Below are positions 1-64,000 of a stretch of DNA of 64,000 bases, in pieces (within the stretch, counting starts at the first letter, position 1; the number at the start of each line of letters is the position of its first letter). Origin of the DNA: Methanosalsum zhilinae DSM 4017 (lineage in GTDB: Archaea > Halobacteriota > Methanosarcinia > Methanosarcinales > Methanosarcinaceae); contig NC_015676.1 of the NCBI RefSeq assembly GCF_000217995.1, forward strand, positions 970,103 through 1,034,102, in the 5' to 3' direction. The notes beneath the pieces are model-generated. The model searched no databases and was not told where the DNA came from. It saw only the letters and a program-made list of their open reading frames with translations. Both the position numbers and the translations under genes were made by a program.

Positions 1-1
1 A

Positions 2-46
2 ATAGATTTTACAGGATTTACTGCTATAGGTTATAAAGATAAATAA
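2..46 (+). CDS. possible 3' end of an upstream gene (partial)
   Basis: A frame open from the window edge gives 14 residues ending in TAA at 44-46. The following 155 bases are A+T-rich and lead to the first kinase gene. The fragment is too short to identify and could be chance. Confidence 0.25.
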   Translation: MDFTGFTAIGYKDK

Positions 47-201
47 ATTTATTGACATAACCAAAATTATAGAAACAAGTATTGTAAAAACGGCGTTATC
101 TTTTTATCAATATCCGGTCTAATTATTAATAAGAAAACATTTTTATTAAGCCATATTTACCGATGCAAGGGTCAGATGTTGAATTTTGGGGATACTGAAC
201 T

Positions 202-2061
202 ATGAATATTAAAATCAGGGATTTTTGTGAATTACTGTTTGGAGACCTGCAGAATGGTATATGGGTGGTTGATAAAAATGGATCTGTTGTTTTTGCTAAT
301 AGCTCGATGAAAAGATTTCTTGGTATTGAAGATAATAATAGATCTATGGGAATTTTTGATAAATATTTATCTCAACAGTCTTTAAATGGAGTTGTATATT
401 ATGATAGACTGGCAGTAAAGGTAAAGACACTGCTTCAGGTAATTCCATTTGAAAATATGACAATGGAGACCACCTCTGGAAACCATCTATATGGCAGTGG
501 TATGTTGATACCCTATCTTGATGAAAATAGCAATTATAGTGGATTTTTTGGCGTTCTTGAAAACATCAAGAGCTGTCAGAATGAAAAGGAATTTTTTGGC
601 TCAAAAAAAAGTTCGGAGAAAAAACTGCAATCCGTTTATAGGAACAGTCCTGTAGTAGCTTTTCTCTGGAGTGCTGAAAAGGACTGGCCTGTAAAGTATG
701 TTTCTGAGAACATATCCCAGTTTGGATACATTGCTGAAGAGTTAATGTCTGGAAATCTCAAGTATGGTGATCTAATTCATCCGGAAGATATTGATAAGGT
801 CAGGAATGAAGTAGCAAGATATGAATCTGAAGGAAAAACGTTCTTTTCTCAGGAATATAGAATATTAACCAAAAAGGGAAAAGTAAGATGGGTTATTGAA
901 AGATCTCTGATAGAACGTAATGAAGATGGAATACCGATTCATTTTCAGGGTATAATAATTGATATAACTGAACGCAAGAAAGCAGAAAAGGCACTTGAAG
1001 AATCTGAAAAAAAATTCAGGGCTCTTTTTGAAAATGCAAATGATGCTATTCTATTACATGATCTTGATGGCAATTTTCTGGAAGTGAACAAAGTAGCCTG
1101 CAGTAAACTTGGATATGCAAGAGATGAATTATTGAAAATGAATATTAAAGATTTCATTTCTCCAGAATGTACTCTTACTGCTTATGAAATGATTAAAAAA
1201 GCAAAAGATGATAAACATTCGGTATTTGAAGTTGTTCATGTGCGTAAGGATAACTCTACTTTCCCTGCAGAATTGAGTACCAGCCATTTCAGGTATCATG
1301 GAAAATCTGTAATTCTTTCAATATGCAGAGACATCTCAGAAAGAAAGCAGGCAGAGAAGAAACTGAAAAAGTATGCTGATGAGCTTGAGCGCTCAAATGA
1401 GCTAAAAGATCTGTTTACAGATATTCTTCGACATGATCTTCTAAACCCTGCAGGAATAATCGACGGTTTTACAGAAACGGTTCTGGAAATGGAAAATAAT
1501 GAAACAAAGATCGAGATTCTGCAGAAAATAAGGAACAACAATAAAAAAATCATTCATATGATAGAAAGTGCTTCAGAGTTTGCACGTCTGGAAACCATGG
1601 ATGATATTGAATTTAAAAAGATTGATATCTGCAGTTTAATTGACGATGTAATTGAGAATTTTGAGCAAGATATTTCTCAAAAGAATATGGATGTTGAATT
1701 TATTTCCACTCAGAAATGTTATGCTTTGGCTAATGAGGTCATTGAAGATGTATTCTCGAATCTGTTGTCCAACGCCATCAAATATAGCCCTGAAGGTAGT
1801 AAGATATTGATTGAAATAGCTGATAAAGACGATTACTGGAAAGTTCAGGTGATAGATGAAGGAGTGGGTATTCCCGATGAACATAAATTGCATATATTTG
1901 ATCGGTTCAAAAGAGCTGCTAAAGGTGGAGTGAAAGGAACGGGATTGGGGCTTGCTATAGTAAAAAGAATTGTTGAACTTCATAAAGGAGAGTATGGGGT
2001 TGAGGATAATCCGAAGGGGAAAGGAAGTAAATTCTGGATAACCCTAAAAAAGTATACCTGA
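202..2061 (+). CDS. PAS-domain sensor histidine kinase
   Basis: 619-residue soluble sensor kinase with no predicted membrane segment. The order is a PAS domain (about 8-115), a PAS_3-type domain (about 140-255, ending in a DITERK linker), a third PAS (about 265-380, DISERK linker), a HisKA region with H-box HDLLNP (His411), and a HATPase_c domain with N-box (SNAIKYSP), G1 (DEGVGIP) and G2 (GTGLGLA) motifs. It should autophosphorylate on His411 in response to a ligand or redox signal in the cytoplasm; the signal is unknown. The next gene is a paralogue 68 bp downstream, and the two share a 31-residue identical block near residue 147. No response regulator is adjacent. Confidence 0.9.
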   Translation: MNIKIRDFCELLFGDLQNGIWVVDKNGSVVFANSSMKRFLGIEDNNRSMGIFDKYLSQQSLNGVVYYDRLAVKVKTLLQVIPFENMTMETTSGNHLYGSGMLIPYLDENSNYSGFFGVLENIKSCQNEKEFFGSKKSSEKKLQSVYRNSPVVAFLWSAEKDWPVKYVSENISQFGYIAEELMSGNLKYGDLIHPEDIDKVRNEVARYESEGKTFFSQEYRILTKKGKVRWVIERSLIERNEDGIPIHFQGIIIDITERKKAEKALEESEKKFRALFENANDAILLHDLDGNFLEVNKVACSKLGYARDELLKMNIKDFISPECTLTAYEMIKKAKDDKHSVFEVVHVRKDNSTFPAELSTSHFRYHGKSVILSICRDISERKQAEKKLKKYADELERSNELKDLFTDILRHDLLNPAGIIDGFTETVLEMENNETKIEILQKIRNNNKKIIHMIESASEFARLETMDDIEFKKIDICSLIDDVIENFEQDISQKNMDVEFISTQKCYALANEVIEDVFSNLLSNAIKYSPEGSKILIEIADKDDYWKVQVIDEGVGIPDEHKLHIFDRFKRAAKGGVKGTGLGLAIVKRIVELHKGEYGVEDNPKGKGSKFWITLKKYT

Positions 2062-2129
2062 TCTGCCTGAATATTCATAATTGTTTATAAGAATGGATAT
2101 GTTACTAAAAAATCTCATGGACATTAATC

Positions 2130-4433
2130 ATGAAAAAATCAAGCAACAAGGGAAATGGAAATATTGAGAATTTATCTGACAGGATATTAGATCATATTTT
2201 GACGGGAATATGGGCTGTTGATGAAAACGATTTGATTGTTTACTTCAACCATGCTATGGAAAAAATTTCTGGAATATCAAAAGAAGAAATCATTGGTTCA
2301 AAGATCATGAACTATATTGATGAAAATGTACTCCAGGATGAAGGTCATTTCAGAGAAATGTTCCTTAGAGCAAAATATTCGAGGGAAATAACTAGATACC
2401 GGGCAATTCCAATGACCACTCCTGCCGGCAATCTGATCTACCAGAGTGGAGTACTTATTCCTCTCATTGGAGATACCGGTAACTATACGGGAATGATAGG
2501 AACAGTTGAAGATGTTACCGGACAGGACCTTGAAGAACAAATCACAAAAGTTAAACCGGAAACTGAAAAAACACTGGAATCTATCTATAGAAATAGTCCT
2601 GTAGTAGCTTTTCTCTGGAGTGCTGAAAAGGATTGGCCGGTAAAATACGTTTCTGAAAACATTTCCCAGTTTGGATACAGGCCAGATGAATTCACATCAG
2701 GAAAACTACTATATGGAGATATAATTCATCCAGAAGATGTAAAAAAAGTCCGGTCAGATATTTCAAGAATAGAAATTGAGGACCAGATGTATTTTACAAA
2801 GGAATATCGGATACTTACCAAACAATCTGATATACGCTGGGTTACTGAAAGATCAATGCTTGTCAGAAATCGGCATGGTGAACCTGTATATTATCAGGGG
2901 ATAATTATTGATATTACCGAAAGAAAACTGGCTGAAGAGGCTCTTAAAGATTCCGAAAAAAAATATCGATTGATCTTTGAAAATTCACCACTGGGTATCT
3001 TTCATTTTGATTCAAATGGAGTTGTAACACACTGCAATGAAAAACTTGCTGATATTCTGGGAATATCAAAAGACGAAATCATTGGGTTTGATATGATTCG
3101 ATCCCTTAAGGACGAGAGCATGAGGAAAGCTTTTGAAGCTGTATTTTCCAGAAAGCCTGGACATTATGAAGGATATTATCAGGCTGTTACGGGAAGTAAA
3201 TATACACCAATAAAGGCTGATTTCAGCCCAAATATTGCAGAAGACGGTTCTCTTCTTGGCGGAGTTGGAATTATTGGAGATATCAGTGAAAGAAAAAAGG
3301 CAGAGGATGCACTCAGGGCATCAGAGCAAAAATACTCGAGCCTGGTGGAGAAAAGCAATGATGGAATTGTAATTCTTCAGGACTATATACTAAAATTTGC
3401 AAATAACAAGATGGCTGAAATACTGGGATATTCTAAAGAAGAAATCACAGGCAAATCCATGTCATCGTTTATACCTGAAAAATACAGGGATATGGTTCTG
3501 GAAAGATATGAAAAAAGGATAAAAAAAGATCCAAATATTCCTAATAAGTATGAAATAGAACTTATTTCTAAAAGTGGAGAATATGTCCCTGTTGAGATCA
3601 ATGCATCATTTATTGAGCATGAGGATAGGCCTGCAGATATGGCGATTATACGGGACATTACAGAAAGAAAAAAGGCTGAAGAGGAGCTGAAAAAATATAC
3701 CGAAGAACTAGCAAGGGCAAATGAAGAACTCAAATCGCTTGACAAAATGAAAGATGAGTTCTTATCCAATGTCAGCCATGAACTAAAGACACCACTGGTT
3801 TCCATCAAAGGATATGCAGAAATTCTGTATGAAGAAACGGTTGGTACTCTTAACAATGGACAGAAAAATTCTCTAGCCAAGATTGTACGTAATTCTGAAA
3901 GACTTATGAGAATGGTCAATTCTCTGTTATTTATCAGTGCTGCAGAAGGGGAGGGAGTGGAGTATAAATCTGAAAAGGTAAATATTCAGATCCTCATTGA
4001 TGAGGTTATAGAAGATATCTCATTGCAGGCAAAGTCCAAGAATATGAAGATCGAAAAGAAAGTATCTTCAGATCTTCCGCCTGTTTTTGGAGATAAAGAA
4101 AAACTGGCAGATATGCTCATCAATATACTGGATAATTCTCTAAAATTTACTCCTGAGGAAGGAAAGATTTCAATTTCTGCTTCAGAAGATAAAGGTAGTT
4201 TACATATCATTATTTCTGATAGTGGAATAGGCATTCCTGATGAACTGATACCCTACCTGTTTAAAAAATTCTATCAGGTTGATGCATCTATCAGAAGAAA
4301 ATATGGAGGAACTGGACTGGGACTGTATATATGTAAGAACATTGTTGAAGCTCATGGAGGAAAGATGTGGATCGAAAGTGTGGAAGGGGTTGGAACAACA
4401 GTTCACGTCATGTTGCCTGGCAATAGTAGATAG
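2130..4433 (+). CDS. multi-PAS sensor histidine kinase
   Basis: 767-residue soluble kinase paralogous to the gene upstream. It has about four PAS units (roughly 15-130, 150-265, 275-395, 400-520), each followed by a D-I-T/S-E-R-K linker, then a coiled linker, a HisKA domain with SHELKTP (His550), and a HATPase_c domain with NILDNSLKFTP, DSGIGIP and GTGLGLY. Compared with the first kinase it has an extra PAS unit and a more classical H-box. It probably phosphorylates an unlinked response regulator or modulates its neighbour; no receiver domain is encoded in this window. Confidence 0.9.
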   Translation: MKKSSNKGNGNIENLSDRILDHILTGIWAVDENDLIVYFNHAMEKISGISKEEIIGSKIMNYIDENVLQDEGHFREMFLRAKYSREITRYRAIPMTTPAGNLIYQSGVLIPLIGDTGNYTGMIGTVEDVTGQDLEEQITKVKPETEKTLESIYRNSPVVAFLWSAEKDWPVKYVSENISQFGYRPDEFTSGKLLYGDIIHPEDVKKVRSDISRIEIEDQMYFTKEYRILTKQSDIRWVTERSMLVRNRHGEPVYYQGIIIDITERKLAEEALKDSEKKYRLIFENSPLGIFHFDSNGVVTHCNEKLADILGISKDEIIGFDMIRSLKDESMRKAFEAVFSRKPGHYEGYYQAVTGSKYTPIKADFSPNIAEDGSLLGGVGIIGDISERKKAEDALRASEQKYSSLVEKSNDGIVILQDYILKFANNKMAEILGYSKEEITGKSMSSFIPEKYRDMVLERYEKRIKKDPNIPNKYEIELISKSGEYVPVEINASFIEHEDRPADMAIIRDITERKKAEEELKKYTEELARANEELKSLDKMKDEFLSNVSHELKTPLVSIKGYAEILYEETVGTLNNGQKNSLAKIVRNSERLMRMVNSLLFISAAEGEGVEYKSEKVNIQILIDEVIEDISLQAKSKNMKIEKKVSSDLPPVFGDKEKLADMLINILDNSLKFTPEEGKISISASEDKGSLHIIISDSGIGIPDELIPYLFKKFYQVDASIRRKYGGTGLGLYICKNIVEAHGGKMWIESVEGVGTTVHVMLPGNSR

Positions 4434-4607
4434 ACAGATTGAATAATATTGCTATGTATATTTGAAAGTATTTTTATTGTATTAGAATTTAAGTAAAGGA
4501 TGTCTGTTTAATTCATAATCAGTATGAGATATTTGATACAATTAAAGGTATCAACTGGAAATTAACTGTAATATCTCGTATGTTTGTTACCTGGAGAGGA
4601 CTTCAAT

Positions 4608-6116
4608 ATGGTAAAAAAAACAATCCATGATATCAATAGAAAGATCAGAGATGGAAACGTCAATGTAGTAACTGCAGAAGAAATGGTTGATATTGTAAGG
4701 GAGCTTGGTGCAGAGAATGCAGCAAAGGAAGTTGATGTTGTTACAACCGGTACATTCGGTGCGATGTGTTCATCAGGAGCCTGGTTGAATCTGGGACACT
4801 CTGATCCTCCTATTAAAATGGAAAAGGTGTGGCTTAATGATGTTGAGGCCTATACAGGTGTTGCAGCAGTGGATGCATATATTGGTGCTACACAGTTATC
4901 TATTTCACAGGGTATGGAATACGGAGGAGCACATGTTATAGAAGATCTAATAAGCGGAAAATCCGTTGATGTTCATGCAACTGCTTATGGTACAGACTGT
5001 TATCCCAGGAAAGTTCTGGATACCACTATTACGATAGATGATCTTAATCAGGCAACGATGTTAAATCCCCGCAACGCATACCAGAAATACAATGTTGCCA
5101 CTAACAGCTCCAATCGCACTCTTAACACATATATGGGTGTATTGCTACCGAATAATGGAAATGTGACATTTTCAGGTGCCGGTGTTCTGTCCCCGCTATT
5201 TAATGATCCCAATTATGAAACTATCGGAACTGGAACTCGAATCTTTCTTGGAGGCGGACAGGGTTATATTACAGGAAATGGAACACAGCATGATCCGACA
5301 AATAATTTTGGAACCCTGATGGTACAGGGAGATATGAAGAGCATGGATCCTGAATACATAAGAGCAGCAACATTTACTGGCTACGGTACTTCCCTTTATG
5401 TTGGAATAGGTGTCCCAATACCTGTGCTCAATGAGGATATAGCCAGGGCAACTGCAGTAACAGATGATGATATTATTACGAATGTACTTGATTATGGGGT
5501 ACCCAGCCGTAATAGACCTGTTATACGTAAGGTATCCTACGGGGAATTGAAATCGGGATCAATTGATATAAACGGAGAAGAAGTTCCTGCCTCTTCACTT
5601 TCCAGTTTCAGAACAGCAAGAAAAATATCAAGGCAGTTGAAGCAGTCTATTTCAAGTGGAGAATTTTTTGTAAGTATGCCTGTAGATAGATTATCCAGTA
5701 CTGGCTTTTCAAAACCCATGAAACAGACAAGCGTAAATCCGCTTGTTGGAGACATCATGTCCACTTCTGTGGTAACTATCAGGCAAAGTGCCAGTACATA
5801 TGAAGCAGCAAAGAAAATAATGGACTGTTCATTCAATCACCTTCCAGTGGTTTCTGATGAGAATGTAATTGTGGGTATAGTGACTTCCTGGGACATTTCA
5901 AAAGCTGTTGCCCAGAAAAAATTTGATTTTGTTGAGGATATTATGACCCGCAATGTGGTTACTGCTACACCGGATGAAGCAATTGATATTGCTGCATATC
6001 GCCTTGATCAGAATCTTGTTTCTGCATTGCCTATTGTAGATAATCAAAAACGTGTGATTGGTATAATCACAAGTGATGATATCAGTAAACTTCTTGCAAG
6101 GAGAGGGAATTTATGA
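4608..6116 (+). CDS. homocysteine biosynthesis protein, DUF39-CBS (COG1900)
   Basis: 502 residues. The N-terminal DUF39 domain (to about 360) is followed by a CBS pair (about 380-500: DIMSTSVVTIR..., DIMTRNVVTATP...). Homologues in Methanosarcina (MA1821) act with a NIL-ferredoxin protein to form homocysteine from aspartate semialdehyde and sulfide without O-acylhomoserine. I chose ATG 4608 because GGAGAGG lies 7-8 bases upstream; a longer frame from 4584 would use TTG and include that ribosome binding site. The next gene overlaps by ATGA, and the third partner follows, so all three genes of this route form one unit here. The CBS pair suggests adenylate-type regulation, which is an inference. 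Confidence 0.9.
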   Translation: MVKKTIHDINRKIRDGNVNVVTAEEMVDIVRELGAENAAKEVDVVTTGTFGAMCSSGAWLNLGHSDPPIKMEKVWLNDVEAYTGVAAVDAYIGATQLSISQGMEYGGAHVIEDLISGKSVDVHATAYGTDCYPRKVLDTTITIDDLNQATMLNPRNAYQKYNVATNSSNRTLNTYMGVLLPNNGNVTFSGAGVLSPLFNDPNYETIGTGTRIFLGGGQGYITGNGTQHDPTNNFGTLMVQGDMKSMDPEYIRAATFTGYGTSLYVGIGVPIPVLNEDIARATAVTDDDIITNVLDYGVPSRNRPVIRKVSYGELKSGSIDINGEEVPASSLSSFRTARKISRQLKQSISSGEFFVSMPVDRLSSTGFSKPMKQTSVNPLVGDIMSTSVVTIRQSASTYEAAKKIMDCSFNHLPVVSDENVIVGIVTSWDISKAVAQKKFDFVEDIMTRNVVTATPDEAIDIAAYRLDQNLVSALPIVDNQKRVIGIITSDDISKLLARRGNL

Positions 6117-6499
6117 AAATCAGAATTAACATTTCATCGGATGTTGTTGGACAGCCCATAGTTGCAGAATCTATCATAGAGACTGGAACTCTGCTGAACA
6201 TTTCTCAGGCACATTTCGATTCTACAAGAGGAGAAATTGTAGCTGATGTTGCAGATGATGAATTCATTCGTATTAAAAAAGCTTTGACAAATCGTGGAGC
6301 AGAAGTGGTTGTTCTTGATACGCCTATCATACATGATGAGGAAGAATGTGTGGATTGTGGTGCCTGTATATCTGTATGTCCTGTGAATGTATTCTCATTT
6401 GATGATGAATGGGAGCTCAAGGTGGATAAAGAAAAATGTATTCAATGTGGTACATGTATTCAGATGTGTCCTCATGATGCTTTAACTCTTGAGAGATGA
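6113..6499 (+). CDS. NIL-domain ferredoxin of homocysteine biosynthesis
   Basis: 128 residues: NIL domain (about 1-75) plus a two-cluster ferredoxin domain with [12 protein letters not shown] and [12 protein letters not shown], predicted to hold two [4Fe-4S] clusters. In Methanosarcina the homologue (MA1822) works with the DUF39-CBS protein in sulfide-dependent homocysteine synthesis, where the clusters presumably serve electron or sulfur transfer. The ATG overlaps the stop of the preceding gene (ATGA), with AAGGAG upstream, indicating translational coupling. Confidence 0.9.
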
Positions 6500-6506
6500 A
6501 AATTTT

Positions 6507-7217
6507 ATGAAAGAGTACTTCCAGATAAAAGAAACTGCTGTTACAATAATCGCAGATGAAAGATCACACATCGATGCTGCAAAAAAAGCTATTATATCCC
6601 ATCGTGATCTGCTTGAGAGATTTATCTATAGTGAGCCATATTTTAAAATTGCTATGGAACCATACGATGTTCCTGAGAATGCACCGGAGATCGTCAAAAG
6701 GCTTGCAGAGGCAGGAAATATCATGAGCATTGGTCCAATGAGTGCCATAGCAGGTACAATTTCTTCTCTTGCAGTTGAATCAATGATTGATGAGGGTGCT
6801 ACTTATGCAATAGTAGATAATGGAGGAGATATAGCTCTTGTAAATGATAGAGAAGTTGTGATTGGGGTCTATGCAGGCCAATCGCAATTCAAAAATCTTG
6901 CATTCTTGATCCCGCCAAAAGATAAAATAACAGGTGTTTGTACCTCTTCAGGAACAGTTGGACCTTCCATAAGTTTTGGTTTTGCAGATGCTGCTATTGT
7001 ATTTTCTGATAATGTGTCTCTGGCGGATTCTGCAGCTACTGCGCTTGGTAACAGCACAGATATCAATTCCGAAAATATTGAAACTGCATTTGAAGTGTTG
7101 AATGTACCAAATATAGAAGGTGCGGTATTGATACAGGACGATAAGATGGGAATATATGGTCAGGTCCCTGAAATTGTAAAAGCAGATATAAAATATGATT
7201 GTATTACTAAAGCCTGA
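6507..7217 (+). CDS. UPF0280 family protein (COG2122), ApbE-like
   Basis: 236 residues, a COG2122 member with the Gly-rich core [13 protein letters not shown] and the NGGDIAL and TSSGTVGPS segments typical of this ApbE-related family. Genetic work in Methanosarcina links COG2122 to homocysteine formation together with DUF39 and NIL-ferredoxin proteins, and its place 7 bp after the ferredoxin gene fits. Exact chemistry is not established. ATG 6507 is preferred; an in-frame TTG at 6489 would overlap the previous gene. Confidence 0.85.
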
Positions 7218-7322
7218 GAATATTGTTTTATCTCAAAATTGTTCGAAGCTAGTTAGTTATACTGGGATGTATATTTATTAAAGTAGAATTAATATGTTAA
7301 TATCTTATATACCGGTGATCAC

Positions 7323-8357
7323 ATGAATATGGATAGCAGACAACTTGATGAAAGAAAGGTCAGGATGATTCTGGCTGTAGTATCGGTGGTTATAATCGCT
7401 GCTATTCTTATTTATGCACTGCTTCCATATATCAATGCCTTTTTTGGAGGGTTTATCTTGTTTGTTTTATTCAAACCTCTATTTACTTTTCTTCATTTCA
7501 GGCTTGGTATCAGAAAACAAATATCAGCTCTGGTAGTACTTTTTACAACCATTGTTCTGGTTATTTTTCCTTCTTATTTCCTGGTAAAAATGGTGGCTGC
7601 CGAATTTCAGTATGCGATTGCAAACATATCAATTGTTGTTGATTATGTTGCTGTAATTGATGAAATGTTTCCTCAACTGGGAGTTCAGGAAACTGTAAAT
7701 GAACAAATTGGAAATATAGAAGGAGCTATTACCGCATTTTTGATGGATATCCCCCAGCGTCTGTTCCATATTGGAATAATTCTTACAATAATGTATTTTC
7801 TTCTTTATTACCTTCTGGTCAGTGAAGAAAGTGTGATGAAAACCATCTATCGTGTTGTTCCATTTCATGATGAACACGTGGCAGAATTATTTAATGAATT
7901 CAAAAAAATAGTTAATACCACAGTTATTGCAGCCGGTGTAGTTGCAGTTGTGCAGGGTGGGTTGTTGATTATTGCATTCCTGATATTTGATATTGAAGGT
8001 GCTTATTTCTGGGGGTTCATAACAGGTATTCTTTCAATTCTACCTGTTGTTGGTCCGACTCTTGTGTGGTTCCCGGCGGGTGTATTTCTGATAATTCAGG
8101 AGAATTATATAGCTGGGCTTGGAATATTTATTTTTGGGATAATATTAAGTAACGTTGACAATTTGATAAGACCATTTATTGGTCATAAGATAGGGCAGAT
8201 CCATCCTTTTATTACTTTACTTGGAATTTTTATTGGTGTTTCTCTGTTTGGACTAATAGGACTCATAATCGGTCCGCTACTTCTTATGTACTTTGTCCTT
8301 ATGGTGCAGATGTTTTATGAGGAGTATATGCAGCAAAGGGAAGAATGCAAGCAATGA
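7323..8357 (+). CDS. AI-2E family transporter / PerM-like permease
   Basis: 344-residue integral membrane protein with about seven to eight hydrophobic segments: a pair near the N-terminus, an extramembrane middle region (about 90-140), then the family-typical C-terminal cluster with GILSILPVVGPTLVWFP and the DNLIRPFIGHKIG signature. Members export small molecules or exchange Na+ and H+ in bacteria; the archaeal substrate is unknown. It stands alone with 105 bp upstream containing a TATA-like TTATATA close to the start. Confidence 0.85.
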   Translation: MNMDSRQLDERKVRMILAVVSVVIIAAILIYALLPYINAFFGGFILFVLFKPLFTFLHFRLGIRKQISALVVLFTTIVLVIFPSYFLVKMVAAEFQYAIANISIVVDYVAVIDEMFPQLGVQETVNEQIGNIEGAITAFLMDIPQRLFHIGIILTIMYFLLYYLLVSEESVMKTIYRVVPFHDEHVAELFNEFKKIVNTTVIAAGVVAVVQGGLLIIAFLIFDIEGAYFWGFITGILSILPVVGPTLVWFPAGVFLIIQENYIAGLGIFIFGIILSNVDNLIRPFIGHKIGQIHPFITLLGIFIGVSLFGLIGLIIGPLLLMYFVLMVQMFYEEYMQQREECKQ

Positions 8358-8467
8358 TATCATGTAATTTGCAGAATCATATCCAATAAAACCTGAAATA
8401 TAAGGTCATATATACCAGTCCATCTATAGTTTTATTATAGTTATACTGCAATTATTCACAATAGAAG

Positions 8468-9592
8468 ATGTTGCAAATGATAGACGAAATGAGTTCAAAA
8501 GAGAGATTTATCAATGCTCTCAACGGAAAGGAAACGGATCGAGTTCCATATGGATATCTATGGTTTGGGGCTGGAAATAATGTTCTAAGACAGATGGATG
8601 CCACAATGGATGATGTATATAGATCTGCTTCTGGTATTGCACAGGCACAGATACTTGCAAGGAAAATGTACCATCATGACAATGTGATGGCTCCATGGGG
8701 TTGTTTGCTGGTGGAAGCTGAAGCTCTTGGAACGAAAATAAAGTTAAAGTCCAATGGTTATCCAGTAATAGCTGAATATGCATTAAACTCTGCGGATGAG
8801 TTTGCAGGTGTTGATCCTGATATCATTAACAGCTCGGAGAGAATTGAGACCATTAAAGAAGCAATCTCTATTCTTAAAAAGGAAATCGGAGATGAAGTTT
8901 TTATTGCAGGGTCAATGATGTCTCCTCTAATGCTTGCACATCAGTTAATTAAAGGAGATCAGATGTACTATGATCTTATTCAGAATCCCGATAGTTTCCA
9001 TTCACTCCTTGATATTCTGACCCACAGCTGTATCCTGTTTGCGGACTGTCTGCTTGAATCGGGTGCAGATGGTGTTTTTGTAGAAAATGGGGGAAGTACA
9101 GCTGATCTGTTCAGTCCGGAAATGGCAAACGAATTCGGGACTTATTATACAAAAAAACTGTACTCCCATGTACAGAAAAACCATGGTTATGTCATCTCTC
9201 ACAACTGTGCAGTTCATGCATTTTATGATCAGGAAATGGATTTAAAACCTGATGCATTAAATTTTGCATTTGGAGATGTCAAATCTCTGAAAAATAAATA
9301 TGGGGTTGAATGTGAAAAGCTGCACAATCATAAAAATATGGGTTGCAAGCAGAGGTACTGTTTCAACGATCTGAGAAATATGATGAATAAAGATATCTGC
9401 CTGATGGGAAATATTACCCCTGGTGTATTTTTCTCTGATTCGGATAAAGATATTAAATTTGAAGTGGACAGTTGTCTTAACAATGCTGATAAAAACAGGT
9501 TTATATTATCTACAGGCTGTGAAATTCCATTGAATACCCCACTGGAAAAGATGGATGAACTCTGGCGTGTGATAAATTCACATTGGCTATGA
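8468..9592 (+). CDS. uroporphyrinogen decarboxylase-fold corrinoid:CoM methyltransferase paralogue (MtaA/MtbA/CmuA type)
   Basis: 374 residues of the URO-D/MtaA family. The N-terminus (SSKERFINALNGKETDRVP) is typical. The zinc site of MtaA-type enzymes is present as His245-x-Cys247 (SHNCAVH) and Cys351 (STGCEIP), so methyl transfer from a methyl-corrinoid protein to a thiol is likely retained. No corrinoid protein or substrate methyltransferase lies nearby, so the methyl donor cannot be assigned. It could be a divergent CoM methylase or act on another thiol. Confidence 0.8.
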   Translation: MLQMIDEMSSKERFINALNGKETDRVPYGYLWFGAGNNVLRQMDATMDDVYRSASGIAQAQILARKMYHHDNVMAPWGCLLVEAEALGTKIKLKSNGYPVIAEYALNSADEFAGVDPDIINSSERIETIKEAISILKKEIGDEVFIAGSMMSPLMLAHQLIKGDQMYYDLIQNPDSFHSLLDILTHSCILFADCLLESGADGVFVENGGSTADLFSPEMANEFGTYYTKKLYSHVQKNHGYVISHNCAVHAFYDQEMDLKPDALNFAFGDVKSLKNKYGVECEKLHNHKNMGCKQRYCFNDLRNMMNKDICLMGNITPGVFFSDSDKDIKFEVDSCLNNADKNRFILSTGCEIPLNTPLEKMDELWRVINSHWL

Positions 9593-9687
9593 AAATGTAA
9601 TTTATATCTCTATTTGAGATCATGGTTTTTAGAAGTTGTTTATAACTAAAGATCAATTTAATTATATCAAATTCAGGAGTTATTGGT

Positions 9688-10368
9688 ATGAAAAAAATCT
9701 CTTATCAAATTAGCTTTGGTTTAATGATACTGATAATAGGGGTGCTTCTTCTTCTTAGGACAACCGGTATTTATGATACCGGAGAGTTATTGATCTATAC
9801 TCCTTCTTTATTTGTTCTTTTTGGAATATATATACTTATAAGAAGCAGGTTTAGACGTGTGGGAACCCCCTTCTTTTTGATTGTATTGTTTGGAACCTTT
9901 CAGCTAATTGTTCTGGAAATAGTAACTGTGGACACTATTCAGGACTGGTGGCCATTGTTAATTATTCTGGCTGGGTTGTGGATACTGATCAGAAAATTGC
10001 GCTTCTCTTCTGAAGAAAAGGAAGATCGAAGTAACAGTGATAGAACCAAAATACGCTCAATTCTGGGAGGAGTTGAAAATATAAATACATCCAATAATTT
10101 TAAAGGGGGAGAAATTTTTACTCTTTTTGGAGGAGCAGAACTCAATCTGAAACTGGCAGAGGTTAAGGATACCAGTGAAATAAAGATAGTTGTTCTTTTT
10201 GGAGGTACTGAGATCATAGTTCCTGAAAATTGGAATGTTAACATTGATGTATTCCCCATTCTTGGTGGCGTTGAAGATAAAAGGTCCGTAGTTAATGCAG
10301 ATAAAGAAAAACCTGACCTGAAGATTACTGGCTTTGTGGGTTTTGGCGGTTTTACACTGAAAAACTAA
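9688..10368 (+). CDS. LiaF-like membrane protein with C-terminal beta domain
   Basis: 226 residues: about four hydrophobic segments in residues 8-108 (LiaF-TM/DUF5668-like), a charged linker (SSEEKEDRSNSDRTK), then a soluble domain with repeated FGG/LGG turns (ILGGVENI, LFGGAELNL, LFGGTEIIV, ILGGVEDK) characteristic of the cell-wall-active-antibiotics-response C-terminal domain. In bacteria LiaF restrains a LiaRS sensor; no such pair is adjacent here. An envelope-stress role is inferred. Confidence 0.75.
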   Translation: MKKISYQISFGLMILIIGVLLLLRTTGIYDTGELLIYTPSLFVLFGIYILIRSRFRRVGTPFFLIVLFGTFQLIVLEIVTVDTIQDWWPLLIILAGLWILIRKLRFSSEEKEDRSNSDRTKIRSILGGVENINTSNNFKGGEIFTLFGGAELNLKLAEVKDTSEIKIVVLFGGTEIIVPENWNVNIDVFPILGGVEDKRSVVNADKEKPDLKITGFVGFGGFTLKN

Positions 10369-10452
10369 GTATTGCTTTTTATCATACAGCATTTTAATTT
10401 TTATTTGACAATAATACTTATTTGAGATTCAAACATTACAGTAAATATAACA

Positions 10453-11175
10453 ATGCCCTCCATAAGAATTGAAAACAGAACCATAGAATATGAACTGATA
10501 TTTTCCAGCCGCAAAAAGACAATCGGGCTTCAAATAGATGCAAACAATCATCTTATTGTAAGGGCACCACAATCCCTTTCAGAAAAACAGGTAAATGATC
10601 TGCTAAATCAAAGATCAAAATGGATCATTTCAAATCTTGACGGCTCATCTCAGATGAGTAAAAATCATGAAAAGAAGTTTGTTGATGGTGAAATTTTTTT
10701 GCTGAAAGGTCAGAGTTATTCATTGAAGATTGACTTTAATACTTCAGAGGGAGGAATAGTTGAGATTAAAGATGATCAACTTATTGTATCGATTTCTCCT
10801 ACAATCTCCAGATATGGCCAAAGTGTTTTTATCCGCAATCTTCTCATTGATTTTTACAGAAAAGAAGCAGAAAAAACTATCTTTGAAAGAATAAAATACT
10901 ATCTCAAATTCTTTGATTCAGAGCCTGCTTCTATAAAAATAAAATACATGAAAAGCAGATGGGGCAGCTGCTCCGGGCAGAACAGGCTGAGCTTTAATAT
11001 GAGGATCATTATGGCCAAAGTTGATGTAATTGATTATCTGATAGTGCACGAGTTATGTCATCTGAAACATAAAAATCATTCCCGCAAATTCTGGAATTCA
11101 GTTAAAGCTATATTGCCTGATTATGAAAAGAGAAAGAAATGGTTAAGAGAGAATGAATATCTTCTGCAGCTGTGA
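10453..11175 (+). CDS. YgjP-type (DUF45) zinc metallopeptidase
   Basis: 240 residues of the YgjP/DUF45 family. The zinc-binding motif HELCHLKHKNH (near residue 198) supplies two His and the catalytic Glu, with a further His, and MKSRWGSC before it is the conserved family block. Soluble, no signal peptide. Members sit next to restriction systems in many genomes, but this copy stands alone. Substrate unknown. Confidence 0.85.
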   Translation: MPSIRIENRTIEYELIFSSRKKTIGLQIDANNHLIVRAPQSLSEKQVNDLLNQRSKWIISNLDGSSQMSKNHEKKFVDGEIFLLKGQSYSLKIDFNTSEGGIVEIKDDQLIVSISPTISRYGQSVFIRNLLIDFYRKEAEKTIFERIKYYLKFFDSEPASIKIKYMKSRWGSCSGQNRLSFNMRIIMAKVDVIDYLIVHELCHLKHKNHSRKFWNSVKAILPDYEKRKKWLRENEYLLQL

Positions 11176-11481
11176 ATCAGCGACCTTGAGGAAAATTGAT
11201 ACCATGTTATACTGTCTACTTTTATCAATTTCTATTTGGTAATTTGACAAAGTTAAATGAATCGACTGGTAGTTTCATGCAATTATTTTGAATCGAATAT
11301 AAAGATATAAATAATATAATTCTTTTTTTTTACAAATTAATTTGTGTTTTTTCATATTTATTAGTGTAATATTGTAAATGTATCATGTAAGAACAATTAG
11401 ATAATGCTATAAACATAAATTAAATAGCAGGAAATCGATGGTAAAGCCTAATTTTAATTTAATAACCCAGGTGAAAAAAAT
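11176..11481 (+). promoter_or_regulatory. A+T-rich leader of the acyl-CoA synthetase/2-oxoacid oxidoreductase cluster
   Basis: 306 bases without a convincing gene. They contain several TATA-like stretches and a perfect 14-bp palindrome (ACAAATTAATTTGT, 11332-11345) that could bind a dimeric regulator. The acyl-CoA synthetase start at 11482 follows a weak AGGTG ribosome site. Confidence 0.4.
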
Positions 11482-13179
11482 ATGTCTTCGATGTTGGATA
11501 AGTTTGTAAACAGATCAGATTTTGATTCTTATCAGGACTTTAAGAATAATTTTAAGATAATTGTTCCAGAAAATTTTAATTTTGCTTATGATGTAGTTGA
11601 TGTTTATGCAAATCAAGAGCCTGACAAACTGGCTATGATATGGTGCAATGATAATAATAAAGAACAATTCTTTACTTTCAAAGAACTCGAAGAATACAGC
11701 AATAAAGCGGCCAATGTATTCAGTAAGTTAGGGGTTAAGAAAGGCGATAATGTAATGCTGACATTAAAGAGCCGCTATGAATTCTGGTTTTGTCTTCTTG
11801 GACTTCACAGAATAGGCGCTATAGCTGTACCTGCCACTCACATGCTAACTTCCAAAGATCTGGAATACAGGTTTGAACGTGGTAATATAAAAATGATAGT
11901 TAGTGTCAGTGAGAATGAACTGCTCGACCATATTGATCAGGCAGACAATAATACCAATGGGATCGTAAAATATAAAGCATCACTTGGGGGCAATAGGGCT
12001 GGATGGATTGATTTTCTTGATGAGATAGGTAACGCGTCATCTGAATTTGATCGCCCTGTCGGTAACCAGGCAACTTCAAATGAAGATATATCCCTGATGT
12101 ATTTTTCATCGGGAACTACAGGGCTTCCAAAAATGGTTGAACATAATTTCACCTATCCTCTTGGTCACATAATTACTGCAAAATACTGGCAGAACGTGGA
12201 AGATGAGGGACTACATTATACTGTTGCAGATTCAGGCTGGGCTAAGTGTGTTTGGGGTAAAATTTATGGTCAGTGGATATGTGGAAGTGCTGTATTTGTA
12301 TATGATTATGAACGTTTTGATGCACAGAATATGCTTGAGAAAGCTGCAAAATATGGTGTAACTACATTTTGCGCTCCGCCTACAATATATAGATTCCTGA
12401 TCAAGGAAAATCTGGATGATTATAATTTCAGCAGCTTAAAGTACTGTGTGGTTGCAGGTGAGCCCTTAAATCCTGAAGTGTATGAAAAGTTCTATAAGTA
12501 TACAGGCATTAAGCTGATGGAAGGTTTTGGTCAAACAGAGACAATCGTCACAATTGCTACTTATCCCTGGATGGAACCAAAACCAGGTTCAATGGGTAAA
12601 CCATCTCCTGAATATACCATAGAACTGCTGAATCCTGAAGGAAAACCATGTGGTGCTGGTGAAGAAGGAGAAATTGTCATCAATACCAGAGATGGTATCC
12701 CAATTGGAATATTTTGCGGCTATCGTTCAGATACTGAAAAGACAAATTCAGTGTGGAATGATGGTTATTATCATACCGGTGATATGGCATGGATGGATGA
12801 AGATGGATATTACTGGTTTGTAGGAAGGTCGGATGATATTATCAAAACATCCGGGTACCGTGTTGGACCCTTTGAGGTAGAAAGTGCACTGATAGAACAT
12901 CCCTGCGTGCTGGAATGTGCTATAACAGGTGTGCCGGATGAGATCCGGGGACAGATTATTAAGGCATCTATTATATTAGCTAAAGGATATACTCCGGATG
13001 ACGAACTTAAAAAAGAGCTCCAGGAACATGTGAAAAGTGTTACAGCACCTTACAAGTATCCACGTGTCATAGAATTTGTAGATGAGTTACCAAAAACAAT
13101 TAGCGGTAAGATACGCAGGGTGGAAATACGTGAACATGATTCTGAAAGTTCCAGGAAAGATGAATTGAAAAGCATGTAA
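11482..13179 (+). CDS. medium/branched-chain acyl-CoA synthetase (AMP-forming)
   Basis: 565 residues, ANL superfamily. The AMP-binding signature is [14 protein letters not shown] (about 208-221), followed by GFGQTET (A5), [20 protein letters not shown] (A7/A8) and the C-terminal Lys region KTISGKIRR. It resembles the medium-chain acyl-CoA synthetases (MACS) of methanosarcinas, which activate acids such as 2-methylbutyrate. The downstream ferredoxin and 2-oxoacid:ferredoxin oxidoreductase genes suggest the acyl-CoA is reductively carboxylated to a 2-oxoacid for amino-acid synthesis, or the reverse. Substrate cannot be fixed from sequence. Confidence 0.85.
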
Positions 13180-13207
13180 ATTTTAGATATGAAGCAAGGG
13201 TTATAAT

Positions 13208-13450
13208 ATGCTAGCAAAATCCGATACTAAAGAGCCATACCCCGTAATACATATAATTGAATGCAAAGGATGTGGTCGTTGTGTTCCTGATTGTCCAAAA
13301 AGTGTTCTTGAATTGAGTAACCAACTCAATGAAAGGGGCTATCATTACATTGTATATTCGGGGACAGGATGTACTGGTTGTGGAAATTGTTATTATACCT
13401 GTCCTGAACCGTCTGCAATAGAAGTGCATATACCAATCAAGGAAAAGTAA
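13208..13450 (+). CDS. 2-oxoacid:ferredoxin oxidoreductase, ferredoxin (delta) subunit
   Basis: 80 residues with two [4Fe-4S] motifs, [12 protein letters not shown] and [12 protein letters not shown]. The size and its place directly before the alpha subunit gene match the delta subunit of KorDABC/VorDABC-type enzymes. It passes electrons between the thiamine-diphosphate site and external ferredoxin. Confidence 0.88.
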
Positions 13451-13468
13451 TATTCAGGAGATCTACTT

Positions 13469-14530
13469 ATGGCGACACAATTGATCAAAGGTAATTCTGC
13501 AGTTATAATCGGTGCATTATATGCAGGATGTGACTGTTTCTTTGGCTACCCTATAACTCCTGCAAGTGAAATACTTCATGAAGCATCTGCTCACTTTCCA
13601 AAATTAGGGCGAAAATTTGTTCAGGCGGAATCCGAAGAAGCTGCAATAAATATGGTCTATGGAGCAGCAGCTGCCGGTCATAGAACAATGACCGCTTCTT
13701 CAGGACCTGGTATCAGTCTAAAGCAGGAAGGAATATCTTATCTGGCAGGAGCAGAACTTCCTTCTGTGATAGTTGATATAATGAGAGCAGGTCCAGGACT
13801 TGGAAACATTGGACCGGAACAGGGCGACTATACTCAGGTAGTAAAAGGAGGAGGCCATGGGAATTTCAGAAATATTGTTCTTGCTCCCAACTCAGTTCAG
13901 GAAATGTGTGATATGACAATAAAAGCATTTGAACTATCCTTCAAGTACCGCAATCCTGCCTTTGTGCTTGCAGACGGAGTTCTTGGACAGATGGTTGAGC
14001 CTCTAAAGTTCCCGGAAACTGCAGTCAAACCTGAACCGGATACTTCATGGGCTGTATGCGGTAATGCAGAAACCCGGCAGAACCTGGTGAGTTCTATATT
14101 CCTTGATTTCGACCAGCTTGAAGAATTCAATTTCCAGCTACAAAAAAAATATGAGTTAATTAAGGATAAAGAAGTGGATTATGAAGAATACCATGTTGAA
14201 GATGCGTCCATAGTACTGGTTTCCTATGGAATAAGCAGCCGTATTTGCAGGTCTGCAGTTGATGTTGCACGTAAAGAAGGGCTGAAAGTAGGATTGTTCA
14301 GACCAAAGACGCTATTCCCATTCCCTGAAAAAGAACTAAAGAAAATAGCAGATTCACATGAATGTACTTTTATTTCTGTAGAAATGAGCAATGGACAGAT
14401 GAAAGAAGATATTATCCTGGCCACCAGATTCACAAGACCGGTTGAACTTGTTAACCGAATGGGTGGAAATCTTATTACACTGGATGAGGTAATGGATTGT
14501 ATATATAAAGTTGCAGGTAAGGAGGAATAA
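13469..14530 (+). CDS. 2-oxoacid:ferredoxin oxidoreductase, alpha subunit
   Basis: 353 residues with the pyrimidine-binding alpha-subunit motif YPITPASEI near the N-terminus, a conserved [10 protein letters not shown] segment, and a C-terminal transketolase-like domain ([28 protein letters not shown]). It pairs with the beta-gamma fusion downstream to form the CoA-dependent 2-oxoacid oxidoreductase core. A 2-oxoglutarate, branched-chain or aryl 2-oxoacid substrate is possible; the neighbouring acyl-CoA synthetase favours a branched-chain one. Confidence 0.88.
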
Positions 14531-14531
14531 A

Positions 14532-15965
14532 ATGACTGAAAAAGTCCTTAAAAGACCGGATTCAATGTATGCTGAATTTACACGCAAAGGAGGCGCTGCT
14601 CCTACTGCAACTCATTACTGTCCTGGATGTGGGCATGGTATTATCCATAAGCTTATAGCTGAAGCAATGGATGAACTGGAAATACAGAATCGCAGTGTGA
14701 TGATTAGTCCTGTAGGCTGTGCAGTATTTGCATACTATTATTTTGACTGTGGAAATCTACAGGTAGCACATGGCAGGGCTCCTGCTGTAGGTACTGGAAT
14801 GTCCAGGGCAAGGGATGATTCCATAGTTATGGCATATCAGGGAGATGGAGACCTTGCATCCATAGGATTGAATGAAACTATCCAGGCAGCCAATCGCGGA
14901 GAAAAAATTGCAGTTTTCTTTGTTAATAATACAGTATACGGAATGACTGGCGGGCAGATGGCACCAACTACTATGATAGGTGAAAAGACAGTTACCTGTC
15001 CTGAGGGAAGATGTGCAGAAGAAGCCGGATATCCACTGCACATGGCAGAGCTACTGAATGAGCTGAAAGCACCTGTATTCATTGAACGTGTTTCTGTTTC
15101 AGATATATCTCACATAAAAAAAGCTAAAAAAGCTGTAAAAAAGGCATTGCAGGTTCAGAAAGAGGAGAAAGGATATACTTTTGTGGAATTTCTTGCAGCT
15201 TGCCCTACAAATCTTAGGCAAAGCAGTGAACAGAGTATAAGGTTCATAAATGAAGAGGTGGAAAAAGAATTTCCTCTCAAGAACTTCCGAGATCTGTCTG
15301 AGCAGGTACAGCCAATTATAAGAGGCAAAAGCGATTTTTCAAAAGAAGCGCTTGACAGTATATTTGATCTGGAGCATGATTCTTCAATGGATTCAATGGA
15401 TACTCCAGATTTTGACCAGATTGGTGTTAAAATAGCAGGCTTTGGAGGGCAGGGTGTACTTAGCATGGGCTTAATACTGGCCCGTGCAGCCTGTGATGAA
15501 CAGCTTCATGTTTCCTGGTATCCTTCCTATGGTCCCGAGCAGAGAGGAGGAACATCAAATTGCTCTGTAATAATTTCAGGCAGCTCCATTGGCTCACCGG
15601 TAGTTTATCAGCCCGATATCCTGGTTGCCTTCAATCGTCCCTCTTTAGAAAAGTTTGCAAAGGATGTGAAGAAAGACGGAGTTATAATCTATGATTCTAC
15701 TGTTGGAGACTGTGATGCTATCGTTCCTGAAGGAGTAACTTCAATATCAGTACCTGCAACCAGAATAGCAATGGAAGCAGGCTCCAAAAAAGGAGCAAAT
15801 ACAGCTATGTTGGGAGTAATGCTGGCTATAGGCAGAACCCGACTGTCAGATGATGCATTTAATAGAGCAATTGAAGAAACTTTTGCGCATAAACCAAAGC
15901 TTATATCTCTTAATCAGAAGATTCTCAATGCTGCTACTGAATGGACAAAAAACAATGTGAAATAA
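14532..15965 (+). CDS. 2-oxoacid:ferredoxin oxidoreductase, fused beta-gamma subunit
   Basis: 477 residues. The N-terminal beta part binds thiamine diphosphate and Mg (GDGDLASIG...[11 protein letters not shown]). The C-terminal gamma part starts near residue 300 with [14 protein letters not shown] and has the conserved [13 protein letters not shown]. Separate beta and gamma subunits in most KOR/VOR enzymes are joined here. ATG 14532 is chosen because GGAGG lies 7 bases upstream; it follows the alpha stop by one base. A terminator-like hairpin follows. Confidence 0.88.
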
Positions 15966-15994
15966 GCTCCTGAAAAAATTCACGAGCTTTTTTC
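15964..15994 (+). terminator. hairpin terminator between convergent operons
   Basis: AAGCTC (15964-15969) and GAGCTT (15984-15989) form a 6-bp stem with a 14-base loop, followed by a T run. It ends the oxoacid oxidoreductase transcript just before the convergent acyl-CoA ligase gene. Confidence 0.6.
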
Positions 15995-16003
15995 TAACTT
16001 TAT

Positions 16004-17638
16004 CTATTTTTGCAACAGTTTTTGTGCCATTTCTCTCAATTTGAACTTCTGCACTTTACCACTGGCTGTCATTGGATATTCATCAACGATGAAGACATGT
16101 TTTGGAACTTTGTACCTTGCGATCTTACTGATAGCATAATCCCTGATATCAGCTTCTGTGAGATCTGAATTATCCTGCAGTATGACAAAGGCACCAACGA
16201 TCTCACCGTATTTATCGTCAGGAATGCCAATAACCTGTGCATCTTTAATTCCAGGGACTGTGTAGAGGAATTCTTCAATCTCTTTTGGGTAAATGTTTTC
16301 TCCACCACGGATGATCATATCCTTGATTCTGCCGGTAATGCTGTAATAACCATCTTTATCCATGATGGCAAGATCTCCGCTGTGCAGCCATCCGTCTTCA
16401 TCAATTGTTTTTTGAGTCATTTCCGGCATTTTGTAATATCCTTTCATAACATTGTATCCTCTGCAGCAGATCTCTCCTGGCTTATCAGGACCCAGTGTTT
16501 CACCGGTTTCAGTATCAATTATTTTAACTTCTATTTCAGGCAATGCGGTACCCACAGTATTTACTCTTTTTTCCAGTGGATCATCGGTACTTGTTTGTGT
16601 AAATACTGGAGAGGCTTCAGTCAATCCATAAGCAATTGTGATTTCGTCACAGTTCATATCATTCATTACTTTTTTCATAGATTCGGTGGGGCATGGAGAA
16701 CCTGCCATAATTCCAGTTCTGAGTGAGGAGAGATCGAACATTTCAAACATTGGATGAGAGAATTCTGCGATAAACATTGTAGGAACGCCATAGAGTGCAG
16801 TACATTTTTCTTTCTGTACAGCTGCAAGGACCATCAGCGGATCAAAGTTCTCTATCATTACCAGTGTCCCTCTATGTGTTAAAGTTGCCAGTACACCAAG
16901 TACAATTCCAAAACAGTGGAACAGAGGTACCGGCAGACATAATCTGTCTTTTTCTGTGAATTTTTGGCGTTCTCCAATATAATATCCATTATTCAGTATA
17001 TTTTTATGTGTCAGCATCACTCCTTTTGGAAAACCAGTTGTTCCGGAGGTATATTGCATATTTATAACGTCGTCACTTTTAAGTGAATTTTTGATATGAT
17101 TTAACTTATCGTCAGTGAAGGTATTTCCAAGGAGGAGAAGTTCATTGGTGTTATACATTCCACGATGTTTTTCCTGGCCAACAAATATTACACTTTTCAG
17201 TTCCGGAAATTCACTACTTTTGAGATGACCTCTGGGTTGTGTCTTTAGTTCCGGAACCAGCTCATATATGGTCTGAATATAATTCACATCTCTGAACCCA
17301 TCTATGATTGCAAGTGCTTTCATATCGGACTGTTTGATCACATAGGCAATTTCATGGCTTCTATATGCAGTATTGACCGTTACAAGTACAACACCTATCT
17401 TTGCAGTTGCAAATAAAAATGTCAGCCAGTCAGGTACATTTCTGGCCCAGATCCCCATGTGATCTCCTTTATTCAGTCCAATTGCAAGCAAACCCTTTGC
17501 CAGTCTGTTAACTCTTCTATTGAATTCTCCATAGGTAAACTTTAGATCTCTGTCAGGATAAACAATAAATTCATGATCAGGGTCTTCGTTGACCATTTGT
17601 TCAAAAATATCTGCAATTGTTTCTTCTGTAAACTGCAT
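16004..17638 (-). CDS. acyl-CoA ligase (AMP-forming, FadD-like)
   Basis: 544 residues, ANL superfamily. The signature [29 protein letters not shown] (A5), [32 protein letters not shown] (A7-A8 region, in pieces) and C-terminal Lys context TASGKVQKF are all intact. ATG 17638 has GGAG about eight bases upstream; a start at 17674 would overlap the thioesterase gene. With the thioesterase and the XRE-cupin regulator upstream it forms a three-gene unit found in several methanosarcinas. A role in scavenging or detoxifying fatty or aromatic acids is likely but unproven. Confidence 0.85.
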
Positions 17639-17652
17639 TATATAATCTCCAG

Positions 17653-18084
17653 CTATTCTTTTGCGTTTTTCCATGTAATATTGTCTTCTGGAATCATATG
17701 CTCCATCAGCACTTCTCTAATCTTACCTTTTATTGGAACTGCTTTTTTATTCTTGAAATCATAGTGAACAATAACCGCTTTACCTCTTACGTTCAGTTTT
17801 CCGTTTTGCCATGCTTCATGTCCTATTGTAAACGAAGTATTTCCAATTCTTAGTATATAGGATCGGATCTCAACATCGCCATTAAAGAACATCTCGCCAA
17901 GAAAATCAAACTCGGTTCTTACCATGATAAGTTTCCATTTTTCCCTGCTCAGGTCAAGATCAGGAGTAAATAAGCGGAATATAGGGTTCCTTGCCATTTC
18001 AAACCATACCGCGAGAACAGTATTATTAACATGTCCCAATCCATCGATGTCTCCAAAACGTGGAGCTACTGTCAAATTGAACAT
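17653..18084 (-). CDS. acyl-CoA thioesterase, 4-hydroxybenzoyl-CoA thioesterase-like (hot dog fold)
   Basis: 143 residues with the family motif D-x-x-GHVNN followed by WFEMAR at the N-terminus, where the Asp is the catalytic candidate. Single hot-dog domain, soluble. It lies 14 bp upstream of the acyl-CoA ligase and 21 bp downstream of the regulator, so the unit holds both a CoA-ester-forming and a CoA-ester-cleaving enzyme. Confidence 0.85.
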
Positions 18085-18105
18085 ATTTATCCTCTAAAGC
18101 ATGCA

Positions 18106-18684
18106 TCAGAATGGTGCATATACGACCGCGAGTATCTGTGCATCGGAGTCACCGTTTGCATATAGGTGATGAGGAATTACAGAATCGTAATAAATACTGT
18201 CTCCTTTACTGAGAATGTATTTATCCTCACCGTACTGCAGAGATATTTCTCCTTCCAGTACATAGATGAATTCTTCACCCTCATGGGACGATAAATTTAT
18301 CTCTTCAGATAGTGATGGACGTATGTCGATTATGAAGGGTTCCATATGTCTATCCTTCTTATCGGCTGCAAGGGAATAAAAATCAAGTGTGCTTCTATCA
18401 ATATCAGAAGCATTTCCAGAGAAACGGACAACATTTTCAGAATTACCGTTCTTTACCATGACGGCACCATCCTGTTCAGCACCATCAAGCAATGTTCCAA
18501 GTCTTACACCAAGTCCTCTGGATATTTGAAGCAGTGGTGCAAGTGATGGAATTAAATCCCCAGATTCTATATGTTCTATCAATTCGATACAGCACTGGCT
18601 CGTATCAGCAAGATCTTCAAGGGACATCTCTCTTATTTCTCGTAGTTGACGTACTTTACTACCTACATAATTCTGTTCAGACAT
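18106..18684 (-). CDS. XRE-family regulator with C-terminal cupin
   Basis: 192 residues: an HTH of the XRE type (about 9-65: [19 protein letters not shown]) and a cupin_2 sensor domain (about 115-190: [36 protein letters not shown]). It is the first gene of the thioesterase/ligase unit and probably autoregulates it in response to an acyl compound. Confidence 0.88.
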
Positions 18685-18871
18685 TGGTTAATCCTCTGTT
18701 TCTGCATAAAAATTAGACTAATAACATTTAGATTCTGGCTTTTAAATAATAAGCTTTTCATTTCTTTCTTGACAGTGTTAATTAGTGATAAAAACAAAAT
18801 TTAGATAGGAACCTATATGTATTAATGTTTTAGAAATAATTGAATGAAAACCGGGCATACGGGGGTACAAT
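18685..18871 (+). promoter_or_regulatory. divergent promoter region (XRE-cupin unit / carbonic anhydrase)
   Basis: 187 A+T-rich bases between divergent starts. It should hold promoters for both directions; no individual operator stands out. Confidence 0.4.
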
Positions 18872-19387
18872 ATGATCATTAAATTTAGAGATAAAAATCC
18901 ATCAATAGCAGATACCGTATTTGTTACAAAATCATGTGAAGTAATTGGTGATGTAGATATTGGTGATAACTCAAGTATCTGGTTCAACGCAGTTCTAAGA
19001 GCAGATATGGGTAAAATAGTAATTGGTAAAGGAACAAGTATCCAGGATAATGTTGTAATACATACGGATCCTGGAAATGATGTTGTTATTGGAGACAATG
19101 TAACAATTGGACATGGTGCTGTTCTTCATGGTTGTAAAATCGATAGTAATGTTATTGTAGGAATGAATGCTACACTTCTGGATAGCGCTGAGATTGGTGA
19201 ATACTCTATTGTAGGGGCAAATGCTCTAATTCCTCCAAAAAAGAAATTCTCTTCCCGAAGTATTATTACGGGAGTTCCGGGTACTGTTAGAAGAAAATCA
19301 TCAGATGATGATATGGAAAGAATAAATGAAAATGCATCTGCTTATGTTGAAATTGCAAGGGAGTACAAAAAAATGCTAAATAAATAA
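18872..19387 (+). CDS. gamma-class carbonic anhydrase homologue (CamH-like, left-handed beta helix)
   Basis: 171 residues built of hexapeptide repeats. The three zinc or iron ligands of gamma-carbonic anhydrases are present at His64, His81 and His86 (VVIHTD, GHGAVLHGC). It lacks the N-terminal signal and acidic loop of the Cam type, so it is the cytoplasmic CamH/YrdA type. Likely CO2/bicarbonate interconversion; many homologues have weak or unproven activity. Confidence 0.85.
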   Translation: MIIKFRDKNPSIADTVFVTKSCEVIGDVDIGDNSSIWFNAVLRADMGKIVIGKGTSIQDNVVIHTDPGNDVVIGDNVTIGHGAVLHGCKIDSNVIVGMNATLLDSAEIGEYSIVGANALIPPKKKFSSRSIITGVPGTVRRKSSDDDMERINENASAYVEIAREYKKMLNK

Positions 19388-19582
19388 TAGTAAATAATAT
19401 TTCATTTTCAATCAATATGACTGCCGTTTTTCATTCAGTTAGCACTTTTTTAGCTTTAAAAGCATAGGCTGTTAATTGAGACGATTATTTCAGGACTATA
19501 TAAATACCAGCAGGAAATTAATTACTGTTTTTGTGGTTAAAAAACAATTTAATAAGAAACTGGATGAACAGGCAGACGGCTC

Positions 19583-20860
19583 ATGATATCAATTGATATA
19601 TTTACTCCTGATAGATATGATATACTTTTACTTTATATCGGGCTCATAGTTCTGATTGCAGCACTGCTTCCCAGGTTTTTATCAAAACATATAGTTACAG
19701 AACCTATTTTTTATCTGATGGTTACAGCCGGGATATTTTTCTTTTATCCTGAGAGTCCACTGCCCCATATTGGAGAAGATCCCTACATTGGAAAAAGACT
19801 CACAGAACTGGGGGTGATAATTTCTCTTACAGCTGCAGGGCTTAAACTCAAGCGACCTTTTGCCTGGCAAACATGGCGATATGCAGTAAGGCTGCTTGTC
19901 ATAACCATGCCACTGACTATAGTTATAGTAGCATTTTTTGGATGGAAATTTTTAGGATTTGCACCAGCTACTGCCATGCTTCTGGGAGCTGTAATTGCCC
20001 CTACAGACCCTGTTCTGGGAGGGCTGATTGCTCCAAAGGACCCTGTCCTGAATTCCGATTCACAAATTACTGAATCACATCGAGAAGACACTTCACGTCT
20101 GGCACTGACAAGTGAAGCAGGTCTTAATGACGGACTTGCTTTTCCGTTTACCAATATGGCTATTGCTATGGCTCTTCTGGGCATCTATCCCTCGTTGTGG
20201 TTTACTGACTGGTTAATTACTGACTTTTTTTATAAAATAATTGCAGGTGCTCTGGTGGGCCTGGCTGGAGGGTGGCTGCTAGCTAAAATTGTACTTTGTT
20301 GTCCCAAGCCAAGAAATCATAGTTTAGTACTGTATATAGGATCACTGTCGATAAGCCTGACCCTTATTCCTTATGGAATAGCTGAACTGATAAGTTCATA
20401 TGGTTTTATTGCTGTTTTTGTGGCAGCCTGTGTATTTCGGTATGAAGAATCAGTACATGAAAGCCGGGATATTCTACTTCACGATTTTGCTGAAGAAACT
20501 GAACGAATAATGATGGTGATTTTATTTACTATGCTTGGAATTTATATCAATCACGGATTTGTACAGGACTTCCAGTGGTACATGATTCCTGCATCCATTT
20601 TCATTTTGGTTATTGTGAGGCCATTAACAGGTCTTGCAGGGCTTATCGGTACACATCTTCAAGAATCTAAGCGATACATTATATCATTTTATGGTATTCG
20701 TGGAATTGGATCCCTCTATTATCTGCTCTATGCTTTTTATCATGCCAGTTTTGAACAGAGTAATGAAATTCTTGCTCTTACTACAACGATCATTATTATT
20801 TCCATGTTCATACACGGACTTTCAGCGAAAGCTGTTATGAAAAAGCGGAATCTTGAATAA
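19583..20860 (+). CDS. CPA1-type Na+/H+ antiporter
   Basis: 425 residues with about twelve hydrophobic segments. APTDPVLGGLIAPKDPVL and SEAGLNDGLAFPF carry the Asp-rich ion-exchange motifs of the NhaP/NhaG group. It likely extrudes Na+ for proton uptake, fitting a Na+-dependent methanogen. A stand-alone gene with about 195 bases upstream. Confidence 0.87.
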   Translation: MISIDIFTPDRYDILLLYIGLIVLIAALLPRFLSKHIVTEPIFYLMVTAGIFFFYPESPLPHIGEDPYIGKRLTELGVIISLTAAGLKLKRPFAWQTWRYAVRLLVITMPLTIVIVAFFGWKFLGFAPATAMLLGAVIAPTDPVLGGLIAPKDPVLNSDSQITESHREDTSRLALTSEAGLNDGLAFPFTNMAIAMALLGIYPSLWFTDWLITDFFYKIIAGALVGLAGGWLLAKIVLCCPKPRNHSLVLYIGSLSISLTLIPYGIAELISSYGFIAVFVAACVFRYEESVHESRDILLHDFAEETERIMMVILFTMLGIYINHGFVQDFQWYMIPASIFILVIVRPLTGLAGLIGTHLQESKRYIISFYGIRGIGSLYYLLYAFYHASFEQSNEILALTTTIIIISMFIHGLSAKAVMKKRNLE

Positions 20861-20996
20861 TTAAGAATTAAACTCTATCCACTCCACAATGTTAATATTA
20901 GAGTGAGGAAATCAATACAGTATCATTCAGGAATCTTTAATTTTACAGCAGATCAAATGCAGAATGGTATTTTCTGCAAAAATGGAGCTTACATAA

Positions 20997-22361
20997 ATGA
21001 ATGCATATAATCCAAACCAGAATGTTATGGATGCACTTGACCTGAACATAGTTCTGCTGGATTTTGATGGTACAATTGTCTTCTACAACAAACAATGGGA
21101 AATTTTTGCAAGAGAGAACGGAAATCCAACACTTAACAACAGTGATATTGGGTCCAATTATCTGGAAGCAGTAAAGAAGGGTATTATTGATGGAGATGAA
21201 ATTGCCAGAGATGCATACAATGGAATAATGGATGTTATCTGGGGTAAAAGAGCACGTTTTGATCTGGAATACCCATGCCATTCTCCTAATGAAAAACGCT
21301 GGTTCATCATGCATGCCAGAAAGTGCATTGATCAGGATCTTGTGGTGATCTACCACGAGGACATAACTGATCGCAAGATAGCAGAAGAGAAACTTAAATC
21401 CAGTGAGGAAAAGTACAGAAAACTGGCAGAATCAGCGCATGCTGTTTTATGGGAATATGATATATTGGAAGATAGATGGACTTATGTTTCTCCACAGGTA
21501 ACAGAAATGCTGGGTTATTCTCCTGAAGAATGGACTGATATTAAATTCTGGGAAGATCATATACATCCAGAAGATCAAAAATGGGCTGTCCAGTACTGCA
21601 ATGAAAGTACCCAACGTGGGGAGTCTCACACATTTGAGTATCGATTTTTGAAAAAAGATGGCAATATAGCATGGATACGTGATGTTGTTAGTGTTGACAT
21701 GAAAGACAACATTCCCTTCAAGCTCAGAGGCTTTATGATTGATATTACAGAACGCAAGCGTCTGGAAGACCTGAAAAAGAAAGAACTTCTGCTAAAGGAA
21801 GTACACCACAGAGTAAAAAATAATCTTCAGGTGATTTCAAGTTTACTGAATCTCCAGTCCAGAAATTTCAATGATGAGAAAGTAAAAGCTGCTTTCATGG
21901 ACAGCCAGAATAGAGTTAAATCAATGTCTCTGGCACATGAAAAACTCTATCAATCTTCTGATCTGTCCACAATTGAAATGTCCGATTATGTAAAAAATCT
22001 TGCAGGATATCTATATCAGGTATACAAGATTAACAAAGATATTAACCTGATAGTTGAGGCAGATACTGAATATTTTAATGTGGATACTGCAGTTCCCTTT
22101 GGCCTGATATTAAATGAACTGATCACAAATTCTCTAAAGCATGCATTTGTTAATAGAAAAGGTGGTCAGCTATTGATCAAATTCATCAACAATAATGGAA
22201 AGTATGTGCTGGAAGTGATTGATGACGGAACTGGATTTAATCAGGACATTGAATCACACAGATCACTTGGTCTGAAAATAGTACATATGCTGGCAGATCA
22301 GCTAAATGCTACAGTTAGTATTGATACCAGTAAAGGAACAAGAACAGTTATTAATTTTTAA
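20997..22361 (+). CDS. PAS sensor kinase with HisKA_2 domain
   Basis: 454 residues: PAS (about 10-125), PAS_3 (about 135-255, HPEDQKWAV... DITERK), HisKA_2 dimerisation region with HHRVKNNLQ (His270-His271) and HATPase_c (LNELITNSLKHAF, DDGTGFN, SLGLKIV). It belongs to a different kinase subfamily from the two at the window start. No membrane segment and no receiver domain nearby. Confidence 0.88.
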   Translation: MNAYNPNQNVMDALDLNIVLLDFDGTIVFYNKQWEIFARENGNPTLNNSDIGSNYLEAVKKGIIDGDEIARDAYNGIMDVIWGKRARFDLEYPCHSPNEKRWFIMHARKCIDQDLVVIYHEDITDRKIAEEKLKSSEEKYRKLAESAHAVLWEYDILEDRWTYVSPQVTEMLGYSPEEWTDIKFWEDHIHPEDQKWAVQYCNESTQRGESHTFEYRFLKKDGNIAWIRDVVSVDMKDNIPFKLRGFMIDITERKRLEDLKKKELLLKEVHHRVKNNLQVISSLLNLQSRNFNDEKVKAAFMDSQNRVKSMSLAHEKLYQSSDLSTIEMSDYVKNLAGYLYQVYKINKDINLIVEADTEYFNVDTAVPFGLILNELITNSLKHAFVNRKGGQLLIKFINNNGKYVLEVIDDGTGFNQDIESHRSLGLKIVHMLADQLNATVSIDTSKGTRTVINF

Positions 22362-22362
22362 A

Positions 22363-22435
22363 TAGCCCGGCACGGATTCGAACCGTGGTTGCAGGATCCA
22401 GAGTCCCGCATGATTGACCGCTACACTACCGGGCT
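22363..22435 (-). tRNA. tRNA-Gln (CUG)
   Basis: 73 nt on the minus strand. The 7-bp acceptor stem AGCCCGG/CCGGGCT begins with the A1-U72 pair typical of tRNA-Gln. The T-arm is CACGG-TTCGAAT-CCGTG, and the anticodon loop CTCTGGA reads CUG at positions 34-36. Discriminator A73; CCA is not encoded. No intron. Its 3' end abuts the stop of the kinase gene. Confidence 0.93.
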
Positions 22436-22745
22436 TCATTGAACAGACCTTCTAATGTAAAAATAAGATATTAAGTTATCGGTTTTCATCTGATCTTTCC
22501 AATCTTGCTGAAGTAAATATTGAATTATTGCTACAGTCTCTGTTTTTAATCAATATGTTTTTTGTACAATCCAGTTGTGACAATTAATGCTCTGAAAGCA
22601 GACTTTGAATTTGCTTCAGCTAAATTTAAAAGTTAGAACCAGGATACCGGTTTTTATTTTCACAATCTAATTAAATCCCAATAACAAATTATGATTATAA
22701 GATAACTTATAATATAAATTAAATTACCTGTTAGGAGTTGGGGAA
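22436..22745 (+). promoter_or_regulatory. intergenic: tRNA promoter (minus) and surface-protein promoter (plus)
   Basis: 310 bases with no gene. Reading minus, a TATA-like TTATTTTTA lies about 25-30 bases before the tRNA. Reading plus, A+T-rich ATAACTTATAATATAAATTAAAT lies about 30-50 bases before the surface protein ATG, and TTAGGAG is its ribosome site. Confidence 0.4.
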
Positions 22746-24599
22746 ATGAATAGAATTCTGATAGCTGCATCTTTGATCTTAACTTTGTTGATATTAACTG
22801 TGCCAGCAAGTGCTGATACAGTTGTAAATTTAACTAAGTCAAACAATCCTATATTTGATGGTAATATCGATATTGGTGTAATTTACAATGGAACAACGAA
22901 AACAATATCAGTACAATATATCAGTGATAATACAACCTACAATCCACTTGGAATAGATATGTTTTTTTACAACCTGGATAATGATGTCCAGAATGTAAGT
23001 GAAGCTGGATGGAATCGTGTAGGTCCAAAACCCGCTACAGTGGCCGGATTTGGGTGGTTTGAAAGTGGTAAATATCAAAATCCGGGGGGTAGTGGCGGAA
23101 TTACATCACCGATCATCTTTACACTCGAAAATACTTTTGGGGTAATTCCAGAAAATGATGAAAATAACACGTTTGCTGTACACATAAGATTTTCTGATGG
23201 CCAAAGTGCATTTGTTACAGACGGAACTGTTGAGGTTGTAGATGACGATGATTCATCCATCAGTATTGAAAAACTGACCAATGGCGAAGATGGTCCCGTT
23301 CTTCTTGCAGGTTCTCCTGTTGAATGGACCTATAATGTGACAAATACCGGTAATGTTACTCTTACCAACATCAGTGTCATAGATAGTGAAGGCGTCATTG
23401 TTATCTGCCCCAAAGATACTCTTATTCCTGGAGAGTATATGATCTGTACTGCAAATGGTACTGCTATTGAAGGATTCTACAATAACACCGGTTATGTATA
23501 TGGTGAGTATAATGGATTTACAGTAACTGCCAGTGATACAAGCAGCTATATTGGAGTAAATGCATCCATCAGTATTGAAAAACTGACCAATGGCGAAGAT
23601 GGTCCCGTTCTTCTTGCAGGTTCTCCTGTTGAATGGACCTATAATGTGACAAATACCGGTAATGTTACTCTTACCAACATCAGTGTCATAGATAGTGAAG
23701 GCGTCATTGTTATCTGCCCCAAAGATACTCTTATTCCTGGAGAGTATATGATCTGTACTGCAAATGGTACTGCTATTGAAGGATTCTACAATAACACCGG
23801 TTATGTATATGGTGAGTATAATGGGCTTATAGTAAATTCCAGTGATACAAGCAGCTATACCGGAGTAAATGCATCCATTAGTATTGAAAAACTGACTAAT
23901 GGCGAAGATGATCCCGTTCTTCTTGCAGGTTCTCCTGTTGAATGGACCTATAATGTGACAAATACCGGTAATGTTACTCTTACCAACATCAGTGTCATAG
24001 ATAGTGAAGGTGTCATTGTTATCTGCCCCAAAGATACTCTTATTCCTGGAGAGTATATGATCTGTACTGCAAATGGTACTGCTATTGAAGGATTCTACAA
24101 TAACACCGGTTATGTATATGGTGAGTATAATGGGCTTATAGTAAATTCCAGTGATACAAGTAGCTATACCGGAGTAAATGCATCCATTAGTATTGAAAAA
24201 CTGATAAATGGCGAGGATGCAAATGAACCGCCGGGTCCGGTAATCCATCTGGGCAACACTGTTGTGTGGACATTCAATGTGACAAATACCGGGACTGTTA
24301 AGCTGACAAACATAACAGTAGTTGATGACAAACTTGGTCTTATCTGTGAAATTGATGAACTAAAGCCAGGGGAATCAAAGGTATGCACCGTAACAGGTCA
24401 GGCATCTGCCAAATCACAGATGAATATTGCCACGGTAACCGGATGGTATGAGGATATGATGGTCATGGATGATGACCCTGCTCATTACTTTGGATATAGA
24501 GGAGGAATAAGTATTGATGCTCCAACAGCTACAGGTATAATCACTGTTATGTTTGTTGGGCTTTTCATCCTGTTCTACATGAAGAGAGAGAAATATTAA
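22746..24599 (+). CDS. secreted surface protein with tandem DUF11-like repeats
   Basis: 617 residues: signal peptide (1-23), a unique N-terminal domain (about 24-165), three almost identical 103-residue Ig-like repeats (about 171-479) and a divergent fourth copy (about 480-585), and a C-terminal membrane segment with a short basic tail (MKRE). Each repeat has WTYNVTNTGNVTLTNISV and CP...C cysteines, resembling DUF11/CARDB-type adhesion domains. Many N-x-S/T sequons suggest glycosylation. Likely a cell-surface or adhesion protein anchored at its C-terminus. Confidence 0.8.
   Translation: MNRILIAASLILTLLILTVPASADTVVNLTKSNNPIFDGNIDIGVIYNGTTKTISVQYISDNTTYNPLGIDMFFYNLDNDVQNVSEAGWNRVGPKPATVAGFGWFESGKYQNPGGSGGITSPIIFTLENTFGVIPENDENNTFAVHIRFSDGQSAFVTDGTVEVVDDDDSSISIEKLTNGEDGPVLLAGSPVEWTYNVTNTGNVTLTNISVIDSEGVIVICPKDTLIPGEYMICTANGTAIEGFYNNTGYVYGEYNGFTVTASDTSSYIGVNASISIEKLTNGEDGPVLLAGSPVEWTYNVTNTGNVTLTNISVIDSEGVIVICPKDTLIPGEYMICTANGTAIEGFYNNTGYVYGEYNGLIVNSSDTSSYTGVNASISIEKLTNGEDDPVLLAGSPVEWTYNVTNTGNVTLTNISVIDSEGVIVICPKDTLIPGEYMICTANGTAIEGFYNNTGYVYGEYNGLIVNSSDTSSYTGVNASISIEKLINGEDANEPPGPVIHLGNTVVWTFNVTNTGTVKLTNITVVDDKLGLICEIDELKPGESKVCTVTGQASAKSQMNIATVTGWYEDMMVMDDDPAHYFGYRGGISIDAPTATGIITVMFVGLFILFYMKREKY
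23256..24182 (+). repeat. three tandem 309-bp repeats
   Basis: Units begin at 23256, 23565 and 23874 (period exactly 309 bp, 103 codons), with a diverged fourth unit from 24183. Long stretches are identical at the DNA level including silent positions, so the copies were made or homogenised recently. Differences cluster at the ends of units. Confidence 0.95.
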
Positions 24600-24604
24600 G
24601 GGTG

Positions 24605-24640
24605 ATGGGCAATTAATTATACTGCCCATTTTTATTTTTT
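24605..24640 (+). terminator. hairpin terminator
   Basis: ATGGGCA (24605-24611) pairs with TGCCCAT (24623-24629), a 7-bp stem followed by TTTTATTTTTT. It lies between convergent genes, the surface protein and hypF. Confidence 0.65.
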
Positions 24641-24675
24641 AAGCTTAAAGATGAAATGAACTGTTTTTGAATAAT

Positions 24676-26982
24676 TTACTCCTTTGCTCTAATCCCTGCA
24701 ACAACAGCCTGTCCCAGGGAAATTCCGCCATCACCACATGGGATATTTCTGTGAAGGATTAGGTCAAGGTCTGAATCTTTTATATTTGCGGCAATCTTGC
24801 TTACTATATGACCATTGTATGCTACACCCCCAGTTAGCCCAACAACATCCATCTTTTTTTTCTTTGCACAGGAAACGGCAAGTTTTGCAATACCACAGGC
24901 AAGTGCATCTTCCACTGCATAGGCCAGATCATTTGCTGAGTACCTGTCAGATATGCAATACAGATCATAAAGCAGCTGTGCTGTATCCATGACTCCTTTT
25001 TTGCACACAAAAGGAAGTTCTATATTGAGGTTACTTTTTCTTGCAGCAGATTCAAGTTTCATGGCAGGTTCACCTTGATATCTACGGTACTGACAGATTC
25101 CAAGAAGTGCAGCTGCAGCATCCAGCACCCTGCCTGCACTGCTTGTATGGACCACATTTATACCTCTCTCTAGCTGACTCAATACAATGCTACGCTCCTT
25201 TTCACCATATTTTAAATAAAATGGGATGTTTTCAAGCTCTCTCTCTTCCAGCATACCATGCAGAATGCCAAACAGCATTCTGGATGGATAGTATACAGCA
25301 AGATCACCTCCAGCCATTGGCTGCTCCATAAGATGTGCAGCTCTACTGTACTCTGAATAGGTGGATTCCAGTATTTCTCCACCCCATACATTGCCGTTAT
25401 CCCCATATCCTGAGCCATCCAGAGCAATTCCCACAATTCTGGCATCTGCCTCTAAATCATTGTCTGCCATCAACGATACAATGTGTGCATGATGATGCTG
25501 TACAGGTGTAGCCAGACCACTGCACTTTTCCAGGGCAAACTGGGTGGAGTTAAATCCTGGATTCATATCATGGCCCCAGTAAACAGGTCTGATTCCTGTT
25601 AGATTTTCAAGCTTTGTGATGACCTCTTCATGGAACTTAGTTGTCTGAAGATGCTTCATATTTCCAACATGCTGGGAAAGATAGGCTTTATCGTCTTTTA
25701 CAAGAGCTATTGTTGTATCAGATTCTGCACCTACTCCGATGGAAGATTCTAGATAAAAAGGAAGTTTTACAGCTTTTGGAACATATCCCCTTGATCGACG
25801 TATAAAAGCTGGTTCTGAATTGACAAAACGGACTACAGAATCATCTATCCTGTTAACAATGGTATAATTGTGTAATAAGAAGTAGTCTGCGATTTCATTT
25901 AGATGATTCAGAGCAGCCCTGTTATCAATTATTACAGGATATCCTGGAGTGTTTGCAGATGTCATTACAAACACTGAAGCTCTGGTGCTATTAAATAGGA
26001 GATGGTGCACTCCTGAATATGGTAGCATAATTCCTACATTATGCAACTCTGGTGAAATCAGGGAAGATAGTGGGAATTTGTTCTTTTTATCAACTACCAC
26101 AACAGGATTTTTCCTGCTGGACATGAAATTAATTTCCTGTGGGCTTATATTTGCAATAGATGAAGCTGCCTCAAGATCTTTTGCCATAACTGCAAAGGGC
26201 TTGACAGGACGCATTAGGGCTTTTCGCAATACTCTGATAGGCTGATCCTGTGAAGCATCACATAAAAGATGAAAACCTCCATAGCCTTTCAAAGCAATGA
26301 TGCTACCATCATCAATTAATTCTGCTCCCAGTCTTATAGCTTCACCTTTTTCTGCTATTGTCTTCCCAGAATTGTCAACAAGCGAATAATCTGGCCCGCA
26401 TTCAGGGCAACATATGGTCTGGGAATTGAATCGTCGATCGCATGGATTGGTGTATTCAGTATTGCAAATATTACAGAGAACAAAATCACTCATGCTGGTA
26501 CTTTTTCTGTCAAATGGAAAAGATCTAAGTATTGAGTACCTTGGCCCACAGCTTGTACATCCAGTGAATGGATAATTATATCTTCTATTTTCTAGCTCAA
26601 AAATGTCCAGAATGCAGTGTTGGCAGATTGCTGTGTCCGGTGCAATAATCGAGCCATGGCCTGCTTCTGTTTTGCTTTCAAGGATAAGAAAATCAGTAAA
26701 ACCTGAATGTTTACATGATGTTGCTATAATTCTTTCAATTTGTGAAGGCTCAGGCTTTTTTTTTACAAGATCAGATAAAAATTGATTTATATTTTCTCTG
26801 GTCCCTTCAACAACAATTTCGACGCAACTACCAAGATTCATTACGTATCCACATAATCTGTTATTCTTTGCGCAGTGATATACAAATGGGCGAAAACCAA
26901 CTCCCTGTACTACTCCATTGACAATAATTTTCCTGCACAATATTTTTTGCTCTGGATATGGCATGTAATTATTCCTATTCAT
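24676..26982 (-). CDS. hypF: carbamoyltransferase HypF
   Basis: 768 residues, full length. The acylphosphatase domain (about 10-100, VNGVVQGVGFRPFVYH) is followed by two zinc-finger pairs (CQHC...CTSCG and CNIC...CPECG, about 108-185), a YrdC-like domain (about 195-390) and a Kae1-like domain (HDMNPGFNSTQFA, VQHHHAHIVS). It converts carbamoyl phosphate to a carbamoyl adenylate and loads it on the HypE C-terminal Cys as the first step of cyanide-ligand synthesis for [NiFe]-hydrogenase. It is the last gene of the minus-strand structural unit. Confidence 0.95.
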   Translation of the reverse strand: MNRNNYMPYPEQKILCRKIIVNGVVQGVGFRPFVYHCAKNNRLCGYVMNLGSCVEIVVEGTRENINQFLSDLVKKKPEPSQIERIIATSCKHSGFTDFLILESKTEAGHGSIIAPDTAICQHCILDIFELENRRYNYPFTGCTSCGPRYSILRSFPFDRKSTSMSDFVLCNICNTEYTNPCDRRFNSQTICCPECGPDYSLVDNSGKTIAEKGEAIRLGAELIDDGSIIALKGYGGFHLLCDASQDQPIRVLRKALMRPVKPFAVMAKDLEAASSIANISPQEINFMSSRKNPVVVVDKKNKFPLSSLISPELHNVGIMLPYSGVHHLLFNSTRASVFVMTSANTPGYPVIIDNRAALNHLNEIADYFLLHNYTIVNRIDDSVVRFVNSEPAFIRRSRGYVPKAVKLPFYLESSIGVGAESDTTIALVKDDKAYLSQHVGNMKHLQTTKFHEEVITKLENLTGIRPVYWGHDMNPGFNSTQFALEKCSGLATPVQHHHAHIVSLMADNDLEADARIVGIALDGSGYGDNGNVWGGEILESTYSEYSRAAHLMEQPMAGGDLAVYYPSRMLFGILHGMLEERELENIPFYLKYGEKERSIVLSQLERGINVVHTSSAGRVLDAAAALLGICQYRRYQGEPAMKLESAARKSNLNIELPFVCKKGVMDTAQLLYDLYCISDRYSANDLAYAVEDALACGIAKLAVSCAKKKKMDVVGLTGGVAYNGHIVSKIAANIKDSDLDLILHRNIPCGDGGISLGQAVVAGIRAKE

Positions 26983-26987
26983 ACATT

Positions 26988-27494
26988 CTATTCAAAAATT
27001 TGTGTGTTTTCTTCTATTTTCATCTCTTCTATTATAAGTGGGATAATTCTATCTACAGCTTCAAGAACTTTCGAAGAAATTTGAGAAGATAGTTCATTGG
27101 TATTTTCTCCAACCTCAATCCCAAATACAACTATTTCAGGAAGTTTCTGGATATAGCTACCAGCAAGCAAAACATCTGATAGTGATATTTCATGCATTGA
27201 GAATGCAGGATTCGGGTCATGGTTAGTTTTAAGCAGTTCACTACCATCAATACGAATAATTGATCCCTTTTCTGAACCGGTAATTACAGAATCAATAATT
27301 ATTACTTTATCTGCATTTTTTATCATGTTTAAAAGGCCTAAATTACATATACCAATATCTTCAATCTTTACGTTTTCAAGACACTCATAACTTAAAGATT
27401 GAAGTTTTTTAATTACCCTGGATCCAATTCCATCATCACCCATGAGAGTATTCCCACAGCCAAATATGCATATAGACCCTTTTGAAACAGACAT
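26988..27494 (-). CDS. hydrogenase maturation endopeptidase (HycI/HyaD/FrhD family)
   Basis: 168 residues. The family signature FGCGNTLMGDDGIG is at the N-terminus, followed by IIDSV and MHEIS, supplying the Asp and His nickel-sensing residues. It should remove the C-terminal peptide of the large subunit after Ni insertion. ATG 27494 is preferred (GGAG upstream); an earlier in-frame start at 27527 would add 11 residues. Five bases separate it from hypF. Confidence 0.9.
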   Translation of the reverse strand: MSVSKGSICIFGCGNTLMGDDGIGSRVIKKLQSLSYECLENVKIEDIGICNLGLLNMIKNADKVIIIDSVITGSEKGSIIRIDGSELLKTNHDPNPAFSMHEISLSDVLLAGSYIQKLPEIVVFGIEVGENTNELSSQISSKVLEAVDRIIPLIIEEMKIEENTQIFE

Positions 27495-27551
27495 ACTTAA
27501 AGCTCCAAAAATAATAATCTGTATCAATACTCACAATATTCAATATTTACA

Positions 27552-29342
27552 TCATGAAATTCTTATGTTTGCTGGAGATTTCTTGCCAGTAAGATCAATT
27601 GTCTGGACTGCACAGGAGATACATGGATCATACGATCTGCCTGTATGAAGAATACCTGTGGGATTATCAAAACATGGACCTAAAAAATTCTCAACTGCAG
27701 ATATGCAGGAATTCTCAAGTGCCTGTTCTAAAGGACCGGGTATGCCTCTGCTGTCCCTTGGACTCAAATTCCAGGTGGTTGGAGAATCCACCTGATAATT
27801 AACTACCTTTGCATCATTTCCAGTTACTATCCAGTGACCAAGAGATCCACGTCCTGCTTCCCACAGCCCCATTCCCCTGGAATCTTTCGCATCATCCATG
27901 TCAATATTAACATTGTACCTTCCATTCAAATCAAGGTCCACATTAATCCATTTATCCAGCTCACTGATAATGATCATCAACTCATGAAGACGTGCCAGAA
28001 CACGTGTAAAGGTATTAAATGGAGAATAACCATTTTCCAGGAACATTTTAGCCAGGCCTTTTATTAATGGCTCTTCCATTACAAGTAAACGGGATTGTGG
28101 TCCAACTTCACAGGGAATTCCATCATATCTTGGGGCTTTGGAAAAAGTATATTCTTTTTTTGAAAAATCATTATAATCGATTGTATCCGGATCACTGTAT
28201 GGTTCGGTAACCCCTCTGAATGGATTTCTGTAATTTTCATCATCATCTTTATAAAAAGAATGTGATACATTTTCCCCTATCTTATTGACATCAAATTTTT
28301 CATTACTGAGTGTTCCTTTCACAATACCTGCATTCTGGAATCTGTCTTTCTGGGGATTTTCTGGATCATAACCTTCATGGTCCACGTTATAATAACCTCC
28401 ATAGGACAGAAAGTTTATCTGGGACAGATCGCTGTATCCACCAATTTTGTCCAGCCTGAAACTCACCGGGTTACCAAGAATCTGTTCACCTATGAGTTCA
28501 GAACAGAATACAGAATATAGTTCCAGGTCACCCCATCCACGGTAATCTGTTGAATTGCTGCTACTGTGGAATTTCTCTGTAAGTTGCTCCAGGTGCTCAA
28601 GGAAAAAGCTAATTGCCTTTGATGATGATGGCGCTCTGTATGTATTATCTAGCCATTCCTGAAATGTCATACTGGTTGTGTGGGTATTGAAAAATTTATT
28701 CACATCAGCAATTATAGATGATACCTTATTGACTTTAGATTGTTCGGGCTTAGCAGTAAGACCTCCTGGATAATTCACTACCTGGTGTGGCATTTTCCCC
28801 CCAAGTATACCACCTGCTTCGTGGAGGCTCCTGTTAAGAGAAAGTATATCAAGATAAGTTCTTCCGGGTTCAACAGTAACCCCTCTGAAACTATAATTTA
28901 TAGGAGCAAACCTTTTTAGAAGCTCCTTCCACATCACGACTCCAGTATTGCTGAACTCTGTTAATATATCCCTGTAAGAAGGATTTAGAAGATCTGGAGT
29001 CCACATAATATAGGTATGAAGTGCATTATTGGCAACAGTTTCCATTGCCTGAAGAATGTTTCTCATAACAAGAGCATCTTTTGGAACTGATTCCGCAACA
29101 CCAAATAGATCATCCAGTGCACTGCTGGATGCAATTGAATGGGCTACAGGACATGCACCACATATACGTTGAGATAGAAGAGCTGCATCCCTTGGATCCT
29201 CATACTGGAATATGCGCTCGAATCCTCTAAAATCCATGTTCGAAACTCTGGCTGTGGTTATTGTTCCCTGTTCGCTTACCTCAGTATCCAGCCGAACACC
29301 GCCTCCAATACGTGTTAATGGATCAATTGTTACTCGTACCAT
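27552..29342 (-). CDS. [NiFe]-hydrogenase large subunit
   Basis: 596 residues. The L1 motif RICGACPVAH (Cys61, Cys64) and L2 motif DPCISC (Cys574, Cys577) supply the four Ni-Fe thiolates. L2 normally reads DPCxxCxxH or R, but here it is DPCISCAVQ, with Gln580 at the residue after which the maturation protease cuts, followed by a normal-length 16-residue tail. Overall it resembles the group 1 uptake lineage rather than Frh, Mvh or Ech. The partner protease gene follows and the small subunit gene precedes. Confidence 0.92.
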   Translation of the reverse strand: MVRVTIDPLTRIGGGVRLDTEVSEQGTITTARVSNMDFRGFERIFQYEDPRDAALLSQRICGACPVAHSIASSSALDDLFGVAESVPKDALVMRNILQAMETVANNALHTYIMWTPDLLNPSYRDILTEFSNTGVVMWKELLKRFAPINYSFRGVTVEPGRTYLDILSLNRSLHEAGGILGGKMPHQVVNYPGGLTAKPEQSKVNKVSSIIADVNKFFNTHTTSMTFQEWLDNTYRAPSSSKAISFFLEHLEQLTEKFHSSSNSTDYRGWGDLELYSVFCSELIGEQILGNPVSFRLDKIGGYSDLSQINFLSYGGYYNVDHEGYDPENPQKDRFQNAGIVKGTLSNEKFDVNKIGENVSHSFYKDDDENYRNPFRGVTEPYSDPDTIDYNDFSKKEYTFSKAPRYDGIPCEVGPQSRLLVMEEPLIKGLAKMFLENGYSPFNTFTRVLARLHELMIIISELDKWINVDLDLNGRYNVNIDMDDAKDSRGMGLWEAGRGSLGHWIVTGNDAKVVNYQVDSPTTWNLSPRDSRGIPGPLEQALENSCISAVENFLGPCFDNPTGILHTGRSYDPCISCAVQTIDLTGKKSPANIRIS

Positions 29343-29344
29343 TT

Positions 29345-30406
29345 TCAGTTCCTTTTCTTTTTTCTTCCATGAATTGTATAAACCGGCCTTGCACTGTCAG
29401 GAAAATCGGGCTCTACACAGGCCACACAGGGAGAACCGGCCTGTGGACAGTAGTTGTTTCTGTTGTTCCATTTACGAAGGGAGCAATCAGCATGTGCGGA
29501 AGGGCCTTTACATCCCAGTTTCAGAAGGCATTTCTCTTCGCCTATACATTCACTGAAATCTTTTCTTTTGAATGATTCGATATGTGGACAATCATCATGA
29601 ACTGTGTATTCTGGTGGAAAAAAAACTTTTGGCCTTCCATATTCATCAAGAACTTTTTTCAGATCATCAGGTATTTTCACATTACCAGATACAAGTGCAC
29701 CGAGTGTAAACAGCATCCAGTCGGGATGGGGTGGACATCCTGGAATATTTATTACCGGTTTATCTATTCCCAATTCATTCATCATACCCTTTGATCTATC
29801 TTTTAGTGTAAAATCTATACCTCTAAAGTCAAGCAGGTCAACAATATCACTTCTGGCACAGCTTATTCCTCCATATGTAGCACACATTCCCACTGCTATT
29901 ATAACACTACAATTTCTTGCAGCTTTTTCAAATAGTTCTTTAGATGTAAGCCCTCCTATCATACAGTATTTTCCAGTGCCATGGGGCCCATTTGCTATGG
30001 ATCCCTCTACTACAAGGATATAGCCATTATTTTCTGTTATTTCATCAAGTAATTTCAGTGAATTAAATTCTGCTGTGTTTGCCTTTTTATTGTTGACAAA
30101 TATTCCCTGCTGCATGAGAAAAGCTTCATGATATGAAATATCTATTTTCAAATTCTGCAGAGCCTGGAAAAATTCTGGATGTGCACCATCTATTAGAGAT
30201 TCAGAGCATCCAATACACTGAATGGTCTGGATCCAGATTACTTTTGTTCTTTCAAGTTCCAGCTTATTTTCACTATCTAGATTAAAGTTTTCCAGGAGTT
30301 CAAAGTCGCCGGTAGATTCCATTGATTCCAGGTGCCTGTGCCAGTCAAGTTTAAGAATGTCAACATTATTAATTTCAGTATACTGAGATGATTTGTCACT
30401 TCTCAC
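29345..30406 (-). CDS. [NiFe]-hydrogenase small subunit without export signal
   Basis: 353 residues. A 55-residue N-terminal extension has no twin-arginine motif and no hydrophobic stretch. Proximal cluster ligands are Cys64, Cys67, Cys175 and Cys224; distal His270, Cys273, Cys293 and Cys299; medial Cys308, Cys320, Cys327 and Cys330. Cys320 occupies the position that is Pro in standard [3Fe-4S] medial clusters, so three [4Fe-4S] clusters are predicted. No C-terminal membrane anchor. GTG start with GGGGA about seven bases upstream; two bases separate it from the large-subunit gene. Confidence 0.9.
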   Translation of the reverse strand: MRSDKSSQYTEINNVDILKLDWHRHLESMESTGDFELLENFNLDSENKLELERTKVIWIQTIQCIGCSESLIDGAHPEFFQALQNLKIDISYHEAFLMQQGIFVNNKKANTAEFNSLKLLDEITENNGYILVVEGSIANGPHGTGKYCMIGGLTSKELFEKAARNCSVIIAVGMCATYGGISCARSDIVDLLDFRGIDFTLKDRSKGMMNELGIDKPVINIPGCPPHPDWMLFTLGALVSGNVKIPDDLKKVLDEYGRPKVFFPPEYTVHDDCPHIESFKRKDFSECIGEEKCLLKLGCKGPSAHADCSLRKWNNRNNYCPQAGSPCVACVEPDFPDSARPVYTIHGRKKKRN

Positions 30407-30542
30407 AATATATTCCCCACAGCCAGACAGTACTATGGTTTAATAGTTTATTTTTCTATTGTTCAAGATTTGTAAACAATATTCTTACCTGGAAATTTGA
30501 AGTTCAATATAACTTAAATATTAATAGTTCATCTTTTATAAT
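30407..30542 (+). promoter_or_regulatory. divergent promoter of the hydrogenase island
   Basis: 136 A+T-rich bases between the divergent structural unit and hypCDABE. A TATA-like CTTAAATATT lies about 30 bases before hypC, which has no clear ribosome site and may be nearly leaderless. A shared regulator is possible; none is encoded nearby. Confidence 0.5.
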
Positions 30543-30773
30543 ATGTGTATTGCCATACCAGGCAAAATTATATCGATTGTAGATGAAACCACAGCTATTG
30601 CTGATATTGGGGGAATTAGCAGAAGTATCAAGCTTGATCTTGTGGGAAAAGCAGATGAATCATTTATTGGAAGATATGCTCTTATTCATGCAGGATATGC
30701 TATTTCTATGATCTCTGATAATGAAGCTGAACAAACTCTGGAAATAATTGAAAAACTTGTAAACCTGAGTTGA
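30543..30773 (+). CDS. hypC: hydrogenase assembly chaperone HypC
   Basis: 76 residues starting MCIAIPGKI, with the essential Cys2. It forms a complex with HypD to build the Fe(CN)2CO unit and delivers it to the large subunit. First gene of the plus-strand accessory unit, 4 bp before hypD. Confidence 0.93.
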   Translation: MCIAIPGKIISIVDETTAIADIGGISRSIKLDLVGKADESFIGRYALIHAGYAISMISDNEAEQTLEIIEKLVNLS

Positions 30774-30777
30774 TGTA

Positions 30778-31869
30778 ATGGCAGAATCTGAAAAAAAGCT
30801 CATTTCTGCAATCAATGAACAACCCTCTCCGCTTAACATAATGCATGTATGCGGAACCCACGAGCGTACAATATCGAAATATGGACTTCGCAGTGTTATA
30901 TCCTCAGATATTAATCTACTCAGTGGACCAGGGTGTCCTGTATGTATAACACCTGAAAGAGATATTGACTTTGTAATATCAGTGGCAAAATCTGGTGTTT
31001 CAGTGGCATCCTTTGGAGATATGCTAAAAGTTGCAGGTAGCAAAGGAAGTTTAATGGATGCAAGGTCTGATGGAGCTGATATACATACAGTGTACAGTAT
31101 AGATGATGCCATAAAAATTGCAGAAAACTGTCCTGATAATGAACTGGTCTTTTTTGGAATAGGTTTTGAAACCACAGCCCCTACCACTGCAGCTGCGATC
31201 CTGCGAGGCCTTCCAGAAAATTTTAGCATATTCACATCTCATAAGCTTATACCGCCTGCAATGGAGCATCTTACAACAAGTTCAGATATTGACGGATTTC
31301 TGGCACCGGGTCATGTATCAACTATTATTGGAATTGAGCCCTACAAACCAATTGTAAAAAAAGGTTTTCCAGTAGTTGTTGCAGGTTTTGAAGCAGTTGA
31401 TGTACTAATGGGTGTATTTATGGTCCAGCAACAGAACAAATATGGCATATCAGAAATGGAAAATGCATATCCAAGGTGTGTTGATAATAAGGGAAACACA
31501 AAAGCGCAGGAGATAATGTATGAGGTTTTTAAAAAAAGCGATGGTTTCTGGCGGGGCTTTGGGACCATCAAAAATTCCGCTCTTACATTAAAACGTAAAT
31601 TCAGAAGCGTTGATGCTTCGTTTTTGCATGCAGATATTTATGACGAAATCTATACAAACTCATCGCCTGAAGAAACGGATCATTGCATGTGCGCTGATAT
31701 AATCACTGCCAGGGCGCGGCCCGATCAGTGCCCGTATTTTGCGAAAAAGTGTACACCCTCAAATCCAGCTGGTCCATGTATGGTTAGTATTGAAGGAACA
31801 TGCTATAACTGGTACAGATATAATTCAGCAGGAGGAGACACAAATACACGAATCTTTACTGGCACATGA
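30778..31869 (+). CDS. hypD: hydrogenase expression/formation protein HypD
   Basis: 363 residues with the family motifs HVCGTHERT (near 24), GPGCPVC (near 54), GFETTAPT and the C-terminal [4Fe-4S] ligand set CPYFAKKC...GPC...GTC. It carries the iron on which the cyanide and CO ligands are assembled. Its 3' end overlaps the probable start of hypA by 26 bp. Confidence 0.93.
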   Translation: MAESEKKLISAINEQPSPLNIMHVCGTHERTISKYGLRSVISSDINLLSGPGCPVCITPERDIDFVISVAKSGVSVASFGDMLKVAGSKGSLMDARSDGADIHTVYSIDDAIKIAENCPDNELVFFGIGFETTAPTTAAAILRGLPENFSIFTSHKLIPPAMEHLTTSSDIDGFLAPGHVSTIIGIEPYKPIVKKGFPVVVAGFEAVDVLMGVFMVQQQNKYGISEMENAYPRCVDNKGNTKAQEIMYEVFKKSDGFWRGFGTIKNSALTLKRKFRSVDASFLHADIYDEIYTNSSPEETDHCMCADIITARARPDQCPYFAKKCTPSNPAGPCMVSIEGTCYNWYRYNSAGGDTNTRIFTGT

Positions 31870-32239
31870 GATAGTTGAATCTATTATGGCTGTAGCACAT
31901 GAAAACGCTGCAATTGAGATCGTGTCCATTAAGATTGGAATTGGTAGACTTACACACGTAAATCCGGATCAGCTACTATTTTGCCTTCAAATATTGACCA
32001 GAAATAGTATTGCTGGAGAAGCTGAATTTGAATTTGAATTTATCTCTCCTACTGGCAGATGTGTATGTGGTTATAAAAATGAAATTGAGCCAGAAAATTC
32101 TGATGAAAAATGCGATTTCAATGGTTATAATCAACCTGTACATGAGTATATTGGAATGACCTGTCCGCATTGTAGCCGGGCTATTGAACTTGCCGGGGGA
32201 AATGATCTTATCATACAGAGTATTGAAATAGAAAAGTGA
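31844..32239 (+). CDS. hypA: nickel-insertion protein HypA, probable AUA start
   Basis: 131 residues if translation begins at ATA 31844, giving M-H-E-S-L-L-A-H-E, the normal HypA N-terminus in which His2 binds nickel. AGGAGG lies eight bases upstream of this ATA. No ATG, GTG or TTG is in frame at that point; the nearest upstream ATG (31739) would add 35 residues inside hypD, and the first downstream ATG would delete the nickel site. Zinc-site cysteines are CVC and CPHC, separated by a longer than usual loop. HypA hands Ni to the large subunit with HypB. Confidence 0.85.
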   Translation: MHESLLAHEIVESIMAVAHENAAIEIVSIKIGIGRLTHVNPDQLLFCLQILTRNSIAGEAEFEFEFISPTGRCVCGYKNEIEPENSDEKCDFNGYNQPVHEYIGMTCPHCSRAIELAGGNDLIIQSIEIEK

Positions 32240-32913
32240 GGATGTGGGAATTGATGCTGATGCATGTCATAAATATTGGTCATGATATATTAGAAGCAAA
32301 CAGCAGGCTTGCAAATAAGAATAGGAATCTGCTTAATGCAAATAATATTTTTGCCCTGAATATAATGGGAGCAATAGGGTCTGGAAAAACAACACTAATC
32401 GAGGAAGCTATAAAGCAGCTTAAGGATTGTTTTGAAATAGCAGTTATTGCCGGAGACATTGTAGCAGAAATTGATGCTGCCAGATTTGAGAAGCTGGATG
32501 TGAAGGTTGTTCCGGTAAATACTGGAAGGGAATGCCATCTTGATGCAAAACTTATAGAGAAGTCACTAGAACAGATTGATCTGAAAAATACAGATCTGCT
32601 TTTTATTGAAAACGTAGGTAATTTGATATGTCCTGTAGATTATATGCTGGGTAAACATGTACGTGTGGTAATTGTCAGTGTCAGTGAGGGAGATGATATT
32701 GTGCAGAAACATCCCATGATATTCAGAAATTCAAACCTTGCATTGATAAATAAGACTGATATTGCAGAAGCTGTATCATCCAGTCTTCTGAAAATGAAAG
32801 AAGATGTGCACAAAATAAACCCTGGTATTCCTGTGGTTCTGACTTCAAGTCGGGATATGCAAAGTATTCATCAGTGGATTGAATATATAAAATCTGGACT
32901 GGATGCTAAATGA
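32236..32913 (+). CDS. hypB: hydrogenase nickel-incorporation GTPase HypB
   Basis: Up to 225 residues. P-loop GAIGSGKTT, metal-site Cys-His in GRECHLDAK, and ENVGNLICP are the HypB core; there is no His-rich N-terminal nickel store. The start is uncertain: GTG 32236 overlaps the hypA stop, and ATGs at 32242, 32254 and 32260 are alternatives, the last giving the typical MHVINIGHDILEAN. It drives Ni transfer by GTP hydrolysis. Confidence 0.9.
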   Translation: MRMWELMLMHVINIGHDILEANSRLANKNRNLLNANNIFALNIMGAIGSGKTTLIEEAIKQLKDCFEIAVIAGDIVAEIDAARFEKLDVKVVPVNTGRECHLDAKLIEKSLEQIDLKNTDLLFIENVGNLICPVDYMLGKHVRVVIVSVSEGDDIVQKHPMIFRNSNLALINKTDIAEAVSSSLLKMKEDVHKINPGIPVVLTSSRDMQSIHQWIEYIKSGLDAK

Positions 32914-33021
32914 ATTTAAATCTGCCTGGAAATTTCTACGTTTTTATTAAGGAATTATCATTTTTTTATGATCAGCACTATTTATAGATAGAATATGCAA
33001 TGATATTGGATACTGGTAACT

Positions 33022-34071
33022 ATGCAGGACAGAAAAATCATAACAATGGAACATGGTGCCGGCGGTGAACTCATGCAGGCATTGATTAAAAACACTGTGC
33101 TCAAAAACTTTTCTAATAAAACAGCAGGAAGGGTCGGGCTTGATCAGCTTGATGATGGTGCAACCATAACCTTTGACCAAACTGAAATGACCGGAGAAAT
33201 TGTGGTAACCACCGATTCTTATGTGATTAAACCTCCGGTGTTTCCAGATTCAGATATTGGAAGACTTTCAGTATCCGGCACTATTAATGATCTTGCAGTT
33301 ATGGGTGCTACTCCACTTGCACTCACCTGTGCACTTATACTACCAGATGGATTTAAAGTTGAACTGCTGGAGAGAATTATAAAGTCAATGAACACGGCTG
33401 CAGAAGAGGTAAATGTACCCATTGTAACCGGTGATACAAAAACTATTGAAAAAAGGGGTCTTGACTCAATAATAGTCAATACTACAGGTATAGGGTTTGC
33501 AAATACTATTATTCAGGATAGTGGTCTACAGGCAGGCGATTCAATAATAATCAATGGCTTTATTGCAGATCATGGAATGGCTCTTCTGCTGCATAGAGAA
33601 AAACTTGATTTGAGTGCAGAACTGATTTCCGATGCTGCACCCCTGTGGAATATGATAGAATCAATACTTTCAATAAAAGGGCCTGATGGAAAGCCTGTTG
33701 TTACAGCAATGAAAGATCCAACCCGCGGGGGAATTGCAGGAACTTTGAATGAAATGGCAAAGAAAAGTGGCAATGGTATAATAATTGAAGAGAATGCTAT
33801 ACCTGTCAGAAGTTCTGTATTTTCTGCCTGCGAAATGCTGGGGATTGATCCCCTTGAAGTTGCAAATGAGGGAAAGGTAATAATTGGTGTCAAATCGAAT
33901 TATACAGAGCAAATTCTTTCAGTACTTAAAAAACATGAGTACGGGATAAATTCGGCGGTTATAGGCAAAGTAACTGGAGATCATAAAGGGAAAGTATTGC
34001 TAAAGACAAAGATTGGTAGCCTGCGCTATGTAAATATCCCCTCCGGTGAACTGATTCCCCGCATATGCTAA
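33022..34071 (+). CDS. hypE: hydrogenase expression/formation protein HypE
   Basis: 349 residues of the PurM/AIR-synthase-like fold (MEHGAGGELMQ at the N-terminus), ending in the required PRIC with the C-terminal Cys that carries the thiocarboxamide and then thiocyanate. It dehydrates the carbamoyl group supplied by HypF. Separated from hypB by 108 bp, so it may have its own promoter. Confidence 0.94.
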   Translation: MQDRKIITMEHGAGGELMQALIKNTVLKNFSNKTAGRVGLDQLDDGATITFDQTEMTGEIVVTTDSYVIKPPVFPDSDIGRLSVSGTINDLAVMGATPLALTCALILPDGFKVELLERIIKSMNTAAEEVNVPIVTGDTKTIEKRGLDSIIVNTTGIGFANTIIQDSGLQAGDSIIINGFIADHGMALLLHREKLDLSAELISDAAPLWNMIESILSIKGPDGKPVVTAMKDPTRGGIAGTLNEMAKKSGNGIIIEENAIPVRSSVFSACEMLGIDPLEVANEGKVIIGVKSNYTEQILSVLKKHEYGINSAVIGKVTGDHKGKVLLKTKIGSLRYVNIPSGELIPRIC

Positions 34072-34165
34072 AAATGATTGCTGAAAATTATTTAATATAT
34101 TTTTCATTAAAAAAATAAAAAAATAATGCAAGTTAGATGTTTTAAGTCAAGTACCAGTGTATACT

Positions 34166-34858
34166 TTATTTCTCATTTATTCTCTTAACCAGGCTTGCAA
34201 TTACCAGTAAGCCTGCAATAGCAAATATTAACCCAAATCCAGGAGCTGGTGCAGGATCGTCATCTGGATGTCCAACAGTGATAAATTCTTCTGTAGAATC
34301 TTCTCCAACTTCATTGCTTACTGTCAATGTAACCGTATAAGCACCTGGCAATTCGTAGGTGTGTGTTGGATTAACTTCTGTTGAAGTTTGACCATCACCA
34401 AAATCCCAGTGGTATTCAACTGCATTATCTGAATTGTCTGTGAAGGATACTTCAAGCGGTGCTATACCACTTGTTGGATTGGCAGTAAAGTCTGCAACAG
34501 GCGGTACATCATAATCCACTTCGGCTTCTACAATCACAGTCCCCCGCATTCCTGGATGATAAATGCATACATAATCATAGGTTCCAGGTTCGGTGAAGGT
34601 GTAATTGAAACTGTCTCCCTGATCCAGGTCTCCAGAATCAAATTCATCAGCTGTAACTGTGTGTCTTACTGTATCCATGTTAGTCCAGACAACAGTGTCA
34701 TTTACATGGGCAATTATCTCAGATGGATCATAATCAAATCCCTGGATTAGAACTTCAAATTCACGTGGTTCTGAATCCTGACTGGCAACTGAATGCATCC
34801 CAAAAAGGGATAATGCTATCAGTATAACTAAAATTCTTAAAATATTACCTTTTATCAT
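34166..34858 (-). CDS. secreted cupredoxin-PKD protein with PGF-type C-terminal sorting tail
   Basis: 230 residues: signal peptide (1-26), plastocyanin/amicyanin-like domain (about 33-112) with a full type 1 copper set His66, Cys98, His101, Met104, one PKD domain (about 117-195: DFTANPTSGIAPLEV..., WDFGDG), then an acidic linker and PAPGF followed by a hydrophobic helix and Lys/Arg tail, which fits the archaeosortase PGF-CTERM signal. Likely a surface-anchored electron carrier or copper-binding protein. Confidence 0.85.
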   Translation of the reverse strand: MIKGNILRILVILIALSLFGMHSVASQDSEPREFEVLIQGFDYDPSEIIAHVNDTVVWTNMDTVRHTVTADEFDSGDLDQGDSFNYTFTEPGTYDYVCIYHPGMRGTVIVEAEVDYDVPPVADFTANPTSGIAPLEVSFTDNSDNAVEYHWDFGDGQTSTEVNPTHTYELPGAYTVTLTVSNEVGEDSTEEFITVGHPDDDPAPAPGFGLIFAIAGLLVIASLVKRINEK

Positions 34859-34981
34859 AATATTCCCCCAAAATAATATATAACTGGCTCATACTAATAG
34901 ATATTGATAGAAAAAATATAAATGAGGGGCGGACCAATTTTATATTGTAAATTATCTATCATTTTTGGGAGAGTGCTTTGG

Positions 34982-35215
34982 ATGAATAATGATGAAACAT
35001 CAATAAATGAAAATAAGCCTAAAAAGCTTACCAGAAGTAAAGAAGATCGCATGATAGCAGGAGTATGTGGTGGAATTGCAAATTATTTTGATGTTGATTC
35101 CACACTTGTGAGAATACTCTACGTGATTTTTACACTTGTCACTGCTGTTGGTGTTGGAATATTGCTTTATATAGTACTTGCTCTTGTGATACCTGAAGAA
35201 GATATTGAGCAATAA
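34982..35215 (+). CDS. PspC domain protein
   Basis: 77 residues: a PspC domain from about residue 16 (KKLTRSKEDRMIAGVCGGIANYFDVDSTLVR) with one long hydrophobic segment and an acidic C-terminus (IPEEDIEQ). ATG 34982 follows a GGGAG; an earlier in-frame ATG at 34922 is unlikely. Membrane-stress role by family. Confidence 0.85.
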   Translation: MNNDETSINENKPKKLTRSKEDRMIAGVCGGIANYFDVDSTLVRILYVIFTLVTAVGVGILLYIVLALVIPEEDIEQ

Positions 35216-35217
35216 CG

Positions 35218-35295
35218 ATGGAAGAAAATTCTGGATACAAACATCCAAATGAAGCAGAATTTGTTCAGATCAAATTGATGTGCTTTAAAGGATAA
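35218..35295 (+). CDS. possible 25-residue small protein
   Basis: ATG two bases after the pspC stop opens 25 codons of a charged, soluble peptide ending in TAA. Position suggests possible coupling; no homologue is recognised and it may be chance. Confidence 0.25.
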   Translation: MEENSGYKHPNEAEFVQIKLMCFKG

Positions 35296-35318
35296 AAAAC
35301 GGTAAAATGAACAAAATT

Positions 35319-35342
35319 TGTAAGAACGAATTTGTTCTTACA
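35319..35342. terminator. perfect 9-bp inverted repeat between convergent genes
   Basis: TGTAAGAAC (35319-35327), six-base GAATTT loop, GTTCTTACA (35334-35342). It overlaps the stop codon of the minus-strand gene and follows pspC, so a bidirectional terminator is likely, although the T tracts are weak. Confidence 0.5.
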
Positions 35343-35736
35343 GTTCCCCTTTATTTCCAAGTACTGCAGTCCACCACCAGTTAGCCATGTCCATTAGGTC
35401 CTTACTGAACTGTCCAGATAATCTATACTCTTCATTTTTATTAGTAATAAGGCCTGCCCCAAGCAATTTATTCCTCATTGCATAAAATGAAGCTCTTCCA
35501 ACACCCAGTTCTTCCATGACCTGTTTCCATTCGCTGGTTTTAATGGGTTCACCACTGTTCTGGCGTTCTTCAATCATGGAAAGAAACTGCTTCCCTCTAA
35601 GGGCAGTTTTTTCTTCCTGGAACAATCTACGCATCAATGTATAGAAAGGATCCTTTGAATGTGTGATCCTTGAATTTGCATCAGATCTCACAATCAATGT
35701 TGTAGAAGTTCTCGGTGCGTTTTTTATAGTGGTCAT
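35338..35736 (-). CDS. small winged-helix-like DNA-binding protein
   Basis: 132 residues. A helix-turn-helix-like stretch ([31 protein letters not shown], about residues 62-93) followed by a wing-like EYRLSG and a Trp-rich end (WWWTAV). Not a family I can name. It may regulate itself or pspC. Confidence 0.6.
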
Positions 35737-35809
35737 GGGAGCTGTTATTTATTGTACACTATTATAGAGGTACTACTATAGAAATTTTACAGGTTGAGAG
35801 TGGGTATTA

Positions 35810-36151
35810 TCAGGTTGAAGTTGCAGATGTAGTTTCACTGTTTTTATCCACTCTGTTAAGTACATTTGTTATAAGATCGATATAGTCTTCTTTGAGAGTA
35901 TATACTATAGGTGTTTTATACGACTCTTTATGTGCACTTAAAATTCCCAGTTTTGAGTGGATATAACCCACCATAGACGCCACCGCACTTCTTGAAGTAT
36001 CATATTTTTTTGTTATGGCCTGATGTAGGTCGTCTACGGTTACTTTCTTGTTATTCAGGAAAATTGATAAAATATAACTTCGAAGCCCGCTAACATCTAA
36101 TTCAATGAATTTTTGCAACCTTCGCTTTATTTTAGATCGAATCGATTCCAT
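35810..36151 (-). CDS. DUF2551 family winged-helix protein
   Basis: 113 residues matching the methanogen-specific DUF2551 pattern: an N-terminal basic helix, HQAITKKYDTSRSAVASMVGYIHSKLGIL (recognition helix) and a short wing with an YTLKEDY end. Presumed transcription regulator; targets unknown. 73 bp from the preceding minus-strand regulator gene. Confidence 0.75.
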   Translation of the reverse strand: MESIRSKIKRRLQKFIELDVSGLRSYILSIFLNNKKVTVDDLHQAITKKYDTSRSAVASMVGYIHSKLGILSAHKESYKTPIVYTLKEDYIDLITNVLNRVDKNSETTSATST

Positions 36152-36342
36152 TGTGCTGCCTCCCTAATATTTAGCACATTTATAACTATTACATTAAAGT
36201 ATATATAAGTTACTAAATTTATTGGTTAAGATTTATCAGGATCTATACCTATAACAAAGATTAACCAGGTATAAATCCAGAAGTTAATTTTATGAAAGGA
36301 TATATGCAGTAAACATGATCATAATGGTACGGTGACGGTTGC

Positions 36343-36855
36343 ATGAAATGTGAGTATGATATAGAAACGAATATTCTAAATATAGATGGAAATTTGCTCG
36401 AACCCTGCAGTCTGGATGAAAATGAAACCGGGTCATGCATATCTTGCAGCAATAAGCTAATCAGCATCAGTTATCATCAGATGGATAATCCGGATATCGG
36501 CAAGGCCAATATTGTAGTTTCAGAGTGTGACGGCTGCAGATCGATTTTTGCGAGTTTACATGATGGAGATTGGAACTGGATTGATGATATTCAGGTATCA
36601 GATCATCTTGAAAGCACCCCTCTCCAGAAGATCACACCTCTAAATGAACACTCAAAAAAAGAATCCTCATTAAAAGAGTCTGTCAGAATCGAAGATATTC
36701 CTGAAGAAAAATTGCGCGCTGTATTTTCTCCAAAAGAGCTTGAAGCAATATATGCAAAGTACAATGGAAATCACTGTGTAAGACAATACTTATACCGGGC
36801 AAGAAAAAAATATTCAAAATTCAAAAAGTTGTTTGGAATTGAACTGAACATCTAA
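36343..36855 (+). CDS. hypothetical protein with zinc-ribbon-like N-terminus
   Basis: 170 residues, not assigned to a known function. CISC (near 33) and CDGC (near 63) could bind one zinc. A low-complexity Ser/Lys/Glu linker (about 100-125) leads to a C-terminal helical region (SPKELEAIYAKYNGNHCVRQYLYRARKKYSKFK, in pieces) that resembles a DNA-binding helix set. Possibly a regulator. A very A+T-rich block follows. Confidence 0.65.
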   Translation: MKCEYDIETNILNIDGNLLEPCSLDENETGSCISCSNKLISISYHQMDNPDIGKANIVVSECDGCRSIFASLHDGDWNWIDDIQVSDHLESTPLQKITPLNEHSKKESSLKESVRIEDIPEEKLRAVFSPKELEAIYAKYNGNHCVRQYLYRARKKYSKFKKLFGIELNI

Positions 36856-37401
36856 CTCCTGATTTATGCTCCAGGTTTGTATTGTGTTATTCTCAGTTTT
36901 ATGATATATTGTAATTATATGTATGTTAACTCTCAAAAAAATATATTATTTATGTAAAATTTTATTAGATTAATAATATGATTAATATATTTTTATATTT
37001 ATAATCAGTTATAAATTATATAATATATATTAAGCAAATATTATATTTATTTATTAATATTATGTAATAATATATTATTACACAAATTATATCTAAATAA
37101 TGTCACTATATATTATTACGATTATATTAATAAATTTATGTACCATGTATTATATTATACTAATAATTGAAATATTTATATAAATGTAGAGAAATTATTA
37201 ATTACTATTCAATTTGGTTTTAAAATTTTCTTGATGGGAATTTTTATGAGAAATACGATTAGAATAAAGTGTTAAGAATTTGATGTCCTATTTTTTCTTA
37301 TTTCAAAATTATTTCCAAATTAACATTAAACTCTATATTCATACATCATATGTGAATGAATCTATAGTATTGACTTAAATCTACTGTTTTACCAACTCGC
37401 T

Positions 37402-37457
37402 CATTACATAGTATATATGAATATGGTACTCTTTACCGACTACCTCCCTATGTAGTG
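37402..37457 (+). ncRNA. candidate structured RNA element
   Basis: CATTACATAG (37402-37411) and CTATGTAGTG (37448-37457) pair over 10 positions with one G-U wobble, enclosing 36 bases with an inner GGTA-CTCTT-TACC hairpin. The wobble would be an A-C mismatch on the other strand, so a plus-strand RNA is favoured. Low confidence without expression data. Confidence 0.3.
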
Positions 37458-37502
37458 TAAAAAATATGCCAGAAACGTATATTTGGATATTTTCACAAAC
37501 GT

Positions 37503-37523
37503 GTTCATATATCCTATATGAAC
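37503..37523. repeat. 21-bp inverted repeat in the A+T-rich core
   Basis: GTTCATATA-TCC-TATATGAAC, nine perfect pairs around three bases. A partly similar imperfect repeat lies near 37339-37359 (ATTCATACAT...ATATGTGAAT). Both could bind a dimeric protein. Confidence 0.6.
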
Positions 37524-38173
37524 ATATATTGAAGCTGTATCTGGATTGACTCTGCAGACGAGACCAAAGATCTTCCTGGAAAATATATATGTATAAAAAA
37601 TAGCTGAAATTAAATATGTTAGTATTTTTATATAATATAATTTGACATAAATAGTGTATGGGTACTAACTAAAATATGGCATTATAAATATACACTTATA
37701 ATAATAATTTTCGCTAAAATTCAAAAACTTATAGGAAAAATTTAAAGATATATAATAATATATGGTATAATATATTATTTTTACTCTATAATAAATTCTC
37801 GCATTATATTACCAAATGTATATATTAAATATTAATTTTTTAGAATATACATGTTTAAAAATAAATACTAAACTATATAATATATTACACTAAGATATAT
37901 ATTTTTAAATATATAATCACAGATTAACAATTTATAAACTGTTTTAATTAATATATTTGTTAAGTTATAATTATCTTAATAAACTTATTTAATTTATTTA
38001 CCCACTGACCATTCAGCTTATTTTTGATGAATGAATCAAAAAAAGTGAGACTTCTGTCTACATATTCATCTATCAAGCACTGATTAATAAAAATAAAAAG
38101 AAAGTGGAAAGGGATATATTTGGCCGATAGCCTGGTTTGATTTTATTTCAGTCTAAATCAAATATACTCAAGA

Positions 38174-38782
38174 TTAAAGATATTTTTTGAAATGTTTGTC
38201 GAGTTCTTCCCAGTTAATTATATTCCAGAATCCATCTACAAACTTTGCCTTTTCATTTCTGTAGTCTATATAATAGGCATGTTCCCACATATCCAGAACC
38301 ATAATTATCGGGTAGTCCGGATACACGTTAACATTGTGTTTTTCAATCTGTATCGGTGAGAGTCGGTGAGTATCTCCGCAATAGGTTAGTGCTGCCCAGC
38401 CAGATCCTTCCACAGTTAATGCCACCTGGGAAAATTCTTTTTTGAACCTTTCAAAACTTCCAAAATCCTTCTTTATCTGCTCCAGAAGTTCTCCTACAGG
38501 TTCTTCACCTGCTTTCTCGGCTGGCATCATCTCCCACCAGAAATAATCATGCAGTACATTACCGCCTGCATTAAAAGATGCAGCTTTTGTAGCTGCTTTG
38601 TAATCATAATCTTTTCCTTCTTCCCTTGCCTTTTCCACCATTTTGATGATGGAATTCAGATTATCTACATATGATTGGTGATGCTTATCATGATGCAACC
38701 TTAGCTGTTCTTCGGATATGTATGGTTCCAGTTCATCGTATCCGTATGCCAGAGGTGGTAATTTATAGTATTCTTTTGCCAT
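38174..38782 (-). CDS. sod: superoxide dismutase (Fe/Mn family)
   Basis: 202 residues. Metal ligands by position are His30 (LRLHHDKHH), His78 (NVLHDYFWW), Asp164 and His168 (LDMWEHAYY), all present. Cytoplasmic, no signal. ATG 38782 has GGGGAG four bases upstream; an upstream TTG would sit inside that site. Removes superoxide in an organism whose other enzymes are oxygen-sensitive. Iron is the likely metal in methanogens. Confidence 0.93.
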   Translation of the reverse strand: MAKEYYKLPPLAYGYDELEPYISEEQLRLHHDKHHQSYVDNLNSIIKMVEKAREEGKDYDYKAATKAASFNAGGNVLHDYFWWEMMPAEKAGEEPVGELLEQIKKDFGSFERFKKEFSQVALTVEGSGWAALTYCGDTHRLSPIQIEKHNVNVYPDYPIIMVLDMWEHAYYIDYRNEKAKFVDGFWNIINWEELDKHFKKYL

Positions 38783-39195
38783 ATTTCTCCCCAACTTTAT
38801 CTTTATTTTATATAGTCTATATTCACATTTACATTAAAATCCAAACTATGATCAAGAACCCCTGTTTATAAACACTGTTTTAAACCTGGGTTGCAATCAT
38901 TTAGATTTTATAATAGATCTCAAATATTCGCAGTTACAAAAACTGTAACCTATCTGTACCTATCAGGCTACCTGTCAAATTTACCCCATAAGTGTAAACC
39001 ACTTATCTATGGATATCATTTCTGCTTCAAAATTATATAAATTTATGTGTACTGAATTTTGAAGAAGTATATGTGCATTAAACTATAAGGAATTACTTTC
39101 TCTGGCAGATCATGTTTATTATTCAAAAAAAGGGGATATAAACATCAATTTCTATTTAGATTCAATATTTTTGAAAGAATGATGAGGATTAATTT
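38783..39195 (+). promoter_or_regulatory. divergent intergenic region, sod / S-layer-type gene
   Basis: 413 bases without a gene. It holds a 7-bp hairpin ATAAGTG-TAAAC-CACTTAT (38988-39006) and short CTATC/TACCT reiterations at 38949-38975. A weak ribosome site (TGATGAGG) precedes the plus-strand gene. Confidence 0.4.
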
Positions 39196-40326
39196 ATGAA
39201 AATAAAATGTAACATAAAAATTATTATTTTCACTGTTGTTCTATTAATTTTTGTTTCGAGCTGTTACGCAGAATATAATGGCCAGATTAAATCTTCAGAT
39301 GAGATGCCAATAGAATGGAATAGCAGTGAATGTTGGACCGTTCTTAATTTAGAGCAAAATAAAGAAATTCTTAAAATACAAAATCTAAATGGTGATGGTG
39401 ATAAAAATATTACAGAAGATAACCTAACTTATGAAGTTAGATTGTACGAAGTAAATTTCACAGCACCTGGAGCAGACATCTATTATATAATCCCGTGGTT
39501 TGGAAAAGAATATGTTGCTATTGAGGATAATCCCGGTAAAATGAGTTCAATTATATTTCAACAAAAAGAAAATGATAAAAAAAGATTAACTGAAAATCAG
39601 TTGTGGGATTTAGATAACGGATATAGTTTAAAATTTCAGTCCAGTCCTGATGGCAGTACAGCATTTGTAACTCTCTATCGAAATGAAAGTGAATTAATAT
39701 CTGGTGTGGCCAACTATGCTAATAATATGACTTTTATTGGCAAAGAAAATATAGCAGGAATTGATGGTGCAATCTTTTTTGTCACACATATAGATTCAGT
39801 ATTTGGCTCTGTTAATGACCGCACTGCGATAATTAAACATACATGGCTTTTAGATATTTGCAATGTTACAGAGATTGAAGAAGGAAATGCGTTTGGAAGC
39901 TTAAAAGTCCAAAATATATCAGGTAATTCAATAAATTTATCAAACTTTGAAGAAATTAATTTAATTGCCAATGATAAGAAATATTTTACAGATGATTGGT
40001 ATTTTGAAACTTTTTCGTCTGGTAATAGCTGGCTGATTCGTCCAGGTAAGGATAATACTGAAGAAGAATCTGCAGATAATAATGAGTCCAAATCGATAGA
40101 AGATCTAAATATATCTCTAATGGATGATTTAGATGAAAGTGAAGCTAATTTTTCAACTACTTTCAAGGAGTTTACAGATGAAAATCTGAATAATTCTAAC
40201 TTAGAAACTAATGGTAAAGATGTTTATGTAGAAGAAATACAAAATGTGGCTTCACTTCCAGGTTTCACATCTATAGTATCTATTTTCGCATTAATTAGTA
40301 TAACTTTCATGCGAAAAAGACAGTGA
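39196..40326 (+). CDS. S-layer-family (DUF1608-like) surface protein with C-terminal anchor
   Basis: 376 residues: signal peptide (1-24), one S-layer-related domain (about 28-285) with the WTVLNLEQNKEILKIQ and YEVNFTAPGADIYYIIPWFGKEYVAI-type pattern of methanosarcinal S-layer proteins, a Ser/Asp/Glu/Asn-rich stretch, then LPGF plus a hydrophobic helix and RKRQ end, which fits PGF-CTERM processing. The main S-layer protein usually has two such domains, so this is a single-domain relative. Confidence 0.8.
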   Translation: MKIKCNIKIIIFTVVLLIFVSSCYAEYNGQIKSSDEMPIEWNSSECWTVLNLEQNKEILKIQNLNGDGDKNITEDNLTYEVRLYEVNFTAPGADIYYIIPWFGKEYVAIEDNPGKMSSIIFQQKENDKKRLTENQLWDLDNGYSLKFQSSPDGSTAFVTLYRNESELISGVANYANNMTFIGKENIAGIDGAIFFVTHIDSVFGSVNDRTAIIKHTWLLDICNVTEIEEGNAFGSLKVQNISGNSINLSNFEEINLIANDKKYFTDDWYFETFSSGNSWLIRPGKDNTEEESADNNESKSIEDLNISLMDDLDESEANFSTTFKEFTDENLNNSNLETNGKDVYVEEIQNVASLPGFTSIVSIFALISITFMRKRQ

Positions 40327-40419
40327 TATGTAAATTTTTATTTTTTTTATTTTTTAGACTGTTATTTACATTTATATTGAGTTTTTACTCTAAAGATCAA
40401 TAATAAGACATAATCCAAA

Positions 40420-42477
40420 TCATTTAATATCAAAGTATTTCAAGTGATCTGTAGCATCTTCAGTTCCTGGGTAAGCTATTATTAGGTTTCCTTTAAAGAA
40501 GGAAGTGATCTTGACTGGTAGTTTCTGGGAGGAGGGGTGCCATCCGGGTGTATTGCGCCTGGCGCTTACATATATAATCAGCTCATCCCTGCCTTCATTT
40601 TTATGCAGACTATTCAGCAATTTAGCCCGGCTTTCCACCATTTCAAATTGGGTCGGTATATCTGGTTTAATTGAACTGAACGTCTTCTCATATTTGTCAG
40701 CCTGATCCCCAACTGCCTTTACAACTGTTTTTGCGCCAGTCTCCTCTGCAATTCTTTTGATAGTTCGGATTGTCTGGGATATACCTGGATTATGATCTAT
40801 TCCATAGGGCATTATGATGGTTATTCTTTTGGTGTTGCACAGGGGATTTTCAAGATGAGAAACCAGGGTCAATTTATCTGTTTTTTCAAGAACTTGATCA
40901 ATTATTGAGCCTATTATCCCCTCTTTGACCGAGTGTGTTCCATCCCATCCAATAATAGTGGTGTTTATTCTATTTTCCTGCACTGCTCTTATTATTCCAG
41001 AGGCTATGTTGTAATTGAGCCTTACCTGGGTGTTTATCATTGTTTCAGCAGACGCAGCATATTTTTTAGCTTCTTCGAGCGCTTTTTCAGCTTCGATTAT
41101 TTTCATACCAGGATCAGGCCCAATCTTGATCACACAAAGAGCATTCAGTGGTTCTTCTGAGCGTTTATTTTTTATTATCATTGCAAGGTCAAGTAAAAAT
41201 TCTTTATAAATTGATTGTGATGAGAATGGAACCAGTATTCTCTGTGGCATTTCACTGGCTTCATGTACAATTTTGTCTCCCATTGATACCTTATTTCCAT
41301 ACTTTTCTACTATCGTGGGGCTGATGATTCCTATTACAAGTATCATCGCAACTACACTATTGATCATCATCTGATCCAGAATGCCTGCATCATATCCAAT
41401 CAATACAATTGCAAGTGCAGCAGCTGCCTGGCCTGTGGATAGTCCAAAAATGCTCAAAATCTGGTTGATGTCGTATCTATAGACTACTCCTGTAATCCAG
41501 GATGCAATAAACTTTGTTATAAGTAAAAGTGTTATCAACCAGAATGCTATGGTAAGTTCATGAATTCCTTGTAAAAAGATCCTGGCATCAACAAGCATTC
41601 CTACAGAGAGGAGGAAGAATGGAATGAAAAAAGAATTTCCTATAAACTCAATTCTATTCATCAAAGGTCCGGTTTTTGGGATTAATCTATTAAGGACAAG
41701 GCCTGAAAAAAATGCACCAATAATTGCTTCAACGCCTGCAACCTCCGCAAGATAAGCACAGATAAAAAGAATTGTCATTACATATAGGAATTCGAAATAA
41801 CTCTCATCTGTAAGGTTGCTGAAAAACCATCTTGAGATACGCGGGACAATGGTCCAGACACCAATAAAGAATATAGCCAGCCCAACTCCAAGCTGCAGCC
41901 AGAATGATGTTCCAATATCTGCTTCTGTGGATGTCAGGACAACTGCCAGAACCAGCAGTGCAAGAGTATCAGTGATTATAGTTCCTCCAACAGCTGCCGT
42001 AATTGCCTCATTTTTTACAATTCCAAGTTTTTTGATGACAGGATATGCAAGGAGAGTGTGAGATGCGAAAATAGCTGCAAAAAGAAGCGCTGCAGGAACT
42101 GTGAGACCTATAACATATATCCCTACAAGAGTACCTGCGATCTGTGGGATAAGAAATGAAAGTGAACCAAAAACCAGACTTCGATCAATTTTTTCTATAA
42201 ACTTATTGACATTGATTTCCAGACCTGCAAGAAACATCAGATAAATTAATCCTATTTCCCCCAGCAGTATAATCGTTTCATTCCTATCAAGTATATTCAA
42301 TGCGTTTGGTCCTATAATTGCACCAACAATGATTATTCCAACAATCCCTGGAAGTCTATAATATTTGAAAATAAGAGGTGTAACTAGAAACACAAGCATT
42401 GCCATTGCAAAGATCAATGCAGGATTGGTTATCGGAAAGCTGGATAGCATACTACTGGTGTCCTGTAATAATTTCAT
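40420..42477 (-). CDS. CPA2-type cation/proton antiporter with C-terminal USP-like domain
   Basis: 685 residues. About twelve membrane segments in 1-395 (LPGIVGIIIVGAIIGP, LAGLEI, FASHTLLAYPV, AIIGAFFSGLVLNR), then a soluble region with two UspA-like halves (about 410-545 and 560-680) that probably sense nucleotide or ligand. Likely exchanges Na+ or K+ for protons. Confidence 0.87.
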   Translation of the reverse strand: MKLLQDTSSMLSSFPITNPALIFAMAMLVFLVTPLIFKYYRLPGIVGIIIVGAIIGPNALNILDRNETIILLGEIGLIYLMFLAGLEINVNKFIEKIDRSLVFGSLSFLIPQIAGTLVGIYVIGLTVPAALLFAAIFASHTLLAYPVIKKLGIVKNEAITAAVGGTIITDTLALLVLAVVLTSTEADIGTSFWLQLGVGLAIFFIGVWTIVPRISRWFFSNLTDESYFEFLYVMTILFICAYLAEVAGVEAIIGAFFSGLVLNRLIPKTGPLMNRIEFIGNSFFIPFFLLSVGMLVDARIFLQGIHELTIAFWLITLLLITKFIASWITGVVYRYDINQILSIFGLSTGQAAAALAIVLIGYDAGILDQMMINSVVAMILVIGIISPTIVEKYGNKVSMGDKIVHEASEMPQRILVPFSSQSIYKEFLLDLAMIIKNKRSEEPLNALCVIKIGPDPGMKIIEAEKALEEAKKYAASAETMINTQVRLNYNIASGIIRAVQENRINTTIIGWDGTHSVKEGIIGSIIDQVLEKTDKLTLVSHLENPLCNTKRITIIMPYGIDHNPGISQTIRTIKRIAEETGAKTVVKAVGDQADKYEKTFSSIKPDIPTQFEMVESRAKLLNSLHKNEGRDELIIYVSARRNTPGWHPSSQKLPVKITSFFKGNLIIAYPGTEDATDHLKYFDIK

Positions 42478-42670
42478 GTAATCTGGAATCTACAAAATTT
42501 ATTTCATTAGAGATAAATGATTTCATATAAAAAGCGGATACATTTAAAGCAGATAATCAAACATTATTTTTGAATACTAGCATCACCATGAATAAGATGC
42601 AGATTCACTGAGAATTATTTAATTCTTTTCTGTTTAGTATGGCAAACTTTATTTCCTGTTTCAAACTTGT

Positions 42671-43618
42671 TTATATATTTATCAGCAGAATAAAACCTAT
42701 AGTGATCATTGCTGAAAAAACGATGAAGCTGAAGAAATTTAAGCTTGCCAGTTTCAAAATCCGGGGTCTAATCTTGCTACCATCAGTATGATTTATGATT
42801 TCTCCAAACATTGGTAATGTTTTTACCATCAACAGCAAGTAAGGGATCATTGCTAGGATGAGAATCCAGCCTGCAGGGAGTAGATAAGCTACAAAGATAA
42901 TGTTGGATATTAGCAATAAATGCAGAATTAAGAGTCCAAAAATGCTCTTTTTTATCCCCAGTCTGAGCACAAGGCCACGCTTTTTTGCTTTTATATCATA
43001 GGGCATGTCCGCCAGTTCTCCACTCCAGGAAAATATCAGTGTAGTCAGACCTGTAATGGGCATGATTGAAATTATCAATGGATGAAATGGAACCCCCTGA
43101 GCAGCCGAACCTAAAAGAATTGCAAGAGGACCAAAACCAAACCAAACGACAATTTCACCAAGCCCCCTGTAGGCAAATTTGAAAGGTTCTGCTGTATAAT
43201 ATTTGCTAAGAAAAGAAGCGGTCAGAAATATAAAAATAAATACAGGCCACAGATGAATTTCTGAAATCCAGATAAGCCCTAAGGTTCCCAGTAAGCCTAT
43301 GAAAAGTCCTGTTCTGGCTATTGTGAACATTTTTCCTTCAAGTTCAGGATTTTTAATTAGTGTAGCAGATCCTCCACTGAACAGGTTTTTACTTGAACTT
43401 AAACTGTCAGACCCCTGTTTTGTGTCATATATGTCATTGTAAACATTCATTGATATATGAATGCTGAATCCAACTACAGCTGCAAGAAAAAGACCGGGAA
43501 TGTTCAGATTTCCTGTGATAAACATGGCAACAGCTGTGCTTATGAGTAAGGGAAAAAGCATGGCTATAAGACCAGTTATTCGGGTCATTTCAAAAAAACC
43601 GGGATTTTTTTCAGCCAT
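42671..43618 (-). CDS. UbiA-family prenyltransferase
   Basis: 315 residues with about eight membrane segments. The first Asp motif is NVYNDIYDTKQGSDS and the second WSGELADMPYDIKAKKRG; both are required for prenyl diphosphate binding. The MenA-like subgroup is possible; in methanosarcinas such enzymes include those for methanophenazine-type or aromatic prenylation. Substrate unresolved. Confidence 0.85.
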   Translation of the reverse strand: MAEKNPGFFEMTRITGLIAMLFPLLISTAVAMFITGNLNIPGLFLAAVVGFSIHISMNVYNDIYDTKQGSDSLSSSKNLFSGGSATLIKNPELEGKMFTIARTGLFIGLLGTLGLIWISEIHLWPVFIFIFLTASFLSKYYTAEPFKFAYRGLGEIVVWFGFGPLAILLGSAAQGVPFHPLIISIMPITGLTTLIFSWSGELADMPYDIKAKKRGLVLRLGIKKSIFGLLILHLLLISNIIFVAYLLPAGWILILAMIPYLLLMVKTLPMFGEIINHTDGSKIRPRILKLASLNFFSFIVFSAMITIGFILLINI

Positions 43619-43763
43619 AGTTTAAAATTCACCTGCAACCATATTTCCATAAGTCCATTGTACAAAATTATTTTTAGGTATGAAAAAGATATAATAATAG
43701 CTATTATAATTAAGAAACAGAATATTAATTACTGTTTAACCAAAAGAACAAGATGTTGATAAA

Positions 43764-44618
43764 ATGAAGGATATTTATTTATTTTTGATCCTGGTTCCAT
43801 CGGTTCTAATTATGAACGTGATTGCATACTACATTTTCATTCCTGATAAATACAAATACAAAAAAAGAAAGATAAATGAAACTATTTCAGCAACAACTCA
43901 TAAATTTTCATTTTTATCTGAAATTTTGCCCTACCTGTTGCTGGTAGCTTTTGCATATATATTTGTGAAGTCTCAATGGTCAATCGTAACCATGCTTGGT
44001 ATTTCTCAAAGTTATGCCCTTGCAAACTACATTCTTGATGTGGAAGGCAACATTGTAAGCCTTTTCCAGATAATTGCCAGTCCCTTTTTAACCTATGTGA
44101 GTTCATTTATCTATCTTCTAGGATTCCCTTTCCTTTTAACCTTCACATTTGTGATACTTCTGTTCACAAGACAGGTCAAAGCACTGCAGGAGTATGCCAT
44201 TGCAATCACAATTGCCTATATGCTGGCTTTCTTATTCTATACCTTCACTCCTGTAGCTGTTACTGGACACACATTGCCTGATGTTGTTCCTCTTCTTTAC
44301 AATCTAAGTCCTATCATAAACGATGGTTTAAGGTCATTAGACCCATTTCTCAACAGATGCTTTCCAAGCCTGCATGCAGGCCTCTCCTTTTTGGCAATGC
44401 TATTCATAATATTCAAAACAGACCTCGATAATTTCAAACCCATTGCCATATTCATTACAATAGCTATTCAGTTTACCATATTCTATCTGGGAATACACTG
44501 GATACTGGACTTCATTGCAGGAGTAATACTTGCAGGTCTAAGTTTTTATACAGCTGAACAGGTCCACAAAAGAATAACAAATTTCCAGGTTAGTTATGGT
44601 AAAAAGGATGAGTATTGA
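43764..44618 (+). CDS. PAP2-superfamily membrane phosphatase
   Basis: 284 residues with about six membrane segments. The core motifs CFPSLHAG (PSxxxH-like) and HWILDFIAGVI (third PAP2 motif with His and Asp) are present. Homology is to the Aur1/inositol-phosphorylceramide-synthase-like branch, so it may act on isoprenoid or archaeal lipid phosphates. Divergent from the UbiA gene. Confidence 0.82.
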   Translation: MKDIYLFLILVPSVLIMNVIAYYIFIPDKYKYKKRKINETISATTHKFSFLSEILPYLLLVAFAYIFVKSQWSIVTMLGISQSYALANYILDVEGNIVSLFQIIASPFLTYVSSFIYLLGFPFLLTFTFVILLFTRQVKALQEYAIAITIAYMLAFLFYTFTPVAVTGHTLPDVVPLLYNLSPIINDGLRSLDPFLNRCFPSLHAGLSFLAMLFIIFKTDLDNFKPIAIFITIAIQFTIFYLGIHWILDFIAGVILAGLSFYTAEQVHKRITNFQVSYGKKDEY

Positions 44619-44830
44619 TTTTTGGCTCTGTTACAAATTTAAAAATTAAAATACCGTTGCTAGAATGATTGATCTGGTTTTTCAACTACTTTGAATAAGT
44701 ATACCGTGGTGAGAAAGAGGTTGGTGAAGAAGAAATGATTGAAGATAATATTGTAAATAATGAAGAAAACGTGATAGATTAACAGCTCATAAAAATTATT
44801 TTATTAGATTCTACAATAAACAATATTCCA
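44619..44830 (+). other. boundary region before brxL with a possible IS end
   Basis: 212 bases. GGCTCTGTTACAAATTT (44624-44640) resembles the GG(C/T)NCTGTTGCAAA inverted-repeat ends of IS6-type elements. Further on, a frame closing at 44781 gives a short Glu-rich peptide tail. Both could be relics of an insertion at this edge of the defence island. Confidence 0.3.
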
Positions 44831-46870
44831 TCACATAAAGAACAAAGATTTCTGAGCAGCATCAATCGGATCATCATAAAAAGATAATTGGAATTTACTC
44901 AATACTTCAGGCGGCACACTTCCCAGCCTTGCAGTTGAAGCAGACGGAATCAATACTTTCTTTGCTCCGGCATCAAGACATACCTGTAGTAGATCTGCCA
45001 AATTGTCCACTGCATTAATGGAGCCACCAATTGTCATATCTCCAATAATAGCGGTTTGTTCATGCAGTGGCTTATCAAGCGCTCCGGAACAGAGGCTGAT
45101 GAAAGTTGACAGTGCCAGACCATTTGCCAGTCCGATTCCATACATATCCTGGAAGTTGAGGAAATAATCGCTTTCTTTTGTGGATATAGATTGGCTTATA
45201 GATTTGGCATTGGCCTTGAAATAATTAATAGCAGTTTTGACAGATTCCTTAGCTGATGAATTGCTGCTAAGCCCCGTAGCTTCATATTTTCCATTGCCGG
45301 TGGCAATTTGAAGTTCTATTTTATAAACCCCGATTTTTCCGTTCTCATTTGGTGCAACAGCAAAAGCCTCTCCGGGTTTTCCAAGTCCTGGGGGAATTAT
45401 TTTGTTACCACCACTTTCTGGAACGTTGACAAACTTTTCTTCCATTGTTTCATTATCCAGGTAAGAGAAATTCACATCGAAAAATTCCATACCACCAATC
45501 TTTTTGAGTTGTTCCTTTACACGCCTTCTGCCTTCCAGAGAGTATTTGAGTACTTCTTCAGCTTCTTCTTGGGTAATTTTTCCATTGGGATATATCAGTT
45601 TGACAAGGCCAGAATAGGTTTTTTTAACAGCAATCACGTCTCTCTGGTTCAGGTTGGATCCCATCTTGAAATATTTAAAAAGGCTGTCTGCGTAGGAATA
45701 TTTACGCATTTCACGGAAGAATTCGGCAATATAGTCGACAATAAAACCATGTTTGTCGGTGAAGTGTTCTGGCCGGAATTTTGGGACTTCCCAGCCTGGA
45801 AGATAGTAATGTATCCTGTCGAAAAAAGCGCTGTCATTATTCATGGCTTCGGGAAAAGGAGCAAACAGATGGTGAGTCTTTAGAAGGGAGGAGACGCTTT
45901 GGTTGATATTTCCTACAAAGGCAATAGAGGCATTGGCATTGATCTGCTCTTTACCTCTAGCAAAAGATCCTGAAGCCATGTAGTCTTTTAGAATCTGGAT
46001 TCCATCCTTATCTTTGAAATTGATACCTGCAACTTCATCAAAGGCCACTACATCCCACATACCTACCAGTCCTACCTGACGTGTGGACATATTGTAAAAC
46101 AGATTTGCTACAGTAGTTTGTCCCCCAGAAATAAGGACTGTGTTTGGTGAGATTTCTTTATATACATGGGACTTGCCTGTGCTTCTGGGGCCAAGCTCAC
46201 ACATATTATAGTTGTTTTCAACAAGAGGTACAAGCCTTTCAATAAGATGCCATTTTGTCCTTTCTTCTAGATTGGAAGGTTCCATCCCTACGGAGCGCAG
46301 CAAGATGTCCATCCATTCCTCTTTTGTGAAAAAGTTTCTGTTCTCAAGGATTTCATTTATATTGATGTTAGGCAGTTGAATTGGCTTTAGATCAGAAATT
46401 ATGAAAGGTGACCCCATCTGTTCTGGTTCGTATTCCATTTTAACGATGCACCATATCCCGCCTCCAAGCAGTTTATCATAGCGCATTACATAATCGGATT
46501 CAACTTCCACTTTTGCAATACCCAGATTGGAAAACACGGCTTCATAGACATCACGTCTTTCATTCAGTTTTACAGTAATCTTATCAATTATTGTATAATA
46601 GCCACTTTCTCTGATGCGGGATTTAATCTTTTCAGCCTCATCAGGCCTGACATAATTCCTAGATAGGATGTTTTTGACTTTCTCCACACCAGCTTCTATA
46701 AGGTCTTCATCTTCCGTGGCACAGTTTGAACCTAGCAAATATTCCAGGACGTAAACCGGGACATTGTAGCCTACTTTCATCATTTTAGTGAGGTCTTTGC
46801 GTACTACACGTCCTGCGAAGTATTGTTGTAATTTTTCATCAATTGATACATCAATTTCTGTCCCGTTCAT
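44831..46870 (-). CDS. brxL: BREX protein BrxL (Lon-like AAA+ protein)
   Basis: 679 residues: N-terminal domain, AAA+ ATPase with Walker A GPRSTGKSHV (about 226-235) and FDEVAGI Walker B, and a C-terminal Lon-like domain (about 520-679: AIIGDMTIGGSIN, DAGAKKVLIP). The motif at the usual catalytic Ser (GPSAG) reads GLANG, so proteolysis may be lost. In BREX, BrxL is needed for phage exclusion and forms DNA-encircling rings. Last gene of the minus-strand unit. Confidence 0.9.
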   Translation of the reverse strand: MNGTEIDVSIDEKLQQYFAGRVVRKDLTKMMKVGYNVPVYVLEYLLGSNCATEDEDLIEAGVEKVKNILSRNYVRPDEAEKIKSRIRESGYYTIIDKITVKLNERRDVYEAVFSNLGIAKVEVESDYVMRYDKLLGGGIWCIVKMEYEPEQMGSPFIISDLKPIQLPNININEILENRNFFTKEEWMDILLRSVGMEPSNLEERTKWHLIERLVPLVENNYNMCELGPRSTGKSHVYKEISPNTVLISGGQTTVANLFYNMSTRQVGLVGMWDVVAFDEVAGINFKDKDGIQILKDYMASGSFARGKEQINANASIAFVGNINQSVSSLLKTHHLFAPFPEAMNNDSAFFDRIHYYLPGWEVPKFRPEHFTDKHGFIVDYIAEFFREMRKYSYADSLFKYFKMGSNLNQRDVIAVKKTYSGLVKLIYPNGKITQEEAEEVLKYSLEGRRRVKEQLKKIGGMEFFDVNFSYLDNETMEEKFVNVPESGGNKIIPPGLGKPGEAFAVAPNENGKIGVYKIELQIATGNGKYEATGLSSNSSAKESVKTAINYFKANAKSISQSISTKESDYFLNFQDMYGIGLANGLALSTFISLCSGALDKPLHEQTAIIGDMTIGGSINAVDNLADLLQVCLDAGAKKVLIPSASTARLGSVPPEVLSKFQLSFYDDPIDAAQKSLFFM

Positions 46871-46879
46871 TTTTCTGCC

Positions 46880-49489
46880 TCAAAAATCAAAATCATCAGT
46901 CATAAGCAAGTCTACTTCAAAGGGTATGGGATCTATTATAGTTCTCGCAGTGGAGTCCTCATCTATTAACTTGAGATAATATGTTTTATTTTCTACATTC
47001 TTGCCAAGAGTTAATATGACCTTCTGCTGGCGCTCTTTAGGTTCTCCTGAGGAACTTTCCATAATCACAGTTTTTTCATCACTTACCTTCTCACCATCGA
47101 ATTCACTGTCCCAGAGTGCTATACGCAATTTTAAAGGTCTAAGCTTATCACTTACCTTTTCAGTCTGCAGCAGATTTACAGAGAATGAATTGCTTGTGAT
47201 CCTTCTGCTCGGATTGGTAACAGCTACTCCAACCTTGCCTTTTTTGATTCCTTTACGGTCCAGTTGTGAACTCTTTTTGTAGCTATACTTGAGGACTGGT
47301 ATAATTATCTCCTGGGGAGCCAGGCCACCATGGACAAACTTGTTTCCGCCTCCCTGCATCCTGAATCTCAGATCAGCTACCGGAACATAGGCATAAAGAT
47401 CGTCTTCCGTTTCAATAAGATTGTTGATTTTGAATTTGTGAGTGTTCATCACATCGATATCTTCTGTAGTGAGGATGAAGCGTTTTTTAGAATCGATTAT
47501 CCTGTCTTCATTAAATGTTGCTTTATCGAGTTTGTAGACGCTTTCCAGGTCATCCCGTCTGTAGATGAAGCCGTGATCAGATGTTACAATTACATTATTT
47601 AGAAGTTGGGAATTGGTTAGTTTTCCAATTATTTTTTGGATTTCTTGGATGCAAGTTTCCGTCTCATCGAATACTTTGTCTTCTGAATGTTCGCCAGTAG
47701 AATCTATAACATCGTGATATATATAGAAAAGCCGCTTTCCTTTGTACTTTTCACGTAATTCTTCTCTTGATAAATCAATTATTTCCTTATATGTCAAAGT
47801 AACACTGTCAGGAGTTGCCTTGTCCACTATTTTTGCCCGGTTGGGAGTGCCTTCAGTGCTAATACCATCGGCCAGATAATGTTTATTCTTAAGTTGCAAT
47901 GAATCATGAGGTAGCAGTGATGCCATTCCCAATCTGGTATAAGATGGAAGAGAACCCACCATGTTATTAAGTTCCATTGTACCAAGTCTGTCCTTATTGA
48001 GTCTTTCCTGAAGTTCTACAGCGATCTCATAGCGCATTGCATCGGAAATTATGACTGCAATTTTGTCCCTGTCATTCTTTTGCATGATTTTTTGCACATA
48101 TAATTTGTAGAATTCATCCTGCCTGTCTGCAAGTTCTACTTTCCAGTAATCACCAACATCTGTATTGATCAGTTCACTCCAGTGGCCGAGCATTTTGTCC
48201 AGTAGGTTATTGTTGTACAGGTTTTCCACACGTTCCCTGATCTTAGAAAGAACGTCCGTCTTGTTGTCGAGGTCATAATTGAAGTAAAATTTACGGTAGT
48301 AATAATCCATCTGGTAGAGGTTTTTCTCATACCGGGCTATGAATCCACGTACATCTTTACAGGAAGCAAGCGTTTTTTCAAACCCTTTGGCAAACCTATG
48401 GAGTTTGATTGCGTATTCCAAAGCACTGTAGATGTGCTGGAATTGTGGATACCAATGCTTGGATTTTCTCTGGAAAATCCAGTCCAGATATTTTTCATAT
48501 TCTTCCAGGTCGTTACATAAACTGTCCACAATCTGTCTTATGATTGCTCGATCGAATACGTCAAAGGCTTCGGCCTCTATGTATTTGGAAGGATCGGAGT
48601 CTTTGATCTCCTGCTTGAGATATTTTTCGAGTTTCAACTGGCTATCTTCAAAGGTTTCCCTGCTGTATTGATCAAAGTAAATCCCGTCTTTGGAGTGATC
48701 CATCCATGTACGGATAAAGATCTCACATTCATTACTCATGGAGTTGATGTAGTTCTTATATTTCTTCAGGGGAAGAGCTGTGTTTCGTTTTATGTGTGTT
48801 ATAAGGATGCTCAAAAATAATTTATATAGTGTAGGATCTGGCTGTACAAACCCGAAGTATTTACCTGCAAGTTCCCAGAAATCATCTTCAAGATTGAGCC
48901 TCTGAATCTCAGCCCAGGAGGGGTTTTCAGTTTCATACAGGGATTTAAGGAACAATTTGCGAACTATGTCCTTAAAATCAATAGTATCTGACCCTGTGAG
49001 CACTGCCAGAAAGCCCAACACCATTTCGTCCCGGCGCCAATTTGGGTCATAGAATTTCCGGAATGGCTCTACACGTGCTTTACTTTCAAAGAACCTGTAA
49101 TGTTCTTCCAGGAAATTATCCAGATCATAGCCTTCGATTCCGAATTCACTCTTTATATCAGATATCCGGCTGTTTTCAAACCTTTCAGAATACATTTGTA
49201 TATCCAGCAACCAGTTCTTCTCAGGCTGTGGCTCTGCCCGGGATGAATATATCAGAAAATGAGTATCAGGTTTATCCTCTTCAATGAGTTTCTTGGTCTC
49301 AAAGAAATTCTGCTCAAGCCTGTGGACCTGAATACCGTTCTCCTCAAGAATTGGTTCAATCTCCTCAAGCCCACCATCAGCTGCAGTCTCATCCTTATCA
49401 TACCAGAAAACTATCCTCCGGTCACTGTATCCTTTTGTATCATTGAATTTTTTAAGTATGGCCTGTGCGGTCTTTTCGGCGTTGAGCAT
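46880..49489 (-). CDS. pglZ: BREX protein PglZ (alkaline-phosphatase superfamily)
   Basis: 869 residues. The PglZ core has AVIISDAMRYEIA (about 474-486, metal-binding Asp), NNVIVTSDHGFIYRRD and VHGGLAPQEIIIPV, all alkaline-phosphatase-fold metal motifs. The N-terminal part has the RIVFWYDKDE start common to PglZ. It is an invariant BREX component and the source of the name of the module. Stop 9 bp before brxL. Confidence 0.93.
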   Translation of the reverse strand: MLNAEKTAQAILKKFNDTKGYSDRRIVFWYDKDETAADGGLEEIEPILEENGIQVHRLEQNFFETKKLIEEDKPDTHFLIYSSRAEPQPEKNWLLDIQMYSERFENSRISDIKSEFGIEGYDLDNFLEEHYRFFESKARVEPFRKFYDPNWRRDEMVLGFLAVLTGSDTIDFKDIVRKLFLKSLYETENPSWAEIQRLNLEDDFWELAGKYFGFVQPDPTLYKLFLSILITHIKRNTALPLKKYKNYINSMSNECEIFIRTWMDHSKDGIYFDQYSRETFEDSQLKLEKYLKQEIKDSDPSKYIEAEAFDVFDRAIIRQIVDSLCNDLEEYEKYLDWIFQRKSKHWYPQFQHIYSALEYAIKLHRFAKGFEKTLASCKDVRGFIARYEKNLYQMDYYYRKFYFNYDLDNKTDVLSKIRERVENLYNNNLLDKMLGHWSELINTDVGDYWKVELADRQDEFYKLYVQKIMQKNDRDKIAVIISDAMRYEIAVELQERLNKDRLGTMELNNMVGSLPSYTRLGMASLLPHDSLQLKNKHYLADGISTEGTPNRAKIVDKATPDSVTLTYKEIIDLSREELREKYKGKRLFYIYHDVIDSTGEHSEDKVFDETETCIQEIQKIIGKLTNSQLLNNVIVTSDHGFIYRRDDLESVYKLDKATFNEDRIIDSKKRFILTTEDIDVMNTHKFKINNLIETEDDLYAYVPVADLRFRMQGGGNKFVHGGLAPQEIIIPVLKYSYKKSSQLDRKGIKKGKVGVAVTNPSRRITSNSFSVNLLQTEKVSDKLRPLKLRIALWDSEFDGEKVSDEKTVIMESSSGEPKERQQKVILTLGKNVENKTYYLKLIDEDSTARTIIDPIPFEVDLLMTDDFDF

Positions 49490-49546
49490 GGTTTTATTTC
49501 CTGATCATTTAGTAGCCACTTTTTTTAACCCTTCATTGGTTAACTT

Positions 49547-51157
49547 TCAATCTATTAAATATAATTTCTTATATTCTTCATTTGCATAATTATCTGACAT
49601 TCCTGCGATATAGTCACAAATAGTAGAAAGATAAACATAATGGTTTTCCGCAAGACATTTTAGGAACTTATCTGTTTTACCAGTTAAATTATATGATTCA
49701 GTTGAATTGATTGATTTTAGTTTTTCGTAAAACTCTTCATTCTTTTCAATATCCTCAAATTCCAATCGAATCATATTCTTCAATTTAGATGGGATTTCTA
49801 ATCTCATCAAATCTTCTAATTTTAAAGAATTATTTAATGTATTTACTTCAGAACGACTCAGCCTATTGTAATCTACATCATTTAACTTTACAATTCCATT
49901 TTCACCTTCAAAGCTTATTACGTATATATCTGAATTTTTAATCAGTCCCTCTGTGAGTCTTGATAATACGTATGAAGGCATTTGGAGTGGGTTTGTGTAA
50001 AATGCTTTGAATAATTGCCTTATTACGAACCGAGATTTCCCATCGAATTTGTTCACCTGGTATGAGTTCAAAATTCTATATTTTACTAGTTTTTCGATTT
50101 CTATGTTAAGCTCTCTACCCAAAGGAGAAAATGAAATAACTTGATTTTGGAGTATATTCCTTTTCATATCCTGACTTAGTTTAGGATTTTCTTTTAATAT
50201 ATTCCGATGGGAATTAGCAAAAACGTCAAGAATAAAATATTCAATCATATTTCTTACTAGATTATCAGTTTTAAAAAGTCTAGATTTTGATTTTCTGTTT
50301 TCAATAATATTATCTCGAACTTGAGTTAATAGTTCAATTAAATTTTGTAAATGCTCTTTATCGTTTTCTTCATATTGAGATTCTTTTAAAATAATTTTAT
50401 CAATGATTTCTATTATTTCTCCATATAATTTATCTAATTCAAATCCCAACTCTTTATTTCTAAGTCCATCATCAATATCATGTTGCCTTTGGGCAATTTC
50501 GTCTGCTATAGATACTATTTGACCTTCCAGTGTAACTGAATATTTTTTGTCAAGATATAAGCTTTCTATCAAAGAGTCATCACTTAAAAATCTCCTGATA
50601 TCCCATCGTTTCTCATCTATTTTAGTGTGTTTTAGGATTCCTTCCAAAACTTGCCAGGAAAGATTTAGTCCTTCATGATCTTCAAACTTCAATTGAACTA
50701 CATCTAATACACGCAAACAATTATAATTATGTTTGAAGCCTCCAAAATTTAAAGGATATCTGATTAGACCGAGTTTATCTGTTCCACTCATGACTTCATC
50801 TAAAACTCGTTCTCCCTGATGACCAAATGGTGCATGTCCAATGTCATGTCCTAAAGCTATAGCTTCAACCAAATCTTCATTTGCATCTAAATATCTTGCT
50901 AAACTTCTTGATATTTGGGTAACTTCTAGAGTATGTGTTAGTCTTGTTCTATAATGGTCTCCCATTTCATTAGAGAATACCTGTGCTTTATGCTGCAATC
51001 GTCTAAATGGTCGTGAAAATAGAATTCTATCTCTGTCTTTTGTAAACTCACTTCTATTGATTTCTTCTAATATCTGACATGAGATGGGTAACTTTTCCTC
51101 TATTTTTTGATTTAACCGATCCGTTGCTTGAAATTTTTGGCTTAATTTACGTTTCAT
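49547..51157 (-). CDS. dGTPase-like HD-domain dNTP triphosphohydrolase inside the BREX operon
   Basis: 536 residues. N-terminal [15 protein letters not shown], then HD-domain residues His75, His104-Asp105, His108 and His113 ([21 protein letters not shown]) as in Dgt/SAMHD1-type enzymes, which cut dGTP or other dNTPs to nucleoside and triphosphate. Its ATG overlaps the pglX stop (ATGA) and has AAGGAG within pglX; a 57-bp gap precedes pglZ. It is clearly more A+T-rich than the BREX genes, which suggests later insertion. dGTPases are known stand-alone anti-phage proteins that deplete nucleotides. Confidence 0.88.
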
Positions 51158-54100
51158 ATCTCCTTCACCAACCCATCAAACAACTTGTAATTCTCCTTGA
51201 CCCCGTCATCCAGATCGATCTCAATATATGCATCCGCCTTGTTCTTGAGCACCTCATCATAAGCCATGATCTCCTCGATATACCCAGCCAGTTTCGCCTT
51301 CTCCTTTGCACTCTGGGCATCTTCACTTGAAAGCATCTCCCTGTGAGCATCCATTTTCCCTTCCAGCTCCAGTAGATACTCAGTCCGCATCCTGGCAAGC
51401 GTGGTCCTGTCATAGCGATGTATGTAGACCAGTGCATTGAAAGCCCGCTTTTTCCCTGAGGTGAACAGCCAGTAAATAGGCCGCTTCTTGTACATTTTCA
51501 CATGGTCTTTGTAGAAATCCTTGAGGAAATAATCCCGGATGACCTGCTCGGAAGACTTCGTTTTCTTCTTACCTCCGACGTAGAGCGCCTGTGCAATGAA
51601 ATCCATATTCTCCGAGAGCTTCTCCGGCCCGAATGTCACCTTTAAAAACTCCTTGAACCTGCCTACGATGTCATCTGTGAAATACTCCTCATCCAGTATA
51701 GGAATGATGGCATCCTCATCCGGCAAAAACTCTGCATCAGGAACTTTCTCCAGAAACTCCTGCATCCCTTCTCCCTGATTGGCAAGGATCAGCCCTTCCT
51801 TATGCCGAGAATATCTCCCGAACATGCAGCCCACGGCGTAGGAGATGAACTCTTTAATGGTATCAGTAAGCAGCAAGGTTTCCAGTTCTTCCTCGGATTT
51901 GTTGTTTCCATAACGGTAATAGGGATTGCAGGTAAGCGTAATCTCCGAAAGCGGCACATCTGGGGTCAGTTCATCCTGCAAACCGTAGGCTTCAATGAAA
52001 ATACGGTTATTATCCTCTTCCATTTGTTGCATTTGCAGTGTCATTTCCTTCCAGTGAGCGCGGAGGTTGGAATAGGTTTTTTCGAAGGTTGGACAGTGGA
52101 ATTCGGGTTTGAGGAATGGTGAGGTGGTGAAGTCCCAAGAAGTTTCGTAGGAGTCCCAGTCGGATTTTGAGACATTAATACATTCAATTGATTTGTCTCT
52201 GGTTTTTTTACTAATTGTTTCTACTACAAGTGGTATTTGAATTATGTCTCCTACTTTAAAATCCATTGTAGGGGATAATACTTTCAAATACTCATTCGCT
52301 AAAATACTGTTTAACAATCCAAGGATTTCAAAAGGATTATTTGTAAAACCTTTAGCTCCCTTAGAATCAAATAAGAAACCTTTTTGGCAGTATCTTACAG
52401 ATAGATTCCCTGAACTTAAAGAAGACCAAGTAAGTCCCTCCTTGAATCCGTATTCTCCATTATAATTGTGAGATCTGATACGTCCATTATGAGGGTCAGT
52501 ATTATTTTTGATATTGTATCCATTATTTTCATATTCTACAATAAAATAATTATTTCCATACCATTTTCTGAATGCTCCACCTTTGTTGTAAGGAAACCAT
52601 TTTCCTTTTGAAATAATTGATTCTGCTTCTGATTCACAACCATATGTTATTTTTTCATAAGATACTTCATTCCAATATCTAAGAAAACGATCATTATCAG
52701 CAGTTGCCATCCCTTCTCTAGTAGTCAAATATTTCCCGAGATTAGGTAAATTAAAGGTTTGCAAATAAATTTCACTTACCCAATAAGCAATCGGGCTCCC
52801 TGGAATCTTCTTAAAATCGGCGGCGGAGGCAGTATAAAACCAACCACAATCTGGATTTTTTATAGCTTCTAGAGCTTTTGGAGCCTGATTTATTGCTCCT
52901 CGAAAATCAGATAGCCTTACATAGCCACCTTTATAATTAGGAAGATGGGCATTTTTAGCTGTGAATGTACAAATTGGTACTGTTGCACCGTCAAAACCCG
53001 AATATTCAAGTTGAATCAATGAAGTGATAGTTTTCTGCTCTATCAAATAATTTCTTAGTTTTTCATATGAAGAAATAAACATCCATACATACGGTGTCAT
53101 AAATCCTAGTTGGCCCGCAGGTTTTGTAAAATCGAAATTACTTACAATAAACATAGCAAATAAATCTGACTTGCTATTTGGATAGTTGTCTTTAGCGTAC
53201 TTCTTTAGGATGGGATTCATTCCCTTATTGCCCATATAAGGCGGATTCGTTACCACGCAATCATATTGGTTGCTCATCAGCTTGGCCTGTTTGATGATGG
53301 CATCCGGGCTGTTTGGCACGTCTCCAAAAGTATCTATGGCAGGATTCTTGCTGAACTGGGCGTATTCGGAATCGATCTTGTCGAAGTCGAATTTGGGTAG
53401 TTTGAGGATGGAACCGTATTCCTTTGCGTCCTTAAAGAATTCGATGAGACGGTGCAGTTCTGGATACTTATTTTCAGGGATGTAATCGATATTATTGGTC
53501 TCCTGGATGGAGCAGATATTGAGCTGGATATCTTTTTCGAATAATTTACGGTCGTATTTGCGGGCCTGCATCATCAGGGCAAATCCTGCTAGCTGGGTGG
53601 CTCGGTCATCGATTTCCAGACCGTAGAGGTTCTTATTAAGGATCAGGGGTGCGATCTCATTGTCCAGATAGCCCATGGAGCGATAGATATCGTAAAACAC
53701 TTCAAAGGCATAGACCAGAATATGGCCTGATCCCATTGCCGGGTCAAGCAGGGTGATTTCTTCAGGACTGTAGACTTTTTCTTCCGGATCAGGAGTCTCC
53801 TGGTCGATAAAATACTCAAACTTGTCCTGCAGATTGGGATTCGGATTGGATTCCAGCCATAATCTGCCTAGGGAATTCTCCACCATGTATTTGACAATCC
53901 ACTTCGGAGTGAACAACTGGGTTGCTGCAGGAATATTCTCCTTATTGATCTTCATATTCTTCTTCAGGTTGGCAAACACCTTTTTCTTACGGGGTGCTAC
54001 GTAATCCTGATAGATCCAGCCGATGATCTCGACTTCCTTCCAGTCCTCTTCAGGAATAATATCATTTAATTCCACAAGGACAGAATCCGTATGGAGCAGG

Positions 54101-54639
54101 TATTCCGGGATGAGTAATTCGGTGTAATCCTCAATTTGCTCGAACAGAAACGGCATGATCTCATGCAGGTAATTGCAGAGTCTCAGGATCAGGTAGTGAT
54201 AGAGTTCTTCGTCCATACCCTCTGCTTTGAGGTCCAGTACATGATCCAGATCCAGCTGCAAAAAATCCAGGTCTGATGCTTTTGTGAGGATATCAGGTTC
54301 CTTCCTGCCTGCATCAGATGAGGAAAATATGTTTACAGGCAGATAATCGTTAACCTCCATGAACTTCAGGGCTACGAACCTGTTAAACCAGGTATAGGTT
54401 ACCTCGTCCATCACCTGCTCATAACCCTTCTCGGCTACTTCCTTCACAAGTCGCTCTCGCTGGTGTTTGATCTTTTTATTGTAAACTTTCCCTCCAATAA
54501 CAATGGAATCCGCGTGCTCTGAATCTACAGGTAACACTTTATCCGGCAGGATACCGTAAAAGGCAGCCCTATGTTTTACTTCCTGTTCCAGTTTATCCCG
54601 TAATGAATTGGAAAATGTAATGATACTGTTCTTGTCCAC
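51154..54639 (-). CDS. pglX: BREX adenine-specific DNA methyltransferase PglX
   Basis: 1161 residues. AdoMet-binding motif I is [15 protein letters not shown] (about 300) and the catalytic motif NPPY is at 465-468. Residues from about 470 to 826 probably hold target recognition; this stretch (about 52160-53235) is much more A+T-rich than the flanks. The C-terminal part (about 830-1161) is a helical extension. It marks host DNA by N6-adenine methylation in BREX systems. Frame intact, so methylation is predicted active. Confidence 0.92.
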
Positions 54640-54663
54640 TTAGACCACCTTGAATTTTGTATT

Positions 54664-56142
54664 TCATCCTCTGTTTTCTTGCAGATACTTTCGCCCCTTC
54701 GCAGTCAGGCGGTATTTTTGAGTCGGGCTTTTTGGTGAATCCGGTTGTGTCATTTCAACAAGGCCGGCTTGAATGGCGGGCTTCAGGTAATCATAAACAA
54801 ATGTCGGACGACTACTTATACCGACACGTTGCATTACTTCCCTTCTTCCTAATGACTTATCTTCAAGGCAGATAACCAAAGATCTGACTTGTTCGGTTAC
54901 TTGTTCGGTTACTTGTTCGGTTACTTGTTCGCCTGGCCAGGAAGAAGTTTCTTTACCAGCATGGGTTTCTGTAGATACCGCAATAGAATCTGCCAGGTAA
55001 ACAATGAACCTCACCCTCATACCTATCTCAATAATCTCCGGCTGGGGAAGCCCAAGTTCCTCAGCATCCTTCAGGATACGGCGAAAACCACTGCCCCACT
55101 GTTCGATCAAGTCAAGTTCCCTGAAGACTCTGGCAATAACACGATTCCTGATCCTTGATACGCCCTGCTTGACATCCTCGATAGTCATGCCCGGCAGAAG
55201 TATGCCTGGATTCTCTATCTCTATTCTGTCATCAAAGAAAGACACTCTGATAGGTGCTCCCTTCTGGGAATAATCCGCATGCACGATGGCATTGACAAGA
55301 GCCTCACGCAGGATAGTAAGAGGAATGCTCCATACATCCTTGCGTCGGATATCTGAGAAGTCTGCACTTCTGAAAGCATGTTTCTTCAAAAAGAACATTA
55401 CGGACTCAACAGAGCCTGGAAGATCTTCATGGATCTCAGTATGGTCGAAAATGTATGCTTTATCCATTCCCTTGAAGCGCCCACACTGTATCCATGCATC
55501 GGGGAAATGGAAATCTCTCTGTTTTCCAAAGAGAAGCATTGCACCAGTGCTTGGAACCAGTCTCCCTTGCTCCCGAATTAGGATCTTGAGCGTTATCAAC
55601 TCCTCTTCGCTTAGCTCCCGTACTCCCTTAAAACGCTTTTTAGCAACATCGAGATCAAGCTCTTCCAAAGATAGATCAGGCATCGGCATCTCATCAAAAG
55701 AGATACCTGAAGCACTTCTCTGAAGTTCGGCTATAAGCTCCCTGTCAGCTTTTCTGTTAGTAGAACCAAGTCTTACATAAACGCCATCTATATGACCTTC
55801 TTTCCTGACCCAGTGAGGACGTGAACCACTAAGATATACCTCAATAGCCAGTACAGTCTTACCCTCTACTGTCATTAACTCGACATTTGGAACAAGCCGG
55901 GGGGAAATACTGTCAGCAATAAGACTGCAAAGCCGCTCTTCCTCATCAAGCGGATTTGAAACTCCTATGATTTCCTTTGTCCCATCCTCAACACCAATAA
56001 ACAGAACTCCTCCGGCAGTATTGGCAAATGCTACGAGCGACTTCAGTATATTTTTTGGAGAAGACACATCACGCTTAAATTCCAGTGTCTTGCCCTCAGG
56101 CAGTCTAACCAGCTCAGATATCGGCAGCCGCATAATTTTCAT
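54664..56142 (-). CDS. AlbA_2/Schlafen-like ATP-binding protein with HTH, BREX-associated
   Basis: 492 residues. The N-terminal AlbA_2 domain (EGKTLEFKRDVSSPKNILKSLVAFANTAGG, in pieces; GVEDG) is followed by an HATPase-like RNA-helicase-type central region (REALVNAIVHADYS, GSGFRRI) and a C-terminal winged helix (about 425-490). A (EQVT)4 run near 410-425 comes from a 12-bp DNA repeat. Such proteins are recurrent accessories of BREX and other defence loci and are proposed regulators. 24 bp upstream of pglX. Confidence 0.85.
   Translation of the reverse strand: MKIMRLPISELVRLPEGKTLEFKRDVSSPKNILKSLVAFANTAGGVLFIGVEDGTKEIIGVSNPLDEEERLCSLIADSISPRLVPNVELMTVEGKTVLAIEVYLSGSRPHWVRKEGHIDGVYVRLGSTNRKADRELIAELQRSASGISFDEMPMPDLSLEELDLDVAKKRFKGVRELSEEELITLKILIREQGRLVPSTGAMLLFGKQRDFHFPDAWIQCGRFKGMDKAYIFDHTEIHEDLPGSVESVMFFLKKHAFRSADFSDIRRKDVWSIPLTILREALVNAIVHADYSQKGAPIRVSFFDDRIEIENPGILLPGMTIEDVKQGVSRIRNRVIARVFRELDLIEQWGSGFRRILKDAEELGLPQPEIIEIGMRVRFIVYLADSIAVSTETHAGKETSSWPGEQVTEQVTEQVTEQVRSLVICLEDKSLGRREVMQRVGISSRPTFVYDYLKPAIQAGLVEMTQPDSPKSPTQKYRLTAKGRKYLQENRG
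54890..54941 (-). repeat. 12-bp tandem repeat, about four copies
   Basis: The unit TTGTTCGGTTAC (plus-strand reading) is reiterated, encoding Glu-Gln-Val-Thr on the minus strand. Because 12 bp is a multiple of three, copy-number change keeps the frame. Confidence 0.9.
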
Positions 56143-56175
56143 CCTACAAATCTCATTCGTATATTCGCCTTTTTA

Positions 56176-59100
56176 TCAAATCACTTCGATTTTATTTTCT
56201 TCGAGCAATTTCTTCATTTTCTGACGGATATTGTCCAGATATTCTTCCAGATCTTCTTCAGTCTCAATTTTCTTTTGGCTCGTAAATTCAGATGCCTTAA
56301 CAACCTTTGTAGGCTTTACACGAACCGGCTCTTCTCCATCTTCATCATCCTTTGTTTCCCTGATAAACTGTACTTTTTTGGAAATCTCGCCACTAACATC
56401 CTCGTACAAATCATCAATAGAATCATTCAGTGTCTTTGCATAGACACATTCTTCACATGCTGCAATTTTACCCTTACGATTGTCAAAGCGCTGCAAGATG
56501 TGGTTTTTGAAATTCTCCTCTAAAATTCTATAAGAATCGATATCCTTGGCAACTTCATTCTTGCGTTTGTCCAGTTTCTCATAACTTTCTTCCTTTAGAT
56601 TAGAAAGGCTCTGTTGCAGACCTTTATCTATTTTCCCACCTAACTGCGGTAGTTCTTTTATACGGGAGTATGGTTTATCCATCTCCAGAATTTCCTGTAC
56701 AGTCTGAACATTTCTCTGTATATCTGCATCGAGAAACTGCAGATTGCGCTCATAAATATCTGCCTTCCTGTGCATATTTCTGAAGATATCAACCATTTGA
56801 CTTTCAAAAAAACTTATTGCAGGTTTTGCTTCTTCGTAAAGCTCTATTAACTCATCTTTCTTATCCGCAACCGCCTGCAAAAAATCAGAGGGATCATTTA
56901 TTTTATTTATTTCTTTCAGGAACTCACTATAAGCCTTAATTTCTTCCCTGCCCGGATAAGCTTCAACTTCTTGATAACGCCCTGCAAATTTCTCTGCATC
57001 ATCTCTCTTCTCACTGAAAACCTGTTTTGTATATTCAAAAAGATCATTTTCTTTTTCAGGAATTGCTGTCTTATCAAATACATCATTCAAGACATCCTTG
57101 ACAGCTTTTATAGTCTCCTTATTGGACTTTTCTCGAATCTTTACAACAATCCTATCAGCATCTTCCTTTTTAGTAAGATAACGGGCAATTTCATCGGCAT
57201 TCTCGGATTTGAGGATCAAAGGCGTTTTTTGATAGCTGAGCTTGATCTCCTCATTGGCAAAAAGAGTGGCTACAAGTCCTGAAATAGTCATATCCTTCCA
57301 CCCATAGGGCTTGCTCGAAAACCTCTCCTTAATATCCTTCAAAACAAGCACATCATTTTTTTGTTGCCGAATTTTGATATAATCGCGCAATTCTGCAAGC
57401 GCATTCTTATTGGTGTCAGACATTCCTACACCAAACCTTTCCAGATCATCAGCCCTTAATACCCTCAAGACATCTTTATCTGAATCATAGTTATAAGTCA
57501 CATAAGAAGCCTTGCTGTAAACATTGCGGGATAGCTCATCAAGCCCGTCTTTAATTCTCTCCTTTGGGTTTTTCTTTTCAATACTGTTTACTTCTTTTCC
57601 ATCAACGAAAACCCGGGAATTCTTTGCACTTTCAAGTACTGCTCTTTTAGCCTCATCAATCAGCTTTTCCTTTTCCACTTCCTTGGAACGCAATATTTCA
57701 TTAATTTCTGCTATGTTGGAATTTGAACTATTTTGACGCAGATATTTCTCTATTTTTAGATGGCTGCGAACCAGATCAACTACTTTACTATCCTGCGGGA
57801 AAGCAAACAATAAAGTATCCTTTGAATCCACATTGCTCAACATATCTCCGGAAAGGGACTGTTGATCGCTTTTATGGTATAATTCATCTGAGAGAGGGGT
57901 CAGGAACTTGACAGTTAAATCGGCATTGCCGGCTGATTTGTACTTTTCATCAACTGCTCTGTTAAACTTATACTCCTTATATCTGGCAGGGCAAACTTCA
58001 CTGGAATCACCGAAAATATATGTATAAATTGTATCCAGAACACGATAATTCTCAACCTCAGTATTCTTAATTTCCTTGTTGATCTCCTGCTCTTCATTGG
58101 TCAGGAAATGATAACTATTTCCAGACTTACTGATAAGGGTCTGTTTTTCTAATCTTTTAAGTGACTCGTCCACTTTTCTCTTCAATTCCAACTTATCCTC
58201 ATTAACAGAACTAACTGAAAGCACAACCAGATTATCAAGGTTTGGAACTACTTCTTTAACATTTCTTATCAGAAACAGTAATTTAAGAATCTGGTTGTCA
58301 AATTCCTCAAGCTCTGCATTGTCTTGAGCCTGAGTGATTGTTGATTTGATAATGGGGTCAAGGAAACTCTCAACAGTATCATAAAACGAATAAAATGGAA
58401 TAAGGGTACCCATATTTTCTTCAGCATATTTTTCAGTAGCTTCTTTGAAAGCATTAAGCATCGAACGTTCACCTTTAGCAAGGTGCTTTCCTGTAAACCC
58501 ACTGTTTCTGATTCTCTCAAACACTTTCTGCAAAACGAAAAACTGATAGGGCACATAAGGATAAACATTAATGAAATCCTCTTCACCCTTGTACAATTTC
58601 ATCTCTGCACAGTCTTTGGAAAAAGACATGAGATTCTTAAGTTCATATCTCTTCTCAGCATAAAAAGCTGCAAGGGTTTCATTATATTCCTGCTTTTTGG
58701 CAAGTATTCTCTTTTTGATAACTTCATCCACATTGGCACTGGAAAGACTCAATCTGGTATCAAATCGTCCCTGGATTTTTGAGAAATCATAACCTTTGAC
58801 ACGGTCTTCTGTAATAGTATCAATATCAGCCTGAGCAGTCACTACCAGCCACGCCTTTCCTGCCAATTTTGTACCCAATTCCTCTACAATGGTCTGCAAG
58901 TTAAGCATCATCTTGCTATTTTCACCAATATATTGTCCAATCTCATCAATCAGAAAAATAACCTGATGATCATCGCCTTGAGATTCACAGTATTTTTCAA
59001 CCTTTTTGGCAAACTTCTCTACATCCAGATGATAGGTTTCCCCATCATTTTTAAAGAGGGTGTTCAATGATTCTCTGCTTTGATAATCGCAGGCCACCAG

Positions 59101-59742
59101 AGCATCAATTATAGCATCCTGTTCAAAAGCATATGAATCACGTCTCTCCTCCCAGGAATCCCCTGCGATCTTCTGGAATTCAAGTTTGAATTGCTCATAC
59201 AATCCTTTTTCAGTCAGATCCTCTTCAAGATCTGCGATCCAGAACACGTCTCCATAGAAACCTCGCTTTTCATTAAAAGCTCGCATCAAAATATTAACAA
59301 TCGGTTCTGGATCTGCATGAATGGTATTGGCCTTTGAATCAATATTGAAAAGTATTACATCCTTGGTACCAAAATTAACGGAATTTTCAATATTACTGTA
59401 GATTGAAGGATCCTCAACTTTCTCCTGGAAAAAATCAAGAGCATTTTTACCCTTAACATTACGGTTTTCAAGAAGGTAGGATAACATTTTGATAAAATGC
59501 GATTTACCGGATCCAAAGAAACCGGAAACCCATACACCTATTTTATCTGTGGGAGTAAGCATTGCGTCATAATAGCGCTGGAAAAAGATATCCAGGTGCT
59601 TTGATGTCTCCCTAGTGATTACATATTCATCAAGTTCAGTATAAACAACATCTTCATCATACTGATCGACCTTGATAACTCCTTTAATGTCCCTTTTTAT
59701 GTCCTTTTCAAAAAGATCTTTTATCATAATATCGTTAATCAT
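56176..59742 (-). CDS. brxC: BREX ATPase BrxC (PglY-like)
   Basis: 1188 residues. N-terminal KDLFEKDIKRDIKGVIKVDQ matches the BrxC family start, with Walker A GFFGSGKSHFIK near residue 72 and IFLIDEIGQYIG as Walker B. The rest is long helical/coiled-coil domains. GTGGG lies just before ATG 59742; MIKDLF five codons later is an alternative. Large ATPase of the BREX complex. Confidence 0.92.
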   Translation of the reverse strand: MINDIMIKDLFEKDIKRDIKGVIKVDQYDEDVVYTELDEYVITRETSKHLDIFFQRYYDAMLTPTDKIGVWVSGFFGSGKSHFIKMLSYLLENRNVKGKNALDFFQEKVEDPSIYSNIENSVNFGTKDVILFNIDSKANTIHADPEPIVNILMRAFNEKRGFYGDVFWIADLEEDLTEKGLYEQFKLEFQKIAGDSWEERRDSYAFEQDAIIDALVACDYQSRESLNTLFKNDGETYHLDVEKFAKKVEKYCESQGDDHQVIFLIDEIGQYIGENSKMMLNLQTIVEELGTKLAGKAWLVVTAQADIDTITEDRVKGYDFSKIQGRFDTRLSLSSANVDEVIKKRILAKKQEYNETLAAFYAEKRYELKNLMSFSKDCAEMKLYKGEEDFINVYPYVPYQFFVLQKVFERIRNSGFTGKHLAKGERSMLNAFKEATEKYAEENMGTLIPFYSFYDTVESFLDPIIKSTITQAQDNAELEEFDNQILKLLFLIRNVKEVVPNLDNLVVLSVSSVNEDKLELKRKVDESLKRLEKQTLISKSGNSYHFLTNEEQEINKEIKNTEVENYRVLDTIYTYIFGDSSEVCPARYKEYKFNRAVDEKYKSAGNADLTVKFLTPLSDELYHKSDQQSLSGDMLSNVDSKDTLLFAFPQDSKVVDLVRSHLKIEKYLRQNSSNSNIAEINEILRSKEVEKEKLIDEAKRAVLESAKNSRVFVDGKEVNSIEKKNPKERIKDGLDELSRNVYSKASYVTYNYDSDKDVLRVLRADDLERFGVGMSDTNKNALAELRDYIKIRQQKNDVLVLKDIKERFSSKPYGWKDMTISGLVATLFANEEIKLSYQKTPLILKSENADEIARYLTKKEDADRIVVKIREKSNKETIKAVKDVLNDVFDKTAIPEKENDLFEYTKQVFSEKRDDAEKFAGRYQEVEAYPGREEIKAYSEFLKEINKINDPSDFLQAVADKKDELIELYEEAKPAISFFESQMVDIFRNMHRKADIYERNLQFLDADIQRNVQTVQEILEMDKPYSRIKELPQLGGKIDKGLQQSLSNLKEESYEKLDKRKNEVAKDIDSYRILEENFKNHILQRFDNRKGKIAACEECVYAKTLNDSIDDLYEDVSGEISKKVQFIRETKDDEDGEEPVRVKPTKVVKASEFTSQKKIETEEDLEEYLDNIRQKMKKLLEENKIEVI

Positions 59743-59752
59743 ATTCCCACTC

Positions 59753-60336
59753 TCAGTTGTCTATTGCACTGTCATCCACAAGCCTGAAAGCCCTGTAGTA
59801 ATTTCCGTCCTTGAACTTACCAAATAAACTTAAATCAAGCCCGCTATACTTTCCAGGATAAAACAATATCAACGGCATATCATCTACAACAGGCTGTAAA
59901 TTATTTAGAATTGAGTGCGATCTAACAAGAGGCCAAGCTTTTCCTACACCAGTGATGAAAATAATACCCACATCACCAAAATCATCGATTTTTTCTTGAT
60001 GGCTCTCTGGATGTTTGCAGGTTTAAGCATGAGTCTTAATTTTTCAAGCAATTTGTCAGAGCCTTTGTTTGATTCAAATTGAATTATTCTTTCTATAGGA
60101 ATTTTTACTGTGACAATCTCCAAACACAGTTCATATAAATCAATCTCCAGGATATTTATTGATTTCATTTTCAAATTCTCTTTTAATTTTGGAATCCTGG
60201 AACGCATAAGCAATTCCTTTTCTGGTGGATAATCAAATATCCAAAAAGGGACTTCATTCCCCAATCCTTTACCTTGTAGAAACTCTTCACTCCGGATAGT
60301 TTCCTCAAGTAAATCTAGGCGTTGTTCTATTGTCAT
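59753..60336 (-). pseudogene. brxB: brxB (DUF1788), frameshifted in an A6 tract
   Basis: Residues 1-122 (TIEQRLDLLEETIRSEEFL ... NIQRAIKKK) read in one frame from 60336. At the tract 59989-59994 (six A on the coding strand) the BrxB reading moves to the -1 frame (KIDDFGDVGIIFITGVGKAWPLVRSH ... YYRAF, in pieces) to 59753. Joined, the two parts give a full-length BrxB of about 195 residues. The first frame otherwise ends at a TAG at 59944. Either a mutation, a sequencing error or programmed -1 slippage. brxC follows after 10 bp. Confidence 0.85.
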
Positions 60337-60672
60337 GGTTGTTGAAATGTTTTTTTATTGATAATGTATTTAATAATTAGTACTCGCCCAATAATATCTG
60401 AAAAGTTGTTTCATCTGTTGTCAAATATAATTATGATGCTTAATAATTTTTTGATTATTTTATGAGACTTTATCCATAAATAACTTTCAATATTATTTAA
60501 TGTGTAAATATTGTTTAATCTCATTTTTTGCAAAAGTCCTTATTTGAGTGATACTTTAAATGGGTTATACCTTTTGGTTTTATTTATCAAGCTCTTGATT
60601 TTAGACTTATTTTCCCTGATTTCCATAATTTAGTGTACCTGAACTGTTAGCTTTAAATTTATTCAATCTCAC
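60337..60672 (-). promoter_or_regulatory. upstream region of the BREX operon
   Basis: 336 A+T-rich bases between the McrC remnant and brxB, where brxA would be expected; no DUF1819-like coding sequence is visible. The minus strand has TTATTAAATAC about 25-35 bases before the brxB ATG, a TATA-like candidate. brxB has no strong ribosome site. Confidence 0.45.
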
Positions 60673-60918
60673 TCAATTCCGGAAAAAAGGTGTTATTAAT
60701 GAATGAAGCTGTGTTTGAATGTTGGAAAAATCCGTATTCAGGTCAAGTGACTTTATACTTATTCTGTTGCTACCCAGCATATGATCCTTGTCTGGAGTTA
60801 TTTCTTCATTCTTTTTAGCATAAAGCAGTACACCACTTACATTTCCTGAATCTTCTCTGTCCCTGTTCTTTACGTAGGTACATATCTGATACAGGTTTGA
60901 GGAATGCTGAGAGCGAAT
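60673..60918 (-). pseudogene. C-terminal remnant of McrC (5-methylcytosine restriction subunit)
   Basis: An 81-residue frame after an in-frame TAA has no start codon at its 5' end. It contains HSSNLYQICTYVKNRDREDSG, VSGVLLYAK, EEITPD, GNRISIKSLDLNTDFS, the McrC/LlaJI-type C-terminal pattern (compare NLYQLMNY...GGLLIYP in E. coli McrC). The nuclease domain and all of McrB are gone. It lies between the PLD gene and the BREX promoter. Confidence 0.8.
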
Positions 60919-60936
60919 TTAGCAATATAGTAAAAA

Positions 60937-61659
60937 TTAAAGGGGTAAATCTAATTTGTTTTTATATTTTTTATAACAAGTATAACAAATTGGTTTAATT
61001 TTACTAGATTTGGTATCACGCCCACATGTGTGACAAAATTTTTCTTGATAATCGTCCTTTCCAAATTTACTCCACTTTGTGTAGCAATTTTTACAATATG
61101 GATGTAAAGGATCTAATTTTATTTTCTTCTCACACCTAATACAAAAACCAGTATCAATGAGCTCTTTGGAATTACTTTTTTTATTATTTTCTTTTTTGTC
61201 TTCTTTATGAGATACCTTCTCAACGGTTACTTTTACTTCTTCACTAACTCTAAACAAACGTTTAGCTTCTTCGTTTATATCGTCATATAATTGAGGGTCT
61301 GTATCTCTAGAAACATATATTCCCATTTCATTGTTGTTTTGTTGAGAAAATTCATAAAGGTTCATGGAAGTTATCAAAGCTTCTTTTTCATTTAAGTAAC
61401 ACTTAGCATGTAAATTTTTACAAAAACCTGTTCTAACATAATCTAAATTTCTCAACCAATTGTTTTCATCTGGCTGGAGTTCATTTTTTCCGTAGATGAC
61501 TTCGGTATTAATTTTAATTCTATTTTTATCCTCAATTAGTTCCCGAATTCGTTCATTAATCCGTAAAAATGGACTAATCAAAATTAATTTTTCATCTGCA
61601 TTTTTTATAATTTCTTCTAACTTAAAAGAAACTCCTGTTGTGGTCAAAAATTTAGGCAT
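60937..61659 (-). CDS. PLD-family protein with two zinc ribbons
   Basis: 240 residues. The PLD-like domain (1-130) has the single HxK motif HAKCYLNE followed by ITSMN and FSQQNNNEMG; the motif's Asp is Glu here. A Lys-rich linker leads to two zinc-ribbon-like sets, CIRCEKK...CKNC and CHTCGRD...CYTC (about 170-232). Single-motif PLD proteins dimerise to form the active site and occur as nucleases in defence loci. It ends 18 bp before the McrC remnant. Confidence 0.75.
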   Translation of the reverse strand: MPKFLTTTGVSFKLEEIIKNADEKLILISPFLRINERIRELIEDKNRIKINTEVIYGKNELQPDENNWLRNLDYVRTGFCKNLHAKCYLNEKEALITSMNLYEFSQQNNNEMGIYVSRDTDPQLYDDINEEAKRLFRVSEEVKVTVEKVSHKEDKKENNKKSNSKELIDTGFCIRCEKKIKLDPLHPYCKNCYTKWSKFGKDDYQEKFCHTCGRDTKSSKIKPICYTCYKKYKNKLDLPL

Positions 61660-61733
61660 AAGTTAAAATTTTAATTTTTACTATATAAAACATATAGATC
61701 TATAACAAAATCCTCAAATCATTTTTTTGATTT

Positions 61734-61846
61734 AACCTAAGTTTGTCGGTAATTATGAATGAAATTTTTTTTAGCTTTATAATATTAATAACAATGCAAC
61801 AAAAACTAAGAACACTTTTATTACTTATAATTGACAAACCTAGGTT
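61734..61846. repeat. 113-bp element bounded by 14-bp inverted repeats (possible MITE)
   Basis: AACCTAAGTTTGTC (61734-61747) and GACAAACCTAGGTT (61833-61846) are inverted with 13 of 14 matches, and the similarity continues inward to AATTAT with a two-base offset. The enclosed sequence has no gene. No convincing target-site duplication is seen, so a regulatory inverted repeat is the alternative. Confidence 0.45.
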
Positions 61847-61870
61847 ATAGAATGAAATGGGGGAAACATT

Positions 61871-62233
61871 ATGATAGAAATTATTGAGGATCTGCCAGAA
61901 AATGTAGTTGGAGTTACTGCAAGTGGAGTAGTAAAAGAAGAAGATTATGATAAAATACTAAAACCTCTCATTGAAGATAAAATACAAAAGCATGAAAAGA
62001 TCTGCTTCCTTTACCACCTAGATGAAAATTTTGATAAATTTACTCGCGAAGCTCTATTAGAGGATGCTAAAGTTGGAAAGGAGTATTTCACATCATTTGA
62101 AAAAATAGCTGTTGTTTCAGATAAAGATTGGCTACTCAATACTGTTGAAATATTTAAATTTGTTATTCCAGCATCTGTAAAAACTTTCAGCAATGAAGAA
62201 CTAGCAGACGCAAAGGCATGGGTTAGTGAATAA
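61871..62233 (+). CDS. SpoIIAA-like/STAS family protein
   Basis: 120 residues matching the SpoIIAA-like (PF11964-type) fold: EDLPENVVGVTASGVVKEEDYDKI at the N-terminus, FDKFTREALLEDAKVG and KIAVVSDKDWL in the middle and a final helix KAWVSE. Small soluble protein, presumed lipid- or partner-binding; function unknown. GGGGGAAA lies before ATG 61871. Confidence 0.75.
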   Translation: MIEIIEDLPENVVGVTASGVVKEEDYDKILKPLIEDKIQKHEKICFLYHLDENFDKFTREALLEDAKVGKEYFTSFEKIAVVSDKDWLLNTVEIFKFVIPASVKTFSNEELADAKAWVSE

Positions 62234-62439
62234 CCTGTTGATCAAATCTTTTCTTCTCATGTTTTCCAAAAGCATTAGAAAAATTAAGTGGCTCGTAGAA
62301 GTATTCAATAGCCAGAATAGTTCCAATAGGAAATGATATATATTTATCTGGTGTAATATTATGTGTTTTTTTAGTCTTTGTTGCATTTTTATTAATTGTG
62401 ACTGGAAAGCTTGGGGTATAAAGGAGTGAGTGAACAGAA

Positions 62440-64000
62440 ATGACATCAAATAAAATGTATCCGAAAGTGATGTGTACACAGCATCCGGATTCAATATCCA
62501 GGTACATATCAACCCAGGAAGAAACATATGAAGCAGTCGAGGCAGCTACGAAATACGGTTGTGATGAATATATGCCGGACTATGAGGGCAAAACCACACC
62601 ATATCATCAGAGTGCTCAGATAATATCAAAATTCATAGAGGAAACTGACCTGGTTCTTGGTAAAGATATATTTATTACACCAAGAGTACCAAGCGCTGTT
62701 CATGAAAACCTATTTCGCCAGCTCATGGTTATGATGGCCATCGCTGAAGCGAATTACATCTCCTATAAACATACAGGTATTCAGGCAATAGACGAACTGG
62801 TGCATCCAATGACGAGCTCTGTTGGCCAGATAGTAGAATCCCAGCAGCACATGATAGATGTGACCAACCTTGCAAAAAAGGAATTCAGTTTTGAGATGGA
62901 AGCTCCCCGGATAATACCACTTATTGAAGAAGTTCCAAAACATCTGAATGCTAAAGAAATTATAGGAAACACAATTACAGCCTATCAGGAACAGCTGAAT
63001 CAAACACCCGAAAAATACAGGGTATTTCTGGGAAAATCAGACTCTGCACTAACATTCGGGCATGTGGCCAGCACACTCTCATGCAAATATGCAATAAGTG
63101 AGCTTCACGAATTAGAAGCCGACACCGGGATCCCGATAGGAATCATATTCGGAACTGGTTCACTGCCTTTCAGGGGACATATGAGCCTGGAGAATAAAGA
63201 TAACTTTTTCATGGAATACAGGGGCATTGATACGGTCACATTGCAGTCTGCTTTGAGGTTCGATCATGAAAAGGGTGATGCAGAACAATTTGTAAAGTAT
63301 GCCAGAGATGAACTGTCAAAGTCTCCGGATATATTATCTGCTCAGGAAAAAGAAGAGTTCATCAACATAATAGGGATATTCGGTGCCAGTTACAACAGAG
63401 CAATACAGCAGTTTTCATCGACCATAAACAGTATTGCCGATTTCCTGCCCCAGCAGCGAGATCGACTGATGCGTGGGGGCAGCACTGGATACGCAAGGGA
63501 TCTGCCTGATTCCATAATTGTGTCTCGCCTCTGTCAAAGTGACATTGGAAATGAGCTGCAAGCAAGTATGGCATGTGGTAGTATGAATCTACCAAGAGCA
63601 ATAAAATTCACAGGAGCATTGTATTCCATCGGAATACCGCCTGAAATAATTGGCACTGGATCTGCTTTAGAGAAAGTCAGAGAAAAGTTGGGAGATAGTG
63701 TCTACGAGCGGCTTCTTACCAGATATTTCCCGTCACTGCAAACAGACCTCAGGTTTGCATTTCAATACCTTGATACAAATACAGCATCAAGGTTCCTGTC
63801 GGATTCACTCCATGAATCTATCCGAGAAGAGGTTGATATATTAAGAAACATATTCGACATTGAAACTCAATGCGACCCTTCATACCGGATGCTTCTGGAG
63901 ATGGCAAATCCGCATCTTCTATGTGCAGCAGACAGTAACTGTATTATGGATGCAGACCTCTTGCAGCTTACGCGTTCAATAATGATCAAGATGGGGAAAA
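62440..64000 (+). CDS. ppcA: archaeal-type phosphoenolpyruvate carboxylase PpcA (partial, 3' cut by window)
   Basis: 520 codons are visible and the frame runs off the end. It begins MTSNKMYPKVMCTQHPDS, typical of archaeal PEPcase, with TPRVPSAVHENLFRQ, SALTFGHV, GTGSLPFRGH and FGASYNRAIQQ. ATG 62440 is preceded by AAGGAG at 62421, and a TATA-like GATATATATTTAT lies about 100 bases upstream. The enzyme carboxylates PEP to oxaloacetate for the biosynthetic incomplete TCA pathway. It is shorter than bacterial PEPcase and unrelated in detail; about 10 residues or so are probably missing at the end. Confidence 0.93.
   Translation, partial: MTSNKMYPKVMCTQHPDSISRYISTQEETYEAVEAATKYGCDEYMPDYEGKTTPYHQSAQIISKFIEETDLVLGKDIFITPRVPSAVHENLFRQLMVMMAIAEANYISYKHTGIQAIDELVHPMTSSVGQIVESQQHMIDVTNLAKKEFSFEMEAPRIIPLIEEVPKHLNAKEIIGNTITAYQEQLNQTPEKYRVFLGKSDSALTFGHVASTLSCKYAISELHELEADTGIPIGIIFGTGSLPFRGHMSLENKDNFFMEYRGIDTVTLQSALRFDHEKGDAEQFVKYARDELSKSPDILSAQEKEEFINIIGIFGASYNRAIQQFSSTINSIADFLPQQRDRLMRGGSTGYARDLPDSIIVSRLCQSDIGNELQASMACGSMNLPRAIKFTGALYSIGIPPEIIGTGSALEKVREKLGDSVYERLLTRYFPSLQTDLRFAFQYLDTNTASRFLSDSLHESIREEVDILRNIFDIETQCDPSYRMLLEMANPHLLCAADSNCIMDADLLQLTRSIMIKMGK

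Follow-up and report, generated by a model that had tools for sequence, protein, structure and literature searches.

Is a dGTPase gene that lies inside an archaeal BREX operon a component of BREX, or does it occupy a place there that other genes can take as well? The question is raised by a locus of Methanosalsum zhilinae DSM 4017 (GCF_000217995.1, NC_015676.1), which was analysed within a window of 64,000 nt (positions 970,103-1,034,102 of the forward strand); coordinates without a locus label refer to this window. The genes of the operon, all on the minus strand, follow one another in the order brxB (frameshifted), brxC, a Schlafen/AlbA_2 gene, pglX, the dGTPase gene, pglZ and brxL. BREX-1 PglX, PglZ type A, BrxC and BrxL are thus encoded in a single operon, each scoring far above its model cut-off. 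The features referred to below are:

44831-46870, minus strand: brxL, 679 aa (BrxL model)
46880-49489, minus strand: pglZ type A, 869 aa (PglZ type A model)
49490-51153, minus strand: cargo slot between pglX and pglZ, where the two nearest BREX operons have unrelated genes instead
49547-51157, minus strand: predicted dGTPase-family HD dNTP triphosphohydrolase, 536 aa, ATG start
51154-51303, minus strand: conserved 3' tail of pglX, which supplies the start of the cargo with its GGTGA and its ATGA overlap
51154-54639, minus strand: pglX, BREX-1 adenine methyltransferase, 1161 aa (BREX-1 PglX model)
54664-56142, minus strand: Schlafen/AlbA_2, minimal histidine-kinase and wHTH gene, a second accessory gene between brxC and pglX
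56176-59742, minus strand: brxC, 1188 aa (BrxC model)
59752-60336, minus strand: brxB, frameshifted; the frame stops after 130 aa and the rest is readable in another frame

The dGTPase gene is present in one copy in the genome (one contig, 2.14 Mb) and is separated from pglZ by 57 nt. A sequence-only reading had placed it between pglX and pglZ of a BREX operon, had described an ATGA overlap with the pglX stop and had noted a base composition richer in A+T than that of its neighbours. Coordinates and family models confirm the placement, and the two other observations hold as well: the dGTPase ATG lies at 51157 and the pglX stop at 51156-51154, and the GC content of the gene is 29.9% (GC3 20.9%), compared with 37-46% (GC3 36-47%) for brxC, the AlbA gene, pglX, pglZ and brxL. 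As for the ribosome site, a GGAG inside pglX ends just 2 nt ahead of the dGTPase ATG, and a GGTGA 7 nt ahead of it is better placed. Upstream of brxB, the window also encodes a PLD-domain protein with a zinc-ribbon-like tail and weak similarity to DrmC (60937-61659, minus strand).

The protein itself matches the general dGTPase model TIGR01353 dGTP_triPase with 230 bits, above the cut-off of 152, and the PADLOC dGTPase model with E=5e-77; with the anti-phage dGTPase model NF041026 it scores 173 bits, below the cut-off of 400. The predicted metal ligands H75, H104, D105 and D219 and the predicted catalytic pair H113/E116 are invariant in a nine-member alignment (A1), and both A1 and the alignment to 2DQB contain the HD metal ligands and the catalytic H/E pair that characterize TIGR01353. 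The spacing from the HD motif to the H/E pair, 9 and 12 residues, equals that from H117/D118 to H126/E129 of CloA, where H126/E129 are the catalytic-pair positions in CloA and in the Shewanella anti-phage dGTPase (PMC12265719). When the clade profile was compared with the PDB, the T. thermophilus dNTPase 2DQB was the best match (9e-61), followed by the S. putrefaciens anti-phage dGTPase 9P8W (8e-35). In an AlphaFold2 model (mean pLDDT 76), 2DQB is likewise the best fold match, with a TM score of 0.83 by target length. Judged by these features, the window protein is an intact dGTPase-family enzyme, and its predicted substrate is dGTP or several dNTPs.

The closest BREX operons, L180 (genome G111) and L181 (G105), encode PglZ proteins 88-90% and BrxL proteins 96% identical to those of the window. 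In place of the dGTPase they carry unrelated genes, which encode either a 341-aa protein or an SMC-like protein of 800 aa. Both loci follow the window at approximately 87-90% DNA similarity up to the pglX stop, and the similarity returns only close to the pglZ ATG, 12 nt ahead of it in L180 and 4 nt ahead in L181. The slot contents have been exchanged, and the boundaries of the exchange are the 3' end of pglX and the start of pglZ. The Schlafen/AlbA_2 gene is also missing from L181. On the PglZ tree, the loci with a dGTPase are maximally scattered (five changes for five rows), and six of the seven slot dGTPases fall into one clade. This distribution indicates that the dGTPase entered the slot several times; it is not a fixed part of BREX, since the closest BREX operons hold unrelated genes there.

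Throughout the order Methanosarcinales, of which 186 genomes were surveyed, this gap is the expandable one. Between pglX and pglZ, 24 of 25 loci carry cargo, the gap there being at least 500 nt long (median 3.1 kb); a gap of this length was seen in none of 33 pglZ-brxL, none of 12 brxB-brxC and 4 of 21 brxC-pglX intervals. Four loci from other families of the phylum have a small gap there (about 40-275 nt); among bacterial plasmid BREX loci, it is empty in Mesobacillus, Vibrio and Acinetobacter and holds one PDDEXK gene in Methylomonas. Slot occupants that can be assigned to a family are mostly defence genes: GmrSD, Gabija-like GajA with UvrD, a PDC-S06/PrrC-like ATPase, AbiL-like AAA with RloB, CAP12-type TIR, a DUF1016/YhcG nuclease and AIPR. 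Defence-type cargo lies at the pglX-pglZ position, as Salmonella PARIS does, and is replaceable between close relatives.

Further cargos were seen in the slot. A 341-aa protein (L180:14096-15121), a 335-aa protein (L178:468-1475) and a 741-aa protein (L171:7133-9358, with a relative at L175:4864-7089) have no Pfam or PADLOC match and are candidate unknown defence genes. A two-gene cargo, which encodes a protein of approximately 120 aa and a cysteine-rich protein of 157 aa, recurs in L164 (2930-3778), L168, L169, L173, L176 and L177; in L164, L168, L176 and L177 it is preceded by a remnant of the pglX tail.

Relatives of the dGTPase return to the same place. Among the 186 genomes, full-length relatives with about 50-69% identity are encoded in six: (i) in G118, G119 and G090 the gene lies between pglX and pglZ; (ii) in G023 it follows pglX, and the contig stops before pglZ; (iii) in G058 it is preceded by a fusion remnant of BrxB and PglX (106 aa) and retains the ATGA; (iv) in G155, the sole clade member outside BREX, it lies approximately 40 kb from a BREX locus. 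Six of the seven clade members of the order are therefore located behind pglX or a pglX remnant, a proportion whose probability by chance we estimate to be negligible if a BREX locus makes up some 1% of a genome. At L035 (8990-10959), BREX is reduced to a BrxB-PglX fusion remnant and the neighbouring dGTPase is still intact. In G308, which belongs to another family of the same phylum, the space between PglX and a PglZ that is closest to type B, yet under the cut-off of that model, holds a dGTPase of a different clade along with an SMC-like gene; this arrangement points to a second, independent recruitment into the pglX-pglZ gap.

The dGTPase of the outgroup G498 has no BREX alongside, and the other two genomes of the genus Methanosalsum lack both the dGTPase and the BREX genes and provide no comparison. 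A search of genome contigs with the single dGTPase protein returned no relative, and a search with the dGTPase alignment returned at least 80 loci, seemingly ordinary bacterial dGTPases with at most 38% identity among the matches listed; among these listed loci, no BREX genes were detectable nearby with the window proteins. Two plasmid dGTPases that were examined (Klebsiella, E. coli) both lie outside BREX, and viral contigs yielded distant dGTPase matches only. Bacterial BREX-dGTPase pairs may nevertheless exist, as bacterial BREX loci are barely sampled for dGTPase.

Could the gene be a passenger, a metabolic enzyme for dNTP pool balancing or repair that landed in a recombination-prone gap? 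Genes of the dGTPase family are common and many lie outside defence loci, and the A+T-richness of the insertion would fit such an origin. The company that it keeps in the slot speaks for defence, however, as do the repeated re-entry of this clade and the arrival of a second dGTPase lineage in the same gap in G308, and the remaining dGTPases of the order have no BREX gene in the flanking stretches examined. We consider a passenger role unlikely.

The start overlap, too, turns out to be a property of the place. In eight loci with at least six unrelated cargo families, the cargo starts at an ATGA made with the pglX stop: the dGTPase (twice), GajA, the PDC-S06/PrrC-like ATPase, a 741-aa protein (twice), a 341-aa and a 282-aa protein. 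Since unrelated cargos share the overlap, it belongs to the slot, and its reading as a mark of a coupling specific to the dGTPase was rejected for the same reason. This bears on the possibility that BREX, on recognising foreign DNA, activates the dGTPase as one of its functional subunits or as an obligate effector. The overlap with pglX and the tie of the clade to BREX would be expected of a subunit, but the overlap is generic, the closest operons do without the enzyme and it is missing from about 34 of the 40 PglZ-A loci of the order, so that we hold a subunit to be quite unlikely.

Several proposals of the sequence-only reading can now be weighed. Recurrence of a dGTPase at the pglX-pglZ junction, which it had proposed as a test, is borne out by the same clade in BREX loci of five further genomes and by the gap of G308. 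The A+T-richness, the DNA breakpoints and the scatter on the PglZ tree support its suggestion that the gene was inserted late, when the operon already worked. The idea that the gene is built into BREX stands as far as position and recurrence are concerned and fails as regards a fixed part, the dGTPase being one of many swappable cargos in a hypervariable slot. In the same way, the ATGA overlap is real, and as a sign of a partnership specific to the dGTPase it has to be given up.

How cargo may enter the slot is suggested by remnants of the pglX tail. A profile built from the final 150 nt of pglX detected such remnants, 40-150 nt long, within the order Methanosarcinales in the slot ahead of displaced cargo, namely in G023, L164, L168, L176, L177, L173, L182 and L035. 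They read ...DLDDGVVVNYAKFEGLVEKI up to the stop, and in G023, which has several, one ends in the ATGA of the dGTPase (E=7e-6). The reversed profile gave zero remnants, and a further 2.08 Mb yielded at E<0.01 solely true pglX tails and second copies of the same places. We infer that homologous recombination carries cargo along with part of pglX and that older cargo is thereby shifted downstream. A built-in docking site could then exist in the 3' end of pglX, with the dGTPase as one cassette circulating among the sockets of methanogens, a proposal on which our judgement is evenly balanced. The conserved last 50-150 nt of pglX would serve as one recombination arm and the start of pglZ as the other, and the same tail would provide a ready-made start region and ATGA start codon for incoming defence genes. 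A new gene would plug in behind pglX, and the older cargo would be displaced downstream with its pglX-tail remnant.

The state of the BREX system itself has to be considered as well. The open reading frame of brxB (59944-60336) covers just the first 130 aa, and an A-run contains one A fewer than in L180 and L181, loci of 87-90% similarity; either a sequencing error or a genuine mutation could account for the frameshift. In Salmonella, brxB is required for BREX (PMC11341690). PF08849 (BrxA) was not found in the genome of the strain, where a divergent BrxA is possible, and among the 186 genomes it occurs in 2, compared with 39 that have PglZ type A above cut-off; the archaeal BREX-1 loci of the order seem to be without a recognisable BrxA. 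With its brxB frameshifted and no BrxA detected, this strain may have an impaired BREX. PglX also occurs as two genes, which correspond approximately to residues 1-590 and 601-1161 of the window PglX and often have the Schlafen/AlbA_2 gene between them, in L031, L032, L033, L034, L163, L165, L166, L167, L171, L172, L175, L208, L209, L210 and L211, which recalls type I R-M systems, where M and S are separate subunits.

Taken together, the dGTPase is probably an accessory defence effector, which an archaeal BREX-1 operon carries as interchangeable cargo between pglX and pglZ. It could act in the following manner: translated together with PglX, the enzyme would stay quiet in healthy cells; upon infection it would hydrolyse dGTP or several dNTPs, thereby starving viral DNA synthesis, and serve as a backup when BREX fails or is inhibited. 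Phages are restricted by dGTPases with the same fold, which deplete dGTP and in some cases detect infection via dNTP levels (PMC12265719); the window enzyme would probably sense infection itself in this way, like known dNTPases, and not as a BREX subunit. A two-layer defence by nucleotide depletion, as put forward earlier, is plausible on these grounds. In a narrower form of this explanation, with overlapping confidence, the dGTPase is a stand-alone defence that shares the operon with no interplay with BREX. Known anti-phage dGTPases, such as that of S. putrefaciens, act alone (PMC12265719), and BrxU is independent of BREX on pEFER (PMC8565348). If BREX brought no benefit, it would be surprising to see the clade confined to BREX slots over long times, although recombination from slot to slot accounts for it equally well; we regard the narrower form as possible but doubtful.

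The preferred reading, an interchangeable accessory effector, can be set against systems described before. Clover (CloA/CloB) has a dGTPase effector of the same superfamily as the window protein (PMC12265719); it was rejected as an assignment, as no CloB nucleotidyltransferase was identified among the neighbouring BREX-operon genes. With the stand-alone dGTPase of S. putrefaciens (9P8W), the window protein has in common the HD fold, the metal and catalytic residues and the single-gene format (PMC12265719), whereas sequence similarity is low (E=8e-35, best stretch residues 32-179), its C-terminal part is longer, it lies inside BREX and its activity is a predicted one. BrxU (GmrSD) of the pEFER BREX island is likewise an extra in-operon defence gene that adds a complementary layer, but it is a type IV nuclease located between brxC and pglX (PMC8565348). 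Auxiliary or backup effectors inside BREX loci have been catalogued by Rakesh and Krishnan (PMC12839542), and the Schlafen-HK-wHTH gene of the window is of a kind included there; the catalogue covers nucleases, its main text does not contain 'dNTPase', 'triphosphohydrolase' or 'HD domain', and it did not come up among papers that mention BREX together with dGTPase. Predicted nucleotide depletion would thus be added to in-operon BREX backup effectors that this source, as far as it is available, has catalogued as nucleases.

The closest precedent for the position is Salmonella PARIS (ariA/ariB), accessory defence genes that also lie between pglX and pglZ of BREX-1 and that are dispensable for BREX methylation, according to the available portions of PMC9009780 and PMC11341690. 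There, PARIS consists of an OLD-type ATPase and a tRNA nuclease, in contrast to the dNTPase-family cargo of the window, and pglX-tail remnants are not reported in those portions. Comparisons of close relatives and the remnants show one fixed BREX gap gaining, swapping and stacking defence genes. The slot is a concrete place to seek new defence genes, for example the 341-, 335- and 741-aa cargos, and it offers a hypothesis of defence-island assembly that can be tested, in which displaced cargo with its pglX-tail remnant can be likened to the orphan modules of Rhs/CDI loci.
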